Shown: piece by piece, positions 1-64,000 of the stretch
Numbering within the stretch: position 1 is the first letter of the stretch
Layout: each line of letters opens with the position of its first letter
From: Zhongshania aquimaris
Lineage (GTDB): Bacteria; Pseudomonadota; Gammaproteobacteria; Pseudomonadales; Spongiibacteraceae
Length of the DNA stretch: 64,000 bases
Reading direction: 5' to 3'
Assembly (NCBI RefSeq): GCF_019312595.1
Contig: NZ_JAHWDQ010000001.1
Coordinates: 1,738,926 to 1,802,925 of the forward strand
The notes under the pieces: model-generated
The model's database searches: none
The model's input: only the letters and a program-made list of their open reading frames with translations
What the model was told of the DNA's origin: nothing
Made by a program: the position numbers and the translations under genes

Positions 1-1495
1 ATTTGATATGCGGATACAGGCGGCTAACCAACTCGGTAATCTTAATATTTGTCTCCGGGTCGTCGGCGGTTAGTACAAAGTACTCGGCCTTGTCCGCGTC
101 AACCGCGCGCAATATTTCTGGTCGCATCGGGTCGCCATAATATACCGGCATGCTGTCGATACTGCGGGACAACTCAATGGTATCAACCGACAAGTCTAAG
201 GCCACAAACGGTACCCGCTGCGCCCGCAAAATACGGGCAACAATTTGTCCCATCCGACCCATGCCGATAATCACCACCCTTGGCTCGTCGCTCTCGATCT
301 GTTCATATTCCGGTGGCACGTCCTTGCTGACCGGCACTGGCTTGTGCATCTTTACCAGTAACATAATCAGCAGAGGCGTTAGTGCCATCGACAAAGTAAT
401 GGCAAGGATTAGCGTGCTATGTAATGTCACGTCTAACAGCTGATGATCTTTCGCGATTTGAAACACCACAAAGGCAAACTCACCTCCCGCCGCTAGAACT
501 ACACCTAAACGCAGTGCACTGCGACGATCCAAACCGCCCAGCACATTGCCGACCAAGGCGAGTATTGGCAGCTTTATTACCATAAGCAAAACCGTTAAGC
601 CCAGCACCGTCAACGGCATTGTCGCCAGCAATTGGATGTCGGCAGTCATACCCACACTGATAAAGAAAAGCCCCAGCAGTAAGCCTTTAAACGGCTCTAT
701 CTGCGACTCCAATTCATGGCGGTACTCCGAATCGGCTAACAGCAATCCGGCGAGGAAAGCGCCCAGCGCCATCGAGACACCCACCGCATCCATTAACCAA
801 GCTGTACCCACCACGACAAGCAGCGCGGTGGCCGTCGATACTTCCTGCAGGCCTGTCTTCGCCACCATGCGGAATATCGGCCGCAGCAAGTAGCGGCCAC
901 CCACTACCACCGCCCCAATGCTCAGAAAAATACGCAGTACCGAGCCCGCACTGGCGTCATCAGTACCAGCACTGCCGCTCAGAAATGGCACCAAAGCTAT
1001 CAAGGGAATGGCGGCAATATCTTGAAATAACAATATCGCGAATGCCATGCGCCCATGGGAGCTGTTTAACTGCTTGCGCTCGGCGAGGATTTGCAAACCG
1101 AAGGCGGTGGACGACAGCGCCAAGCCTAAGCCCAGTACCACACTGGTCTGCCACGACTGCGAAAAGCCGAGATAAGCGACACCGCCAATTACCATCCCGC
1201 TCAACGCAACCTGCGTCAAGCCGACACCGAATACCGCCTTGCGCATTAGCCACAGTCGGCGCGGTGACAACTCTAGACCAATGATAAACAACAGCAATAC
1301 CACGCCGAATTCAGAAAAGTGCGCGACGTTTTCGGGATTATGTATGAGCTGCAACGCTGCGGGCCCAATCACTACGCCCGCAATTAAATACCCTAATACC
1401 GCGCCCAGTTGTAAACGCTTCGCCAACGGCACAACAAATACCGCCGCCAATAATAAAACGACTGTTGCCTGTAAAAGGCTGCTTTCATGTGGCAT
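1..1495 (-). CDS. Kef-type cation:proton antiporter (CPA2), partial
   Basis: Inner-membrane monovalent cation/proton antiporter of the CPA2 (KefB/KefC) family. About 498 N-terminal residues are present; the gene runs off the left edge. Residues about 1-385 are a chain of hydrophobic helices with the family's glycine-rich segments. A Rossmann-type TrkA-N/RCK domain starts near residue 405 with the nucleotide motif GMGRMGQIVA, followed by VALD and YGDPMRPEIL as in KefC. The start is fixed by AGGAG seven bases before ATG. Kef proteins are usually gated by glutathione adducts; whether this one is cannot be judged without the C-terminus. No KefF/KefG ancillary gene lies upstream. A YbaL-like assignment is also possible. 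Confidence 0.85.
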   Translation of the reverse strand, partial: MPHESSLLQATVVLLLAAVFVVPLAKRLQLGAVLGYLIAGVVIGPAALQLIHNPENVAHFSEFGVVLLLFIIGLELSPRRLWLMRKAVFGVGLTQVALSGMVIGGVAYLGFSQSWQTSVVLGLGLALSSTAFGLQILAERKQLNSSHGRMAFAILLFQDIAAIPLIALVPFLSGSAGTDDASAGSVLRIFLSIGAVVVGGRYLLRPIFRMVAKTGLQEVSTATALLVVVGTAWLMDAVGVSMALGAFLAGLLLADSEYRHELESQIEPFKGLLLGLFFISVGMTADIQLLATMPLTVLGLTVLLMVIKLPILALVGNVLGGLDRRSALRLGVVLAAGGEFAFVVFQIAKDHQLLDVTLHSTLILAITLSMALTPLLIMLLVKMHKPVPVSKDVPPEYEQIESDEPRVVIIGMGRMGQIVARILRAQRVPFVALDLSVDTIELSRSIDSMPVYYGDPMRPEILRAVDADKAEYFVLTADDPETNIKITELVSRLYPHIK

Positions 1496-2009
1496 GCACG
1501 TCTCCTGGCGGCAATGAAGTGAGATCCATATTCAGTGCTCCATGATAACTGCCTTCATGATAAATGGGACGCTTTCACGGCGCCTAATTTCATTTGCTTA
1601 CGGTTTTATCAACGTATATAAAGAAAATGCTAACGATGGCAAGAGATTGTATTTCCTCCTCGCGCATATTCAATCTCAGTCGCGACCGAGTATCCAAGTG
1701 AACAAGGCGAATGCTTTTAACTGCAGACATCCGACGTCCGACGCAACCAAAGCGAATGCCTTTGGTTTTTATAAAGCACTATGCGGCTTAAGGCCCGCGG
1801 TCTATGGATCCTCGATCGGGGTCGAGGATGACGATTAGAGGGCTGGAAAGTTATCCCGTCGACCTAGCGGTGACCGAATCACCGTCATACTCGGCCACGA
1901 CCGAGCGTCCAGATGAGCAAGGCGAATGCGTTTAACGGCAGACATCCGACCGTCGACGTCCGACGAAACCCAAGCGCATGCCTTTGCTTTTTACAAAGCA
2001 CGATGCCGC
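1496..2009. other. 514-base gene-free stretch filled by repeats
   Basis: This gap lies between the antiporter start and the end of the F420-type oxidoreductase. No convincing gene was found; the one open frame here has no ribosome-binding site and reads through the repeats. Most of the space is two copies of a roughly 110-base element (1682-1790 and 1898-2012). Between them is a short hairpin, GATCCTCGATCGGGGTCGAGGATG, around 1807-1831. The antiporter promoter should lie near 1500-1600, but no clear -35/-10 pair was identified. Confidence 0.6.
1682..1790. repeat. Family B intergenic repeat, copy 1
   Basis: Copy 1 of a dispersed element. It shares with copy 2 (1898-2012) the landmarks CGACCGAG, AAGGCGAATGC, CAGACATCCGAC, GTCCGACG, a GCATGCC/GAATGCC box, TTTTTA(T/C)AAAGCAC and a terminal GCTTA. 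The two copies are in the same orientation about 216 bases apart and look about 80 percent identical by eye. The TCCGAC tandem units recur near 4640 and 4910. Confidence 0.75.
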
Positions 2010-2012
2010 TTA
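1898..2012. repeat. Family B intergenic repeat, copy 2
   Basis: Second direct copy of the element at 1682-1790. It ends on the stop codon (TAA) of the oxidoreductase gene transcribed leftward from 2861. It holds a slightly longer TCCGACCGTCGACGTCCGAC core than copy 1. Placement directly at a gene 3' end matches the habit of the other intergenic repeats in this window. Confidence 0.75.
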
Positions 2013-2861
2013 TAACTGCGCAATGATTTTGGAGTATTGCTCAATCATGGGCATGACGATCTCAGGCTTATTCCAATTTTGCATGCCGACACCAATATTA
2101 CAGCGAGTCACACCGCAGTCTCGGTAGCGCTTGAGCAAATCAGGCGTTATCTCGCCCATCACCACCAAGGTAACCTCTACCGAGTCTGGGTCGCGGCCAA
2201 AGTCACTTACCTGTTTGCGAAAATCTTTAATAGCGGCACCGACATCCGGTAATACCACATCCACCGGCATCCAGCCGTCTGCCCACTGTGCAGTGTGACG
2301 CACTCCCAGCGGCCCCATCGCGCCAAATATCATCTTTGGAATGTGCAGGGGTTTTGGCTCAAACCACACCGGGTCAAAATCAATGAATTCACCGTGATAC
2401 TCTGGCGCCTCGTCCTTAAACAAGGCTCTCGTTGCCGCCACGGTTTCTTTCATCGCCAAATAGCGGCGCTGCCAAGGCAGGCTTGTTACATTCTCAAACT
2501 CTTCCTGATTCCAGCCCACCCCAGTGCCAATAATAACTCGGCCACCAGATAGCCGATCCAGTGTGGCAATAGTTTTAGCCTGAGAAAATAGCTCACGCTC
2601 CATCAGTAGCGCAATGCCGGTTCCCAGCTTTAATCGCGTGGTCGACGACGCCGCCGCCATCAGCGAAATATAAGGGTCCATCATTTCCTTGTACGGCTCG
2701 GGTAACTCACCGCCCGGCGGGTAAGCTGTTGTTCTACAGCGTGGAATATGACTGTGCTCGCCATACCACAGGGACTCAAAACCGGCGTCCTCCAATATTT
2801 TCGCGAGTTGTGCCGGTTCTTGATCGTTGACAGTGTTCATGGAACTAAAGCCGAGATGCAT
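2010..2861 (-). CDS. LLM-class (luciferase-like) F420-type oxidoreductase
   Basis: Predicted cytosolic flavin- or F420-dependent oxidoreductase of the bacterial luciferase superfamily (TIM barrel), 283 residues. Family features seen are the N-terminal MHLGFSSMN strand, SLWYGEHSHIP (the catalytic-face EH motif), LKLGTGIALL, SGGRVIIGTGVGWN and the late ADGWMPV segment. The ATG at 2861 is preferred over one eight codons upstream because AGAGG lies seven bases before it. The substrate is unknown. It stands alone, followed by repeats, with a GST gene upstream on the same strand. Such proteins in Gammaproteobacteria may use FMN rather than F420; the sequence does not settle this. Confidence 0.85.
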   Translation of the reverse strand: MHLGFSSMNTVNDQEPAQLAKILEDAGFESLWYGEHSHIPRCRTTAYPPGGELPEPYKEMMDPYISLMAAASSTTRLKLGTGIALLMERELFSQAKTIATLDRLSGGRVIIGTGVGWNQEEFENVTSLPWQRRYLAMKETVAATRALFKDEAPEYHGEFIDFDPVWFEPKPLHIPKMIFGAMGPLGVRHTAQWADGWMPVDVVLPDVGAAIKDFRKQVSDFGRDPDSVEVTLVVMGEITPDLLKRYRDCGVTRCNIGVGMQNWNKPEIVMPMIEQYSKIIAQL

Positions 2862-3006
2862 ATTATCGCCTCTTACTATTTTCATTATTTTGTAAGAGTG
2901 TAGTTCACTGCCATATCAGCCGACATACTTCACTTTGATGAGGGAGTAGCTCCCTCAGCAAGCCCCAAGATGGTCGAGTCAGGCAAAACAGGAGTAAGCA
3001 ACAACA

Positions 3007-3645
3007 TCACGCCTTAAAAATCGCCTCAGCTTTTGACCACGCTGGCCGCGCGCGCAGGCGATTTAAGTAAGCCTGAATAGCTGGATAAGGCAAAAACGCC
3101 TTACCGGTCTCGTCGCCGGCTTGCGCAAATAAGGGTGATTCCAACATCATCAAAGGAAACGCGACCATAATATCGGCTCCGGAAAAGTCCCCGGCAATAT
3201 AATCCCGCTCGCCGAGAATATTATTCATATAAGTGAACACGGTTATAAACTCGCCGTCGCAAAAGGCCTTCAAACCCGGCGCATCACTCGCCGTCATCAC
3301 ACTCAACATATTAATAAATATCGGCGTCATCAATGTCGACTCCGCGGCATGCATCCAGTGTAAATAATCAATATAGGCTGGCGTACCTTTCGCTGGCCTT
3401 AAGCGCCCCTCACCATAGTTTTCCAGAAGATACTCAACAATCGCACCGGATTCAGGAATTGTCTGGCCCTTGTCTTCAATCACAGGCGCCTTACCCATCG
3501 GGCTGACATCCCATAGCGACTGCGGTGAACGAAACGTTTCCGCATTGCGAGTATGGGTCACCAACTCATATTGCAAACCCAATTCTTCGGCCAACCAGAT
3601 GCTGCGATCTGAACGGGACATACCTAGATGATGAATTTTGAGCAT
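3007..3645 (-). CDS. Glutathione S-transferase family protein
   Basis: Cytosolic glutathione S-transferase, 212 residues, the usual length. The N-terminal thioredoxin-like domain (about 1-80) begins MLKIHHLGMSRSDR and carries the glutathione-contacting GKAPVIEDKG and IPESGAIVEYL motifs (cis-Pro and ESxAI). The C-terminal all-helical domain follows, with GDFSGADIMVAFPL typical of the N-capping box region. The catalytic Ser is probably in SRSDRS. No substrate can be inferred. The gene lies between thiG and the luciferase-like oxidoreductase and is not obviously coupled to either. Confidence 0.9.
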   Translation of the reverse strand: MLKIHHLGMSRSDRSIWLAEELGLQYELVTHTRNAETFRSPQSLWDVSPMGKAPVIEDKGQTIPESGAIVEYLLENYGEGRLRPAKGTPAYIDYLHWMHAAESTLMTPIFINMLSVMTASDAPGLKAFCDGEFITVFTYMNNILGERDYIAGDFSGADIMVAFPLMMLESPLFAQAGDETGKAFLPYPAIQAYLNRLRARPAWSKAEAIFKA

Positions 3646-3756
3646 AAGATCCTCTGCTATTGTTATGTATTTTTAGTCTAAGCCACGCCAAGATATGCGG
3701 GCTGCGCGCAAAGATGTTTACGCAGATAGCCCCTGTTCAGATTTAGGATCGCCGTT

Positions 3757-4572
3757 TCACTGCTGATGCCAAAACGGCATCCCTAAGGTCGGCGTCGACG
3801 GCGATGCCGTTTGGCGCTCTGGCATCGCTCCCGCTAGAGCAGCTTGACGACCGGCCTCAATCGCGCGCTTAAATGCGCTTGCCATCAAAACCGGATTACC
3901 CGCCTGCGCAATCGCAGTATTTAACAGTATCCCGTCGTAACCCAGCTCTAAGGCTTGTACCGCGTGAGATGGTTTGCCAATGCCGGCATCCACAATTAAT
4001 GGCAGCTCAGGAATACGATCACGAATAGCCTGCAAATTATAAGGGTTCATCAAACCGCGTCCGGTGCCGATGGGCGAGCCCCAAGGCATTAAAACCTGGC
4101 AACCGACATCTCGCAGTCGCTGGCAAATCACTAGATCATCGGTGCAGTAGGGGAACACCTTAAAACCAAGTTTAATTAATTGCGCAGCAGCCGCGACCGT
4201 AGCAAGGGGATCGGGCTGTAGATTGTAATCATCGCCGACAACTTCCAGTTTTAGCCAGTCTGTTTCAAATAATTCCCGCGACATCTGCGCTAAGGTCACC
4301 GCTTCTTTGACGCTATGGCAGCCAGCGGTATTTGGCAGCATGGTTTTCTTTAACTCTTTGAGCTGGCGCCAGAATGATTCGCCACCACCCTGCTCCGGCG
4401 ACTGGCGGCGCAGAGACACGGTAACAATTTCCGCACCGGACTCGGTGATTGCATCGCGCATAATGGCAGGCGATGGATATAGCGCACTACCTATTAACAG
4501 TCGGCTATTGAATGTTTGGCCGTAAAGGGTCCAAGTATCGGGGGGCATAGTGTCTGTTGCTGGTATCTTCAT
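3757..4572 (-). CDS. thiG: Thiazole synthase ThiG
   Basis: Forms the thiazole phosphate of thiamine from deoxyxylulose phosphate, dehydroglycine and ThiS thiocarboxylate; cytosolic TIM barrel, 271 residues. Seen are [15 protein letters not shown], the Schiff-base lysine context [32 protein letters not shown] for phosphate binding and the late [11 protein letters not shown] and GILLNTAIA loops. It is the last gene of the thi set, after thiC, thiO and thiS on the same strand, separated from thiS by a TCCGAC repeat. Dehydroglycine would come from ThiO, consistent with the absence of thiH here. The N-terminus has about ten extra residues; the ATG at 4572 has only a weak AGAG upstream. Confidence 0.95.
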
Positions 4573-4595
4573 TTTGAAACTCTACGTTATTGGCC

Positions 4596-4668
4596 GGAAG
4601 TCTAATGTCTAATGTGAAAACCGTACTTATCGTCAGACGCCTGACTTCGGACATCCGACATCGCATCA
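4596..4668. repeat. Family B repeat between thiS and thiG
   Basis: Short intergenic element reading, on the plus strand, AGTCTAATGTCTAATG and then TCGGACATCCGACATCGCATC, directly abutting the thiS stop codon. It contains the TCCGAC unit seen at 1727 and 1940. It separates thiS from thiG by 96 bases, long for genes that are usually tightly coupled. Confidence 0.55.
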
Positions 4669-4884
4669 TCACCCTCCCTGTACCGGCGCGAGCACATCCA
4701 CTTTGTCGCCATGTTCCAAACAGCAACTTTTATACTGCGAACGCGGCACAAAGTTTTGATTCACTGCGATTGCGACCTTCCCCGCTTCAAAACCCCAGAT
4801 CGTTAGTAACTGAGCTAGGGGCTGATCTAAGGAGCACTCTTTGCTTTCATTATTTACACTGACGGTAATTATTAATCCGGTCAT
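4669..4884 (-). CDS. thiS: Sulfur carrier protein ThiS
   Basis: Ubiquitin-fold sulfur carrier of thiamine thiazole synthesis, 71 residues. Its C-terminal Gly-Gly (ending APVQGG) is the site that is adenylated and turned into the thiocarboxylate. The fold-typical VNNESKE, VAIAVNQNFVPRSQ and GDKVDVLAPVQGG segments are visible. The chosen ATG has AGAG seven bases upstream; a GTG six codons earlier lacks a better site. It is placed between thiO and thiG, its partner. ThiF and ThiI are not in the window. Confidence 0.93.
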   Translation of the reverse strand: MTGLIITVSVNNESKECSLDQPLAQLLTIWGFEAGKVAIAVNQNFVPRSQYKSCCLEHGDKVDVLAPVQGG

Positions 4885-4902
4885 GTTAGTACTCTGCATC
4901 AC

Positions 4903-5052
4903 TGGTCGGACGTCGGAAGACAGACGCCCGAAGTAAAATTAGTCGTAAACTCCCACATCAGACGGCATCGTATCCCCTAACTATCGAGCTGAACGCTTGA
5001 TAGGAGACGGTAAACGCAGAACCACCGATGTCAGTAGCCTTTGCATCTCCCG
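4903..5052. repeat. Family A and B repeat sequence between thiO and thiS
   Basis: The 150-base spacer holds a B-type stretch, GTCGGACGTCGGAAGACAG near 4906-4924, and an A-type pair: GCTTGATAGGAGACGG at 4995-5010 facing GCATCTCCCGTCA at about 5043-5055. The A arm begins at the TGA stop of thiO (TGACGGGAGATGC on the minus strand). The arms could fold into a hairpin in the thi transcript. Confidence 0.6.
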
Positions 5053-6117
5053 TCAGGCATATCGCTGGCCGACTCCCGACTTCCTCAGCATCGCCAAGGC
5101 CGACTCAAGCACATGAGGGCTGAGTAAATAGCCGTGCCGATAAAGTCCATTCACCACCAGCAAGCCATCCGCACATTTTATTTCTGGCAAATTATCTGGC
5201 ATCGCCGGTCGACAGTGAGCGTAGGCGTGCAGTACGGTCGCCTCGGCAAAACCACTGTGTACGCTATACAGCGCCGACATGAGTTCAAGGCTTGAGCGCA
5301 CCGTCACCGGCTTCATCGATTCGCTTTCAATTTCCGTCGCGCCAATCACATAGCGATTTCCGGCGCGCGGGGAGATATATAATTTATAGCGCGGGTGCAT
5401 GAGACGAATGGGGCGTTGCAGATTTACTTCCGGTGCGTGAACCCACAGCACTTCACCGCGAACACCACGCAAAGCTGGCAGCTGTACTTTCGCGCCCATG
5501 CCTCGGCTATCGATAGCCCAATCAAAGGAATAGTCTTCGTTTGCCAAGCGGATCTTCCCAGCATCAACGCTCTGCACTTCGCTAAACTCCCGCCACTTGC
5601 CACCGAGCTTGCTAATCGCTGTTTCCAAGGAAATGAGCAAGGCTTCGTTGTCGAGATATGCCTCTTCCGCCAAAAACAATCCGCCGTGGTATCGCTCTGC
5701 TAACTCTGGCTCTAACTCGGCTAATCGGCGCCGATCAATCCGCTCAATAAATTCGTCGCAGTCTTGTACCTTGCCGCGCAGCTGTTGCTCAAAATGGTTT
5801 AAGCTAGATTCATCTAATTTATGCGCCACCACCACGCTGCCCTTGTTGCCAAAATCAACGTGCTGCCCAGTTATTTCCTCTAGGGCAGCCAGTTCCTCGG
5901 GCCACCACGTCAAGGCCATTCGCCCCCAATCAAAGACACAGCGCTCAGAACTAACGACTTCACTATAGGGCGCCAACATCGACGCCGCGACTATAGCCGC
6001 ACTGAGCTCAGCGGCGCGACTACCGCGCTCGAATAGGGTTACCTGGTGGCCACGCTGCAGCAAATTCCACGCGAGCAAGCGACCAAGCAAGCCAGCGCCG
6101 GCGATACCTATTTTCAT
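5053..6117 (-). CDS. thiO: Glycine oxidase ThiO
   Basis: FAD-dependent oxidase that turns glycine into dehydroglycine for ThiG; 354 residues, within the family range. The N-terminus MKIGIAGAGLLGRLLAW is the dinucleotide-binding GxGxxG, followed by VTLFERGS with the ribose-binding Glu. RPAMPDNLPEI and GLYRHGYLLSPH near the C-terminus are DAAO-family FAD/substrate motifs. Its position between thiC and thiS distinguishes it from a generic D-amino-acid oxidase. The start lies immediately beside a family A repeat, and its TGA stop is the first triplet of another, so both ends of the gene touch repeats. Confidence 0.92.
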   Translation of the reverse strand: MKIGIAGAGLLGRLLAWNLLQRGHQVTLFERGSRAAELSAAIVAASMLAPYSEVVSSERCVFDWGRMALTWWPEELAALEEITGQHVDFGNKGSVVVAHKLDESSLNHFEQQLRGKVQDCDEFIERIDRRRLAELEPELAERYHGGLFLAEEAYLDNEALLISLETAISKLGGKWREFSEVQSVDAGKIRLANEDYSFDWAIDSRGMGAKVQLPALRGVRGEVLWVHAPEVNLQRPIRLMHPRYKLYISPRAGNRYVIGATEIESESMKPVTVRSSLELMSALYSVHSGFAEATVLHAYAHCRPAMPDNLPEIKCADGLLVVNGLYRHGYLLSPHVLESALAMLRKSGVGQRYA

Positions 6118-6118
6118 C

Positions 6119-6301
6119 GCTTGATGCTGGACGGGAGACGTAAGACGCTAAGACAGCACCAACGCTGACGCGCACCAATGAGCGAAGCGAATGCCTTTCG
6201 AATTAGCGTTCTGCGTCTAGCCTCTCCCGTCTCCCGAGAAAGCCTTCTCACTGTAGCGCGCTCCCTTTTTGCATCTCTCGTCTCCCGTCCAGCATCTCCC
6301 A

Positions 6302-6304
<3 letters not shown>
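6119..6304. repeat. Family A repeat between thiC and thiO
   Basis: This 186-base spacer is the longest family A copy. It opens GCTTGATGCTGGACGGGAGACG and closes TCGTCTCCCGTCCAGCATC plus TCCCATCA, so the ends are inverted repeats, with a further CTCCCGTCTCCCG inside. An internal AGCGAATGCCTTT matches family B at 1751, linking the families. It begins on the TGA stop of thiC and ends next to the thiO start codon. Confidence 0.75.
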
Positions 6305-8420
<2,116 letters not shown>

Positions 8421-8424
8421 AAGA

Positions 8425-8453
8425 AGTGTAGACGCTAAAAATACGAATAACAA
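8425..8453 (-). promoter_or_regulatory. Sigma-70-like promoter of thiC
   Basis: Read on the minus strand, TTGTTA, a 17-base spacer and TACACT form a good sigma-70 pair. It ends a few bases before the riboswitch P1 strand, so the transcript would start just ahead of the aptamer. Confidence 0.65.
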
Positions 8454-8511
8454 GCCAGTACGCGTATTGATTTCGCCAAAAATATAAAAACCTAATTTAT
8501 AAAGTCGCTAC

Positions 8512-9708
8512 TTATAAAGTCACTATCACCGCCCCCGCCACCGCGAGCGCCTTCGCACGGGCCTCTTCAATATCTGCACCGCGGGCTAAACCTACCCCCA
8601 TGCGACGCTTACCACTCACCTCCGGTTTACCGAATAAACGCAGCTGGGTATCTGGCACCTCTAAAGCGTATTCGAGATTGCCAAACGACACGCGCTTGGA
8701 TTCACCCTCGACCAATATTACCGCCGAAGCAGAGGGACCACATTGCTGAATATTGGGAATCGGCAAGCCGAGAATGGCGCGAGCGTGCAGGGCAAATTCG
8801 GATAGATCTTGGGAGATAAGCGTCACTAAGCCAGTGTCATGAGGCCGCGGCGACACTTCACTGAATATAACGTCGTCGCCTTTTACAAATAGTTCAACAC
8901 CAAATAAACCCCAGCCACCGAGGGCTGTGGTTACCTGCTTAGCGATGTCTTGTGAACGCTGCAGTGCTTTTTCAGACATCGGCTGTGGCTGCCACGACTC
9001 CTGATAATCGCCGTCTTTTTGCAAGTGGCCGATGGGCGCGCAATAGCTTGTCGCGGTATCTTCGCTGCCACCGCGATGACGAATTGTTAACAGGGTAATT
9101 TCGTAGTCAAAATCAACAAAGCCTTCGACGATAACCCGGCCAGCGCCTGCTCGCCCACCTTCCTGCGCATAGCTCCAGGCGGCGTCAACTTCCGTCAATC
9201 GTCTTACTAAACTTTGCCCCTTACCCGACGAACTCATAATGGGTTTCACTACACAGGGCAAACCAATCTCGGCGATAGCGGCGTCGAATTCGTCTTTGCT
9301 ATCTGCAAAGCGATAGCTAGAGGTGGGTAATTCCAGCTTTTCTGCCACCAGGCGACGGATGCCTTCGCGGTTCATGGTGAGCTGCGCAGCGCGGGCGGTG
9401 GGCACCACGTTAAACCCTTCACGCTCTAGTTCAACGAGGGTATCGGTGGCGATCGCTTCAATTTCCGGCACGATATAATCTGGTTTTTCTAACTCTATAA
9501 TGCGGCGTAGCTCGGCACCGTCTAACATCGAAAACGTGTAACTGCGATCGGCAACCTGCATCGCCGGTGCATTTTCATAGCGATCGCAGGCGATCACTTC
9601 CACACCTAGACGCTGTAGTTCAATAGCGACTTCCTTGCCAAGCTCGCCTGCGCCACAAAGTAATACCTTGCAGGCACTATTACTAAACGGAGTTCCTAAA
9701 GTGACCAT
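8512..9708 (-). CDS. purT: Formate-dependent phosphoribosylglycinamide formyltransferase PurT
   Basis: ATP-grasp enzyme that formylates GAR with formate in purine synthesis; cytosolic, 398 residues (E. coli about 392). Visible are the N-terminal [14 protein letters not shown], the ATP-grasp core [33 protein letters not shown], and the metal/ATP site [34 protein letters not shown] before the ATG fixes the start. It is the last gene of the run nusB, thiL, pgpA, purT, 37 bases after pgpA. Confidence 0.97.
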
Positions 9709-9745
9709 AATATTCCTCGTGAAATTTCACTCGCTATCGAGTTTA

Positions 9746-10222
9746 TCAGCTCAAAACAAAGCACAGCTGCAATACTAAAAATGCATAAACACCGGCGAGT
9801 ACATCGTCAATCATAATCCCAAAACCGCCGTGGACTTTTGCGTCCAAAACCCGGATCGGCCAAGGCTTCCAAATATCAAATAAACGAAATAGCGCGAAAC
9901 CGAGGGCTATCCAAAATATATTCACAGGGACTAAAAATAAAGCAATCCACAAGCCGACAAACTCATCCCAAACGATGCCGCCGTGATCGTGAACACCTAA
10001 TGCTTTTGCTGTTTCGCCACAAAAATATACGCCTGCTGCGAACGCTAAAATTAATACAATGATATAATTTGCCGGCGATAAAAATTGCAACACATACCAA
10101 AATGGCAGCGCCGCAAGCGTACCGAAGGTTCCCGGTGCCTTTGTCGCTAAACCGCTGCCAAATCCGACAGAAAGTAAGTGCACGGGATTTTTTAATAATG
10201 TCACTGGAATTTTTGTTGCCAT
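9746..10222 (-). CDS. pgpA: Phosphatidylglycerophosphatase A
   Basis: Inner-membrane phosphatase that makes phosphatidylglycerol from phosphatidylglycerophosphate; 158 residues, normal for PgpA. The family signature GFGSGLATKAPGTFGTL is near residues 18-34, followed by the IVWDEFVGLW and LFDIWKPWPI motifs and two or three membrane helices. It ends with a hydrophobic C-terminus. It starts 18 bases after thiL, the usual gammaproteobacterial order. Confidence 0.95.
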   Translation of the reverse strand: MATKIPVTLLKNPVHLLSVGFGSGLATKAPGTFGTLAALPFWYVLQFLSPANYIIVLILAFAAGVYFCGETAKALGVHDHGGIVWDEFVGLWIALFLVPVNIFWIALGFALFRLFDIWKPWPIRVLDAKVHGGFGIMIDDVLAGVYAFLVLQLCFVLS

Positions 10223-10240
10223 ATTTTATGTAAGCCAGTT

Positions 10241-11209
10241 TTAAAAATGTTGGTAGCCACCGCGAGGTGAATACAAATTTTGTTGCGCGTCATAGCAACG
10301 CAAACCACTGCCAGCCTCGATATAACCAACTTCGGTAAGCGCCAAATTCAAGCTCGCACTTAAGACCTCAACGTCCGCACGGCGCGATGCCGGCACGGTA
10401 AAGCACAACTCATAATCATCGCCGCCACTGAGTGCAGAATCAATCGCGCCACCGTGTTTTATCAGCGCCGCTGACAGTGGCAGATCTTGCAGCCGCAGTA
10501 CAGCCGCAACACCGCTCGCTTTTAAAATATGGCTTAAGTCTGCAACGAGGCCATCTGAAACATCGATGGCTGCAGTAGCGAGATTTCGCAGTTTTTGCCC
10601 TAGTGCTAAACGCGGTGCAGGAGTGTGATAGCGCCTTAGAAGCTCGCGCTGGTGAGGCTGTAAGTCAGAGGACTGCGTATCTAAAAAGGCCAAGGCCGCG
10701 TTGGCATCACCCAGGTTGCCCGACACAAAAACAATATCGCCAAGCTGCGCGCCATTTCGCAATAATGCTTGCCCAGAAGGCGCCGAACCCATTACTTGAA
10801 AACTCATGCACAGTGGCCCACGGGTGGTATCGCCACCTACCAAAACCACCGCATATTCACTGGCGGCCTCTGCCAATGCTGCAGAAAATTCCGCCAGCCA
10901 AACTTCGTCAACCTCTGGCAGTGTTAGCGCCAAGGTAAACGCTAGTGGAGTCGCTCCACTGGCAGCCAAATCGCTCACACACACAGCAAGTGCTCGTCGC
11001 GCGAGCAAGGCGGGAGCATAGCTCTTTGGAAAATGAACCGTTTCAACTAAGGTGTCGACCGAAAGCAGCAGCTCTTCACCGGCGGGAATGGCTAGCACTG
11101 CACAATCATCGCCAATACCACAGCGAATTGCGTTTGCGTTAGCGCCGGAAATTTGTCCGGCACCTTCGCGAAAATAACGGTGAATTATATCGAATTCAGA
11201 TGCCGGCAT
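10241..11209 (-). CDS. thiL: Thiamine-monophosphate kinase
   Basis: Phosphorylates thiamine monophosphate to the active cofactor TPP; cytosolic, 322 residues. AIRS-fold landmarks are EFDIIHRYF at the start, GIGDDCAVL (metal-binding Asp pair), DTLVETVHF, VGGDTTRGP, ATAAIDVSDGLVADL and SGGDDYELCFTV. It stands between nusB and pgpA with 18-base gaps, so it is probably translated from the same transcript as the riboflavin genes. The start has only a weak ribosome-binding site. Confidence 0.96.
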   Translation of the reverse strand: MPASEFDIIHRYFREGAGQISGANANAIRCGIGDDCAVLAIPAGEELLLSVDTLVETVHFPKSYAPALLARRALAVCVSDLAASGATPLAFTLALTLPEVDEVWLAEFSAALAEAASEYAVVLVGGDTTRGPLCMSFQVMGSAPSGQALLRNGAQLGDIVFVSGNLGDANAALAFLDTQSSDLQPHQRELLRRYHTPAPRLALGQKLRNLATAAIDVSDGLVADLSHILKASGVAAVLRLQDLPLSAALIKHGGAIDSALSGGDDYELCFTVPASRRADVEVLSASLNLALTEVGYIEAGSGLRCYDAQQNLYSPRGGYQHF

Positions 11210-11227
11210 AAGGTTGTTCGTCGCAGA

Positions 11228-11731
11228 TTATTCTGCGTTTTTCGGCGCGCTAGGCTTAGCGGTCTTGCCCTTTTCTGCAGCCACTTCAACCGCGCGACAC
11301 TCCACCGCAACCCGGTCTAGCACGCCATTTAGATAGCGGTAACCATCGGTGGCGCCAAAACGCTTACCCAAATTAATAGTTTCATTGATGGCGACTTTAT
11401 AGGGCACATCAATACGACGCAGAAGCTCATAGGAACCCATGCGCAACAAGCACAACTCAATAGGATCCAAGTCTGTTAATTTTCGATCTAAATGCTTTTC
11501 GAACAGACCATGCAATGCTGTTAGCTGTGCAGGAATATTATGCACAAGGTCGTGGAAAAACTCTTTGTCTACATGGGTCATGTCGTAGTCAGTTTGAAAC
11601 TGGGCTTCGATTTCATTTAAGGCCTGACCAGCCATATGCCATTGATACAATGCCTGCATAGCATAATGACGCGCTTTGCGTCGGTCTGCCGCCAACTGAT
11701 TACGGGATGGGTTCTCAAGACGATTAGCCAC
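11228..11731 (-). CDS. nusB: Transcription antitermination factor NusB
   Basis: All-helical RNA-binding protein that pairs with NusE (S10) on boxA in rRNA antitermination; 167 residues. Typical segments are ARHYAMQALYQW, the central ELCLLRMGSYELL and VAINETINLGKRFGATDGYRYLNGVLDRV. The tail after about residue 150 is a lysine/alanine-rich extension (ending SAPKNAE), longer than in E. coli (139 residues). The start appears to be GTG at 11731. A possible weak terminator separates it from ribH. Confidence 0.96.
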   Translation of the reverse strand: MANRLENPSRNQLAADRRKARHYAMQALYQWHMAGQALNEIEAQFQTDYDMTHVDKEFFHDLVHNIPAQLTALHGLFEKHLDRKLTDLDPIELCLLRMGSYELLRRIDVPYKVAINETINLGKRFGATDGYRYLNGVLDRVAVECRAVEVAAEKGKTAKPSAPKNAE

Positions 11732-11765
11732 AAAATATTCTCATGCTAGTGGTTAAAACCACAAA

Positions 11766-11798
11766 TAAAAAACCGTGCAAGCGCGTGAAGGCTGCACG
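11766..11798 (-). terminator. Possible weak terminator between ribH and nusB
   Basis: On the minus strand CGTGCAG...TTGCACG forms a seven-pair stem with a G-T pair, followed by GTTTTTTA. The stem is short, so partial termination or attenuation between ribH and nusB is more likely than a full stop. Confidence 0.45.
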
Positions 11799-11835
11799 AA
11801 ACAATGCTGAGCACACGCTCAATGTTTTAAAACAA

Positions 11836-12297
11836 TTACAACTGCTTGAGGAGGCTAACCATTTCAATGGCTGACATCGCCGCCTCTTCGCCTTTATTTC
11901 CAGCCTTGGTGCCGGCGCGCTCTACTGCCTGCTCAATGGTATCGACGGTCAGCACACCAAACGCCACCGGCACGCCATATTGCATTGTCACCTGTGCCAA
12001 GCCTTTTACGCACTCGCCCGCGACATATTCAAAATGCGGGGTACCGCCGCGAATGACAGCGCCAAGCGCAATAATGGCATCGTAATTTTTACTGTCCGCA
12101 ACCTTTTGGCAAACCAGCGGAATCTCAAAGGCGCCCGGTGCACGAACAATAGTAATATTGTCATCTGCAACACCGTGACGACGCAGTGTGTCTAAGGCAC
12201 CTTCTAATAAACTTTCAACAACAAAGCTATTCCAGCGACCAACCACGATCGCAAACTTTCCAGCTACCGCGACGAAATTACCTTCGATGGTTTTCAT
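11836..12297 (-). CDS. ribH: 6,7-dimethyl-8-ribityllumazine synthase
   Basis: Condenses the ribityl-diaminouracil with dihydroxybutanone phosphate, the penultimate riboflavin step; 153 residues, the length of icosahedral or decameric family members. Seen are [39 protein letters not shown] with the catalytic His context, and [15 protein letters not shown]. The ATG at 12297 has AGGAAAG upstream; an ATG six codons earlier overlaps that site and is not used. Downstream of ribBA in the rib run. Confidence 0.96.
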
Positions 12298-12351
12298 ATC
12301 TACTTTCCTTTCCATTTTGCAGCTACTTCACTCACGTGATGTATACCGTCA

Positions 12352-13479
12352 TTAAGCACTTATATTATCTGGGCTAACAAATTCCACCACTTCCAGATCG
12401 AAACCCGAGATCGCATTATATTTTACCGGCGCGCCCATCAAACGAATTTTTCCAACGCCAACATCACGGAGGATCTGCGAGCCCAAACCAACATTAAAGT
12501 AGGTCGTTTGATACTGCACACTATCTCCCTGCAAAGGCGATTTAGTGCCCTGTGCGATTCCCAGCTCCGCCAGAATCGACTCAGGTGTTTCGCGGTTGGC
12601 CAGTAGCACCACCACGCCACCGTGGGCAGCGATTGTTTCTAAGCTGCGGTGCATATTCCAACCGGTGGTTGAACCCGGTGGCTGGGTTTGCAAAAGGTCG
12701 CGAACTGACGAACCTAGGTGTACACGCGCTAAGGTCGGCGTGTCAGAACTAATGTCGCCCTTCTGTACCGCGAAATGGATTTCACCGGCCACAGAATCTT
12801 TATAGGCATGCAGAACAAAATCGCCAAAGTCGGTGGAAATGGTCGCGCTGCTAATTTTATCAATGGTTTGCTCATTCAACACCTGATAGTGAATCAGATC
12901 GGCAATGGTGCCCATTTTTAAATCGTGTTCAGCAGCGAAGATTTCCAAATCGGCGCGGCGCGCCATGGTGCCGTCTTCATTCATAATTTCGCAAATCACG
13001 CCAGTTGCCTCAAACCCCGCTAACCGCGATAAATCGCAGGCAGCTTCGGTATGACCGGCGCGGCTCAACACCCCACCCGGCTCAGACATCAGCGGAAAAA
13101 TATGGCCGGGCTGAACGATATCGGCTGCCACCGCATTACGCGCCGCAGCGGTTCTTACAGTATGGGCTCGGTCAGCGGCAGAGATCCCTGTTGTCACGCC
13201 CTTGGTCGCTTCAATCGACAGGGTAAACTTGGTGCCAAAGCCTGAGGCGTTGCGGTCTACCATGAGCGGCAGAGCTAGCTGTTTGCAGCGCTCGCGGGTC
13301 ATCGGCATACAAATTAGTCCGCGGCCATATTTAGCCATGAAGTTAATATCTTGTGGACGCACGCATTCCGCCGCCATCACGAGATCACCTTCATTTTCGC
13401 GATCTTCGTCGTCCATTAAAATAACCATCTTACCCAGGCGGATATCCTGAATTAGATCTTCTATTTTGCTCATTGCCAT
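12352..13479 (-). CDS. ribB: RibBA-like: DHBP synthase with degenerate GTP cyclohydrolase II domain
   Basis: Residues 1-205 are a complete 3,4-dihydroxy-2-butanone-4-phosphate synthase, with the acidic [12 protein letters not shown] loop, [13 protein letters not shown] and GHTEAACDL. Residues about 210-375 have the GTP cyclohydrolase II fold length but not its chemistry. Where the family has three zinc cysteines in a C-x-C-type loop, this protein reads [16 protein letters not shown], with no cysteine. So GTP cyclohydrolase II activity is unlikely, and a separate RibA must exist elsewhere. This fused but degenerate form is known in pseudomonads and relatives. AGGA seven bases before ATG supports the start. 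Confidence 0.93.
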
Positions 13480-13515
13480 AATACTGTCCTAGCTCGTCGA
13501 GACGATTGGCGGCGA

Positions 13516-14169
13516 CTATTTCCGCGTCTTTATAAATCCATTGTCGGCCAAAGTGGCCATAGAAAGTCCCGCAGGCTTATCCGCCTGCAGTAAGCGCTCA
13601 AGATATCGCGCCACCATATCGACTTCCAAATTAACTTCCGTACCGACACCGTAGTTTTGAATGATCGTTTCGGTCGCGGTGTGCGGCACAATATTTAATT
13701 CAAAACTGCTAGCCTCAACTCGGTTAACTGTCAGGCTAACACCATCTACACAAATCGAGCCCTTGCTCGCAATATAGCGGGCCAACTCACTTGGCGCCTG
13801 AATACTTAAGCGAAGTGAACGGGCGTCTTTGTGGCAAGCTGCCACCCGTCCCACACCGTCGATATGCCCACTGACGATGTGTCCGTCAAAACGGCTACCC
13901 ACCAACATTGCGCGCTCTAAATTTAAAGATTGACCAACAACAGCCTTTGCAAAGGTACTGAGTGAGAGTGTCTCATTAGAGACGTCCGCCCAAAAACCAT
14001 CGCTTTCGATAGCAACCACGGTCAAACACACGCCGTTGCTCGCGATACTGTCGCCCAATTTCACATCGGTCATTGGCAGGCTAGCGCAGCTAATCCGTAG
14101 ACGCATATCACCACCGCGCTTTTCAATCGCGGCGATACTACCTTGCGTCTCTACAATACCGGTGAACAT
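13516..14169 (-). CDS. ribE: Riboflavin synthase
   Basis: Dismutates two 6,7-dimethyl-8-ribityllumazines to riboflavin; 217 residues with two lumazine-binding beta-barrel repeats (1-97 and 98-200). Landmarks are MFTGIVETQG at the start, SNGVCLTVV and GHIVSGHIDGVG, then CVDGVSLTVNRV and NIVPHTATETI in the second repeat. The ATG follows the ribD TAA stop without a gap, so translation is probably coupled. A second riboflavin synthase is encoded at 45786-46403; this copy lies in the rib operon and is the likely housekeeping one. Confidence 0.95.
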   Translation of the reverse strand: MFTGIVETQGSIAAIEKRGGDMRLRISCASLPMTDVKLGDSIASNGVCLTVVAIESDGFWADVSNETLSLSTFAKAVVGQSLNLERAMLVGSRFDGHIVSGHIDGVGRVAACHKDARSLRLSIQAPSELARYIASKGSICVDGVSLTVNRVEASSFELNIVPHTATETIIQNYGVGTEVNLEVDMVARYLERLLQADKPAGLSMATLADNGFIKTRK

Positions 14170-15327
14170 TTACGCCTGCTCCAAGCCATTGTGCTGGGCT
14201 TTTGGTACGCGGCATTGAATACGCCAATCTTTACCCACCGCGCGGATATCAATGATATCAACAGCCTGTTGCTCTTGCATCGCGGTCATCGGCCAGTCGA
14301 CCAATGGCCGGCCACTACTCCCCATTAAACACGGGGCCATATACACAAACCAATCATCCACCAAGCCCGCGCGAAGTGCAGCGCCAGCTAACACCGCCCC
14401 GGCCTCAAGTAATACTTCATTACAACCGCGATCCGCCAAGTAACGCATCAATGCGGGCAAGCTGACCTTGCCGCCGCCATCATCCTCAATGACTACAATC
14501 TTAGCACCCGCCGCCATTAGCGCTTTGTGCTTGGCAATGTCCGTCACTCGCGTTGCGATTAACACCTCGCCACCGCCAGCCAACAACTTAGCTGTTGGCG
14601 GCGTGCGCAGCGAAGAGTCGACAATCACACGAAGTGGCTGACGCCATTGACCGTCAAGTGCCTGGGCCGACACATCCTCTATTGAAAAACTGTCTGCCCT
14701 AACCGTCAGCGCGGCGTCGTCGTGCAGAATAGTTTCTACACCGCTCAAAATCGCGCAGCTTTGGGCCCGCAATTTCTGCACATCGACTCTGGCCTCAGGG
14801 CCGGTAATCCACTGGCTTTCACCGGATGCCATAGCGGTTCTACCATCGATACTACTGGCCGACTTTAAACGCAGCCACGGCAGGCCACCGCGCATGCGAC
14901 GCATAAAACCAGGGTTTAGCGCTTCGGCCTGCACGGCCATTAAACCCACATCAACATGAATACCCGCCTCTCGCAGACGGGTAATTCCTCGGCCGGCGAC
15001 TAAGGGGTTGGGGTCTTCCATCGCCACGACAACGCGGCTCACTCCGGCATTAATAAGTGTATCCGCGCAGGGCGGCGTTCGACCTTGATGACTGCAGGGT
15101 TCCAGCGTGACGTAAGCGGTAGCGCCCTTAGCGTCACTCAATTGCGCCAAGGCGTTCACCTCGGCATGACCTTCGCCGGCTCGCTGATGCCAGCCCTGCG
15201 ATATCAGCTGACCGTCGCGACAAATAACACAGCCAACGCGGGGATTTGGACTCGTTGAATAGCGACCGCGCTCAGCTAAACGCAGCGCCTCAGCCATCAT
15301 CCGCAGGTCGACATCGCTAAAGCTCAT
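14170..15327 (-). CDS. ribD: Bifunctional riboflavin deaminase/reductase RibD
   Basis: Performs the deamination and side-chain reduction steps of riboflavin synthesis; 385 residues. The N-terminal deaminase domain (1-145) carries the zinc site HAEVNAL (His54, Glu56) and EPCSHQGRTPPC (Cys78, Cys87). The C-terminal reductase domain (about 150-370) has LKSASSIDGRTAM, RVIVDSSLRTP and LLEAGAVLAGAAL. It starts two bases after nrdR and runs straight into ribE. Confidence 0.97.
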   Translation of the reverse strand: MSFSDVDLRMMAEALRLAERGRYSTSPNPRVGCVICRDGQLISQGWHQRAGEGHAEVNALAQLSDAKGATAYVTLEPCSHQGRTPPCADTLINAGVSRVVVAMEDPNPLVAGRGITRLREAGIHVDVGLMAVQAEALNPGFMRRMRGGLPWLRLKSASSIDGRTAMASGESQWITGPEARVDVQKLRAQSCAILSGVETILHDDAALTVRADSFSIEDVSAQALDGQWRQPLRVIVDSSLRTPPTAKLLAGGGEVLIATRVTDIAKHKALMAAGAKIVVIEDDGGGKVSLPALMRYLADRGCNEVLLEAGAVLAGAALRAGLVDDWFVYMAPCLMGSSGRPLVDWPMTAMQEQQAVDIIDIRAVGKDWRIQCRVPKAQHNGLEQA

Positions 15328-15329
15328 AA

Positions 15330-15803
15330 CTACTCGTTAAATCCAGAGCGGGGTTCTGCCGACAGGCGGTCAATTTCAGCCCGGAATTCATCCAAGTCCT
15401 GGAAGCTTCGATATACAGAGGCAAATCGCACATACGCAACGTGATCTAAGGCCTTCAGGGCTTCCATAACCTGCTCCCCCACGTCGCGACTGTCGATCTC
15501 GCGCTCACCGGTCGCCTGCAAGCGACGCTTAATGCCGCTAATCTCAGCTTCGATATGCTCAACACTGACCGGCCGCTTTTCTAGTGCTTTTAACACCCCC
15601 GAGCGCAATTTGGCTTCGTCAAAAGGCTCTCGTGAGCCGTCAGTTTTGATGATTTTTGGCATCAATAGCTCAGCACTTTCGTAGGTGGTAAACCGTTCCG
15701 AACAAGAAAGGCACTCGCGACGACGGCGAACCTGTCCGCCTTCCGCCACTAAGCGCGAATCGATTACTTTGGTATCGTCAAAATTGCAAAACGGGCAGCG
15801 CAT
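15330..15803 (-). CDS. nrdR: Transcriptional repressor NrdR
   Basis: Nucleotide-sensing repressor of ribonucleotide reductase genes; 157 residues. The N-terminal zinc ribbon has Cys3, Cys6, Cys31 and Cys34 (CPFC and CLSC) with the RRRREC and RFTTYE motifs. The ATP-cone domain follows from about residue 46 ([20 protein letters not shown]). It heads the rib run and lies downstream of glyA across a family A repeat. This nrdR-ribD-ribE order is standard in Gammaproteobacteria. Confidence 0.97.
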
Positions 15804-15849
15804 GAATATGCCTCAAGGGCTGGAGATATTGCTGAAGTCTAGCATATAG

Positions 15850-15945
15850 CGGGAGACGCTTGATGGGAGACGGTAGACGCAAAGCGTTTGCGGCGCTTAT
15901 CGCGCCGTGATCTTAGCGTTTCCCGTCTCCCGTCCAGCATCAAGC
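15850..15945. repeat. Family A repeat at the glyA 3' end
   Basis: The left arm GCTTGATGGGAGACGGTAGACGC (15858-15880) faces the right arm GCGTTTCCCGTCTCCCGTCCAGCATCAAGC (15916-15945). On the minus strand the terminal GCTTGA supplies the last alanine codon and the TGA stop of glyA. The element can fold as a long imperfect hairpin and may act as the terminator or 3'-end protector of glyA. Confidence 0.75.
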
Positions 15946-17202
15946 GTAAACAGGATAACGCTTACAAATTTCCAGCACTTTCGCTTTCACTTCGTTGATT
16001 TTGGCAGTGGCATCGCCTGCTTCCAGCGCTTCCAACACATCGCACATCCAATTCGCCAACTCGATACACTCGGCTTCTTTAAAACCACGGGTGGTGACTG
16101 CTGGCGTACCAACGCGCAAACCGCTGGTGATGAACGGCGAGCGCGGGTCATTTGGTACCGCATTTTTGTTCACGGTGATGTTGGCCGCACCCAGCGCCGC
16201 ATCGGCATCTTTACCGGTGTAAGACTTACCGATCAGATCAACTAGCATCAGGTGGTTTTCAGTACCGCCAGAGACGATATTAATACCGCGCTCAATGAAG
16301 GTCTTAGCCATTGCCTTAGCATTGCTCACTACCTGCTTTTGGTAGACCACATACTCAGGCGCCATCGCTTCTTTAAAGCTAACAGCCTTAGCGGCGATCA
16401 CGTGCATCAAGGGGCCGCCCTGACCACCGGGGAATACCGCCGAATTTAGCTTCTTCTCGATTTCTTCATTGGCCTTAGCCAAGATCAAACCGCCACGCGG
16501 GCCGCGCAGGGTTTTGTGAGTTGTCGTGGTGACAACATCTGCGTAGGGCATTGGGTTGGGGTAGACACCCGCTGCAACCAAGCCGGCCACGTGTGCCATA
16601 TCAACCATGAGATAAGCGCCAACCATGTCGGCGATTTCACGGAATCTAGCCCAGTCAACAATACCTGAGTACGCTGAGAAACCGGCGACAATCATTTTTG
16701 GCTTGTGCTCAAGGGCCAGAGCCTCAACCTGGGCGTAATCGATCTCGCCGGTATCGTTGTTCAAACCGTACTGAACCGCGTTATAGGTTTTACCTGAGAA
16801 ATTGGGTTTGGCACCGTGGGTTAAGTGACCGCCAGCATCCAAACTCATCCCTAATACTGTCTCACCCGGCAATACCAGCGCTTGGTAAACCGCGCCATTG
16901 GCCTGTGAACCTGAGTGGGGCTGCACATTGGCGTAATCTGCACCAAACAGCTTTTTTGCACGTTCAATGGCCAGTGTTTCAGCCTTATCAACGTATTCAC
17001 AACCACCGTAGTAACGCTTGCCAGGATAACCTTCAGCGTACTTGTTAGTCAGAACCGTACCCTGCGCCTGCATGACGGCGGGACTGGTGTAGTTTTCAGA
17101 AGCGATCAGCTCGATATGCTCTTCCTGACGCACCTCTTCTTCTTGGATCGCAGACCAGATTTCGTCGTCGAAACCGGCAATTGTCATCTCTTTGCTAAAC
17201 AT
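15940..17202 (-). CDS. glyA: Serine hydroxymethyltransferase
   Basis: PLP enzyme interconverting serine and glycine with tetrahydrofolate; cytosolic, 420 residues. Features are [33 protein letters not shown], the PLP-lysine loop [14 protein letters not shown] and [18 protein letters not shown]. The ATG at 17202 is chosen: it gives the family N-terminus [16 protein letters not shown] and has GGGGGT upstream; a start 23 codons earlier would add an unrelated peptide. It is transcribed divergently from ettA. Its stop codon lies inside a repeat (15850-15945). Confidence 0.97.
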
Positions 17203-17425
17203 CACTACCCCCGAGGTATACACAGGCTTTGAAAAGCCGCGCATTGTACAATAAATGTGCGCTTTCGGCACCGTTTAATGGCATCCTCCGCGCCCTCAAA
17301 ATAAATTTTTATCCGCATCGCTACTGGCTCGACAAAACATTGCGGAACCGCCCAGCTTTCGGTACCTTTCCGTCTATTTAATCGTCGTCGAGCCTCGGCG
17401 ACACAGTGCTTTGTCAGGAGTCAGC

Positions 17426-19087
17426 ATGGCGCAATTCGTCTTTACCATGAACCGCGTGAGCAAGGTTGTACCGCCCAAACGCGAAATTCTGCACGATATT
17501 TCTCTGTCGTTCTTCCCCGGCGCCAAAATTGGCGTACTCGGCCTAAACGGCTCTGGTAAATCTACCCTTCTAAAAATCATGGCCGGTCTCGATACCGAAT
17601 TTAATGGCGAAGCGCGGCCCCAGCCCGGCACCAAAATCGGCTACCTTTCACAGGAGCCACCGCTAGACCCGAGCAAAGATGTTCGCGGCAACGTCGAAGA
17701 AGGTGTCGCCGAGGCCAAGAATGCACTGACCGAACTCGACCAAGTGTATGCGGCCTATGCCGAACCCGATGCGGACTTCGATGCCCTGGCAAAACGTCAG
17801 GCGCAACTGGAAGACATTATTCAAGCCACCGACGCCCACAACCTTGATCACAAGCTCGAAGTCGCTGCTGACGCCCTGCGCTTGCCACCATGGGATGCAG
17901 ACGTAACAACCCTTTCAGGTGGTGAGCGCCGCCGTGTTGCGCTGTGTCAATTGTTGCTCTCCAACCCCGACATGTTATTGCTCGACGAGCCAACCAACCA
18001 CTTGGACGCAGAATCAGTACATTGGCTGGAACGCTTTTTATGTGACTTCCCCGGCACAGTGGTAGCCATAACCCATGACCGTTATTTCCTCGACAACGCC
18101 GCCGGCTGGATTCTGGAACTGGATCGCGGTCGCGGCATTCCCTACGAGGGCAATTATTCTGACTGGCTAGAAGCCAAGGATGCCCGCCTGGCGCAAGAGG
18201 CCAAAGCAGATGCATCTCGCAAAAAGACCATCGCCACCGAACTGGAGTGGGTGCGCAGCAACGCCAAGGGGCGCCAAAGTAAGAGCAAGGCGCGCTTAGC
18301 CCGCTTTGAAGAAATGAATTCGCAGGAATTCCAAAACCGCAGCGAAACCAATGAAATTTATATTCCACCAGGACCGCGCTTGGGCGACAAAGTCATCGAG
18401 GTCAATGGAGTAAGTAAAAGCTACGGCGACCGCCTGCTCATCAACGACCTGAGCATGTCGATACCCAAGGGCGCCATTGTCGGCATTATCGGCGGTAACG
18501 GTGCAGGTAAATCGACCTTGCTGCGCATGATCACCGGCCGAGAAACCCCAGACAGCGGCACCATTGATATTGGCGATACGGTTAAGCTGGTATCGGTTGA
18601 ACAGATGCGAGATGGCCTCGACGATAAAAAAACCGTTTGGGAAGCCGTGTCTGAAGGCGCCGACATATTGCGCATTGGCAGCTATGAAGTGCCATCGCGC
18701 GCCTATATTGGCCGCTTCAACTTTAAAGGTAGCGATCAGCAAAAACGCGTCGGCGAATTGTCTGGTGGTGAACGGGGCCGCTTACATTTAGCCTGCACAC
18801 TCAAAGAAGGCGGCAACGTCTTACTGCTCGATGAACCCTCAAACGATTTGGACGTAGAAACCCTGCGCGCACTGGAAGACGCCCTACTCGACTTCCCCGG
18901 TTGCGCCATGGTGATCTCGCATGATCGCTGGTTCCTCGACCGTATCGCCACACATATCCTGGCCTACGAGGGCGACAGCGACATCGTGTTCTTTGAAGGT
19001 AACTACAGCGAATACCATGAAGACTTTGTTGCGCGGAAAGGGAAAAATGCGGGGCCGAAGAGGGTGAAGTATAAGAAGTTGAAGTGA
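17426..19087 (+). CDS. ettA: Energy-dependent translational throttle protein EttA (ABC-F)
   Basis: Soluble ABC-F ATPase that binds the ribosomal E site and gates entry into elongation according to ATP/ADP; 553 residues. It has two ATPase domains: Walker A GLNGSGKST (39-47) and GGNGAGKST, signatures LSGGERRRVA and LSGGERGRLHLA, and Walker B LLLDEPTNHLD and LLLDEPSNDLD. The linker between them is basic and charged (about 240-305), as in EttA. CAGGAG five bases before ATG selects this start over one five codons upstream. A family A repeat follows 8 bases after the stop. Confidence 0.96.
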   Translation: MAQFVFTMNRVSKVVPPKREILHDISLSFFPGAKIGVLGLNGSGKSTLLKIMAGLDTEFNGEARPQPGTKIGYLSQEPPLDPSKDVRGNVEEGVAEAKNALTELDQVYAAYAEPDADFDALAKRQAQLEDIIQATDAHNLDHKLEVAADALRLPPWDADVTTLSGGERRRVALCQLLLSNPDMLLLDEPTNHLDAESVHWLERFLCDFPGTVVAITHDRYFLDNAAGWILELDRGRGIPYEGNYSDWLEAKDARLAQEAKADASRKKTIATELEWVRSNAKGRQSKSKARLARFEEMNSQEFQNRSETNEIYIPPGPRLGDKVIEVNGVSKSYGDRLLINDLSMSIPKGAIVGIIGGNGAGKSTLLRMITGRETPDSGTIDIGDTVKLVSVEQMRDGLDDKKTVWEAVSEGADILRIGSYEVPSRAYIGRFNFKGSDQQKRVGELSGGERGRLHLACTLKEGGNVLLLDEPSNDLDVETLRALEDALLDFPGCAMVISHDRWFLDRIATHILAYEGDSDIVFFEGNYSEYHEDFVARKGKNAGPKRVKYKKLK

Positions 19088-19095
19088 TGTTAAAT

Positions 19096-19165
19096 GCTTG
19101 ACGGGAGATGGGAGACGCTTTTTTGCGCGCCGCTTATTCTCTGCGTTTACCGTCTCCCATCAAGC
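19096..19165. repeat. Family A repeat between ettA and the SDR gene
   Basis: GCTTGACGGGAGATGGGAGACGC faces GCGTTTACCGTCTCCCATCAAGC; the ends are near-perfect inverted repeats around a short TTTTTTGCGCGCCGC core. It lies between two convergent gene ends and could terminate both. Confidence 0.75.
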
Positions 19166-19179
19166 GTCTCCCTGAATAC

Positions 19180-19938
19180 CTACGTCATTTTCGCAACAAT
19201 CCTCAGCGGTAAAAACTTCATCGCCAAGCCAACCGGCACCCAGGGCCACGCGGGTACTTTGGCCTCAGCCGGTTCTCTTTCAATCGCTTTCACCAACGCT
19301 CTGCAGCCGGTTTCCAAATCTACTCGCAAGGGTGCTTTTTTCAAATCTTTATTAATAGCCGTAAGTATAAAGCCCGGCAATATACAGCTGGCCTTTATCG
19401 GTGTACCCAATAAATCGGCGCGAATACCTTCTGTTAGCGTTCTCAGCCCCGCCTTGGTGGCAGCGTAAATATTAATGGCGCGGGGCATTCCCCGTACTGC
19501 GCTCATAGACGACATGGTGACCAAGTGACCGCTATTTTGCGCCCGAAAAATCTCCATCGCCGCTTCGCACTGGGCAAGTGCGCCGACAAAGTTTGTTTCA
19601 GCAGTGCGCCGATTTGCTTCAAAATACCCCTTGCCTAGCGACGCGCCCTTGCCCATTCCGGCATTCACAATAACGCGATCCAAACTCCCCATATCCTCTT
19701 TAAAGGCTTTGAATACGTCAAAAACCTGCGGGTAGTTGCAGACATCCAGCTCGCGAATAAATACCTTTATATTGGGATAAGCCGCCTCTAACTCGGCCTT
19801 CAGTGTTTCCATCGGCTCCATGCGCCGCGCGCATAAGGCGAGATTACACCCCTTGGCGGCGAACTCCCGCGCCATACCTTCACCAAGCCCCGAGCTAGCA
19901 CCGGTGATTAATATATTTTTACGTATACTTTTTGCCAT
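19180..19938 (-). CDS. SDR family oxidoreductase
   Basis: Classical short-chain dehydrogenase/reductase, 252 residues. The NAD(P) site ITGASSGLGEGMA is at residues 11-23, RRMEP after beta2 suggests NADP(H), VNAGMG is the NAG motif, and the catalytic Ser and YAATK (Tyr-x3-Lys) lie near 145-165. The substrate is unknown. It is the last gene of the minus-strand cluster with the acyl-CoA dehydrogenase and APH-like kinase, 70 bases after the phosphatase-like gene, so a role in fatty or hydroxy-acid metabolism is plausible but unproven. Confidence 0.85.
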   Translation of the reverse strand: MAKSIRKNILITGASSGLGEGMAREFAAKGCNLALCARRMEPMETLKAELEAAYPNIKVFIRELDVCNYPQVFDVFKAFKEDMGSLDRVIVNAGMGKGASLGKGYFEANRRTAETNFVGALAQCEAAMEIFRAQNSGHLVTMSSMSAVRGMPRAINIYAATKAGLRTLTEGIRADLLGTPIKASCILPGFILTAINKDLKKAPLRVDLETGCRALVKAIEREPAEAKVPAWPWVPVGLAMKFLPLRIVAKMT

Positions 19939-20008
19939 TTTAAAATTTATTCCCGCTAAAAAGGTGTGATGAGTAAACCGACAAATGTGCGTTTGCAGAA
20001 ACCTCTGC

Positions 20009-20710
20009 CTATCGATAACTCAATAGCGCTCGATGCTTACCGTCTATATGGCTGTGCTCATTCATACTCGCCATAACGACGCCGCTCTTACCGGCCAACA
20101 CTTTACTGTAGGCTGCATTCGCTAGTGTCCAGCTTAACGACAAAGCTTTTACATTATTTAAGGCCAGCAATTTCCGGCTGACAGCTGAAATAGCCCCGCC
20201 GGATGTGAATACAAATACATTGCCATTCCCACTCGCTGCAGCCTGCAATCCGCGCTCAACGCGATCACAAAACACCGACCACGTTTCACGATACTCATGA
20301 TCGTGCTCACCTTCGCACCAGCGCTGCATGGCGAGGGAGAAGTGGTTCTGAAATCCAACTTTAGGGTTCTCGCCAGCCATATCTTGGACCATTTTCTCAC
20401 CAACCCCAGGCAGCGACGTGTAGGCCTCTAGTATTTGCAGATGGTCGTATTCATCCCAATCGGAGTCCAATACGAAATGCTCTCCACCTTGCTGGAATGT
20501 TTCGCTCAAGCCCATCGCCGCCAAACACTGTTCTGCGGTTTGACGATGGCGTTTCATGCCACCGCAAATCACCGCACTGGGAATGATGCCTTGCTCAGCA
20601 AAATGATCACCTAAATGTCGAGACTGGCGCTGCCCAAGATCAGAGAGCTGATCGTAGTCCTCCGCTCCAAATGAGGCTTGACCGTGGCGAATTAAATACA
20701 AGGCCGGCAT
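20009..20710 (-). CDS. Histidine phosphatase family protein
   Basis: Phosphoglycerate-mutase-like phosphatase, 233 residues. The N-terminal LIRHGQASFG is the catalytic RHG motif; ICGGMKRHRQTAEQC holds the second-site Arg and FTSGGAISAVSR is the GG-H-type late motif, with Ser-Gly-Gly in place of the common His. The ATG shares one base with the TAA stop of the upstream kinase gene, so translation is coupled. Pairing with an APH-type kinase and an acyl-CoA dehydrogenase is recurrent in bacteria; the phosphatase may act on a phosphorylated acyl intermediate, which is inference. Confidence 0.85.
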   Translation of the reverse strand: MPALYLIRHGQASFGAEDYDQLSDLGQRQSRHLGDHFAEQGIIPSAVICGGMKRHRQTAEQCLAAMGLSETFQQGGEHFVLDSDWDEYDHLQILEAYTSLPGVGEKMVQDMAGENPKVGFQNHFSLAMQRWCEGEHDHEYRETWSVFCDRVERGLQAAASGNGNVFVFTSGGAISAVSRKLLALNNVKALSLSWTLANAAYSKVLAGKSGVVMASMNEHSHIDGKHRALLSYR

Positions 20711-21780
20711 TAACGCTGCTCCCGAATAATTCGGCGACAGCGACGGTCGAGATACCACACAATTAACCAGAAATTTTTAAATGCGGGGTTATTGGTTTGT
20801 TTGTGATGATAGCGATAGTAGATTTGCTGAATAATGACGGCTAAACGAAACAAACCAAACACCTCGTAAAACGCCCAGTTGTTCGCATTCAAACCCATTT
20901 TTTCACAGTAGTAAGACACCACCTCTTTACGGCTTAACATCCCCGGTAGATGGGTGGGCTGACGCCGTGTGGCACGCAGTATTTTATCGTCATCGGCCTG
21001 TACCCAATACGCCAGCGCGCTACCCAAATCCATTAGTGGATCGCCAAGGGTCGCCATTTCCCAGTCGAGAATACCGAGCACCTCGGCGGGATTTTCAGGA
21101 TTCAATACAACATTATCAAAACGAAAATCATTGTGAATGACGCAGGTTTGCACGTCGGTCGGCGTGTTATCTGCCAACCACGCCATCACCTTTTTAAAGC
21201 TGGGTACATTCCAGGTTTTCGATTTTTGATAGCGACCACTCCAGCCGCGCACTTGTCGCTCACAGTAACCGTCACCCTTGCCTAGTGAAGCCAGACCCGC
21301 AGATTGATAATCCACTTGATGCAGTGCCACTAATTTATCAATCACCGACAGACATAAATCGCGGGTTTGTTCAGCCGAAAGCGCCAAACCCTTGGGCATA
21401 TTGGCGCGGGGGATGAGACCTTCGATGCGACGCATAACGTAAAAATCGCAATCAATAACGGCAGGATCATCACAAAACGCCAGCATCTCGGGCACAAAAG
21501 GAAATAGCGGAGCCAAGGCCGCTTGTACCTTATATTCGCGCCCCATATCGTGAGCCGATTTTGCCTTGGTGCCCTTGGGTGGACGGCGCAAAATTAGATC
21601 GTGACTTTGGTATTGCAAGCGATAGGTCCAATTAGATGCGCCACCGCTGTATTGCGTAACAATAGGCTCACCACTCAAATCTGCGATGCGTGGCTTTAAC
21701 CAGGCATCTACCGCGGCAATATCTAACTCCTCCCCACTTCGCACCGTTCCCGCTACATCGATGACCGACTTGTTTTCCAT
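20710..21780 (-). CDS. APH-family phosphotransferase, acyl-CoA-dehydrogenase-associated
   Basis: Kinase-like protein of the aminoglycoside phosphotransferase fold, 356 residues. It is of the subgroup found next to or fused with acyl-CoA dehydrogenases (ACAD10/11, LvaA), not a resistance enzyme. Seen are SGGASNWTYRL (glycine loop), LILRRPPKG (ATP Lys region), VIHNDFRFDNVV (Brenner catalytic loop) and ILDWEMATLGDPLMDLG (metal-binding Asp). Members of this group phosphorylate 4-hydroxyacyl-CoAs. It sits between an SDR (7 bases upstream) and the histidine phosphatase (1-base overlap). An alternative TTG start two codons upstream is possible. Confidence 0.85.
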   Translation of the reverse strand: MENKSVIDVAGTVRSGEELDIAAVDAWLKPRIADLSGEPIVTQYSGGASNWTYRLQYQSHDLILRRPPKGTKAKSAHDMGREYKVQAALAPLFPFVPEMLAFCDDPAVIDCDFYVMRRIEGLIPRANMPKGLALSAEQTRDLCLSVIDKLVALHQVDYQSAGLASLGKGDGYCERQVRGWSGRYQKSKTWNVPSFKKVMAWLADNTPTDVQTCVIHNDFRFDNVVLNPENPAEVLGILDWEMATLGDPLMDLGSALAYWVQADDDKILRATRRQPTHLPGMLSRKEVVSYYCEKMGLNANNWAFYEVFGLFRLAVIIQQIYYRYHHKQTNNPAFKNFWLIVWYLDRRCRRIIREQR

Positions 21781-21787
21781 TAGCAAC

Positions 21788-22603
21788 TTAACCCTTGCGT
21801 TTATTCGTCATCATCCGCGCTGTTTGCTTCAACATCATGGCGCGATAGCGCTTAAACGGCAGCCAGCGCTTTAAACGCCAGATCGAACGCCCCTCAGGAT
21901 GAGGAAGAATGTAAAACTCGCCCTTTTCAATTGAATTAAAGACCCGCCCTGCAATTTCATCTGCACCGAGCTTCGCCTTATTGACCAAGCGCTGAGTCGC
22001 AGCTTGGCTATCTGCGTCAGAGGCCCGCACTGACTCGGCAAGATTTGTTCTAAAGAAACTGGGGCACACCACCGATACATTTATATTGTCGGCATCCAGC
22101 TCTAAGGACATGGTTTCAGACAAGGCCACTACCGCGGCTTTAGTTGCGCAATACGAGGCCATTTTGGGTGGATATATTAAGCCCGCCAAGGAGGCGATAT
22201 TCACAATATGTCCGCTACCCTGCTCGCGCATTAAACGCGTGAACACCTTGCAACCGCGCACGACACCGAGCAGGTTGATATTTACAATCCACTCCCAGTC
22301 ATCCATGGAGAATTCGGCAATGCCACCTGCAGATGCCACGCCCGCATTGTTAATCACAATGTCCACACCACCCCAGTTACTCAGCAGCCAATCGGCCGCA
22401 CTTTGCAGGGCGTGCTCCTTTGTTACATCACAATTAACATAGTGCGCCTGACCTTTGGCCTTCAACTCCGCGAGCGCTTCCGCGCCGCGCCCATCGTCAA
22501 CGTCACCAATGCAAACTGAATAACCCGCATCCGCAAAGCGGTTGGCTAAAGCTCGCCCCAAGCCGGAGGCACCACCAGTGATAAAAACGCGTTTAGATCC
22601 CAT
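21788..22603 (-). CDS. SDR family oxidoreductase
   Basis: Short-chain dehydrogenase/reductase, 271 residues. It has VFITGGASGLGRALA (5-19), GDVDDG with an acidic residue suggesting NAD(H), INNAGVASAGG, and the catalytic Ser with YCATK near 150-162. The C-terminus is basic (ending MTNKRKG). It lies between the acyl-CoA dehydrogenase and the APH-like kinase, all on one strand with gaps of 7-30 bases, so it is very likely co-transcribed. In the levulinate lva pathway an SDR acts as 3-hydroxyacyl-CoA dehydrogenase; a similar job here is an inference. Confidence 0.87.
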   Translation of the reverse strand: MGSKRVFITGGASGLGRALANRFADAGYSVCIGDVDDGRGAEALAELKAKGQAHYVNCDVTKEHALQSAADWLLSNWGGVDIVINNAGVASAGGIAEFSMDDWEWIVNINLLGVVRGCKVFTRLMREQGSGHIVNIASLAGLIYPPKMASYCATKAAVVALSETMSLELDADNINVSVVCPSFFRTNLAESVRASDADSQAATQRLVNKAKLGADEIAGRVFNSIEKGEFYILPHPEGRSIWRLKRWLPFKRYRAMMLKQTARMMTNKRKG

Positions 22604-22633
22604 TGCCCATTTTCTCCCGCAACATTTAATTTC

Positions 22634-23854
22634 TTATTTATATTTTGCCAATTCCATTCGAGCAATTAAGCCGCGATGCACTTCATCCGGGCCGTCAGCT
22701 AAACGCAACACCCGCGCCATCGCATACATATTCGCCAGCGGTGTGTCGTTAGATACGCCGGCACCGCCATGAATTTGGATGGCAGCGTCAACCACATCTT
22801 GCAATACATTGGGCGCAATCACTTTAATCGCGGATATTTCAGTTAGTGCAGCCAGCGCCCCCACCGAGTCAATCTTCCAAGCAGCGTAGAGCGTGAGCAG
22901 ACGCGCCTGATCGATAGCGATGCGAAGATTGGCTACCCGCTCCTGATTACCGCCAAGCTTGATAAGCGGTTTTCCAAAGGCAATACGAGTGGTGCCGCGC
23001 TTAATCATTAATTCTAGCGCTTTTTCCGCCGCGCCCAAGGCGCGCATGCAATGATGAATACGACCGGGGCCCAAGCGACCCTGTGCAATCTCAAAACCGC
23101 GACCCATACCCAACACTAAATTCGTCTTTGGCACCCGCACATTCTCGAACCACACTTCACCATGCCCCTCTGGTGCATCGTAGTGGTTGAATACCGGCAG
23201 CATGCGTTTGATGGTGACGCCCGGGGTATTCATCTCTACCAAGACCATGGAATGCCGACTATGTCGGGCAGCATCGGGATTACTGACGCCCATGAAAATG
23301 CCGATTTCGCAGCGCGGGTCACCTGCGCCACTAGACCACCATTTTTTACCATTTAGGATCAGATCGTCACCATCTTCTATGATGGTCGCTTCCATATTCG
23401 TCGCGTCAGAGGACGCCACGTCCGGCTCGGTCATAAAAAATACCGAGCGAATTTCGCCCTCTAGCAGTGGTTCTAACCAGCGCTGCTTTTGCTCTTCGCT
23501 GCCATACTTCCACAACACTTCCATATTGCCGGTGTCTGGCGCGTTGCAGTTAAACACTTGTGGCGCGAGATGGGAGCGGCCCATTTCTTCCGCTAAGGGC
23601 GCGTACTCGAGGGTCGACAAACCCGCACCGCGCTCTTCGTCGGGCAAAAACAGGTTCCATAAACCCTGCTCTTTGGCTTCTTTTTTGAGGGTTTCGATTC
23701 TTGGATCCACCCGCCACCGGGTCCAGTCGCCACCACTATTACCCGCCAATATGTCAGGCATTAAATCTGCCTCTACCGGCGCGATGCGATCTTTTATAAA
23801 AGCGCGCACACGATCAATGAGTTCTTGGCAACGGGGGCTGTGACTAAAGTCCAT
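22634..23854 (-). CDS. Acyl-CoA dehydrogenase, ACAD10/11-like
   Basis: FAD-dependent acyl-CoA dehydrogenase family, 406 residues, with the full domain order: N-terminal helices, middle beta domain (FFMTEPDVASSDATNM, WWSSGAGDP), C-terminal helical domain (GRIHHCMRALG, IQIHGGAGVSNDTPLA). Near the C-terminus LADGPDEVHR stands where straight-chain enzymes carry the YEGT catalytic-Glu loop, a hallmark of the ACAD10/11 branch. That branch removes phosphate from 4-phosphoacyl-CoA. It is the first gene of the cluster and divergent from a LysR regulator. Confidence 0.92.
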   Translation of the reverse strand: MDFSHSPRCQELIDRVRAFIKDRIAPVEADLMPDILAGNSGGDWTRWRVDPRIETLKKEAKEQGLWNLFLPDEERGAGLSTLEYAPLAEEMGRSHLAPQVFNCNAPDTGNMEVLWKYGSEEQKQRWLEPLLEGEIRSVFFMTEPDVASSDATNMEATIIEDGDDLILNGKKWWSSGAGDPRCEIGIFMGVSNPDAARHSRHSMVLVEMNTPGVTIKRMLPVFNHYDAPEGHGEVWFENVRVPKTNLVLGMGRGFEIAQGRLGPGRIHHCMRALGAAEKALELMIKRGTTRIAFGKPLIKLGGNQERVANLRIAIDQARLLTLYAAWKIDSVGALAALTEISAIKVIAPNVLQDVVDAAIQIHGGAGVSNDTPLANMYAMARVLRLADGPDEVHRGLIARMELAKYK

Positions 23855-23890
23855 GAATACTCTCCTGTGGTTATCCGATTAAAGATAGAC

Positions 23891-23959
23891 CCCACCAACA
23901 CATCAGTCTAATTTATTTTATAAATGACATATAATCACTACAGTGAATGTATTGGTGGG
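23891..23959. promoter_or_regulatory. Divergent regulatory region with CCCACCAA/TTGGTGGG
   Basis: Between the acyl-CoA dehydrogenase and lysR genes, CCCACCAA (23891-23898) and TTGGTGGG (23952-23959) form a widely spaced inverted repeat. An AT-rich tract (TTTATTTTATAAATGACATATAAT) lies between them. The region must hold both promoters; binding by the LysR protein is a guess from position. Confidence 0.35.
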
Positions 23960-23967
23960 TGAGTGCT

Positions 23968-24876
23968 ATGGATTTAAACTTATTTAAAGTCTTTGACGCG
24001 GTATACCGCGCCAACTCCCTAACCGAGGCCGCAAAAGACCTTCACATTACGCAGCCCGCAGTGAGCAACGCCCTTGCCAGACTGCGAGAGCACTTTGACG
24101 ACCCGTTATTTGTGCGCCGCGGTCGCCGCATTGCGCCAACGCCGCTTGCCGACAGCATCGCCAGTGATATCGCTAACTCGCTAATAACTCTGCAGGAAAG
24201 CCTGCACAAAGGTCAGGAATTTGATCCCAGCACATCAAAACGTCAGTTCACTATCTGCATGGGCGACCCCATAGAATTTGTCGCGCTGCCAGATTTAATT
24301 ACCCAATTACAGAGGCATGCGCCCGGTATTAAATTGCAAAGCCAGCGCCTGATCCGCGATCAGCTCAGTCGCCAATTAATCAGCGGCGAAGTGTCTATGG
24401 CGGTGGATATTCCACAGCCCGTCGATAACAGTATCCAGCAGCAATTTTTATTCAAAGATAATTTATGCGTACTTATGCGCCAGGACCACCCCTTAAGCGG
24501 GCAAACCCTCAGCTTGAAACAATATCTAAATGCAGGTCACATTACCGTGTCTGGCCGCAGTCGTGGTGTTGTATTAGAAGATGCCACTCTCAATCGCAAA
24601 GGCTTGAACCGGCATATTATTTTACGAGGGCAGAGCTACTACTCGGCAAGCCATATTGTCGCCACCTCAGATTTATTTCTCACTTTACCACTGCATTTAG
24701 CCCAGCGTTTCCAACAGTTTTTAGCGCTGCACACTGCGACGCTACCACTCAAAATGCCTGCATTAGAAATGATGATGTACTGGCATCGCAGCGCCAGTAA
24801 CGACACCGCCCATGAGTGGCTGCGAGGCCGCATCCAAGACATTATTGCCCAAAACGCGACGCCAAAAACAAATTAA
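23968..24876 (+). CDS. LysR family transcriptional regulator
   Basis: LysR-type regulator of 302 residues. The winged helix-turn-helix is at residues 1-60 (LNLFKVFDAVYRANSLTEAA, then ITQPAVSNALARLREHF, and DDPLFVRRG); the effector domain follows from about 90. The ATG at 23968 has GGTGAG upstream and gives the family N-terminus. It is divergent from the acyl-CoA dehydrogenase/kinase cluster (114-base gap) and is its likely regulator; the effector may be a pathway intermediate. The subgroup resembles NodD/LinR-like regulators in its short MDLNLFKVF start. Confidence 0.9.
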   Translation: MDLNLFKVFDAVYRANSLTEAAKDLHITQPAVSNALARLREHFDDPLFVRRGRRIAPTPLADSIASDIANSLITLQESLHKGQEFDPSTSKRQFTICMGDPIEFVALPDLITQLQRHAPGIKLQSQRLIRDQLSRQLISGEVSMAVDIPQPVDNSIQQQFLFKDNLCVLMRQDHPLSGQTLSLKQYLNAGHITVSGRSRGVVLEDATLNRKGLNRHIILRGQSYYSASHIVATSDLFLTLPLHLAQRFQQFLALHTATLPLKMPALEMMMYWHRSASNDTAHEWLRGRIQDIIAQNATPKTN

Positions 24877-24896
24877 AAGCCCTAAACTCAAACCAT

Positions 24897-24930
24897 AAAA
24901 AAAGCCGCCTGCAATAAAGCGAGACGGCTT
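24897..24930 (-). terminator. Rho-independent terminator of the malic enzyme gene
   Basis: On the minus strand AAGCCG..CGGCTT forms the stem, followed by TTTTTTT. It lies 20 bases after the malic enzyme stop. It could also work for the convergent lysR gene in the other direction, with a weaker T-run. Confidence 0.8.
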
Positions 24931-24949
24931 CTAGAATTAAACGAAACGT

Positions 24950-26197
24950 TTAACTCAAAGGATAATGCTCAGGGTAAGGCAACTGAGCGACACCGCTATC
25001 AACGGCTGCCTGTGCAACCGCGGCAGACACTTTGCCTAATAAACGGCGATCAACTGGCTTGGGAATAATGTAGTTGGGGCCAAACGAAAGCTCCCCCACA
25101 CCACAGGCATCTATAACCACCTGCGGTACATCTTCTTTTGCCAGCTCGCGAATAGCGTGGACCGCGGCAATCTTCATCTCCTCGTTGATCGCCGTTGAAC
25201 GCACGTCCAAAGCACCACGGAAAATAAAGGGGAAGCCCAATACATTGTTTACCTGGTTGGGGTAATCCGAACGCCCCGTCGCCATGATTAAATCGTCACG
25301 TACCGACAACGCCAGTTCAGGCTGAATTTCCGGATCTGGATTAGAGCAGGCAAATACGATTGGCTTAGGCGCCATTGAAAGCAGCATCTCTGCGCTCAAT
25401 AAATCTGCGCCTGACAAGCCGACAAATACGTCTGCATCTTTAATGGCATCACTCAGCGTGCGCGCATCGGTATCGTTCTGGAATTCTTCTTTATATTGGT
25501 TTAAACCCGCGCGCCCAGGGTAAATTACACCGCGGCGATCGATCATAAAAATATTTTTATATTGCGCACCTAAACTCACCAGCAATTTCATACAGGCAAT
25601 GGCGGCGGACCCCGCACCTAAGCAAACTATTTTTGCGGTTTCAATCTTCTTGCCCTGAATCTCTAACGCGTTCAGCATGCCCGCTGCTGTCACAATAGCG
25701 GTGCCGTGCTGATCATCATGAAACACCGGTATCGGGCAGATCTCTTTTAATACGCGCTCGATCTCGAAACACTCTGGCGCTTTGATATCTTCTAAATTAA
25801 TACCACCAAAAGTGATGGAGATGCGTTTAACGGTATCGATGAACGCTTGACTATCTTCCGCATCCACTTCGATATCAATCGAATCAATATCAGCGAAACG
25901 CTTAAATAATAGCGCCTTGCCTTCCATTACAGGTTTGCTGGCCAGCGGACCTAGATCACCTAGCCCCAAAATTGCTGTGCCATTTGAAATCACCGCAACG
26001 AGATTCCCCTTGCTGGTGTACTTGTAGGCGTTGAGTGGGTCTTTGGCGATTTCACGCACTGGCTCTGCGACGCCGGGGCTGTAGGCCAGCGACAAGTCAT
26101 ACTGAGTTTCAGCGGGCTTGGTCAACATGATGCCGATTTTGCCCGGCGTGGGGAGAGAGTGGTAATCCAGAGCCGCTTGCTTCACATCTTTGGACAT
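24950..26197 (-). CDS. NAD(P)-dependent malic enzyme (short form)
   Basis: Oxidative decarboxylation of malate to pyruvate; cytosolic, 415 residues. This is the short form without the C-terminal phosphotransacetylase-like domain of MaeB. Motifs are [41 protein letters not shown], the metal site in [26 protein letters not shown] and the Rossmann [14 protein letters not shown]. It begins [21 protein letters not shown] strong terminator follows. NADP versus NAD use was not decided. Confidence 0.93.
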
Positions 26198-26541
26198 TCT
26201 TTATTTCCCGATTTTAGCCTTTTCACAAAAGATGAAAACGCATTTGTAAAAGTATTCGCTCAAACAATAACTTTGTATGACAACGCCGCACTGCCGCGAG
26301 ACAAGAAGATTTATGTGTTCGTCGACAACACCCGACTACCTACTTACCCAAAGCTGGCAGCGGATACATCATCGTGATTTGCACTAGCGATAAGCTCGCG
26401 CGAAATGTACCAGTCGCTACCGCGACATCTGACTTACATATTCAAACACAAACGCTGTAAACAAAAATGCCCGGTCAATTTTTTAACCAGGCACTTTCTT
26501 AGTGTGGCTGCACTCGCAGACCACCAAGCACTGCTGCGATA
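26198..26541. other. 344-base intergenic region, malic enzyme / rpmE
   Basis: It holds the rpmE terminator at 26462-26494 and must hold the malic enzyme promoter near 26210-26300. The rest shows no convincing gene; the one plus-strand frame at 26159-26377 overlaps the malic enzyme start and has no family resemblance. No repeat of family A or B is present. Confidence 0.5.
26462..26494 (-). terminator. Rho-independent terminator of rpmE
   Basis: On the minus strand GTGCCTGGT and ACCGGGCAT pair across a TAAAAAATTG loop and are followed by TTTTTG. It lies about 50 bases after the rpmE stop. Confidence 0.75.
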
Positions 26542-26760
26542 TTACGCTTTAGTGGTACCACGGCTGCCGAAACGCTTGCGGAACTTATCAACACGGCCGC
26601 CAGTATCAAGCATTTTCTGCTTACCGGTATAGAACGGGTGACACGCTGCACATACGTCAACGTGAAGCGCTTGGCCTAAGGTAGAACGCGTTTCAAAGGC
26701 GTTACCACAGCTGCACGTTACGTTGATAGCAACATAATTCGGATGGATATCTGCTTTCAT
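26542..26760 (-). CDS. rpmE: 50S ribosomal protein L31 (zinc-binding form)
   Basis: Ribosomal protein bL31, 72 residues, of the zinc-binding (C+) type. Cys16, Cys18, Cys37 and Cys40 (CSC and CAAC) are all present. It begins [10 protein letters not shown], with HPFYTGKQK and the C-terminal [18 protein letters not shown] before the ATG at 26760 selects this start over one nine codons upstream. It is transcribed alone, divergent from priA, and followed by its own terminator. A zinc-free paralogue (ykgM type) is not in the window. Confidence 0.96.
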
Positions 26761-26973
26761 GGGTCTTTCCTCATTGGTCGCCGCCACCCGATCTTTTGCC
26801 GGGCACCGCGCAGGGCTGACAAGCTTAAAAAATAGCTTGAAATTCAGGCGGCGAATATTAACAGAAATTGTTCAAGAAGCAAGCAAGGCGCGCCGTGGGC
26901 TAAAAACGAGACTCTTACCGCCGCACTATTTCTTATACACTGTGGCTCTTTGTTGTAGCGAAACCGCTTTTTC

Positions 26974-29157
26974 ATGTCGAAACTTGTCACTATCGCCGTC
27001 CCCTGCCCCCTGCGCCGAGGTTTTGACTACCTGTGGCCGGACACATTACAGCTAGACCCCGAGATCGGAATGCGGGTGACCATTCCATTCGGCCCCAGAC
27101 GCTTGGTAGGAGTTATTATTGCCACCAACGTCAGCAACGACATCCCCAGCCACAAAATGAAAGCCGTGCTCAAGGTGCTCGACACGCGACCAACACTGCC
27201 ACCGGACCTGGTTGAGTTAGGATGCTGGGGGGCGGAGTACTACCACCACCCCATCGGCGACTGCATCCAACAAATGCTTCCTGTCACATTGCGCAAAGCC
27301 GAACAAGCCAAGGAAAGGCCCGCGCAATATTGGCAGTGCAGCGATCAAATTCACACGCTACCGCCCTTGTCGACACGCGCTCACAAACAGCACAGCCTAC
27401 TTGCCATTGTCCAGCAATCCGGGCAGTTGTCGCGCCGCCAAATTAAAGACTTAGGCTATAGCAACAACATTCTCAACCCCTTAATAGATGGCGGCTACCT
27501 CTGCAAGGCGGACGCTCCCAGTGCCAACACCGCTCACCTACAGGCCGAAAAACCGACATTGAATCGCGGGCAAGAGGCCGCAGTAGATGCAATAACGGCG
27601 ACGCTAGGCCGCTTCGAACGCTTTTTACTAGACGGGGTAACCGGTAGCGGTAAAACCGAAGTGTATCTTCGCGCTATTGAAAGCTGCCTTGCGCGGGGTG
27701 AACAAGTGTTAGTGCTGATTCCAGAAATTGGCCTAACACCGCAAACACTGCAGCGCTTTGAACAACGCTTTCCGGCCAATGTCAGCACCTTGCACTCTGG
27801 ACTAAGCGACGGCGAACGCCTGCATAACTGGCAAAAGATACAGTCTGACGAGCATAAAATTGTGCTCGGCACCCGATCAGCGGTATTCACGCCATTTAAC
27901 AAATTGGGCCTAATCATTGTTGACGAAGAGCACGACGCCTCTTACAAACAACAAGATGGCTGGCGTTATTCCGCGAGAGACATCGCGGTGAAACGCGGAT
28001 CAGACCACCACTGCCCAGTGGTGCTTGGCAGCGCCACGCCAAGCTTAGACAGCTTGCACAATATTGCCCAAAGTCGTTACCGGCTGCTGGAATTACGTGA
28101 GCGGGCCGGCGGCGCCAGCGCACCTTCCATTCGCCTATTAGATATTCGCAACGAACCCCTTGACGACGGCCTGAGCAAATCACTGCTCGACGCCACCACT
28201 CGCACAGTAAATGCTGGCAATCAGGCTTTAGTGTTTTTAAATAGGCGAGGATTCTCACCCCAGCTGCAGTGTCATAGTTGCGGCTGGCTGGCAAACTGCC
28301 AAGCCTGCGACGCCAAAATGACAGTGCACTTTGGCCGCCGTGAACTGCGCTGCCACCACTGCGACGCCAGCGAGCCACTGCCGACCATCTGCCCTCAGTG
28401 CCACAATCACCAACTTATATACCAAGGCCCAGGCACCGAGCGCCTGGAGTTAAGCCTAAGACGACACTTCCCAGACGTGCCGATTTATCGAATTGACCGC
28501 GACACGACCTCCGCAAAAGGCAGCATGCAATCGCTGGTGAACGATATCCGCACCGGCGAACCCTGCATTTTGGTTGGCACCCAGATGCTGGCCAAGGGCC
28601 ATCACTTTCCCGATGTCACACTGGTGGGCATTGTCGATATCGATGGCGGCTTATTCAGTGCCGACTTCAGAGGCCCAGAGCGCAGCGGTCAGCTCTTGAT
28701 TCAAGTCGCCGGCCGCGCCGGACGAGCCGACAAGCCCGGCACGGTATATATTCAAACCCACTGCCCCGACCATCCGGCGCTGCAAGCACTGGTCAACAGC
28801 GGCTACCAGCCTTTTGCCCAACAATTACTCGCCGAGCGCCGACTTTTTTCACTGCCGCCGATCAGCTTCAGCGCTGTTATTCGCGCAGATGCGACGTCGC
28901 TGCAAGGCGCAGAAGACTTTCTCGAACAAATCAAAGCGGCGCTGCCACTTGGCGATACCCAGTGGAGCATTGTCGGCCCACTGCCTGCGCCAATGACACG
29001 CAAGGCGGGACGTTTTCGGGCGGCCCTTATTTTACAGGCCGAACGCCGCAGCCTACTGCATACTCAGCTGCACACGGCCTGTCATATCGGCGACCAGCTC
29101 AACAAGCCACAGAATCTGCGCTGGTCGGTGGACGTAGACCCTATCGACCTTTTTTAG
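26974..29157 (+). CDS. priA: Primosomal protein N' (PriA helicase)
   Basis: Superfamily 2 helicase that restarts stalled replication forks; 727 residues. The N-terminal DNA-binding domain begins VAVPCPLRRGFDYLWPD. Walker A is LLDGVTGSGKTEVYL near residue 220, the DEEH box is IIVDEEHDASYKQQ, and QVAGRAGRADKPG is motif VI. The zinc domain lies between with eight cysteines (CHSCGWLANCQAC and CHHC, CPQC). The gene is divergent from rpmE and precedes argS. No strong ribosome-binding site precedes the ATG. Confidence 0.96.
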   Translation: MSKLVTIAVPCPLRRGFDYLWPDTLQLDPEIGMRVTIPFGPRRLVGVIIATNVSNDIPSHKMKAVLKVLDTRPTLPPDLVELGCWGAEYYHHPIGDCIQQMLPVTLRKAEQAKERPAQYWQCSDQIHTLPPLSTRAHKQHSLLAIVQQSGQLSRRQIKDLGYSNNILNPLIDGGYLCKADAPSANTAHLQAEKPTLNRGQEAAVDAITATLGRFERFLLDGVTGSGKTEVYLRAIESCLARGEQVLVLIPEIGLTPQTLQRFEQRFPANVSTLHSGLSDGERLHNWQKIQSDEHKIVLGTRSAVFTPFNKLGLIIVDEEHDASYKQQDGWRYSARDIAVKRGSDHHCPVVLGSATPSLDSLHNIAQSRYRLLELRERAGGASAPSIRLLDIRNEPLDDGLSKSLLDATTRTVNAGNQALVFLNRRGFSPQLQCHSCGWLANCQACDAKMTVHFGRRELRCHHCDASEPLPTICPQCHNHQLIYQGPGTERLELSLRRHFPDVPIYRIDRDTTSAKGSMQSLVNDIRTGEPCILVGTQMLAKGHHFPDVTLVGIVDIDGGLFSADFRGPERSGQLLIQVAGRAGRADKPGTVYIQTHCPDHPALQALVNSGYQPFAQQLLAERRLFSLPPISFSAVIRADATSLQGAEDFLEQIKAALPLGDTQWSIVGPLPAPMTRKAGRFRAALILQAERRSLLHTQLHTACHIGDQLNKPQNLRWSVDVDPIDLF

Positions 29158-29258
29158 GTACTAATCAGACCACAGCAAATGCCTCCAGCACTGGCAGCGT
29201 GCCGCGTAAACAGTGATAATACGCGGCCTTGTTTCGACCAAAGAGTTTTTGCCCCGCC

Positions 29259-31013
29259 ATGAAAGAGAAAGTCGCCCAACATATACAGCAGGCACTGCAA
29301 ACCTTGCGCAGCGCCCAATCTTGGCCAGACGAGCTTGCGGTAAATATTCAGGTCGAACACACACGAGATAAGGCGCACGGCGACTTTGCCAGCAATATTG
29401 CCATGACTTTGGCAAAACCACTTAAGTCAAACCCCCGCGCGATTGCCCAGCAAATCGTTGACGCGCTGCCCACCACCAGCGACATCGTTAAAGTCGAGAT
29501 TGCCGGCCCGGGTTTTATTAATTTCTTCGTCAATGAAGAGAGCAACTTCCAGGTGCTGCACGACATCTTCGCGCAGGGTAGTCACTTTGGTCGCCAAGCG
29601 AGTCGCGAAAAATCAGTTCAGGTTGAATTTGTCTCGGCCAACCCGACTGGCCCACTTCACGTCGGCCACGGCCGTGGCGCAGCCTACGGCGCAAGTGTTG
29701 CCAATATGCTGGAAGCCATTGGTTATAAGGTATGTCGCGAATACTATGTCAACGACGCCGGTCGCCAAATGGATATCCTCGGCACCAGCGTGTGGCTGCG
29801 CTACTTACAAGCCTGCGGCGAAGAACTCACGTTTCCAAGCAACGGCTATCAAGGCGACTATATTGCCGACTACGGTCGCGAATTATTAGCTGAGCACGGC
29901 AAGATTTTGCACCACAGCGCCAGCGATGTATTCGCGAGTGTCCGTGCTGACGCACCAGAGGGTGACAAAGAAAAGCACATTGACGATTTGATCAATCGCG
30001 CCAAAGCGCTACTGGGTGACAATTACGACATCACCTTTAATAAGGGCCTCAATGCGATTCTTGGCGACATCCGCACTGACCTTGCTGAGTTCGGCATTGA
30101 GTACCAAGAGTGGTTCTCTGAGCGCAGCCTAACCCAAGACCCCGACCAGGTTGATCGCGCCATTCGCAAACTGCAAGACAACGGTTTTATCGAAGAGCGC
30201 AACGGCGCACTGTGGTTTATGTCCACTCGCTTTGGCGATGACAAGGACCGCGTGGTAAAACGCGACAACGGTCAAACCACGTATTTCGCGTCTGATATCG
30301 CCTACCATCTCAATAAATTTGAGCGCGGCTTCGACACCGTGGTAAATATTTGGGGTGCCGACCACCACGGCTATATTGCCCGCGTGAAGGCAGCCCTGCA
30401 GGCACTCGATATCGACCCAGATAAACTCGTAGTCCGACTCGTGCAGTTCGTGTCGCTATATCGCGGCGACCAACAAGTGCAAATGTCGACCCGTTCCGGC
30501 TCTTTCGTTACCCTGCGGGAATTGCGTGACGACGTGGGCAACGACGCGGCGCGATTTTTCTATATTATGCGCAAGGCCGATCAGGCAACAGATTTTGACC
30601 TGGAGCTTGCTAAATCAGAGAGCAAAGACAATCCGGTCTACTACATTCAGTATGCTCACGCTCGGGTTGCCAGTATTTTGCGCAAGCTTGCCGAGCAGGG
30701 CGAAACCTGGAACGCGGAATCAGGTCTCACCCATTTATCAGAGCTGAGTCACGAAGTTGAAAAGGATTTGCTGGTTAAATTATCCCGTTACCCAGAAATA
30801 CTTAGCAACGCGGCCGAACAGTTTGAACCCCATGCGCTCGCGCACTATTTACGAGAGTTGGCGGGTGACTTTCACACCTATTACAACGCTCATAAAATGC
30901 TGGGCGAGGAAGCTTCAGTACGCGACGCTCGTATTACCTTAGCCTGCGCAGTACAGCAGGTATTAAATAACGGATTGACACTGCTGGGGGTATCCGCCCC
31001 AGAGGAAATGTAA
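29259..31013 (+). CDS. argS: Arginyl-tRNA synthetase
   Basis: Class I synthetase charging tRNA-Arg; 584 residues. The N-terminal additional domain is followed by the HIGH-type motif FVSANPTGPLHVGHGRGAAY around residue 130 and the KMSK-region variant QMSTRSGSFVTLREL around 410. The anticodon-binding DALR domain is C-terminal (ARITLACAVQQVLNNGLTLLG). The start at 29259 gives MKEKVAQHIQQAL; an ATG ten codons upstream would add an unrelated peptide. The SPOR-domain gene follows after three bases. Confidence 0.96.
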   Translation: MKEKVAQHIQQALQTLRSAQSWPDELAVNIQVEHTRDKAHGDFASNIAMTLAKPLKSNPRAIAQQIVDALPTTSDIVKVEIAGPGFINFFVNEESNFQVLHDIFAQGSHFGRQASREKSVQVEFVSANPTGPLHVGHGRGAAYGASVANMLEAIGYKVCREYYVNDAGRQMDILGTSVWLRYLQACGEELTFPSNGYQGDYIADYGRELLAEHGKILHHSASDVFASVRADAPEGDKEKHIDDLINRAKALLGDNYDITFNKGLNAILGDIRTDLAEFGIEYQEWFSERSLTQDPDQVDRAIRKLQDNGFIEERNGALWFMSTRFGDDKDRVVKRDNGQTTYFASDIAYHLNKFERGFDTVVNIWGADHHGYIARVKAALQALDIDPDKLVVRLVQFVSLYRGDQQVQMSTRSGSFVTLRELRDDVGNDAARFFYIMRKADQATDFDLELAKSESKDNPVYYIQYAHARVASILRKLAEQGETWNAESGLTHLSELSHEVEKDLLVKLSRYPEILSNAAEQFEPHALAHYLRELAGDFHTYYNAHKMLGEEASVRDARITLACAVQQVLNNGLTLLGVSAPEEM

Positions 31014-31016
31014 GGC

Positions 31017-31616
31017 ATGGCAACACAAAAGAAAACAACTCGCGGCGCAACTCGCAGCCCCGAGCGGCAAGGACTTCCGGCATCGGCATTGCTGGGCACT
31101 GGCTTTATCGCCGGTATCATATGTTCGGTACTGGTTTACTCTACCGTCATCAGCAAGCATCCCGAGCGCGAAGCGAAGTTGGCAGAAACCAAGGCCGCCG
31201 CAGCAAAAGAAAAAGCCCAGCAAGACCGCAAAGATGTCACCACCAACACCAAGTTTGATTTCTTTACCGTACTGCCTGAGCGCGAAGTTATCGTAACCGA
31301 CGAGCAACGTCCGGCCGCCAAACCCGCAACAGCCATCAAAACCGCTGACAAACCACCGGCAGTGAAACAAGATATCAGTGACGAGCGCTATATTTTGCAA
31401 GCGGGCTCATTCAGGCAAGGCGCCGACGCCGATCGCCGCAGAGCGCAGATACTACTTTTGGGCCTAGACGCTAAAGTCGAATCCGTGGAAGCCAATGGCG
31501 ACCGCTGGCATCGCGTTTACGTTGGCCCCTTCCAGTCTCACAACACACTTACCGATGCTCGCAGCAAGTTAATTAATGAAAGTATCGACACTCTAGTTAT
31601 CCGCCAAAAGAAATAG
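31017..31616 (+). CDS. SPOR domain-containing protein (FtsN-like)
   Basis: Bitopic inner-membrane protein of 199 residues. It has a basic cytoplasmic N-terminus (1-25), one membrane helix (about 26-45, GTGFIAGIICSVLVYSTV), a lysine/alanine-rich periplasmic linker, and a C-terminal SPOR domain (about 120-198, RYILQAGSFRQGADADRRRAQ) that binds denuded septal glycan. The argS-ftsN-like-hslVU order is common in pseudomonads and relatives, where this gene is annotated as cell-division protein FtsN or a SPOR protein. The FtsN activator motif was not found with certainty. Confidence 0.88.
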   Translation: MATQKKTTRGATRSPERQGLPASALLGTGFIAGIICSVLVYSTVISKHPEREAKLAETKAAAAKEKAQQDRKDVTTNTKFDFFTVLPEREVIVTDEQRPAAKPATAIKTADKPPAVKQDISDERYILQAGSFRQGADADRRRAQILLLGLDAKVESVEANGDRWHRVYVGPFQSHNTLTDARSKLINESIDTLVIRQKK

Positions 31617-31737
31617 CGCGACCCAAAACCGCCCAGCTCGCCCTTGAAATCATCAAGGGCGCCCCCACATCTCTTAGCAGACTGCTAGGGTCATCAACAC
31701 CTAATAAACCCACCTTTTTAACGATAAGGAGTCCCGC

Positions 31738-32277
31738 GTGGAACAGTTTCGCGGCACCACAATTCTCTCCGTTCGCCGTAACAATCAAGTTGTCATCGGC
31801 GGCGACGGACAGGTCACCATGGGTAATACTGTGATGAAGGGCAATGCCCGTAAAGTCCGCCGCTTATATAAAGATCAAGTTCTGGCAGGATTTGCCGGCG
31901 GTACCGCCGACGCCTTTACCCTCTTTGAACTATTTGAAGCTCAGCTCGAAAAACATTCCGGTAAATTAGTTCGCGCCGCCGTAGAGCTTGCCAAAGCCTG
32001 GCGGAGCGAGCGCTCACTCCGCCAACTAGAAGCACTGTTAATTGTGGCGGACAAAGAAACCACCCTCGTCATCAGTGGCAACGGCGATGTTATCGAACCC
32101 GAAGACAATATGATCGCCATCGGTTCCGGCGGCTCTTTCGCGACCGCAGCCGCCCGTGCCCTCATGGACAACACTGAGTTAAGCGCTGGCGACATTGTAG
32201 AAAAAGGCTTAACGATTGCGGGCGACATCTGCATTTACACCAATCACAGCCGCACCATCGAATCACTAGAATACTAA
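31738..32277 (+). CDS. hslV: HslV protease subunit
   Basis: Proteasome-like peptidase of the HslUV (ClpQY) complex; 179 residues. The start is GTG with AAGGAG upstream. The conserved nucleophile context TTILSVRR begins at residue 7, so six residues (MEQFRG) would be removed to free the catalytic Thr, unlike E. coli where only Met is lost. [22 protein letters not shown] and [17 protein letters not shown] are typical. It lies 26 bases before hslU; co-transcription is nearly certain, usually under heat-shock control. Confidence 0.97.
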
Positions 32278-32303
32278 GCGCCACCGCGCCCTCGGAGTAA
32301 CTA

Positions 32304-33620
32304 ATGTCTAATATGACGCCCCGCGAGATTGTTCACGAACTCGACAAACACATTGTTGGCCAGAACGACGCGAAACGCGCCGTGGCCATTGCCCTGCGCA
32401 ATCGCTGGCGCCGCATGCAGCTAGAAGAATCACTGCGCAATGAAATCACCCCAAAGAATATTTTGATGATCGGCCCCACCGGTGTCGGTAAAACCGAAAT
32501 CGCCCGCCGCCTTGCCAAGCTATCGAATGCGCCATTTATTAAAGTAGAAGCCACCAAGTTCACCGAAGTAGGCTATGTGGGTCGCGATGTCGAGTCCATC
32601 GTCAGAGACTTGGTAGACGTGGCAATAAAGCTTTATCGCGAACAAGCAATGGAGCAAGTTGCACATCGCGCCGCCGATGCCGCAGAGGAACGCATACTCG
32701 ACATTCTGTTGCCCCCCGCTCGCGGCGAGAGCAATGGCGAAGAACGCATTGACAACACCCGCCAACTATTTCGCAAGAAACTCAGAGAAGGCGAACTCGA
32801 CGAACGCGAGATCGACATCGAGTTGAACGCAAGCCCCATCGGCGTGGAGATTATGGCACCGCCCGGCATGGAAGAAATGACCAACCAGCTACAGGGTATG
32901 TTTTCCAAGCTAGGTAACGACAAAAAGAAAACCCGCCGCATGAGCGTTAAAGCTGCGCTCAAACAGGCCCAGGATGAAGAAGCCGCCAAGCTGATTAATG
33001 AGGAAGACCTAAAGTCTCGCGCATTAGAAGCCGCAGAGCAAAATGGCATTGTCTTTATTGATGAAATTGACAAGGTAGCAAAACGTCAGGAAACCGGCGG
33101 CGCCGACGTTTCACGAGAAGGTGTACAACGCGATTTACTGCCTCTTATAGAAGGCTGTACCGTGAGCACCAAACACGGCGTGATTCGCACCGACCATATT
33201 CTTTTTGTTGCCTCTGGTGCGTTTCACTTAAGCAAGCCCTCAGACTTAATACCGGAATTGCAGGGCCGCTTACCGATTCGAGTAGAATTATCCGCACTCA
33301 CACCGGAAGATTTTGAGCGTATTCTCACCGAACCCCACGCCTCACTAACTGAGCAGTACCAAGCACTGCTCGCCACCGAGGGCCTGAAAATAGAATTTAC
33401 CAAAGACGGCATTCGTCGCATTGCCGAAACCGCGTGGGAAGTGAATGAACGCACTGAAAATATTGGCGCCCGCCGCCTGCACACCATGATGGAACGCTTA
33501 CTAGAAAGTATTTCCTTCGATGCTGGTGAAGCGCAAACTATCACCATTGACGGAGATTATGTTTCAGAGCAGCTCGGTGAATTGGCAAAAGATGAAGATT
33601 TAAGCCGCTTTATTCTCTGA
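32304..33620 (+). CDS. hslU: HslU ATPase subunit
   Basis: AAA+ unfoldase of the HslUV complex; 438 residues. Walker A is [14 protein letters not shown] (about 56-69), the pore loop GYVGRD follows, Walker B is [11 protein letters not shown], and the I-domain lies between about 110 and 240. The sensor-2 region [16 protein letters not shown] and the C-terminal DLSRFIL tail that docks in HslV are intact. GGAGTAACTA precedes the ATG. A family A repeat follows the stop. Confidence 0.97.
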
Positions 33621-33630
33621 TACGCGAAAC

Positions 33631-33693
33631 GCGGCACGGGAGACGGGAAATGCTGTTGAGTTTGCGTCTCCCATCTCCCGTCCAGCATCAAGC
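33631..33693. repeat. Family A repeat after hslU
   Basis: CACGGGAGACGGGAAATGC faces GCGTCTCCCATCTCCCGTCCAGCATCAAGC. The right arm is almost identical to that at glyA (15916-15945). It lies 10 bases after the hslU stop and 18 before the DUF971 gene start. Confidence 0.75.
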
Positions 33694-33710
33694 CAATTAC
33701 GGACACCACC

Positions 33711-34094
33711 ATGAGCCAAGCGCCCACCGATATTAAATTCCGCAAACAGTCTCAGCAGCTAGAGCTCAGCTACGCCAGCGGCGACAGGTTTTCACTCAGC
33801 AGCGAGTTCCTGCGCGTGCACTCACCCTCAGCAGAGGTTCGCGGTCACGGGGCGGGCCAAGAAACCCTGCAGATAGGAAAGCTCAAGGTCAATATCACCG
33901 AACTAATTCCGGTTGGCAATTATGCCCTGCAACTGGTGTTTAGCGATGGTCATGACAGCGGAATTTTTTCGTGGACGTATTTGCGCGAACTCTGCGATCA
34001 ACAAGATGAATTGTGGAAGAGGTATCTGCAAAAACTGGATGAGAACAAGGCGAGCCGCGACCCCGATGAGCAGGTCGTTAAATTTTTTAATTAA
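33711..34094 (+). CDS. DUF971 / GBBH-like N-terminal domain protein
   Basis: Small protein of 127 residues made of the domain found at the N-terminus of gamma-butyrobetaine hydroxylase. Seen are LELSYASGDRFSLSSEFLRVHSPSAE and NYALQLVFSDGHDSGIFSWTYLREL. Stand-alone copies next to hslU are widespread in Gammaproteobacteria. The domain is suspected of a role in iron-sulfur cluster handling, but function is not established. In hslU orientation, separated from it by a repeat. Confidence 0.85.
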   Translation: MSQAPTDIKFRKQSQQLELSYASGDRFSLSSEFLRVHSPSAEVRGHGAGQETLQIGKLKVNITELIPVGNYALQLVFSDGHDSGIFSWTYLRELCDQQDELWKRYLQKLDENKASRDPDEQVVKFFN

Positions 34095-34096
34095 GG

Positions 34097-34384
34097 TTAA
34101 TCACGCAATATAATTCGCGGACTAAGATTCACCCCGCCGTCCTCTTCCAAGACGCCGATATTGACGCCAGTCGAGTTTTCAACGACCACGAGTGGTGGCT
34201 CAAAACTGGGCTGCCGAATAAATTTAAGTGTCCAGCCAAAGTTCTCGATGCGACGCAAAGCTGCTTTTTGCATATCTGTTAGCAAATCGAGCGCATTTTC
34301 AGGGATTGCTGGGCGCCCGTCGCGCTGTTCCTGAATAAGTGTCATAGCCTCAAACGCCAACGTGGTTTTAGAAACTATCACCAT
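34097..34384 (-). CDS. Hypothetical protein, 95 residues
   Basis: Not recognised. The protein begins MVIVSKTTLAFEAMTLI and has a helical, acidic N-terminal half with a central DMQKAALRRIENFGWTLKFIRQP segment. The C-terminal half is beta-rich (VVVENSTGVNIGVLEEDG, then PRIILRD). No membrane helix, signal peptide or cysteine. It converges on the DUF971 gene with a two-base gap. The compact size, conserved-looking amphipathic pattern and absence of any overlapping better frame support a real gene. Confidence 0.7.
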   Translation of the reverse strand: MVIVSKTTLAFEAMTLIQEQRDGRPAIPENALDLLTDMQKAALRRIENFGWTLKFIRQPSFEPPLVVVENSTGVNIGVLEEDGGVNLSPRIILRD

Positions 34385-34498
34385 ACGCCGCTGGCAGCCC
34401 TACTCAAAGACGCATTTAACCGTATTGACATGGAGAGAAGCTAGGGTGTAGTGGCAAATGCCACCACAACCCTAAGCCGCGAAACTCAAGCCCAGTGC

Positions 34499-35884
34499 TT
34501 ACAAATTCTCCTCTGCAAATGCGGCCAATCTCGAGCGCTCAATACCGTTAACATGCATAACCCCAGCGTGCTCAAAGTTTTTACTCTTTTCAACAAGATA
34601 GGTAAGCCCCGAGGTCAGCGGCGAAATATATTTATTATCGATCTGGGCTAAATTTCCCAGCACCACAATCTTTGAATTAACACCCACCCGGGTAATTATT
34701 GATTTCAATTGAAACTGCGTCAGCCCCTGCGCCTCGTCTATCACAATATAGGCATTATTGAAGGAGCGTCCGCGCATAAAATTTAATGATTTAAACTGAA
34801 TATTGGCCTTGTCTTTAACATATTCGATGCTGCTATAAGGAGACTCGTCCGTACCGTGCAAGACTTCGAGGTTATCTTCAAATGCCGCCAACCACGGCGC
34901 CATTTTTTCTTCTTCGGTGCCGGGAAGAAAGCCGATATCCTCAGCCATTGGTGGCGTAGAGCGCGCCACTATCATCTTGTCAAAACGCTTTTCTTCTAAA
35001 ATCGCGTGCAGACCATAAGCCAGTGCAATGAGTGTTTTACCTGAGCCGGCGGGGCCAGTGAGCACCGTCATATCGATATGCGGGCGCGAAATCAAAAAGA
35101 AGGCCATAGCCTGCTCAAAATTCCGCGGACTCAAGCCCCACATCCGCTGATGCATCAGCTGATCTCGGCTTAAATCGAGCAGCTCCAGCTTATCTTCATC
35201 CACTGACCTGACCATACTGGCAAAGCCACTATCATCGTATAAAAATTCGTTGATATGGACCTTTGGCAGCACGTCGCGATTCAGTACATGAAGGGTTTGC
35301 CCACCCTCTCTCAGGGTATCAACCTTGTCGACCTGGTCCCAAAAATTGCCCGGCAAATGCTCGTAACCCTTTGCCATATATTGAATATCTTCCAGGACAC
35401 GATCCTTGCGATAGTCTTCTACATTCTCCAAGCCCGAACCCTTGGCCTTCAAGCGCATATTGATATCTTTGGTGACTAAGCACGCATAAGCCTTGGGATT
35501 CTTTACCTGCAAATGCAGCGCCACATTAATAATGCGATTGTCATTTGCCTGCTGTTGACTGCCATCAAGATACGGCGCCGGTACATCATGATTAATTAAT
35601 TGATCAGGAAATATGGCCAATGTGCCATTACCCCTATCGCTGCGCGCATTAGGGATAGGAACCCCCTCTTGAATCGCCTTTGGGCTCGCGTTGAATAGAA
35701 TTTTATCGATGGCGTTAATCGCTATTCGCGCCTCGCGACTTACATCTTTGTCGCGCCTGTCCTTGATATGATCTAACTCCTCCAGCACCGTCATCGGGAT
35801 AACCACCCGGTGTTCATGAAAGGCGCTCAGCGCCATTGGGTCATGCAGTAACACGTTAGTATCAAGAACAAAGATTTTTTCCAT
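34499..35884 (-). CDS. PhoH family ATPase with N-terminal PIN domain
   Basis: Two-domain protein of 461 residues. The PIN-type RNase domain (1-150) begins MEKIFVLDTNVLLHD with the conserved first Asp and has IMINVALHLQ-type helices. The PhoH P-loop domain (about 245-460) has LTGPAGSGKTLIALAYGL and the Walker B IVIDEAQGLTQFQLK. Family members (PhoH2/YlaK type) act as RNA helicase/RNase. The ATG at 35884 is preferred because it gives the family start. A 355-base gap separates it from the divergent RNase gene. Confidence 0.92.
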   Translation of the reverse strand: MEKIFVLDTNVLLHDPMALSAFHEHRVVIPMTVLEELDHIKDRRDKDVSREARIAINAIDKILFNASPKAIQEGVPIPNARSDRGNGTLAIFPDQLINHDVPAPYLDGSQQQANDNRIINVALHLQVKNPKAYACLVTKDINMRLKAKGSGLENVEDYRKDRVLEDIQYMAKGYEHLPGNFWDQVDKVDTLREGGQTLHVLNRDVLPKVHINEFLYDDSGFASMVRSVDEDKLELLDLSRDQLMHQRMWGLSPRNFEQAMAFFLISRPHIDMTVLTGPAGSGKTLIALAYGLHAILEEKRFDKMIVARSTPPMAEDIGFLPGTEEEKMAPWLAAFEDNLEVLHGTDESPYSSIEYVKDKANIQFKSLNFMRGRSFNNAYIVIDEAQGLTQFQLKSIITRVGVNSKIVVLGNLAQIDNKYISPLTSGLTYLVEKSKNFEHAGVMHVNGIERSRLAAFAEENL

Positions 35885-36239
35885 AGGGCACTCTCTGTTA
35901 ACAACAAAAAAGAAAGCCGACACCGATTACTGCCAAGCAAGGCCAGTTTACGGAACCAGATAAAGGGGAAACCAGGGAAGAAAATGCCAGCTCGCAGAGC
36001 GTAGGGCTGATATAGCGAGGCTGAGCGGGTACAGCGCGCAAAGGGGATGTGACTGTCAGCCCGAAGGCCAAGAAGGTGTGACGGCAATATACCTTTCCAT
36101 ACAACACAGCGTAGCTTGATTATTAAAAGCGATGGCCATGATTGTCAACCGTTATTACGGTGATATCGGAAGACTCCGCCACGCATTTCCGCTACCCTGT
36201 ACCCCTTTTTCGCGACCCGAACACAGGTACCATCGATCC
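35885..36239. other. 355-base divergent region between phoH-like and RNase genes
   Basis: No gene was recognised here. It should contain both promoters. A reading frame upstream of the PhoH-like start extends for about 70 codons in another frame but has no family character. No A- or B-type repeat, no clear hairpin with T-run and no strong -35/-10 pair was seen. Confidence 0.5.
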
Positions 36240-38132
36240 ATGCTCGACAAAAATGCCTTGCAACAGCTCAGCCAGCTAAAAACCCAAATCGTTGAATCCA
36301 AAGATCAAGGCGACGGCGAAGTCCGCGGCAGCCAGCGGCGGTTTGGATTTGTACGTCTAGACGACGGTCGCGATGTATTTCTTGCTCCCGATGACATGCA
36401 AAGGGTTTTCCCCGGCGACAGGGTTCGCATCAACGTTCTCACCGACGACAAAGGTAAGTTCAAAGCGGAATTAGAAAAACTATTAGACAGCCCACTAGAC
36501 TGCTTTACTGGGCGTTATGTCGTCCGCGGCCAAGGCCACTTTATCGAACCAGACTTACCACGTTTCAATAAGCTACTTTTCATTCCGCCATCGCAACGCA
36601 AAAAATGCAACGAAGGTGACTTTCTGTACTGTCAGGTTGCTCAGCACCCCTTTAAAGATGGCAAGTCGCAGGTCAAAGTCCTAGAAAATATCGGCAGTCC
36701 CGACAACCCCGGTATTGAAGGTAAATACACCCAACGCAAATTCAAGTTACCGAAGGATTGGCCGAAGGACAGTAGCATTGGTGATGACCTTTACGCCGCG
36801 AACCGCAGCGATCTTCGCGACATTCCTTTTGTTACCATCGACTCAGCGGAAACCCGCGATATCGACGATGCACTTTGGGCTCAAGCCAACGACAGTGGCT
36901 GGACTCTGTACATTGCGGTAGCCGATCCTGGCGCCTTTATAGCGCCAGGCAGCCCCCTAGACCGAGCCGCCTTACAGCGCGCCAACACAGTCTATCTACC
37001 CGGCTTCACCCAAACGATGCTGCCAAACCCCGTTTCTCAGGGAAGCTGCTCACTGCTTGCAAGTGAAGATCGTACCGCCATCGTTTGCCGCGTACAGGTC
37101 GGCAAAGACGGCGCGATCAGCGACATTCAATTTAGCGAGGCAATGATTCAATCGCGTGCCAAATTGAGCTATCACGACGTTAACGCCGACCTCCATGGTG
37201 ACATGGACTTAGGTCAAACTTGTCTGAAAGATTTGTATGCGGCCAGCCTCGCGCTGAGACAATACCGCAGCGAACACCACATTGTGATGCCCGAGCAAGC
37301 TGACTTCCATTTCCAGCTGAATGAGCAGCGCAGAATTGAAAACATCACTAAAATTGAGCGCAACGATGCGCACCGCTTGGTAGAGGAATGCATGTTGGCA
37401 GCCAACCGCAGCGCTGCGCTATGGCTAGCAGATTCGCCAGCTCTATATGTGTCGCATGCTGGACTACGCGAGGATCGCTATAACAATGTCCGCGCCGTCA
37501 TCGCAAAAGAAATGCCTAATTTAGCCGACTGCCAATTCGAAAACTTATCTGGTTATAAGGCACTCATCCAAGCCTGCGAACACAGCGACTCTGCTCTACC
37601 ATTGCGCAGCATATTTGCGCGGATGCTGCAGCCAGGAGAGCTAAGCGTGGAAGCAAGACCGCATTTTGGCCTAGGCTTAGAGTGCTATACGACGTTTACC
37701 TCGCCACTCCGCAAATATAGCGACCTATTAGTTCAACGCTGCATACGCGCCAAACTTAATAACACGACACCAACTTTACCCAATGAAGCTGAACTCGCGG
37801 CACTGCAAGACGCAATCCGCAATGGAAGACAAGCTAGCAAGCAAATGGAACAGTGGTTGCAATATCAGTACCTAGCCCGCAACACTACCGACACCGTTTA
37901 CGAAGCTCGCATTGCTCACGTGAACGGCGGCGGCTTCACCGTTGAACTACTTGATACCGGTATCAGCGGCTTTGTGGAAGCGCGTACTATTCCAGAAAAA
38001 TTAAGCTTCGACGCAGACACCCTGCGCCTGTTTAACGACAAGCAATCCTTCCAGCTTGAACAGCTGGTAAGGGTAAAAACATCTGAGCTAGACGATTTCC
38101 AACGCAAATTGATGTTTTTATTGGTTGCCTAG
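36240..38132 (+). CDS. RNase II-type exoribonuclease (RNB family)
   Basis: 3'-5' exoribonuclease of the RNB superfamily; 630 residues. The N-terminal cold-shock domains begin QRRFGFVRLDDGRDVFLAP. The RNB catalytic core (about 200-540) has FVTIDSAETRDIDDALWA with the metal-binding aspartates, then NTVYLPGFTQTMLP and YTTFTSPLRKYSDLLVQR. The C-terminal S1-like domain ends VKTSELDDFQRKLMFL. The length fits RNase II better than the longer RNase R. The ATG at 36240 gives MLDKNALQQLSQLK; the upstream in-frame ATG would add 36 atypical residues. Confidence 0.9.
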   Translation: MLDKNALQQLSQLKTQIVESKDQGDGEVRGSQRRFGFVRLDDGRDVFLAPDDMQRVFPGDRVRINVLTDDKGKFKAELEKLLDSPLDCFTGRYVVRGQGHFIEPDLPRFNKLLFIPPSQRKKCNEGDFLYCQVAQHPFKDGKSQVKVLENIGSPDNPGIEGKYTQRKFKLPKDWPKDSSIGDDLYAANRSDLRDIPFVTIDSAETRDIDDALWAQANDSGWTLYIAVADPGAFIAPGSPLDRAALQRANTVYLPGFTQTMLPNPVSQGSCSLLASEDRTAIVCRVQVGKDGAISDIQFSEAMIQSRAKLSYHDVNADLHGDMDLGQTCLKDLYAASLALRQYRSEHHIVMPEQADFHFQLNEQRRIENITKIERNDAHRLVEECMLAANRSAALWLADSPALYVSHAGLREDRYNNVRAVIAKEMPNLADCQFENLSGYKALIQACEHSDSALPLRSIFARMLQPGELSVEARPHFGLGLECYTTFTSPLRKYSDLLVQRCIRAKLNNTTPTLPNEAELAALQDAIRNGRQASKQMEQWLQYQYLARNTTDTVYEARIAHVNGGGFTVELLDTGISGFVEARTIPEKLSFDADTLRLFNDKQSFQLEQLVRVKTSELDDFQRKLMFLLVA

Positions 38133-38168
38133 CAACAACGATTTCCTTATCGAGTTTTAGCGCGAGCC

Positions 38169-38207
38169 CGACTCGATTCTGCTTAGAATAACACCAGAAT
38201 CGAGTCG
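38169..38207. terminator. Bidirectional hairpin between RNase and haemoglobin genes
   Basis: CGACTCGATTCTG and CAGAATCGAGTCG are a perfect 13-base inverted repeat with a 13-base loop, lying between two convergent gene ends. There is no long T-run, so this is a probable but not classical terminator. Confidence 0.6.
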
Positions 38208-38238
38208 CACTTTACAATAGTAGCTAACCGCATCTTTA

Positions 38239-38595
38239 TCAGCGATTTAGCACATCATCGCGAACACTTTCTGCTATTTTTGCAACTTCAGCAATATCCC
38301 CATCGCTCACACCCAACTCTTTCAATGTGGCCGCTAGGTTTTCGACCACGGCGTTAAAATGGCCATCATCAATCCCCATCCCCGCATGCGCACCTCGCAT
38401 ATCTCGGCCGGTGTATTCACTCGGGCCACCAAACACCATCGTTAAAAATAATTTTTGCTTGCGCGCCTGCGCGAACATATCGATATTTTCAAAAAATGCT
38501 TTAATTCGATCATCGGCCATAATCTTGTCATAAAAAATATCAACCGCCGCGTCAACCGCCGCCTAACCACCAATTCGTTCATACAATGTTGTCAT
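38239..38595 (-). pseudogene. Group 1 truncated haemoglobin, interrupted by an amber codon
   Basis: Read from the ATG at 38595 (GGAG nine bases upstream), the protein is MTTLYERIGG, then TAG at 38563-38565, then AAVDAAVDIFYDKIMADDRI and the full remaining fold to VRDDVLNR. Total length is 118 codons, the normal size. The amber codon replaces what is usually Gln or Glu in the GG(Q/E)AAV motif; CAG to TAG is one transition. The rest is intact: B10 Tyr (FY, residue 22), FGGPSEYTGRDM, proximal His in MRGAHAGMG. A restart at Met26 would lose helix A and B10 Tyr. Group 1 truncated haemoglobins bind and detoxify NO. Recent decay or sequence error are both possible. Confidence 0.88.
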
Positions 38596-38614
38596 ATTAA
38601 TCAACTCCAGCAAT

Positions 38615-38637
38615 AACATGCAATTTAAATGCATCTT
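38615..38637. promoter_or_regulatory. NsrR-type operator
   Basis: AACATGCAATT-T-AAATGCATCTT is an 11-1-11 imperfect palindrome matching the NsrR consensus (AAGATGCATTTTAAATGCATCTT) closely. It lies between the truncated haemoglobin and the NsrR-like regulator gene. It overlaps TTTAAA (38624-38629), a possible -35 paired at 17 bases with TATAGT (38647-38652) for the regulator, and lies downstream of a possible promoter for the haemoglobin. NO-relieved repression of both genes is predicted. Confidence 0.8.
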
Positions 38638-38687
38638 TAAAAGAGGTATAGTACTCCCACCATTTACCTCAACGCAACCCTCTAACG

Positions 38688-39113
38688 ATGAAACTTAGCA
38701 AACAGACAGACTATGCTTTTCGGACCTTGATATTTCTCGGCCACCTACCCAGCGACCAAATGACGACTATTCAGCATATCTGCGACTATTACGACATATC
38801 CACGAACCATATCTCGAAAGTAGTTATGCAGTTGGTTAGGTTAGGTTATGTAGAAGCATTAAGAGGGAAAGGAGGAGGCATTCGCTTAAGAAAGCCAGCT
38901 GAGGAAATAGCACTAATAGATGTGGTTAGCCATTTTGAAACCACGCTAAAACCGATTAATTGCAGCGAGCAACCCTGCCGCATAATACGCAGCTGCAAAT
39001 TAAAGAGTTTGTTAGATAACGCCATGAACGCATTTCTTGATGCTTTAAAGAATTACAAGCTCGCCGACATCTTGGACTCTGAAACCCAGGCCATTCTTTT
39101 TTCAGAAAAATAA
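38688..39113 (+). CDS. nsrR: Rrf2 family NO-sensing repressor, NsrR-like
   Basis: Iron-sulfur transcription repressor of the Rrf2 family, 141 residues. The N-terminal winged helix reads MKLSKQTDYAFRTLIFLGHL with the recognition helix NHISKVVMQLVRLGYV and RGKGGGIRLRKP. Cys92, Cys97 and Cys103 (NCSEQPCRIIRSC) follow the C-X4-C-X5-C spacing of NsrR, not the IscR spacing. A near-consensus NsrR box lies 50 bases upstream, and the divergent gene is a NO-related haemoglobin, which together support the name. No strong ribosome-binding site was seen. Confidence 0.9.
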   Translation: MKLSKQTDYAFRTLIFLGHLPSDQMTTIQHICDYYDISTNHISKVVMQLVRLGYVEALRGKGGGIRLRKPAEEIALIDVVSHFETTLKPINCSEQPCRIIRSCKLKSLLDNAMNAFLDALKNYKLADILDSETQAILFSEK

Positions 39114-39169
39114 CATTGAGTTAAAGCCCAAGAGCGTCGACGTGCAATGCAGCTTATATTCTGCATCAA

Positions 39170-40564
39170 TCAGTAATCGGCATGTTTTGGCGTTCGCGGA
39201 AAAGGAATCGCATCGCGGATATTTTCCATACCGGTGATGTAGTTCAGCAGGCGTTCAAAACCCAAACCAAAGCCGGCATGCGCCACCGTGCCGTAACGGC
39301 GTAAATCCCGGTACCACTCAAGTCCATCCAGCCCTTGTTCGGCCATACGTCGCTCAAGTACATCGAGACGCTCCTCACGTTGACTACCACCAATAATTTC
39401 GCCAATACCGGGGGCAAGCACATCCATCGCGGCAACGGTTTTCTCGTCATCGTTCATGCGCATGTAAAAAGCTTTAATGTCTTTGGGGTAGTTCGTCACG
39501 ATGAGAGGCCCGCCAACATGCTGTTCGCACAAATAGCGCTCGTGCTCAGATTGCATGTCTAAGCCCCAGCGCACAGGAAACTCAAACTTCTTCTTCGATT
39601 TTTCTAAAATTGTAATTGCGTCGCTGTAATCCATTCGCTCAAAACGAGTACTCGCTACTTTTTGCAAACGAGCTAATACGCCATCGTCTACAAACTGATT
39701 AAAAAAGGCGAGATCGTCTTCGCAATGCTCTAAAACTTGCGATAGCAAATAACGCAGAAAATCTTCAGCCAGTGCCGCGTCATCGTCTAAGTTAGCAAAG
39801 GCAATCTCTGGCTCCACCATCCAAAACTCGGCGAGGTGACGGCTGGTATTTGAATTTTCTGCTCTAAAAGTAGGCCCAAAAGTGTAGACCTTAGACATGG
39901 CTAAACAATACGCCTCGGCATTTAACTGCCCAGACACCGTGAGGAAGGCTTCTTTACCAAAGAAATCTTCACCGAAATCGACACTACCATTATCAGTACG
40001 CGGTAAATTCATTAAATCCAAGGTGCTAACGCGGAACATTTCGCCTGCACCTTCGCAGTCGCTCGCCGTAATTAACGGTGAATTAATCCACTGAAAACCG
40101 CGCTCGTAAAAATAGCGATGTACGGCATTAGCCAATACTGTTCGCACTCGGGTGATGGCGCCGAAGGTATTAGTGCGCGGCCGCAGATGCGCAACTGTGC
40201 GCAAATACTCAAAACTATGACGCTTTTTTGCAATGGGATAGGTATCTGGATCATCAATCCAGCCACAAACTTCAATCTGCTTTGCCTGAACTTCAACACT
40301 CTGACCCTTACCCTGTGATGCAACCAAGTCGCCAGTAACAACGACGGAGCAACCAGCGGTTAGCTTCAGAATATCGATCTCATAGTTTGCAAGCTCACCC
40401 GGTGCGACGACTTGAATGGACGACTGGGCCGAACCGTCATGGACAGCTAAAAACGAAAACCCACCTTTTGAATCACGACGGCTGCGAATCCAGCCCTGAA
40501 CTGTTACCTCGCAACCCGGTTCACGCTGTCCCGCCAATAGGGCTTTTATCGATACTGCAGACAT
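39170..40564 (-). CDS. asnS: Asparaginyl-tRNA synthetase
   Basis: Class II synthetase charging tRNA-Asn; 464 residues (E. coli 466). The N-terminal OB-fold anticodon-binding domain begins [19 protein letters not shown]. The catalytic domain has motif 2 [18 protein letters not shown]-type text ([18 protein letters not shown]) and motif 3 [24 protein letters not shown] precedes the ATG. It ends 57 bases from the NsrR-like gene stop. Confidence 0.97.
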
Positions 40565-40727
40565 ATGATCTCCAAAAAATTATCGCTAGACTCGCATTAT
40601 AGGCTCGCAAACCCAATAGCAGTAGTCATTGCCGACTCGGGATTTTGATACGACAATAGCTGCGCACTTTATTCCAGCTAAGATAAATTGGATACTGTTA
40701 TAAAACTCCAACCGCGGTGAAATTGAT

Positions 40728-41471
40728 ATGCAAGTAGAGAACTTTGTAGCCCACCGCGGCTGGCGACAACACTACCCAGAAAACACCCTCATCGCCTTTG
40801 AAAAAGCCATTCAGGCCGGTACTGTGAATATTGAACTCGACGTTCAACTTAGCGCCGACCATATCCCCTATGTTTTTCACGACGCCAACTTAATGCGGAT
40901 GTGCCAGCGTGAAGGCTTCATTTGGGATTACCCCGCCGCCGAGCTAGACACGTTTTTTGCCACCGAAAGTTATCGCTTGGGCAATGCATTTCCCGATAAC
41001 CCGATGTGCCGACTCAGTGATATTGTCGCCCTGCTGCAGACCAATCCAGCCGTGAACGCCTATGTCGAAATCAAAGAAGAGAGCCTAACTCAGTTTGGCG
41101 AGCAAATTGTAGTCGACGCCGTTATCAATACCCTGCGCCCCGTCGCGTCGCGCAGTATTCTGATCAGCTTTGAACTCAGCGCTCTTCGCCTTGCTTTGCA
41201 CGAGGGCTGGCAGCGTTTTGGCGCCGTGTTTGACGTATGGCCAGATCCGCAATCAGCTGCACTGGTAGAGTTGCAGCCCGAAGTTCTTTTCTGCGACCGC
41301 AACTGCGCACCGATTGATCTTCATTTAAGTACGCTACCTTGGCCTATTTTAATTTATGAAGTAGGGAGTAAAACAGAAGCCGAGGATTGGTTTAGCCGGG
41401 GCGCTGTCGCCGTAGAAACCTTTTTAATCGGTGAACTTCTCAAAGATTTTGCCTTAAACACAGGAAAGTAG
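40728..41471 (+). CDS. Glycerophosphodiester phosphodiesterase
   Basis: Hydrolyses glycerophosphodiesters to glycerol-3-phosphate and an alcohol; 247 residues, cytosolic since no signal peptide is present. GDPD motifs are VAHRGWRQHYPENTLIAFEKAI (first catalytic His and the Glu/Asn pair), ELDVQLSADHIPYVFHD (metal-binding Glu/Asp and second His) and YVEIKEE. GGTGAAATTGAT precedes the ATG. Divergent from asnS; no transporter is nearby. Confidence 0.93.
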   Translation: MQVENFVAHRGWRQHYPENTLIAFEKAIQAGTVNIELDVQLSADHIPYVFHDANLMRMCQREGFIWDYPAAELDTFFATESYRLGNAFPDNPMCRLSDIVALLQTNPAVNAYVEIKEESLTQFGEQIVVDAVINTLRPVASRSILISFELSALRLALHEGWQRFGAVFDVWPDPQSAALVELQPEVLFCDRNCAPIDLHLSTLPWPILIYEVGSKTEAEDWFSRGAVAVETFLIGELLKDFALNTGK

Positions 41472-41757
41472 TCAGTAAAAACTGCGGTCGCTGGGTGATT
41501 TTTCCCTGTCATTACAACAATTTAACTCGCGAGCCATCATTACACCCATATAACACCCGCCTAAATATTCGGTAATAGATGCGCTAAGTCTTTGTTTTTA
41601 CGTACCCGCCATTCTGTCCAAATGATTAAAAAAACATGTAACAACATTATTTTAGCGACACTACGACGCACGCGGTGTAACCCAATTATTTATTGCTTCT
41701 TCGTATACTGACTACGTCATCAAGACACACACAAAACTTTATAGACGGAGCACTACC
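41472..41757. other. 286-base leader region before two small membrane proteins
   Basis: AT-rich stretch with no gene found. A TATACT hexamer at 41704-41709 is a possible -10 for the small genes that follow, but no matching -35 was found at 17 bases. No repeat of family A or B is present. Confidence 0.4.
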
Positions 41758-41883
41758 ATGACTCAATTACAGCAAGCAGTACTTAACCAAGACACCAACG
41801 TTATCGGCGAATTGCTCGCAAAATACAGCCTACTAGCGATTGTTGCTGTCGGCATTGCATCTTGCTTTGTTAGCTTGATCTAG
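41758..41883 (+). CDS. Small membrane protein, 41 residues
   Basis: Not recognised. It begins MTQLQQAVLNQDTNVIGELL (a polar, amphipathic N-terminus) and ends with one hydrophobic helix, YSLLAIVAVGIASCFVSLI (23-41), with a Cys near the end. GGAG seven bases before the ATG is a good ribosome-binding site. A second small gene of the same design follows 27 bases later with its own AGAGG. The pair is bounded by a hairpin at 42071-42097. Predicted inner-membrane protein; function unknown. Confidence 0.7.
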   Translation: MTQLQQAVLNQDTNVIGELLAKYSLLAIVAVGIASCFVSLI

Positions 41884-41910
41884 CACCATTCTACTAAAGA
41901 GGATTTAAAA

Positions 41911-42030
41911 ATGAACTCGCACACCGTTAGCGCGTGCACAATTAGCGACATAGCTCAGCAAGGTGCAAAATTCAGCCTGATCTCCATCGTTTTTACAGGC
42001 TTGTTTTACTGCATCGCCACACTCTTCTGA
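41911..42030 (+). CDS. Small membrane protein, 39 residues
   Basis: Not recognised. It begins MNSHTVSACTISDIAQQGAK and ends in a hydrophobic helix FSLISIVFTGLFYCIATLF (21-39). AGAGGATTTAAAA precedes the ATG. Like its upstream neighbour it has a 20-residue polar head followed by a C-terminal helix containing one Cys, so the two may be distant paralogues or partners of one complex. It stops 40 bases before a perfect 10-base-pair hairpin. Confidence 0.7.
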   Translation: MNSHTVSACTISDIAQQGAKFSLISIVFTGLFYCIATLF

Positions 42031-42070
42031 GTCACAATAAAACCATCTCCATACTCAGATAAGAAGTAAA

Positions 42071-42097
42071 ATTAGCCGCCAAACATCGGCGGCTAAT
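42071..42097 (+). terminator. Hairpin after the two small membrane genes
   Basis: ATTAGCCGCC and GGCGGCTAAT form a perfect ten-base-pair stem around AAACATC, followed by TCCCTTCTC rather than a T-run. It is the likely 3' end of the small-gene transcript. Confidence 0.6.
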
Positions 42098-42212
42098 TCC
42101 CTTCTCAAGCTCGTCCCAAAAACCAACCCCCCACAGCCTTTTACCCTAATATTGCAAGTGACTCATTCACCACACACACTAGGAATTATCAATATCCTTT
42201 GGATTTAACATC

Positions 42213-42581
42213 ATGACGCCATTACACCAAACTAGTTATATTTTGTTCAGTACAAAAAAGCGGGACGGCAGTTTTGTGGCAACCCCAGTTTGGTGCGCCG
42301 GCGATGACAACACACTTTATATTTTTTCAGCCGGCCAAGCAGGCAAAGTCAAACGGGTTCGCAACTTTAGCGAATGTAAAATAGCGCCGTGTACGGTGAC
42401 GGGCAAACCACTTGGCGATAATATTGACGGCAGTGCCCATTTAATCGATGACGCCGAAAGTCAGCTAGCGCATCGCCAGCTGGTAAAAAAATACGGCCTG
42501 CAAATGCGTCTATTAGACTTAGGAGCAGCCCTTGGCGGACGCAAGAAAACTCGCGCATTTATCCGCATCGACCTGACTTAG
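42213..42581 (+). CDS. PPOX-class (F420-type) split-barrel protein
   Basis: Pyridoxamine-5'-phosphate-oxidase-like split-barrel protein, 122 residues, of the Rv2061-like PPOX subgroup. Seen are YILFSTKKRDGSFVATPVW, YIFSAGQAGKVKRVRNFSEC and the tail TRAFIRIDLT. Members bind F420 or flavin and reduce unknown small molecules. The gene stands alone after the small membrane genes. The identity of its cofactor is not shown by the sequence. Confidence 0.83.
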   Translation: MTPLHQTSYILFSTKKRDGSFVATPVWCAGDDNTLYIFSAGQAGKVKRVRNFSECKIAPCTVTGKPLGDNIDGSAHLIDDAESQLAHRQLVKKYGLQMRLLDLGAALGGRKKTRAFIRIDLT

Positions 42582-42670
42582 ATTGCCAAACAACAATGTC
42601 AATGAGGCCATTGACCCACTTTAATCATTCACTTAGCTTAAGCTTTTTGATTGAGTAGCGGAGATCTGCT

Positions 42671-43132
42671 GTGCGCAACCTGACCCAATGGCTAGACGAA
42701 TATAACGCTTCGCACCAAAATCCTGGCAATAAACGCATCCATTATTGGTGTGTACCCGCAATTGCCGTATGCACCGTAGCCCTACTGTGGCTGGTGCAAA
42801 TACCCGCCACGCCGGTCAATCTTGGTCAGATTATCTTAATTGGCGCCATGTTCTTTTACGGCTATTTATCGGGAAAGCTAGCGCTGGGCATGCTGCCCTT
42901 CGTATTACTTCTCGCCGCAGCAATTATGGCCTACCAAAGTTATGTCGCTTTTCCACTGTGGATACCCGCTGCCACCATATGGATCATCGCTTGGGTCTTT
43001 CAGTTTATTGGCCACAAGAAAGAAGCCCAAAAGCCATCTTTCTTTACTGATATTTTGTTTTTATTAATCGGGCCACTTTGGATTTTGGGCGCGGTGTACG
43101 ACAAATTCGGCATTCGTTTTCGCGACGCCTAA
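42671..43132 (+). CDS. Mpo1-like (DUF962) membrane protein
   Basis: Membrane protein of 153 residues with four predicted helices. The N-terminal signature HQNPGNKRIHYWCVP matches the yeast Mpo1 family, Fe(II)-dependent dioxygenases that remove one carbon from 2-hydroxy fatty acids. The C-terminal FFTDILFLLIGPLWILG is also family-like. The start is GTG with GGAG seven bases upstream. It converges on cmoM with a two-base gap. Enzyme activity in bacteria is inferred from the family. Confidence 0.85.
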   Translation: MRNLTQWLDEYNASHQNPGNKRIHYWCVPAIAVCTVALLWLVQIPATPVNLGQIILIGAMFFYGYLSGKLALGMLPFVLLLAAAIMAYQSYVAFPLWIPAATIWIIAWVFQFIGHKKEAQKPSFFTDILFLLIGPLWILGAVYDKFGIRFRDA

Positions 43133-43134
43133 AG

Positions 43135-43917
43135 TTAATCTTGGGGCAACCGGCAAAGTAAATGCACGTAACGCCCCAGCGACCAGAAAGGCTCTTCTGC
43201 ACCATATTGCCACTCAAGCGCCTGCACATCGTCGATACTTCTCTCAGCCCGCACTGCTCGCGGCATTAAATCGTAAACTAAGCGAATGCCGCGCTTAGCA
43301 AGCACCTCAAGTCCCGCCTGCTGCAATAGCTCTATTACTTCTTGCGGCTGTCGCGGCGCGGGCGGCGTCAGCCCACCGGGATGCCCTGCAAAATCTCTAT
43401 CCCGTAATTTATAGAGATTACCCTTGGCCATATTACTCAAAATAAGCGCATTGCGATTATAAAACATCAGGGACAGATAGGCCCCAGGGCGCATCCCCCT
43501 GACCAGAGCAAAGATCACGGCTTCAGGATCGGCGACCCACTCAAGCACCGCATGACACAGCACCAAATCAAAGGAGCCTTGATACTCAGCGCTTGAACTA
43601 ATCGTCTGTATAGCGGTATTTGATACATCGATACGCGAAGTCAGTCCTGCCTGACTAATACTATGGCGCGCCAACTCGAGCATGTCGGAAGAAATATCGT
43701 TAAGTAGCACTGAGTGGCCTAGCTCAGCCATTCGAACACTCATTTGCCCCAGACCACCGCCAGCGTCCCATATCGACATCGGCTGATTTGCGCTTAACAG
43801 AGGCAGCTTGTCGATTAACTCTCGCCAACACAAAGCTAGCCGCAGCTCCCCCTTGGCATTTCCATAGATATTCTTTTGGAAGCGCTCAGCGATACCGTCA
43901 AAGTTACGATCTATCAT
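43135..43917 (-). CDS. cmoM: tRNA 5-carboxymethoxyuridine methyltransferase CmoM
   Basis: SAM-dependent methyltransferase forming mcmo5U at the tRNA wobble position; 260 residues. The N-terminus MIDRNFDGIAERFQKNIYG is close to E. coli CmoM (SmtA). The SAM-binding motif is WDAGGGLGQMSVRMAELG (about 50-65), then VLLNDIS, and FDLVLCHAVLEWV is motif IV. The CmoA/CmoB partners that supply the substrate base are not in the window. Confidence 0.92.
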   Translation of the reverse strand: MIDRNFDGIAERFQKNIYGNAKGELRLALCWRELIDKLPLLSANQPMSIWDAGGGLGQMSVRMAELGHSVLLNDISSDMLELARHSISQAGLTSRIDVSNTAIQTISSSAEYQGSFDLVLCHAVLEWVADPEAVIFALVRGMRPGAYLSLMFYNRNALILSNMAKGNLYKLRDRDFAGHPGGLTPPAPRQPQEVIELLQQAGLEVLAKRGIRLVYDLMPRAVRAERSIDDVQALEWQYGAEEPFWSLGRYVHLLCRLPQD

Positions 43918-44007
43918 GGCAAACGCGCACTGTCATAAAATGGAAATCGCTGCAGGAGGCTCAAGAAAGAGCGCAGCTTAAGCAAGTCATCACAAAAGCT
44001 CAATGCA

Positions 44008-44037
44008 AAAAAAAGCCGGAGCAATTGCTCCGGCTTC
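44008..44037 (-). terminator. Rho-independent terminator downstream of the ydcH-like gene
   Basis: On the minus strand AAGCCGGAGC-AATT-GCTCCGGCTT is a perfect ten-pair stem followed by TTTTTT. It lies about 150 bases after the YdcH-like gene stop, on the far side of the palindrome at 44140-44179. Confidence 0.85.
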
Positions 44038-44139
44038 TATAATTTCGACATCCATTGTCGCACCCAATCCATTGAATGCCTAAGTCATCCTGACGCTGAC
44101 TATTATGCCCGCTTGCTAAGGAAGTAAAAGCAGATAACA

Positions 44140-44179
44140 GCAGCATGCTTTGTGAGATATATCTCACAAAGCATGCTGC
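44140..44179. repeat. 40-bp perfect palindrome
   Basis: GCAGCATGCTTTGTGAGATA and its exact complement TATCTCACAAAGCATGCTGC meet without a spacer, giving a 40-base perfect palindrome. It starts 10 bases after the YdcH-like stop codon. The flanking bases (44139 and 44180) do not pair. No T-run adjoins it, so a terminator role is uncertain; a dimeric protein-binding site is possible. Confidence 0.9.
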
Positions 44180-44189
44180 CAGACCCGCT

Positions 44190-44390
44190 TCACGCATCTA
44201 GGTCCGGAATAAGCTCGTCTTTCAACCACTGTATTTCATCCTTGATGCGCAACTTTTCTTTCTTTAAGCGCTGCAAAAGCAGCTGGTTTTGATATGGATT
44301 CAAAGCCAGCTCAGTTATTTCCGTATCCAGAGCACGATGACGAATCTGCAAAAGCAAAATACGTGCGCTTATGGAAGGCATTCTGTCCAT
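44190..44390 (-). CDS. YdcH / DUF465 family protein
   Basis: Small coiled-coil protein of 66 residues, mostly heptad-like (LLQIRHRALDTEITELAL, LKKEKLRIKDEIQWLKDE). It matches the YdcH/DUF465 family of short charged helical proteins of unknown function. A start at the Met three codons later is possible; neither has a strong ribosome-binding site. The gene has its own downstream palindrome and terminator. Confidence 0.82.
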   Translation of the reverse strand: MDRMPSISARILLLQIRHRALDTEITELALNPYQNQLLLQRLKKEKLRIKDEIQWLKDELIPDLDA

Positions 44391-44618
44391 TTTTAAGCGA
44401 AGTTCCTATACGGGATATACGAAGATGTAGGTTCACGTTTTACTCTGCCAAGCATGAACACACAAGACCAAACACAACTATGGGCTTAAAATACTGATCT
44501 TTTTAGTCAATGGCGATTGATTACTTAAGCCATTGTCGACGCCCAGGGTGTCCGCAATACTAATCGGGTCAATTCATGGCGCCGTATATTCCGCGCCACA
44601 AAAAGTCAGAGGCTCGAA

Positions 44619-45746
44619 ATGTATACCGAATTATGTAAAAAGCTCGGCATAGAATACCCCATATTTGCTTTCACACATTGTCGTGATGTAGTTGTTGCAG
44701 TCAGCAAAGCCGGTGGTATTGGCGTTTTAGGTGCTGTTGGATTCTCTCCCGAGGAACTAAAAGCGGAATTAGACTGGATAGATGAACACATCGGCGACCT
44801 GCCCTATGGCGTAGATATCGTCATCCCGCAAAAATATGAAGGCATGGGCGACATGAGCTCAGAGGAGCTCGAGAAAGAACTGTGGAAAATGGTACCGCAG
44901 GAACATATCGACTTTGCTCAAAAATTATTAGCTGATGCCGGTGTTCCTGAATGGCCAGACGGTACTAAAAACATGGGGCTATTGGGCTGGACAGAAGCAA
45001 CCGCTACTCCGCTACTTATGGAAGCGCTAACCCGCCCCAAATGCAAATTGATCGCCAATGCACTCGGCACACCACCAGCCGATAAAATTAAAATGATCCA
45101 AGACAGTGGCCGTCTAGTCGGCGCGCTATGTGGTCGTGTCAAACAAGCTAAAGCCCACAAAGACGCCGGCCTAGACTTTATTGTCGCACAGGGCGGCGAA
45201 GGCGGCGGACACGCTGGGGACGTTGGCTCAGTTGTACTATGGCCGCAAGCTGTGGCTGCAGCAGCACCAGTTCCAGTACTCGCAGCCGGCGGTATCGGAA
45301 ATGGTCAGCAAATGCTAGCCGCAATGAGCATGGGCTGTGCAGGTGTATGGACTGGCTCCTTGTGGTTAACGGTAGAAGAAGCCCACGCTGAACCTGCCCA
45401 AAAAGAGTCGCTACTAAATGCATCTAGCGAAGATACTGTGCGCTCACGGTCTTGGACTGGCAAAACCTGCCGCATGCTGAAAAACGAATGGACCGAAGCC
45501 TGGGAGCGCGCTGACACTCCTAGCCCGCTGGGAATGCCCTTACAAGGCTTGGTAAGTGGTGATGGTATTCGCCGCACCGCACGCTACGCATCAGTTGGCG
45601 ACTGCCAAAAAGTCGCCTTTAACCCTGTCGGTCAGGTTGTCGGTCAAATCAACCATGTTGAATCGACTCGCGCCGTCATATTTCGCTTAGTCACTGAGTA
45701 TGTCGACGCACTAGAGCGCGTCAACAGCCTTATGCCTAGCGAGTAA
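44619..45746 (+). CDS. Nitronate monooxygenase family flavoprotein
   Basis: FMN-dependent TIM-barrel oxidoreductase related to nitronate monooxygenase and 2-nitropropane dioxygenase; 375 residues. Seen are LGIEYPIFAFTHCRDVVVAVSKAGGIGVLG, FIVAQGGEGGGHAGDVGSV (FMN phosphate loop, His) and VLAAGGIGNGQQMLAAMSMGC. AGAGG precedes the ATG. Members of this subgroup often detoxify propionate-3-nitronate; the substrate here is unknown. It converges on a riboflavin synthase paralogue across a bidirectional terminator. Confidence 0.85.
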   Translation: MYTELCKKLGIEYPIFAFTHCRDVVVAVSKAGGIGVLGAVGFSPEELKAELDWIDEHIGDLPYGVDIVIPQKYEGMGDMSSEELEKELWKMVPQEHIDFAQKLLADAGVPEWPDGTKNMGLLGWTEATATPLLMEALTRPKCKLIANALGTPPADKIKMIQDSGRLVGALCGRVKQAKAHKDAGLDFIVAQGGEGGGHAGDVGSVVLWPQAVAAAAPVPVLAAGGIGNGQQMLAAMSMGCAGVWTGSLWLTVEEAHAEPAQKESLLNASSEDTVRSRSWTGKTCRMLKNEWTEAWERADTPSPLGMPLQGLVSGDGIRRTARYASVGDCQKVAFNPVGQVVGQINHVESTRAVIFRLVTEYVDALERVNSLMPSE

Positions 45747-45753
45747 AAACCAT

Positions 45754-45784
45754 AGCGGCTCCGGTGTAAAACGCTGGAGCCGCT
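45754..45784. terminator. Bidirectional terminator between convergent genes
   Basis: AGCGGCTCC and GGAGCCGCT form a perfect nine-pair stem. TTTTAA follows on the plus strand and A-rich sequence precedes it. It lies between the nitronate monooxygenase and second riboflavin synthase stops. Confidence 0.75.
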
Positions 45785-45785
45785 T

Positions 45786-46403
45786 TTAACTACCCCGTTC
45801 AGCCAATACCCGCTCTACCGTATCGACAATGACTTGGGTTTGTCGGTCTACCTCTATATTTACACGATCACCAACTCGCTTATGTGCAAAGGTTGTTACC
45901 CGCAATGTTTCGGGAATTAAACAAACCGTGAACTCAGCCTCATCGCGCCTATAGTCTGCCACCGTCAAACTGCAGCCACTAACGCCAATAAATCCTTTTT
46001 TGAACACGTACTTGCTTAAGCCTTGCGGCAAACGAAAGTGCAGCGTGCAATTATTCTCAGACTCGTCAATCGCAATGATTTCCGCACAACCATCGACGTG
46101 GCCTGAGATATTATGACCACCTATTTCTGCACCCTGCTTAGCCGAACGCTCGACGTTAACACTGTCGCCTTCATTCAGCTCACCCAAGGTCGTTAAAGAC
46201 AGGGTTTCCTGCATGGCGTCAAATGATACACGTGCACCATTAATACCCGTCACCGTCATGCATACACCATCTAAGCCAACACTGGCACCTATGACTAACT
46301 CGTCTAGCAATACCGGTGGGAGGTCAATGGATAGCTGATGCAAACCCGGTTTACGTATCACCGTCGCGAGTGGGTAGGCACCGTGCACAATTCCGGTATA
46401 CAT
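45786..46403 (-). CDS. Second riboflavin synthase (E. coli RibC type)
   Basis: Riboflavin synthase-family protein of 205 residues with both lumazine-binding repeats. Landmarks: MYTGIVHGAYPLA, LDGVCMTVTGING, NISGHVDGCAEI, then FIGVSGCSLTVADYRRDEAE, CLIPETLRVTTF and the C-terminal VDTVERVLAERG, which is very close to E. coli. It differs from the copy in the rib operon (13516-14169). Key residues appear present, so it is probably active; a role as an alternative synthase or lumazine-binding antenna is possible. It stands alone. Confidence 0.88.
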   Translation of the reverse strand: MYTGIVHGAYPLATVIRKPGLHQLSIDLPPVLLDELVIGASVGLDGVCMTVTGINGARVSFDAMQETLSLTTLGELNEGDSVNVERSAKQGAEIGGHNISGHVDGCAEIIAIDESENNCTLHFRLPQGLSKYVFKKGFIGVSGCSLTVADYRRDEAEFTVCLIPETLRVTTFAHKRVGDRVNIEVDRQTQVIVDTVERVLAERGS

Positions 46404-46522
46404 AATGTCATCTTCTCAATCTAGATAAATGTTAAGTAATGCGATTGTAACAGGACTTGAAGCCCATAATTCATTGCGGCATTATGCAGCGACTTAGAAG
46501 AATAACGAAGGATTCAAGTCTT

Positions 46523-46789
46523 ATGACCATGCTATTGAAAATTGTTCAACTCAGCTTCTGGGTCGCATTCATTATAAATTTTGCCTTTCCCCTGCTCGGT
46601 GAGAACAGCCAGTGGATAACGTGGATCGGCATAGGCCTACTTGTCGCGCATGGGCTGGAATGCATCGTTTTCCGCAAAGACATCCACAGAGAATACAAAA
46701 ACCCCTTGGAAGGCTATCTTGTGGTTCTGTTATTCGGCGTACTGCGCACCGGTGAATGGATTGGTAAAAAACCGTCGCAGCCCAACTAA
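46523..46789 (+). CDS. DUF1145 family membrane protein
   Basis: Inner-membrane protein of 88 residues with three predicted helices (IVQLSFWVAFIINFAFPL, WITWIGIGLLVAHGLECIV and YLVVLLFGVLRTGEWI). It matches the DUF1145 family (YhhL-like), function unknown. AAGGA ten bases before the ATG at 46523 supports this start; the longer frame would add 22 atypical residues. Divergent from the riboflavin synthase paralogue. Confidence 0.78.
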   Translation: MTMLLKIVQLSFWVAFIINFAFPLLGENSQWITWIGIGLLVAHGLECIVFRKDIHREYKNPLEGYLVVLLFGVLRTGEWIGKKPSQPN

Positions 46790-46892
46790 ACTGCCGCGGC
46801 ACTAAAACACATAAAGTAGGGCCATAGCACCTTGGCACGAGAGCTGCTAGGATTTAGTTTTTCTCAGTAATACGTCGTCAGGGCATAAGGCA

Positions 46893-47690
46893 ATGAAGCG
46901 GGTAATCTTTAATCAGAAAGGCGGGGTCGGCAAAACCAGCATAAGCTGCAATTTAGCCGCAATAAGCGCGTGGAAGGGCTTTAAGACACTTCTTATTGAC
47001 CTTGATATCCAAGGAAATAGCAGTGAATACCTAATTGGCTCACAATTTCGTGATCTTGAAGACAATGCCGCCGATTTCTTTAAACAAAAATTGTCGCTAT
47101 TTGGCAAAAGCAAAGACGCAAGCGATTGTATTTACGAAACAGAGTTTGAAAACCTGTACTTAATGCCATCGCACCCAGAGCTCGCCGTGATTGAGCGAGA
47201 GCTGGAGACACGCCACAAAATTTACAAACTTCGCGACGCACTTAATAAGCTGCAAGCTGAATACGAACATATATACATTGATACACCGCCCGCTCTCAAC
47301 TTTTACAGTCGTTCGGCGCTTATTGCCGCGGATTCTCTGGTGATTCCTTTTGACTGCGACAGCTTTTCTCAAGGTGCGCTAATGGGCCTAATGGAAACCG
47401 TTGAAGAAATTCGCGAAGACCACAACCCAGATTTAAAGCTTGAGGGGATAATCGTTAACCAGTTCCAAGCTCAGGCCAGCTTGCCCACCCAGTTAATCGA
47501 AAGCATGAAAGCCGACGGACTACCTATTTTTGATCAATATTTAAGCAGCTCGGTTAAAATGAAGGAGTCACGCAGCAGGCAGATTCCGCTGATTCATTAT
47601 GCGCCATCGCATAAGTTAACCCAGCAGCTTGTTAGCCTTCACGACAAATTAGACAGTGGCAAGAAAAGTAAATCTGCTAAAAGTGCTTAG
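46893..47690 (+). CDS. ParA family ATPase (orphan)
   Basis: Deviant Walker-A ATPase of the ParA/MinD superfamily, 265 residues. NQKGGVGKTSISCNLA (7-22) is the Walker A with signature Lys, LLIDLDIQGNSSEYL the switch I region and YIDTPPALNFYSRSALIAAD the Walker B. The C-terminus is basic (GKKSKSAKSA). There is no parB gene or obvious parS nearby, so it is not the chromosome partitioning copy. Orphan ParAs often place large complexes such as chemotaxis arrays; its target is unknown. Confidence 0.87.
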   Translation: MKRVIFNQKGGVGKTSISCNLAAISAWKGFKTLLIDLDIQGNSSEYLIGSQFRDLEDNAADFFKQKLSLFGKSKDASDCIYETEFENLYLMPSHPELAVIERELETRHKIYKLRDALNKLQAEYEHIYIDTPPALNFYSRSALIAADSLVIPFDCDSFSQGALMGLMETVEEIREDHNPDLKLEGIIVNQFQAQASLPTQLIESMKADGLPIFDQYLSSSVKMKESRSRQIPLIHYAPSHKLTQQLVSLHDKLDSGKKSKSAKSA

Positions 47691-47700
47691 TAAATACGGT

Positions 47701-47721
47701 GGCAGGGCTAGCAAGCCTGCC
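47701..47721. terminator. Short hairpin between parA-like and lipoprotein genes
   Basis: GGCAGG and CCTGCC pair around GCTAGCAAG, between two convergent stops (47690 and 47730). No T-run on either side; termination is only a possibility. Confidence 0.35.
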
Positions 47722-47729
47722 CCGATAGC

Positions 47730-48203
47730 TTACGGTGCAGAACTACCCATTCCGACCTTACCCACTTTATTGATCGTAATATCCCCAAGACCGAAATTCG
47801 ACACCGCAGCCGTCAAACTCAGTTTGTAATCGAGATCGGATTGCATATTGCCGAGTATTTTACTCAAGACACCAAGACCGCTAAGCAAATTCACCTCGAC
47901 GGGAACAACTATTTGGGCCTGCCCATTTGCCGGCAAGCTTATAGCTTCATTTAGACTACCGCCCGCGAGTGACTGGCCCTGCAATTCCAGCGTGTATCTC
48001 AATCGACCAAGGTTTAGCGCGAATGAATTTGGGTTATCGAGCTGCAAACCCACCAACAACTTTTGCTGAAAACCATTGGCAGGCGCCATTTTAATATTAG
48101 TGATTGCAACTTGGGGCTTTTCAATCGGATTGAATGCGGCACAAGCAGCCAGCACCAACACTGCAGTGAAAACCAGCAACAATCGGTAGATAATTTTTGA
48201 CAT
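47730..48203 (-). CDS. LEA type 2 family lipoprotein
   Basis: Predicted outer-membrane or periplasmic lipoprotein of 157 residues. The signal peptide ends in the lipobox LAAC (Cys about residue 21) after LLLVFTAVLVLAACAA. The mature part has the LEA14/WHy beta-sandwich character: VAITNIKMAPANGFQQKLLVGLQLDNPN and then alternating strands to the end. Such domains occur in stress-related and type II secretion proteins; no specific function can be given. Confidence 0.83.
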   Translation of the reverse strand: MSKIIYRLLLVFTAVLVLAACAAFNPIEKPQVAITNIKMAPANGFQQKLLVGLQLDNPNSFALNLGRLRYTLELQGQSLAGGSLNEAISLPANGQAQIVVPVEVNLLSGLGVLSKILGNMQSDLDYKLSLTAAVSNFGLGDITINKVGKVGMGSSAP

Positions 48204-48229
48204 TTCTTTGGCCCCAAGCTTATTTAGAC

Positions 48230-48257
48230 AAAAAAGGGCGTCACGAATGACGCCCTT
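48230..48257 (-). terminator. Rho-independent terminator of the OmpA-type lipoprotein gene
   Basis: On the minus strand AAGGGCGTCA-TTCG-TGACGCCCTT is a perfect ten-pair stem with the stable TTCG loop, followed by TTTTTT. It lies 19 bases after the stop. Confidence 0.9.
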
Positions 48258-48275
48258 CTAAGAATAAATCGCCGG

Positions 48276-48944
48276 TTACTGAGTAGGTAACAACTCAATT
48301 TCTACGCGACGATTCTGCTCACGACCTGACGCAGTGCTGTTATCTGCAACCGGATCGCGCGGGCCATAGCCTGTGGTACGGATACGACTTGCTGCAACAC
48401 CTTGGTTCATAAAGTAGCGACCAACACTGCCGGCACGCTGCTCTGACAATGACTGATTGGTTTGGAAACTACCGGTAGAGTCGGTAAAGCCATTAATTTG
48501 CATTAAGGTCTTATCGAATTCTTTCGCTACCAATACAACGCTATCAAGCACGTCGGTAAAACCACCTTTGATCGCTGAACTGCCGGTATCGAAAGTGATA
48601 TTGCCAGGCATGATTAGCTTAATGGTATCGCCTACACGCTGAACGCCAACGCCAGTACCCTCGAGGCGCGCTCGTAATTTCGCCTCCTGACGGTCCATAT
48701 AGTAGCCGTAGCCACCACCTGCAGCGGCACCAACTACTGCACCCTGTAGCGCACCTTTTTTACGGTCACTTTTACTTGATACCGCCGCGCCCAATACCGC
48801 GCCGCCCAAAGCACCCCAGCCAGCGCCTTTAGCCGTATTACTGGTCTTTTCTTCGCCGGTATATGGATCAATACTACATGCTGTTGCGAAAACTGCCGCC
48901 ATTAGCAATGTAGCCCAACGGCTAACATTAATTGACATTCTCAT
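48276..48944 (-). CDS. OmpA family lipoprotein with glycine-zipper segment
   Basis: Outer-membrane lipoprotein of 222 residues (YiaD/YfiB type). A lipobox (FATAC, Cys23) follows the signal peptide. Residues about 35-90 form a glycine zipper (KGAGWGALGGAVLGAAV and GAVVGAAAGGGYGYYMD). The C-terminal OmpA domain (about 115-222) has INGFTDSTGSFQTNQSLSEQRA and GYGPRDPVADNSTASGREQN, which bind peptidoglycan. GGGGG seven bases before ATG fixes the start. A strong terminator follows. Confidence 0.9.
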   Translation of the reverse strand: MRMSINVSRWATLLMAAVFATACSIDPYTGEEKTSNTAKGAGWGALGGAVLGAAVSSKSDRKKGALQGAVVGAAAGGGYGYYMDRQEAKLRARLEGTGVGVQRVGDTIKLIMPGNITFDTGSSAIKGGFTDVLDSVVLVAKEFDKTLMQINGFTDSTGSFQTNQSLSEQRAGSVGRYFMNQGVAASRIRTTGYGPRDPVADNSTASGREQNRRVEIELLPTQ

Positions 48945-49103
48945 AGGTGAACCCCCTCGTTCGTCATCGATCTACGTGTCCTGAAAGTATCATGACACAG
49001 CCATCATCTAAAAAAACATGCCAATATTCACAGCATTAAATCATTCGCACGGTATAACGATTCACATTCGGCACTTGCCGACTATGACAATCTGAACTTA
49101 AGA

Positions 49104-51851
49104 CTAGTTCATTATCTTGGGCGCTTGCCACTTCCCGTTGCCATCGGCATCAAGGTAAATGGGGTTACTCAGGGCCAGCGGAGCTAAATCAGGCATCAGC
49201 GCGCGATACACCGCATTTGGCTCCCCGCTTACCTCCACCACCACATAGGAGTCCGTATCGGCAATTAGCTCAATCACTTTGTGATCGCCAACTGCGACCT
49301 TCAACTGACGATAAACTTCACCGTTCACCCACACAGTTAAGGTATCAACCGACACCCAAGGTGCCGCATCAATTTGAATATGCAGCTCACCGCGACGCCC
49401 CGAAAAGGTTTCTCCCATGCCCGCCTCTGAATACGCATCCCGGAGTGTTACCGCCAATAACGGGCCAGTCGTCGCAAAACTGTGCCCCGCTCTAATTGCA
49501 TCAACAAAAGCCGTCTCATCCAGTGGAAGCTGCTTGTTTGAATTAGGTATGTAAACATAATTGCGAGGGGCGGCTACCACGCTTCGTAAACCATGGGTGT
49601 CGCTATTCCCCGTTGCCGCCCGCCTCGCACCTTGATTCAACAGTGAAAACCAGTCATCCCGAATTTGCGAATACACCGCAAATTCCGCACCATTAAGCAC
49701 TTCAATCACATCGAAATCGATATCGCGAAACCCTGACACTGGATCAGGGGCAAGTAAGCTACCGTTATTAATACTGTCTAAAGGTTGCTTTGGATCATAG
49801 CTTTGACCTACCGATAAATGATCAAAAAAAGCTAAATCCGCATCCAAGGGAATTACCGCTCGCGGGTGATTTAATTGAAATAGCGCATTGGGCGCCTGCT
49901 CTCGCACTCCGGCAATAACCTCACGCAAGGCCCTGTTTTCTACTGCGGGACTACCACCGGCAAATTCCATTGGCTTAGCAGTTAAAGGAAATGCATTGCT
50001 ATGACCCACAGTCGTTGGCGCATTCACGGTTCTAGCCATCCCCGTCAACTCACTGCCGGTAATGACCTGCACCTTACCTTCCAACCCCAAGGCGGCCACT
50101 CGCCCGCGTTGATCAATCAAGCGATTGTGCTCACTGGCCACCAACACCTCAGCCCCCTGCGCCACAAAACTGCGCAGACGCTCGTCAAAGGGCAGAATTG
50201 AGTCAAAGCTCGCGCCGCTATGGACATGTAAATCAGCAGAGTGCCAGTCCCCACCGTGCCAAATACGTTTAAGCGGGACTATTGGCAGCTGGCTGGTTTT
50301 ACCGGCAACAACCGTCAACAAATACTCTCGCACATCAAACTCGATACCACGTGCCGCTAACACGCGATATTGGCCAGGCGGCAAATTAATCTCTTTTAAA
50401 TCTGAGTCCACACCGGCGAGATCAATACGATTTCGGCGCAACATACCGGGTAGCTGCACGCCCTGCTCGGTAAAACCCAGTAAATCGTTGCCAAACTCTG
50501 GCGTTGCGGTATCGCCAAAACCAAAAAAATATAGGCTCAAAGGAATGTCACTCGGTAATTTCAGCGCGCCATTTTTACGGAACACCCAGCGCCCACTGTC
50601 GTTGCGCGCATCAGCCAATGACAATTCCCGGGTGATTTTTTGCCCCCAAGGCGCTGTGGCCTGCATTTTCACCCACTGCACGTGGGTGGGTAGCCTAATA
50701 TTAAAACTGCCATCCGCCGCCACGCGACTCTGGGTCACGGGTCTGTCTTCCTGATCCCAAACCGCCACCGAAACATCGAAATTATTCGCATAACCACGCA
50801 ATCGCGGACCGCTATAAATTTGGTCTGTCACCGATGCAACGTCAGCTCGATCACCCAACAAAATCGTAAACTTGGCAAGCATTTGCTCACCTTTTTCTAA
50901 ATCCATAAACTGATTTTGCAGCAGTGACAGCCACGTTAGCCGCTCACTTTGAAACCAAAGTGGGCGCGTCATCCAACCATGTAAACTATAATCGGGAAAC
51001 ACGGCCAAAAATCGTGGTAAGGGCTGACGACTTCCATTTGCCTTAATCAATTCCGCGGACCCCAGCTGCACGCCGTAACTAATTTTGGTGTCGTAAGTAT
51101 CCGCACCCACCAAAATATTCCAGTCGTTAGGCAACATGCCACCAAGCAGGGAAGACACTTTATTACGATCAATTGCGGGATGCTGAAAACCCAAGGTCGC
51201 ATCAGGAATATAACTAGACAAACTAAATGGGGTTAATGCTCGCTGCGAGTACAGGGTAAACAAGCCACTCATCTGCACGGCACGACCGTCACCAATACGC
51301 TCTATTTTTACGTCGATTTCGAGGTTTTCGCCGCCTTCTAATAAGCGGTATGTAACGGTTTGACGTATGCCGTCGCCCTCTCCCTCGGTGACAATGTCGG
51401 CGTGATCGCCTTCAATCAACGTGCTAACTTTCGAAACTGGGATCGCGGTCTCTTTTGCCAATCCAGTCAATATATTCGCATAGGTCCACTGATCATTCCC
51501 GCGTTCACAATGCGACACATCAATAAGCGTACCACCACCGGCAACAATACCAGCGTGATGGCTAACACCACTTACCGCCACACAAATTTTGCCGTTAGAC
51601 AACCACCAATCGCCAAGTCCAGCAATGCTATCCGGGCCACCGCGAGGAAAACTATCAAATGTATCACGCTTTATTTGTTCTGCGCGCAGCAACGATGGTG
51701 GCGGCGGTGCCTCCTCTACCGGCAAAAATTCTTCGGCGGTTCCGAGGCCAGCCTCTTCTGTAGCCTCGGTTTTCGCATAGCCATTTGCACTGAGGACAAA
51801 GCCCAGCGCCAAACACAATATCCGTATCTTTTTGTCCATCACTGCCGTCAT
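49104..51851 (-). CDS. CehA/McbA family metallohydrolase with large N-terminal region
   Basis: Predicted exported metal-dependent hydrolase of 915 residues. A signal peptide (MDKKIRILCLALGFVLSANGYA) is followed by a beta-rich domain of about 500 residues. A PHP-type domain starts near residue 535 with SADLHVHSGASFDS and VLVASEHN, then GNSDTHGLRS further on. The CehA/McbA group includes carbaryl and other ester or amide hydrolases, but most members have unknown substrates. The start could be the Met four codons later; neither has a clear ribosome-binding site. The MAPEG gene ends five bases upstream. Confidence 0.8.
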   Translation of the reverse strand: MTAVMDKKIRILCLALGFVLSANGYAKTEATEEAGLGTAEEFLPVEEAPPPPSLLRAEQIKRDTFDSFPRGGPDSIAGLGDWWLSNGKICVAVSGVSHHAGIVAGGGTLIDVSHCERGNDQWTYANILTGLAKETAIPVSKVSTLIEGDHADIVTEGEGDGIRQTVTYRLLEGGENLEIDVKIERIGDGRAVQMSGLFTLYSQRALTPFSLSSYIPDATLGFQHPAIDRNKVSSLLGGMLPNDWNILVGADTYDTKISYGVQLGSAELIKANGSRQPLPRFLAVFPDYSLHGWMTRPLWFQSERLTWLSLLQNQFMDLEKGEQMLAKFTILLGDRADVASVTDQIYSGPRLRGYANNFDVSVAVWDQEDRPVTQSRVAADGSFNIRLPTHVQWVKMQATAPWGQKITRELSLADARNDSGRWVFRKNGALKLPSDIPLSLYFFGFGDTATPEFGNDLLGFTEQGVQLPGMLRRNRIDLAGVDSDLKEINLPPGQYRVLAARGIEFDVREYLLTVVAGKTSQLPIVPLKRIWHGGDWHSADLHVHSGASFDSILPFDERLRSFVAQGAEVLVASEHNRLIDQRGRVAALGLEGKVQVITGSELTGMARTVNAPTTVGHSNAFPLTAKPMEFAGGSPAVENRALREVIAGVREQAPNALFQLNHPRAVIPLDADLAFFDHLSVGQSYDPKQPLDSINNGSLLAPDPVSGFRDIDFDVIEVLNGAEFAVYSQIRDDWFSLLNQGARRAATGNSDTHGLRSVVAAPRNYVYIPNSNKQLPLDETAFVDAIRAGHSFATTGPLLAVTLRDAYSEAGMGETFSGRRGELHIQIDAAPWVSVDTLTVWVNGEVYRQLKVAVGDHKVIELIADTDSYVVVEVSGEPNAVYRALMPDLAPLALSNPIYLDADGNGKWQAPKIMN

Positions 51852-51856
51852 TCGTT

Positions 51857-52243
51857 TTAAGCCGCCATTATAAATAGAGCAATACACGCTCCAAGACCGA
51901 CTAAAAACGACAGAGAACGAAGCGCATCCTTGTTCGCTATGTAAAAAATTGGATAGAGTATTCGCGCGACAATAAACACCTCTGCGGCGATGGCAGATTT
52001 ACTCGCGTCAACACCAGCCAAATGCGCCACCAACACGGCAGCAACGAAGATAGGTAAAGCTTCCCACGCATTCTGCTGTGCGGCGTAAGCGCGCGCCCCC
52101 GGACCTTCAAGTTGCCCATACTGAGCGCGAGGGTGTTTATTATCGATCTTACCGAACTGCTTCCCCCGAAAATACCCACACACCCATGCCGTCACGATTG
52201 GCAGCAAACACGCGATAAATACACACCAAAAAGCCACAGTCAT
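51857..52243 (-). CDS. MAPEG family membrane protein
   Basis: Four-helix inner-membrane protein of 128 residues. The family text HPRAQYGQLEGPGARAYAAQQNAWEALPIFVAAVL and VARILYPIFYIANKDALRSLSF (in two shorter runs) is recognisable. Bacterial MAPEG proteins are glutathione-related or of unknown function. GGGAAAGTAAAG precedes the ATG. It sits directly upstream of the CehA-like gene and is probably in the same transcript. Confidence 0.88.
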   Translation of the reverse strand: MTVAFWCVFIACLLPIVTAWVCGYFRGKQFGKIDNKHPRAQYGQLEGPGARAYAAQQNAWEALPIFVAAVLVAHLAGVDASKSAIAAEVFIVARILYPIFYIANKDALRSLSFLVGLGACIALFIMAA

Positions 52244-52386
52244 CTTTACTTTCCCTATTAATTATTAATAACTACCACGCAGATTTGCGCATCCCTTTGC
52301 CCAACAAGCCAAAGCTCACTATTGGCCAATCAATATAACCGGCCACATTACGCTTCGATAGCCCTATATGATCACCTCTTGTTCAC

Positions 52387-53526
52387 TCACTTCGCAGCAC
52401 GAGTGACTGTCACTTGAGGGATTTCAGCGGGCATCGTGTTTAACAAAAATTCGGCTGCTTCCTGGCGCCGCAATTCACTTAATGCGAATTTTGATTCAAA
52501 AAACGAATAGACAGCCAAGGTAGTAAGCCACTGCTGACGAACAGGATTCATCGCCGAAGGCAAAGGATCCATAGTACAAAGCGCCGTTTGAGGCACCACC
52601 AATATCCCCTCCTCCGCAGAACCTAACTCGTTCGCCCACAGTTCATCCGCAGTTTTTTCGAGCCCGCGCGTTACCATCGTGCAACCCAATAAATCGGGAT
52701 TATCCAGCCATCGCAGATAACGACCTGGGTCCGCAAAACCGGTGTGCGAAGCCTTAGCCATTGTCACCAAAACCGCACCTTTTACATTCGGCAAAACTGT
52801 TGCTGCATTCGTTTGATAATCAATCATGGCGTCAATCGGCGACGCGATCATCATAAAGGGAATATCTCTCGACTCGTAAAAATCTGACCCAAAAACGAAA
52901 ACGGGCCCAGCAATAGAGACCGCTGCAGAAATACGTAAATCAGCACTGCGTGGGTGAAACGCGGCCAAGGTCGACGTCATACCACCTAAGGATAAACCCA
53001 TCACGCCGATACGCTGCTCATCTACGCGTTCGTAAAACTGATTACTGGCATCGGTATCCCACGAGACAAACTGGTCGATCAAAAAACTAATATCGTCCGC
53101 TTGATTCACAACATCTTTTACCAGCGGCCCGCCCGGTGCGTTCATATTAGTGAGCGGATAATCCATTGCCGCAACAATATAGCCATGGCTCGCAAAATGC
53201 TCAGCGAGATAACTACCGCCGCTTCGCGACGACATAAAGCCATGACTGTATATCAGCAGCGGCGCCGACCCCACAAACCCATCGGGATACCATATCCGAG
53301 TTTGCAAGCGACGCTCATCACTCCCCGCGTAATCCCCATTTTTTTGGGTCGGACGAGTATCATCAACTAACTCGACATCAAAATAACTGACGTCATATAT
53401 GCCGCCCTCCAACCAATGACTACTTTGCGTATCCGCCGGCAAGGGCTCAGGCAGGTGACCAAATCGAAGATACACAGCCGCAACAATTAACAACACCGTC
53501 AGCGATAATAAGATTTTTTTAAACAT
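52387..53526 (-). CDS. Alpha/beta hydrolase with N-terminal anchor
   Basis: Predicted membrane-anchored or exported hydrolase, 379 residues. One hydrophobic segment (about 4-20, ILLSLTVLLIVAAVYL) is followed by an alpha/beta hydrolase fold related to PAF-acetylhydrolase/chlorophyllase-like proteins. It has PLLIYSHGFMSSRSGG (oxyanion loop), VMGLSLGGMTS with the nucleophile GLSLG, and AKASHTGFADP with the catalytic His. The start may be a GTG three codons upstream (AGGA very close) or this ATG. The substrate is unknown. Confidence 0.82.
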   Translation of the reverse strand: MFKKILLSLTVLLIVAAVYLRFGHLPEPLPADTQSSHWLEGGIYDVSYFDVELVDDTRPTQKNGDYAGSDERRLQTRIWYPDGFVGSAPLLIYSHGFMSSRSGGSYLAEHFASHGYIVAAMDYPLTNMNAPGGPLVKDVVNQADDISFLIDQFVSWDTDASNQFYERVDEQRIGVMGLSLGGMTSTLAAFHPRSADLRISAAVSIAGPVFVFGSDFYESRDIPFMMIASPIDAMIDYQTNAATVLPNVKGAVLVTMAKASHTGFADPGRYLRWLDNPDLLGCTMVTRGLEKTADELWANELGSAEEGILVVPQTALCTMDPLPSAMNPVRQQWLTTLAVYSFFESKFALSELRRQEAAEFLLNTMPAEIPQVTVTRAAK

Positions 53527-53767
53527 GGCGCTCACTTGTCCTGATTAAAAACAACCCCTAACTTATCAAGGCTGCCTGAATGACTCCACCTTAAAGCGCT
53601 TATCTATCAATTTATAGCGAAATAAACACCTTGCTGATCACGCTAGCACGCATTATTAAACTGCGCACTTAATTAGTGTTGACGAGTGGTATTTGCAAAA
53701 AACGACAGCTGACAGAACAATTGGCGGGAGAAACTTTAAACCCTATCGGGGCAACCTAAAAATCACT

Positions 53768-53793
53768 AAAAAAAAGCCCCTTTACAAGGGGCT
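53768..53793 (-). terminator. Rho-independent terminator of the fpr gene
   Basis: On the minus strand AGCCCCTT-GTA-AAGGGGCT is an eight-pair stem followed by TTTTTTTT, 26 bases after the stop of the ferredoxin reductase gene. Confidence 0.9.
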
Positions 53794-53818
53794 CAAGAAA
53801 AACAAAGCAACGCAGACA

Positions 53819-54592
53819 TTAATGCTCGACAAAAGCTCGCTCGATCACGAAATGACCATACTGACCACCACGCGTCTCCTGAAAACCGGCACCGTTAAGC
53901 AGGCTACAAGTATCTTTCAACATGCTTGGGCTACCGCAGATCATAAAGCGGTCATCATCGATATTCAGCGCAGGCAAACCCACATCCGCCATCAGCTTTC
54001 CGCTGCGAATTAAATCGGTAAGACGACCTTGGTTAGCGAACTTTTCACGGGTAACCGTGGGGTAATACACCAATTTATCGCGCACCACGTCGCCAAAAAA
54101 CTCATGCTGCGGCAAATGGTGGCGAATAAAGTCTTGATAGGCCAACTCACTTTCGTAGCGAACACCATGTACCAGCACTATTTTCTCAAACTTCTCATAA
54201 ATATCTGGGTCTTTGATAATGCTCATAAACGGCGCCAAGCCCGTACCCGTGCTCAGCAAGTATAAATTTTTACCGGGCAATAAATTATCCGCAACCAAGG
54301 TACCTGTCGGTTTACGGCTGATTAAAATTTCATCACCCACTTTGATTTGTTGAAGCTTAGAGGTCAGCGGACCATCAGCCACTTTGATACTAAAAAACTC
54401 AAGCTCCTCCTCGTAATTCGCACTCACAATGCTATAGGCGCGCATCAAGTTTCTTTCACCCTGCTTCAGACCAATCATAGTGAAATGGCCATTCTCAAAA
54501 CGGAAAGATGGATCACGGCTAGTTTTAAAACTAAATAGCGTGTCGTTCCAATGGTGTACGCTGGTAACTCGCTCAGAAACTATATTACTCAT
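53819..54592 (-). CDS. fpr: Ferredoxin--NADP+ reductase
   Basis: FAD enzyme moving electrons between NADP(H) and ferredoxin or flavodoxin; 257 residues, E. coli Fpr size. The FAD-binding domain has LMRAYSIVSANYEEELEFFSI (RxYS) and the NADP domain has LLSTGTGLAPFMSII and RFMICGSPSMLKDT. The C-terminus ends GHFVIERAFVEH, typical of bacterial Fpr. It is divergent from a LysR regulator, the arrangement of fpr with finR in pseudomonads, where superoxide stress induces fpr. Confidence 0.95.
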   Translation of the reverse strand: MSNIVSERVTSVHHWNDTLFSFKTSRDPSFRFENGHFTMIGLKQGERNLMRAYSIVSANYEEELEFFSIKVADGPLTSKLQQIKVGDEILISRKPTGTLVADNLLPGKNLYLLSTGTGLAPFMSIIKDPDIYEKFEKIVLVHGVRYESELAYQDFIRHHLPQHEFFGDVVRDKLVYYPTVTREKFANQGRLTDLIRSGKLMADVGLPALNIDDDRFMICGSPSMLKDTCSLLNGAGFQETRGGQYGHFVIERAFVEH

Positions 54593-54716
54593 TGCAAACC
54601 TCTCTTCAGTATTAGCGCATTGCCCGCGCCACTAATCTCGCTTGCCAACACTGTAAGGCAGGTCTATGATATCTGCAAAATGACTTATAATGATTTTTTA
54701 TATCGGTTTTACAGGT

Positions 54717-55595
54717 ATGCACTACACTCTACGCCAACTCGAAGTTTTCCTTGCCGCCGCTCACACCGAGAACATCACGCGCGCCGCAGAAAAACTCGCC
54801 ATGTCGCAATCCGCCGCCTCTAGCGCTCTCAAAGACCTGGAACAGCAATTTTCGATACAACTATTTGATCGAATAGGTAAGCGACTGCAAATTAATGAGC
54901 TCGGACGCGCGCTGCGCCCTCAAGCAGAGGCGCTACTAGACCAAGCGCTGGCACTGGAACAAGGCTTTAGACGTCACGACCAAGTGGGGGAGCTGAACGT
55001 TGGCGCGACACTCACTATCGGCAACTATCTCGCGGTCGACATTATGGCGGAGTTCATTAATCGCTATCCCGCGGCAAAAGTGCAGCTAAATGTTGCCAAT
55101 ACCGCCGTCATTAGCCAGCAAGTCTTAAATTTCGACTTAGACATAGGCTTAATAGAGGGTGAGTTACACCACCCAGACCTTGAAGTGACGCGCTGGCGTG
55201 AGGATGAACTGCAAATATTTTGCAGCGCTAAGCACCCCTTAGCCAAAAAGAAAAATCTAAGCAACGAAGATCTGCTGGCCGCGCAATGGATATTGCGCGA
55301 AGCCGGTTCCGGCACACGCCAAGCTTTCGATCGCGCCGTCCACGAACTGCTGCCCGACCTCAATATTCGACTTGAATTACAACATACTGAAGCGATTAAA
55401 CGGGCCGTTGAAACCGGACTTGGAATAGGCTGCCTTTCAACTCTGTCGCTACAAGCTGCCTTTGACAGCGGCCGGCTCGTGCCGCTAACCGCTAATGGTC
55501 GCGACTTTAAACGCTACTTCTACTTTATCCTGCACCGCCAAAAATACCGCAGCGAGGGCATTTTGCGCTGGTTGGAGCTCTGCCAAAACAGCTAA
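54717..55595 (+). CDS. LysR family regulator next to fpr
   Basis: LysR-type regulator of 292 residues. Helix-turn-helix at 1-60: YTLRQLEVFLAAAHTENITRAA, then MSQSAASSALKDLEQQF and FDRIGKRLQINE. The effector domain begins near 88 (LNVGATLTIGNYLAVDIM). It is of the CysB/YeiE-like class. It is divergent from fpr, as FinR is in pseudomonads, so control of fpr is likely. The exact start is uncertain because neither candidate ATG has a spaced ribosome-binding site. Confidence 0.87.
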   Translation: MHYTLRQLEVFLAAAHTENITRAAEKLAMSQSAASSALKDLEQQFSIQLFDRIGKRLQINELGRALRPQAEALLDQALALEQGFRRHDQVGELNVGATLTIGNYLAVDIMAEFINRYPAAKVQLNVANTAVISQQVLNFDLDIGLIEGELHHPDLEVTRWREDELQIFCSAKHPLAKKKNLSNEDLLAAQWILREAGSGTRQAFDRAVHELLPDLNIRLELQHTEAIKRAVETGLGIGCLSTLSLQAAFDSGRLVPLTANGRDFKRYFYFILHRQKYRSEGILRWLELCQNS

Positions 55596-55602
55596 TCGTG
55601 CA

Positions 55603-56805
55603 TTATTTAATAGCGACAAGCTCGGAGGAGTGTTTTGGTACAAACCACCATGCGACAAGTGCAGCGGCAAACATCGTTAAAGTCATTGGCCACATTTGGT
55701 CGCTTAAAAACAAAGTCGATACACCACTAACAAGCGCAGCAATTAAATATTGCGCGCTACCAAGCAAAGCTGAGGCAATACCACTGTGATGAGGAAAATA
55801 CTGCAGCGCACTCGCCTGCGAATTCCCCATTACCCCACCAAGCGCGCCTATACTGAGCATAATCAAAGGCACGACCAACCAAATCGGTGGTGCGAAGCCA
55901 CTAATCAGTACTAATCCACCCGTCGCTACACACTGCAACACCATAGCCTTAGGCAAAATTTGCGCGGCAAGCGTGGTATTCAACAACTTATTATTTACCC
56001 GATTGGCAACAGCCAAGGTGACAATATTTGCCGCGAACAACATCGAAAACTGGGTTTCAGTCATGCCATATTGATCGATATAAATAAGCGCCGCATTCGC
56101 TAAGAACGTCACCATCACGCTAAACGCGAGGCCTTGCGATAGTAAATACCGCATCGCTTTGCGATTGCTCAACACATAGCGATAGCGAGCAATTAAGCTA
56201 TCGCGAACGGGCTTAGGTTCATCAGCAGATCGCGAACCCTTAGGCTCACCGCCAATAAATATTGCCCCCATAATACACACGACAACGGCATACGCGGCAA
56301 GCACATAGAACACCATACGCCAGCCGCTTACGCTATAAATAAAGGTACCAATACTGGGGGCTACTGCAGGCGCAATAATGGTAATTAACATGATTTGCGA
56401 AAACAATTTCGCGGTCGCCTGACCTTCGGTGTGATCGCGAACAATAGCGGGCACGACCACCGCGGCAAAACCACCGCCGACGGCTTGTAAGAATCGCGCA
56501 AACCAAAGTACCTGCAAAGAATTTGTCAGCGCAATACTGAGACTCGCCAACGCAAAAACGGTTAAGCCAAAAAACAGCACGGGGCGTCTGCCAATATAGT
56601 CACTGATCGGCCCACCAAAAAACTGACCAAAACTTAAACCCAATATATAAAGACTGACTGTAATCGCAACGTCTTGCACAGGTACCGCCAGCTCATCTGC
56701 GATCGCAGGAATGGTAGGCAAGTACATATCAATTGCTAATGGCGATAAGGTAAAAATCAACGCCAATGAAATAATTAACCGCATGGGCGGCATAGAGGAG
56801 ACCAT
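55603..56805 (-). CDS. Bcr/CflA family multidrug efflux MFS transporter
   Basis: Inner-membrane drug:proton antiporter of the major facilitator superfamily, 400 residues, twelve predicted helices. DMYLPTIPAIADEL after helix 1 and GGPISDYIGRRPVLFFGL (MFS motif A) are typical of the Bcr/CflA/TcaB group. WFARFLQAVGGGFAAVVVPAIVRD is the helix 4-5 signature. Divergent from a MarR-type regulator, with two inverted-repeat operators in between. It converges on the fpr-side LysR gene with a seven-base gap. Confidence 0.9.
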   Translation of the reverse strand: MVSSMPPMRLIISLALIFTLSPLAIDMYLPTIPAIADELAVPVQDVAITVSLYILGLSFGQFFGGPISDYIGRRPVLFFGLTVFALASLSIALTNSLQVLWFARFLQAVGGGFAAVVVPAIVRDHTEGQATAKLFSQIMLITIIAPAVAPSIGTFIYSVSGWRMVFYVLAAYAVVVCIMGAIFIGGEPKGSRSADEPKPVRDSLIARYRYVLSNRKAMRYLLSQGLAFSVMVTFLANAALIYIDQYGMTETQFSMLFAANIVTLAVANRVNNKLLNTTLAAQILPKAMVLQCVATGGLVLISGFAPPIWLVVPLIMLSIGALGGVMGNSQASALQYFPHHSGIASALLGSAQYLIAALVSGVSTLFLSDQMWPMTLTMFAAALVAWWFVPKHSSELVAIK

Positions 56806-56819
56806 ATAAATTCCATATT

Positions 56820-56867
56820 TATCTTACCGGAAAGATATTATCTAGAATTTATCTTTCCAGCAAGATA
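56820..56867. promoter_or_regulatory. Two palindromic operators between MFS and marR genes
   Basis: TATCTTACCGGAAAGATA (56820-56837) and TATCTTTCCAGCAAGATA (56850-56867) are two near-identical ATCTT-N6-AAGAT palindromes. Their centres are 30 bases apart, about three helical turns. They lie 15 bases upstream of the transporter start and 70 upstream of the MarR start, as expected for a MarR repressor controlling both genes. Confidence 0.75.
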
Positions 56868-56936
56868 AGATCCAACTATTCACTAAACAAGTCACGAGCA
56901 ACAACCTCGCGACAACGATATATAGCGGGATTATCC

Positions 56937-57473
56937 ATGGATGACAAACGTATCACCGTCGACGAACTTCACCGCCAGCAAGAAGCAAACTGGCCGGAAA
57001 TGTATGCGGCTACAAAACCCGCTGTACTAAGAATACTCCGCGCCAGCGACGTATTTACGAATCAAACGACACTCAAGCTTAAAGAGCACACACTTTCGCG
57101 AGCAGAGTTCGATGCCCTAGCAACGCTCCGCCGCCAAGCTGCCCCGCACCGCATAACACCCACAGCGTTGTGCAAAGCGCTGCTCATCAGCTCCGGCGGC
57201 TTAACCAAACTGCTGTATCGACTGGAATCTGCAGAATTAATCAAACGTCCCGCAAGCCCAGAAGATGGCCGCAGCTTGCTAGTACAGCTCAGTCCAAAGG
57301 GGAAAAAACTCATTGAAGGCTTGGTCGCAACGATTGGCCAACTGCACACGGATCGACTGCGCAATTTGACCGACACGGAACAGGCCCAGCTGGATCATCT
57401 ATTACGCAAAATGCTTCAAGACAACGAGGGAGAAGCGCTTACACGAGAAGACCACCTAGAAGGTCCAACGTAA
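56937..57473 (+). CDS. MarR family transcriptional regulator
   Basis: Winged-helix regulator of 178 residues. The N-terminal helices (1-60) are longer than usual; the DNA-binding wing is TPTALCKALLISSGGLTKLLYRLE followed by RPASPEDGRSLLVQLSPKGK, the DxRS MarR signature. It is divergent from the Bcr/CflA exporter and likely represses it, being released by a transported compound. Its last six codons overlap the 3' end of the convergent TpsB-like gene by 18 bases. Confidence 0.9.
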   Translation: MDDKRITVDELHRQQEANWPEMYAATKPAVLRILRASDVFTNQTTLKLKEHTLSRAEFDALATLRRQAAPHRITPTALCKALLISSGGLTKLLYRLESAELIKRPASPEDGRSLLVQLSPKGKKLIEGLVATIGQLHTDRLRNLTDTEQAQLDHLLRKMLQDNEGEALTREDHLEGPT

Positions 57474-59099
57474 GCGCCAAAAAAAGTCTGCTTCTAAGGT
57501 ATCAAGGCGCGCTTGATCGACCACATCATCCATTAACGGCGCCGCCGCAACTAACTCCGTCTCAAAACCATAAGCAAGTTCGAGGCTCAGACGAACACCG
57601 GCATCGGCCACAATCTGATCTGAACCAAGCTCGCCGGACACATTATTAAAACTTGTCGCCCCGTATTCAACGAAAATTGACGCCTCCATCGGCATGCCCC
57701 AAACACGCTGCTTGGCATTAATGGCGGCATGTAAAAAATAACCGTTGTCGCCAATCAACACACCCGGTAGATAGGCACTTAAACTATTCATCCCACCCAG
57801 CACATACTGTTGCTGCTGAGGCAATTGGGTGTTGTCGGTAAACTGCCCATCTAAGTTCAATGCCAACTCATACTGTGGGGCTAAGGCAAGTTTATAACCC
57901 AATTTGGGCCGCAACATTAAAAAGTCCGCCGAGCGCTGACCTATGCCAACACCGTCGCTGCGATTACTCTCTAAACTGCCACCATCGCCAAATCCGCCCC
58001 GCACAGAAAGTTGAGCTTTAAAATACGACGGTGACTGGCCCAAAGCGCCGCGCACCGAATACTTCGCACCAAGCTCCAGAGTTTGATACGACTCATCTAA
58101 TAAGGGCTGAGATTGCAAGTCGGATTGAATTTCCGAATTAACATACTCGATGCGCTCAAAGACTGACCAGCGCCGCACCGGATTACTGTATAGCACCTGC
58201 TCACCGGAAAGCGCCGCAATATCTATTTTGGCATCGAGATCCACCACCGTTGAGCCGCCGCTAGGTGTACAGCTAATCAAGGGCGGCAAACACAAGCCGA
58301 GAAGACCACCCGTTGTCGCTCCGCCGCCAACCACGGGCTGCCGCTCATACTCAATACGAGTCAGATCCAGACCATACAACCCGAAGGTAAACGGATGCTC
58401 GATACTGATATCCATCTGCTGATAACCGTCACCGTCGCCCGCTTCACCAAACTCTTCAAAGATAGTTTTGTAGGCGACACTTGCCTCGGTTCCGCTCGTA
58501 AAACGATGCCGGACGCCAGCCAAGCCAAAGTAGCGCCCGAGGAAACGGCTACCCTTATTATTTGCTTCCAGCACCACGTCAGTCGCGTCGTGATTGTCGA
58601 CAGGCACTTCGCGAAAATCGAGAATCACCTGATTATCATAGTGCTGCTCATAGGCAATGCTATACGCCAAGCCAGCGCGTTGCGCGTGCAAATCTGCCAA
58701 GACCCGCGCGCGATCAAATTCCGCCAAGCTTAAATCGGGATCGCCAACCAGCCCATCAAAATGCGCGGTAATGGCGGGATTACCACGAAAGCCTTTGACA
58801 GCTGCTTGATTCACTAGAATCGTCACGGTGTCGTCTACGCGAAAGTAACTCACGCTCACCAACAAATAGCCGGCATTGTAATAGCGCCGCGTTAAAGCCG
58901 TAATCGCGGCGGAGGGTGTTTCTGCCGCAGACAATATTGCGGTGATTTGCGCAGGGGACAAATATTGATTACCCACAACGCGCAGAGTGATACCCGCCAC
59001 AACCGCAGTAATCGCCTCGGCATTTGCTTGCGCTGCGGCTTCAATCTGAACATGGGTCGCCAACTGTGGTGGCATCACGGGTGGCAGATCAATTGCCAT
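57456..59099 (-). CDS. TpsB (ShlB/FhaC/HecB) family outer-membrane protein
   Basis: Two-partner-secretion transporter-like protein of 547 residues. The N-terminal POTRA-like region (about 30-115) has VVGNQYLSPAQITAIL and AALTRRYYNAGYLLVSV-type text. A 16-strand beta-barrel region follows, ending in the terminal aromatic FFWRLRWTF. AGGAG fixes the ATG at 59099, and TGA lies immediately upstream in frame, so no longer form exists. The N-terminus MAIDLPPVMPPQLATHV is not a signal peptide, which an outer-membrane protein needs. No TpsA substrate gene is in the window. The neighbour upstream is an OmpA-type protein. Confidence 0.8.
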   Translation of the reverse strand: MAIDLPPVMPPQLATHVQIEAAAQANAEAITAVVAGITLRVVGNQYLSPAQITAILSAAETPSAAITALTRRYYNAGYLLVSVSYFRVDDTVTILVNQAAVKGFRGNPAITAHFDGLVGDPDLSLAEFDRARVLADLHAQRAGLAYSIAYEQHYDNQVILDFREVPVDNHDATDVVLEANNKGSRFLGRYFGLAGVRHRFTSGTEASVAYKTIFEEFGEAGDGDGYQQMDISIEHPFTFGLYGLDLTRIEYERQPVVGGGATTGGLLGLCLPPLISCTPSGGSTVVDLDAKIDIAALSGEQVLYSNPVRRWSVFERIEYVNSEIQSDLQSQPLLDESYQTLELGAKYSVRGALGQSPSYFKAQLSVRGGFGDGGSLESNRSDGVGIGQRSADFLMLRPKLGYKLALAPQYELALNLDGQFTDNTQLPQQQQYVLGGMNSLSAYLPGVLIGDNGYFLHAAINAKQRVWGMPMEASIFVEYGATSFNNVSGELGSDQIVADAGVRLSLELAYGFETELVAAAPLMDDVVDQARLDTLEADFFWRLRWTF

Positions 59100-59158
59100 T
59101 CACATTCTCCTAAACTCATTCGGCTGCAGTGAGGCCGCAAGACCCCACCAGTGTTTTG

Positions 59159-60043
59159 CTACTGCGCTCTTTTTACTATTCTGAGCTCCACGCGACGATT
59201 CAAGGCCCGCCCCTTGTCACTCGTATTGTCCGCTCGTGGCGACGACTCGCCGTAACCTTTAGTCTCCAAGCGCGCCTGTTGAATGCCTTGAGCAATCAAG
59301 TATTCACGCACTGTGGCTGCACGCGCCGCCGACAAGCGCAGATTGTATTCAGCATCACCGGCATTGTCGGTGTAACCACCCACTTCAATTAGGGTCGCTG
59401 AGGACTGTTTAATAACCTCGGCAACTTTACGGAGTATTTGCTGGGCAGGAATAGTTAGCTGATCACTGTCATTTGCAAAAAATACGCCCTCAAGCGCGAC
59501 ACCACGAGGGCCGTCTAAATAGCAGCCATTGGCGAGAACCTTAATACCGACAGGTGTTTTTAAACACTGGTCGTCCTGATCACATACCCCATCGCCGTCA
59601 CCATCGCTGCATTGATAAGTTTGGGTTTGTATTTGCCCCACATCAAACACAGGATCGAGGTTTACTAAAGGAATCAAAGCCGGCTGATCAAAGGCGGGAG
59701 CAGGTGCAAACACACTGGATAAAATAGTGCCAAGGGCGGACGTCACCGGCGTATCCATACTCAGCAAATCACTGCTTTGCTCTGATGTTAAATTCAGTTC
59801 GGCGCCCATCATATCTGCGCCGCTCATATCTACACCGAGCACGCCACTAACAGCCCCATCGAGGCTTGTCACGGTATCGTCTAATTCAATACCCACTGCC
59901 GTGGTCACTGGCGTGACAATATTAAGAATGCCTGTTTGGGTGAGCAACTCTCGCAATACGCCAGCGTGACTGGGCACGCAAACGCTGATTGTGATCATCA
60001 GCACCACCAGGGCATATATTCGACTTGTTCTTTGTTCCATCAT
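59159..60043 (-). CDS. OmpA family protein with TSP3-like calcium motif
   Basis: Exported protein of 294 residues. A signal peptide (about 1-28, ending PSHA) is followed by an unrecognised region of about 120 residues. Then comes a thrombospondin-3-like calcium motif, CSDGDGDGVCDQDDQCLKTP, with NGCYLDGPRG. The C-terminal OmpA domain (about 185-294) has VGGYTDNAGDAEYNLRLSAARA and GYGESSPRADNTSDKGRA for peptidoglycan binding. It is 60 bases upstream of the TpsB-like gene on the same strand. The initial Met may be the second one. Confidence 0.85.
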   Translation of the reverse strand: MMEQRTSRIYALVVLMITISVCVPSHAGVLRELLTQTGILNIVTPVTTAVGIELDDTVTSLDGAVSGVLGVDMSGADMMGAELNLTSEQSSDLLSMDTPVTSALGTILSSVFAPAPAFDQPALIPLVNLDPVFDVGQIQTQTYQCSDGDGDGVCDQDDQCLKTPVGIKVLANGCYLDGPRGVALEGVFFANDSDQLTIPAQQILRKVAEVIKQSSATLIEVGGYTDNAGDAEYNLRLSAARAATVREYLIAQGIQQARLETKGYGESSPRADNTSDKGRALNRRVELRIVKRAQ

Positions 60044-60230
60044 GCAAACAGCTCAACCTTAAGCGCTGAATCACCGTGTGACCCAAAAATAGAATTCCGT
60101 GTTTTAGATTAAATCGTATTTAACACGATGAAGCATGGAGTTTATTCAAAATGCGGTGTCTTTTTTAAAAAGAGGAAACGGCGCGACAGGGGATTTGTGA
60201 CGCCATTCACACGTCCCCAGCAGACTACTA

Positions 60231-60255
60231 CTCCTTCAACATGATATTGAAGGAG
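60231..60255. terminator. Hairpin at the DUF4126 gene 3' end
   Basis: CTCCTTCAA and TTGAAGGAG form a perfect nine-pair inverted repeat around CATGATA, two bases beyond the stop of the DUF4126 gene. No T-run; a terminator is likely but unproven. Confidence 0.5.
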
Positions 60256-60257
60256 CA

Positions 60258-61070
60258 CTAGGCTAGCTGATGCTCGGCTATCACAGAGGCTTTTGCTTGC
60301 TCGAACTCAGCATCGCTCAAGGCGCCAGACTTATGCATGACATCTAAACCCTGTAGGGCCTCGACCAATGACTGACTGGGCGACTCCGATTCCAGCGGTG
60401 CTGACGTAGAAGGAGATGCGGTTAATGCTACCGCCGGATCACCTGCTGCGTCGCGGGTTTCATCTGCCAGGCCAAGCCACTGACCAATTTTCCGAAAAAT
60501 CCGTCCAATTCCACGCCATAACTTTGGCAGCAACCAAATTAATAACAACAGGAAGGCAACAAAACCTATCAAGAATAGCACCGGATGATTCAGCGCAACC
60601 CACAAGCCACCGAAAACAGCGACGTCCTCAGAAATAGACGCAACCCAATTACTCACCGGTTCCGGTGAGGTATTTATTAAAACCCGCGTACTCGCCTTGG
60701 CGGCATGGGTTACCGACGTAACCGAGCCCCCCACAATACCCGCCGCAAGCTGCAGGGCAGGACTGACATCGCCGACGGTATTCGCTGCCAACAAAGCACC
60801 GGCGGGAATTCTGATAAAGGTGTGCAAGGCGTCCCAACCGGTATCCACGCCGGGCACTTTATCCGCAAAAAATTCGACTGCGTACATCAACCCCGCCGCC
60901 AGCATAACCGCCGGATCCTGCACAATCTGCAGGCTTTCGGGTAAATCGATATTGCCCGTAGAGCCCCCAAAACCCAATACCAGAATGGCAGCATAAAGAT
61001 TCAGACCACTGGCCCAGGCCACCCCCATCGTCAGGGAAATAACGCCTATCAACTGTTGATATTCATCCAC
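60258..61070 (-). CDS. DUF4126 membrane protein with C-terminal SHOCT-like segment
   Basis: Inner-membrane protein of 270 residues. The DUF4126 part (1-190) begins IGVISLTMGVAWASGLNLYAAIL and contains PGVDTGWDALHTFIRIPAGALLAA and VTHAAKASTRVLINTSPEPVSN. The cytoplasmic tail (about 205-270) ends in MHKSGALSDAEFEQAKASVI, a SHOCT-like oligomerisation motif. The start is GTG with GAGGA upstream, overlapping the 3' end region of the DUF4345 gene. Function unknown. Confidence 0.83.
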   Translation of the reverse strand: MDEYQQLIGVISLTMGVAWASGLNLYAAILVLGFGGSTGNIDLPESLQIVQDPAVMLAAGLMYAVEFFADKVPGVDTGWDALHTFIRIPAGALLAANTVGDVSPALQLAAGIVGGSVTSVTHAAKASTRVLINTSPEPVSNWVASISEDVAVFGGLWVALNHPVLFLIGFVAFLLLLIWLLPKLWRGIGRIFRKIGQWLGLADETRDAAGDPAVALTASPSTSAPLESESPSQSLVEALQGLDVMHKSGALSDAEFEQAKASVIAEHQLA

Positions 61071-61074
61071 TGCT

Positions 61075-61455
61075 TTATTCCTCGCTGCGCTTTAAACCAC
61101 GCGCCAATAGCCAGCAAATCACCACCGTACTCAACTCAAATGCGAGCGCTGATGCCGTGTATACAGACATAGTGCCAGCAAGCGCGACGCCAACCAAGCG
61201 ACCACCCGCAATGCCGCCAGCAACCACGCCATTCAAGAATAAAACATGACAGCGCCAACGCGGACGCAATAGGGCCAGGAGCACCGCGCCACCAATGGCC
61301 AGCTCCATACCGCCATACATTGCCCGCAGCTCAGCTTCGCCGGTTGGGGTCAAGGCCGCCACCCCCGCGTAGGATTCCAAGGCGCTGGGGTCGTAAATTA
61401 GCCATGCACCAATGCCAAACCAACTCAACATTAAATACACTAAAAATATCGCCAT
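61075..61455 (-). CDS. DUF4345 family membrane protein
   Basis: Four-helix inner-membrane protein of 126 residues. LESYAGVAALTPTGEAELRAMYGGMELAIGGAVLLAL (in overlapping parts) and GGRLVGVALAGTMS match the DUF4345 family. GGTGGAGTGA precedes the ATG. It lies 4 bases before the GTG start of the DUF4126 gene, so the two are translationally coupled. Function unknown. Confidence 0.8.
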   Translation of the reverse strand: MAIFLVYLMLSWFGIGAWLIYDPSALESYAGVAALTPTGEAELRAMYGGMELAIGGAVLLALLRPRWRCHVLFLNGVVAGGIAGGRLVGVALAGTMSVYTASALAFELSTVVICWLLARGLKRSEE

Positions 61456-61588
61456 TCACTCCACCACCTTATTGTTATGTCGTCCGCCATTTCCGGCAAT
61501 GACCGAAAGCGTCACTGAAATAGACCGCTAAGGTCACTTTCTTTAGCCGCCAAGTCGATAATATCGTAGCCTATTGTGGAGGATACGT

Positions 61589-62374
61589 ATGCACGCGGCG
61601 CCAGACTACCCAGAAAACCCGAATTACGGCCTAGGCCGTTATAGACGCCGCATACGCCTAACATCTATTGGCAACAGCGTTCACGGCGAGCTCGAAGACA
61701 GCAATCACGCATTTCGCTGCGAAATTAGCCACGATGGCGAGCGCGTCACTGACATTCAAAGCGAGGTCCTCAGAATACCCTTTAACACCTGCCCCGGCGC
61801 GTCGGAGCCCATCCGCAAACTCATTGGTCTCAGCCTGTGTGACGATATCCAAGAACTTATTCCACACACCGACACCAGCGGCAATTGCACCCACTTACTT
61901 GATTTAGCGCTACTGGCAATTCGCCACGCCCGCAGACAAGAAAGCGAGCGCGTGTACGATATTTGTATCGAGGATCAACAGGGCGAGCAAACTGCGCAGG
62001 CGGAAATACTCGCCAATGGCGAGCTCGTTCACAGTTGGCAGACCCACAACTGGGAAATTATAGAGCCCGCGCCATTGACGGGAAAAGTCTTATACAAAGG
62101 GTTTAGTCAGTGGGCCAGCGCCACATTCAGTGGCGATATCAAAGAAGCCGCATTTGCCCTGCAAAAGGGATATTTTGTATCGAGTGCGCGCCGTTACAAT
62201 ATCAACGCTCAAGCCGGACTGCCCGCCGCCGAACACATGGATGTCATGTTGGGCGCATGCTATAGCTACAGCTCGCCACAAATTGAAGTAGCACTGCGCA
62301 CCGCCAATAGCGCCCGCGACTTCAGTGACACACCTGAGCAATTACTTATGTTTCTCGACCCCACCGTAACGTGA
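61589..62374 (+). CDS. DUF2889 domain-containing protein
   Basis: Protein of 261 residues with the DUF2889 fold (GRYRRRIRLTSIGNSVHGELED, then FRCEISHDGERVTDIQS, FNTCPGASEPIRKLIGL). GGAGG six bases before the ATG at 61589 is a strong site and rules out the TTG five codons upstream. Members are found in pseudomonads and relatives next to degradation genes; function unknown. No signal peptide or membrane helix. A terminator follows at 62499. Confidence 0.85.
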   Translation: MHAAPDYPENPNYGLGRYRRRIRLTSIGNSVHGELEDSNHAFRCEISHDGERVTDIQSEVLRIPFNTCPGASEPIRKLIGLSLCDDIQELIPHTDTSGNCTHLLDLALLAIRHARRQESERVYDICIEDQQGEQTAQAEILANGELVHSWQTHNWEIIEPAPLTGKVLYKGFSQWASATFSGDIKEAAFALQKGYFVSSARRYNINAQAGLPAAEHMDVMLGACYSYSSPQIEVALRTANSARDFSDTPEQLLMFLDPTVT

Positions 62375-62498
62375 GTATTTTTATGCCGATTCATAAGCAT
62401 AATTACGAATATTGTTCCAGCTCTGTTGCCACTATTCTGAGACCATTGTTAAGGCACACAGTCCCATCCAACGGTCTCCATAGTAGCACCCCCGCTTG

Positions 62499-62524
62499 GC
62501 ACCCAAATTTTGGGTGCTTTTTTT
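62499..62524 (+). terminator. Rho-independent terminator after DUF2889
   Basis: GCACCCAAA-TTTTGGGTGC forms a strong stem followed by TTTTTTT. It lies 125 bases after the DUF2889 stop and before the convergent SIMPL gene end. Confidence 0.92.
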
Positions 62525-62568
62525 ATGCCTGGGGATTTGCCAATCACAGCGCAACCCCCAGCATTGGC

Positions 62569-63276
62569 TCACTTCAGCAAAAACACCACATTCAAGGTTG
62601 CGCTCACCGTCTCTTTACCGAGCAACATTGGCGCGGCGCTCATCTTGGCGTCCATCATCACCATTCGCTCCTGACGAATAGGCCCCTCAGTGCCTTCGTC
62701 AATGTGGTAAACACCCGCCACTCTGCGCCCAAAGCCGGCTGCCAGGGTAGCCGCCTTCGCATTGGCGTCAGCCATCGCCGCTTGAAGAGCCTGGGCCATC
62801 AGCGCATCGCGATTGGACAGGTCAAAACTCACATTGCCCAATTCGGTAATGCCAGCCTGCACAAGACCGTCAAGTACCGCCCCGTAGCGACTCAAGTCGT
62901 TCAAGGTCAAATCGATACTGCGCTCAACCCTTTGCCCGCGAAGAATGCGCTTGCCGTCATCCCATTCGTAATCGGGATAAATTCGAATTTGCGACGCCTG
63001 AATATCTTCATCGGCGATGCCCTGCTCCCGCACGGCAGTCAACACCCTCGCGGTGCGCTCATCGACGCGATTTTTAGCATCGGCCGCGGTGTCGCGGGTT
63101 TCGGAAATTTGCAACTGCAAGCGCGCAATATCTGGCAGCGCCTCAACCTCGCCGCGCGCCGACACCACCACATGCGGATCATCAGGCAAAGTGGCGGCGG
63201 CGGCAAACATAGGCAGCAAAGCGCACAAGACAATAACCCATTTACGATTCAAGATAAGACCAATCCGATTTTTCAT
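62569..63276 (-). CDS. SIMPL domain (DUF541) protein
   Basis: Exported protein of 235 residues. A signal peptide (about 1-28, WVIVLCALLPMFAAAA) precedes the SIMPL/DUF541 domain: VVVSARGEVEALPDIARLQL, DIQASQIRIYPDYEWDDG and GITELGNVSFDLSNRDAL. AAGGA eight bases before the ATG at 63276 is a good site. Related to periplasmic YggE, an oxidative-stress-linked protein of unknown biochemistry. Divergent from an aldehyde dehydrogenase. Confidence 0.9.
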   Translation of the reverse strand: MKNRIGLILNRKWVIVLCALLPMFAAAATLPDDPHVVVSARGEVEALPDIARLQLQISETRDTAADAKNRVDERTARVLTAVREQGIADEDIQASQIRIYPDYEWDDGKRILRGQRVERSIDLTLNDLSRYGAVLDGLVQAGITELGNVSFDLSNRDALMAQALQAAMADANAKAATLAAGFGRRVAGVYHIDEGTEGPIRQERMVMMDAKMSAAPMLLGKETVSATLNVVFLLK

Positions 63277-63377
63277 CTGCACATTCCTTATATATCTACT
63301 AAGGCTCGCTTGACCACAAGCAAGCCACAAACGCGTCACTACCATAACCATAAAACGACTACGACAGGGAGAATACT

Positions 63378-64000
63378 ATGAGCAATCTCGGCGAAAACTC
63401 AGTTATTTCAGCTATGCGCAGCACGCTCGACAGCCAGCGACGGCTTTGTACCAGCGGCGGCGCTGTCAGTGCGGAGGTTCGCATAGACCGCCTATCCCGC
63501 GCCATAGATATGGTTTTTGACAATCGCGAGGCAATTGTCGAAACACTGGCATTAGATTTTGGCCATCGCAGCAGCCATCAATCACTGATGTCAGACATCT
63601 ATGCCACCATTGAGTGCCTTAAACACAACAAGAAACATCTTAAAAAATGGATGAAAACCGAGAAACGCAAAGCCCCATTTCCCATGAATTTAATGGGTGG
63701 CAAAGCAAAAGTTGAATACCAGCCAAAAGGCGTCATCGGCATTATTGGCACGTGGAACTTCCCGCTAAACACCGTGTTCGCGCCCTTAGGCGGAGTACTC
63801 GCCGCAGGCAATCGCGCCATGATCAAATGTTCCGAGGTAACACCACAAACTGGCGCGCTGCTAGAAACCCTCGCAGCAAAATACTTTTCAACCGACGAAG
63901 TCGCGGTATTCAATGGCGGCCCAGACGTGGGCGCGAGTTTCGCCGCGCTGCCCTTCGATCATATAATTTTCACTGGTGCGACCAGCATTGCGCGCCACAT
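63378..64000 (+). CDS. Aldehyde dehydrogenase, coniferyl-aldehyde-dehydrogenase-like (partial)
   Basis: NAD(P)-dependent aldehyde dehydrogenase, 207 N-terminal residues present, truncated at the right edge. The conserved cofactor-binding segments PKGVIGIIGTWNFPLNTVFAPLGG and AGNRAMIKCSEVTP (about 118-160) and HIIFTGATSIARH near 195 are intact. The catalytic Cys is beyond the edge. The short N-terminus and KWMKTEKRKAPFPMNL are typical of the CalB (coniferyl aldehyde) subgroup. AGGGAG precedes the ATG. Confidence 0.9.
   Translation, partial: MSNLGENSVISAMRSTLDSQRRLCTSGGAVSAEVRIDRLSRAIDMVFDNREAIVETLALDFGHRSSHQSLMSDIYATIECLKHNKKHLKKWMKTEKRKAPFPMNLMGGKAKVEYQPKGVIGIIGTWNFPLNTVFAPLGGVLAAGNRAMIKCSEVTPQTGALLETLAAKYFSTDEVAVFNGGPDVGASFAALPFDHIIFTGATSIARH

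Follow-up and report, generated by a model that had tools for sequence, protein, structure and literature searches.

The window, a stretch of 64,000 nucleotides from Zhongshania aquimaris, carries a group 1 truncated haemoglobin gene, glbN, whose frame is interrupted by an in-frame amber codon at its eleventh position, and which lies back to back with, and divergent from, an nsrR-like repressor gene (Table 1). We consider it likely that this is a genuine and very recent loss-of-function allele of an NsrR-controlled glbN, brought about by an ordinary nonsense mutation. What is new here is this allele and its context within the genus only, the pairing of NsrR with glbN being already known.

Table 1. 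Features of the glbN-nsrR region of the window, followed by the flavohaemoglobin gene of another genome of the genus (G011), whose positions are those of its own locus.
Feature	Position	Strand	Description
glbN, group 1 truncated haemoglobin frame	38239..38595	-	118 codons, then TGA; broken by a stop at codon 11
In-frame TAG, glbN codon 11	38563..38565	-	Glu codon in 13/13 genus orthologues
12-base tandem quasi-repeat, codons 12-15 and 16-19	38539..38562	-	Units alike at 11/12 bases in the window
Met26, first ATG, GTG or TTG past the stop	38518..38520	-	No Shine-Dalgarno-like pairing
Ribosome-binding site of glbN, GGAG	38605..38608	-	9 bases ahead of the ATG; -5.9 kcal/mol with the anti-Shine-Dalgarno sequence
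NsrR-type palindromic operator, AACATGCAATTTAAATGCATCTT	38615..38637	.	Between glbN and nsrR; pattern match
Probable glbN promoter, TTGCGT-18-TACTAT	38648..38677	-	Inferred by eye from upstream sequences
nsrR-like Rrf2 repressor gene, 141 aa	38688..39113	+	Rrf2 (PF02082), 112.6 bits; best NCBIfam match NsrR, under its cut-off
Flavohaemoglobin ORF of G011	L152:237-1535		NsrR-type site at 1501-1521

The minus strand of the glbN frame translates as MTTLYERIGG*AAVDAAVDIFYDK...VLNR*, and no second lesion was seen over its colinear 118 codons. When read through, the frame matched positions 1-120 of PF01152 in a profile search, scoring 70.7 bits across one internal TAG, as against 72.6 bits for the intact orthologue from genome G005; owing to that TAG, however, it does not provide an open reading frame over the whole domain. 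In the PDB, the G005 orthologue was closest to the group 1 haemoglobins 3aq5 to 3aq9 (E 3.3e-36 for 3aq5) and cyanoglobins. Its alignment to the Tetrahymena group 1 haemoglobin allowed us to place Tyr22 and His70, both of which are kept in the window's gene, and which we take to be Tyr B10 and the proximal His F8, respectively, in terms of helix names. These results, together with the open orthologues described below, bear out the preliminary description of this locus as a truncated haemoglobin gene that is full length save for TAG at codon 11, with its B10 tyrosine and proximal histidine intact. Judging from its family and the neighbouring genes, the protein would bind haem and carry out NO dioxygenation, and it is probably a small haemoglobin that protects against NO. 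The same genome holds two further relatives of truncated globins, of 143 and 154 residues, the second without a Pfam match at E 0.001. This 154-residue protein (L095:1321-1785, contig C8) is weakly related to truncated globins, with 40% identity over query residues 2-61, and by eye it has a signal-peptide-like start; downstream of its gene lies that of a 202-residue protein with a membrane-anchored look, also by eye.

A close glbN orthologue was found in 14 of the 18 genomes of the genus, including the window's own, and thus in 13 of the 17 others. First, all 13 of these orthologues are open over the 118 codons, three of them beginning with GTG at the glbN start position, so that the alignment with close relatives proposed in the preliminary description revealed no frame damage among them. 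Second, none of the 13 shares the in-frame TAG and, among the matches listed, which come from 57 genomes, only the window's gene has an internal stop. Third, codon 11 encodes Glu in every one of these orthologues, and Glu or Asn in four outgroup sequences, namely, the next best of 20 loci. Since the relatives hold Glu rather than Gln at this position, they do not indicate the single CAG-to-TAG transition that had been proposed as the origin of the stop.

We fitted a branch model to the 14 genus glbN sequences with the stop codon masked. The dN/dS of the window branch was 0.049, versus 0.044 elsewhere, with a 2dlnL of 0.03 against a single ratio; the sister branches, under the same test, gave 0.069 (G006), 0.087 (G016), 0.038 (G008) and 0.126 (G007). 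Along the profile for the window branch, a dN/dS of 0.16 costs 3.76 and one of 0.18 costs 4.49 in 2lnL, which sets a 95% upper bound of about 0.165, itself approximate because no parameter other than the branch length was re-estimated at each value. If constraint was wholly dropped with the appearance of the stop, this bound implies that the stop is no older than roughly one eighth of the branch. Therefore, as the rest of the gene is still constrained, the stop is young if it inactivates glbN. The gene thus has a frame that is disrupted when compared with intact orthologues, but neither the relaxed constraint nor the further lesions of an established pseudogene. Unrelaxed constraint is expected of a recent loss, and equally of a gene that still works; nevertheless, among the explanations originally put forward, very recent loss fits best, given the single lesion and a branch dN/dS that is not raised.

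Full constraint, a lone substitution-type lesion and 13 open orthologues out of 13 are also what would be seen if the stop were a consensus error, or a mutation acquired in laboratory culture, the wild gene being intact and ordinary. We regard this as rather unlikely, for three reasons. First, the lesion is a substitution and not a homopolymer indel. Second, when 57 non-overlapping frames of the window were matched to ORFs of 80 aa or more from the relative G006, glbN alone had its coding part clearly broken by an internal stop. Stops with respect to the G006 ORFs appeared in six of these frames, glbN being the sixth; four others were not counted as broken, since their stops fall upstream of the start of the window's own ORF, and the remaining one is a weak match. 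The notion of an assembly with many broken frames was accordingly discarded, although this result argues against a generally poor assembly and not against one error. Third, five codons past the stop, at codon 16, the gene has another private change, which a single wrong base would not explain. As for the weak match, a 104-residue ORF of G006 aligns with positions 41572-41880 of the window at 60% identity, with two stops and no Pfam family, and it may be a gene in decay or no true gene at all.

At columns that are invariant in the other 13 proteins of the genus, the window's sequence differs at only two, namely, the stop and codon 16, where Lys is replaced by Ala. This replacement is private within the genus, involves more than one base, and sits inside the tandem quasi-repeat that directly follows the stop, whose two units are alike at 6-9 of 12 bases in the 13 genus orthologues and at 6-10 of 12 in the four outgroup sequences, as compared with 11 in the window. 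The near identity of the tandem units suggests that codon 16 may have acquired its new sequence by copying from the adjacent unit. Ala is also present at codon 16 in the four outgroup sequences.

The preliminary description had also offered readthrough or suppression of the stop. Translation past the amber codon, by readthrough or suppression, at a level that yields a useful amount of full-length globin would agree with codons past the stop that are as constrained as in the relatives, and with a stop that is placed early, at a position where the related proteins under comparison have Glu or Asn. However, the translational apparatus and the relatives speak against this explanation, which we find very unlikely. 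First, a search with RF00005, in which 150 of 151 candidates were scored, gave 38 tRNA genes in the window's genome, and the suppressor that the preliminary description suggested looking for did not appear, as none of the 38 has a CTA anticodon (ARAGORN, run on 30 loci plus 8 other stretches); this set may be incomplete, given that tRNA-Ala(TGC) and tRNA-Ile(GAT) are not part of it. Second, the gene of release factor 1, prfA, is present (547 bits) and has no internal stop. Third, TAG is in normal use, as the 56 matched frames that end in the window terminate in TAA (31), TAG (15) or TGA (10), with glbN and one doubtful frame included. Fourth, the TAG is not shared by any genus orthologue, and the internal stop is confined to the window's gene among the matches listed. 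A globin that is still made, with useful amber readthrough in the species keeping selection on the downstream codons, and with the stop constitutively damping an NO-induced gene, is in our opinion highly improbable.

During the tRNA search we came across a tRNA-like gene (L137:101-189, contig C5:570113; RF00005 52.9 bits) whose anticodon loop is far above seven bases, and which ARAGORN assigns to Val, with anticodon TAC. It has no DNA match in the 17 other genomes of the genus, and may be a tRNA of a mobile element or one with an insertion. We rejected this gene as a suppressor, since its anticodon loop, inspected by eye, holds no CTA.

Translation may also restart at Met26, which would produce a 93-residue globin devoid of helix A and Tyr B10. 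This is the longest frame that remains, and on its own it still scores 43.1 bits against PF01152. However, the predicted pairing with the anti-Shine-Dalgarno sequence is -0.7 kcal/mol at Met26 versus -5.9 kcal/mol at Met1, and 78% of 208 internal ATGs from 31 chosen genes of the window, with a median of -2.4 kcal/mol, pair at least as well as Met26. Moreover, codon 26 is ATG in five of the 13 genus orthologues, and the product would lack Tyr22. We therefore find such a restart scarcely credible: the preliminary description was right about its cost, as Tyr22 would be lost, but the restart itself is not supported.

Both the ribosome-binding site and the operator beside the NsrR switch are intact, as had been noted at the outset. 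The operator, AACATGCAATTTAAATGCATCTT, is near the NsrR consensus gATGyAT-(N5)-ATrCATc, as given by Rodionov et al. (PMC1274295). Immediately upstream of this operator there is a promoter-like TTGCGT-18-TACTAT element and, by eye, several of the nearest relatives have like hexamers at equal spacing. The repressor belongs to the Rrf2 fold family, and its top NCBIfam match by E-value is NsrR, with 141.8 bits, which is under the model cut-off of 182. Three Cys, arranged as C-x4-C-x5-C, occur in the window's repressor and in each homologue from the 16 genomes displayed, and their role is presumably cluster binding; by homology, the protein would be an NO sensor. The nsrR gene is intact and under constraint, with a dN/dS of 0.033 in the window's gene versus 0.071 in the other sequences. 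Of the 16 genomes in which a homologue occurs, this estimate took in 12, leaving aside G002, G004, G009 and G010 as the most divergent.

The operator pattern, allowing for up to one mismatch, adjoins glbN in all 14 genus genomes with a close glbN, which is a measure of conservation and not an independent find, since the pattern was taken from those same upstream sequences; the backward control pattern gave matches in four of the 18 genomes, one in each. At this threshold, the pattern occurs at two places in the window's genome, namely, the glbN-nsrR region and the point where a sensor-kinase-like frame meets a response-regulator-like one, the latter place being taken as a chance match rather than an NsrR target. 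Throughout the genus, 10 further places were listed outside those adjoining glbN, one of which, in G005, overlaps the glbN operator. The neighbours of four of these 10 places were inspected, that is, those in the window's own genome, in G011, in G010 (the perfect one) and in G003. In both G010 and G003 the perfect site was rejected as an NsrR target, as it lies inside a coding frame with no evident link to NO.

Four of the 18 genomes of the genus (G001, G011, G014 and G015) have no close glbN, their matches, where there are any, having 30-38% identity and being set aside. It thus seems that the loss of glbN is tolerable in this genus. The repressor gene was found in three of these four genomes, G015 giving no match by DNA search. 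In G011, the sole place with the operator pattern is a perfect one, and it overlaps the extended 5' end of an ORF with globin, FAD-binding and NAD-binding domains, that is, a flavohaemoglobin. If translation of the flavohaemoglobin starts at Met38, as its sequence suggests, the site ends 76 bases upstream; the best site upstream of the nsrR-like gene of G011 itself has two mismatches. Given a perfect predicted site ahead of a flavohaemoglobin gene in a genome without a close glbN, the repressor may have switched its target in this species. In the window's genome, the only match to PF00042 is a single-domain globin of 153 residues, and not a flavohaemoglobin. NnrS (PF05940) had no match in this genome, and its control matched nowhere either, so that this negative carries no weight.

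Taken together with the family assignments, these data lead us to propose that glbN and the NsrR-type Fe-S repressor would form a small, NO-induced detoxification unit. The repressor would occupy the promoter region that both genes share until its cluster is damaged by NO, after which glbN would be transcribed and its product would oxidise NO to nitrate. In this strain, the stop at codon 11 would cause the release of a 10-residue peptide, and no globin would be made, while the repressor, the operator, the promoter and the remaining codons would have had too little time to decay. If real, the loss of an NO-detoxification globin would have been caught at its first step, with its repressor and operator still there. 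The genus would then provide a small natural experiment on the fate of a repressor with few targets once the main one is gone, which includes the possible change of target to a flavohaemoglobin in one species.

A narrow literature search, mostly without subscription journals, found no published report of an interrupted glbN beside nsrR. The closest known system is that of Legionella pneumophila, where, according to Rodionov et al. (2005; PMC1274295), the glbN-lpg2536 operon is predicted to be the sole NsrR target; a like statement appears in Gardner 2012 (PMC3820574). Both cases share a truncated (cyano)globin, which in Legionella is the sole predicted target, and the operator consensus is near that of the window's operator; yet the Legionella gene shares its operon with a ferredoxin reductase gene, whereas the window's glbN is interrupted and diverges from an adjacent nsrR. 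Rodionov et al. (PMC1274295) describe NsrR orthologues as absent from the Pseudomonadales that they examined, with which our results are not in conflict, since NCBI places Zhongshania in Cellvibrionales, Spongiibacteraceae. The NsrR-hmp system has the same type of repressor and operator ahead of an NO-detoxifying globin gene, as at the perfect site of G011, but the only PF00042 match of the window's genome is a single-domain globin and not a flavohaemoglobin. With respect to the Tetrahymena haemoglobin 3aq5 and the cyanoglobins, the alignment of 3aq5 with the orthologue from G005 spans 115 ungapped residues and puts Tyr22 and His70 where they are expected, while the window's gene differs in its stop at codon 11. 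Finally, bacterial pseudogenes recently formed by a single nonsense change have one lesion, a dN/dS that is not yet relaxed and intact surroundings, and from these the window's glbN shows no difference of kind.
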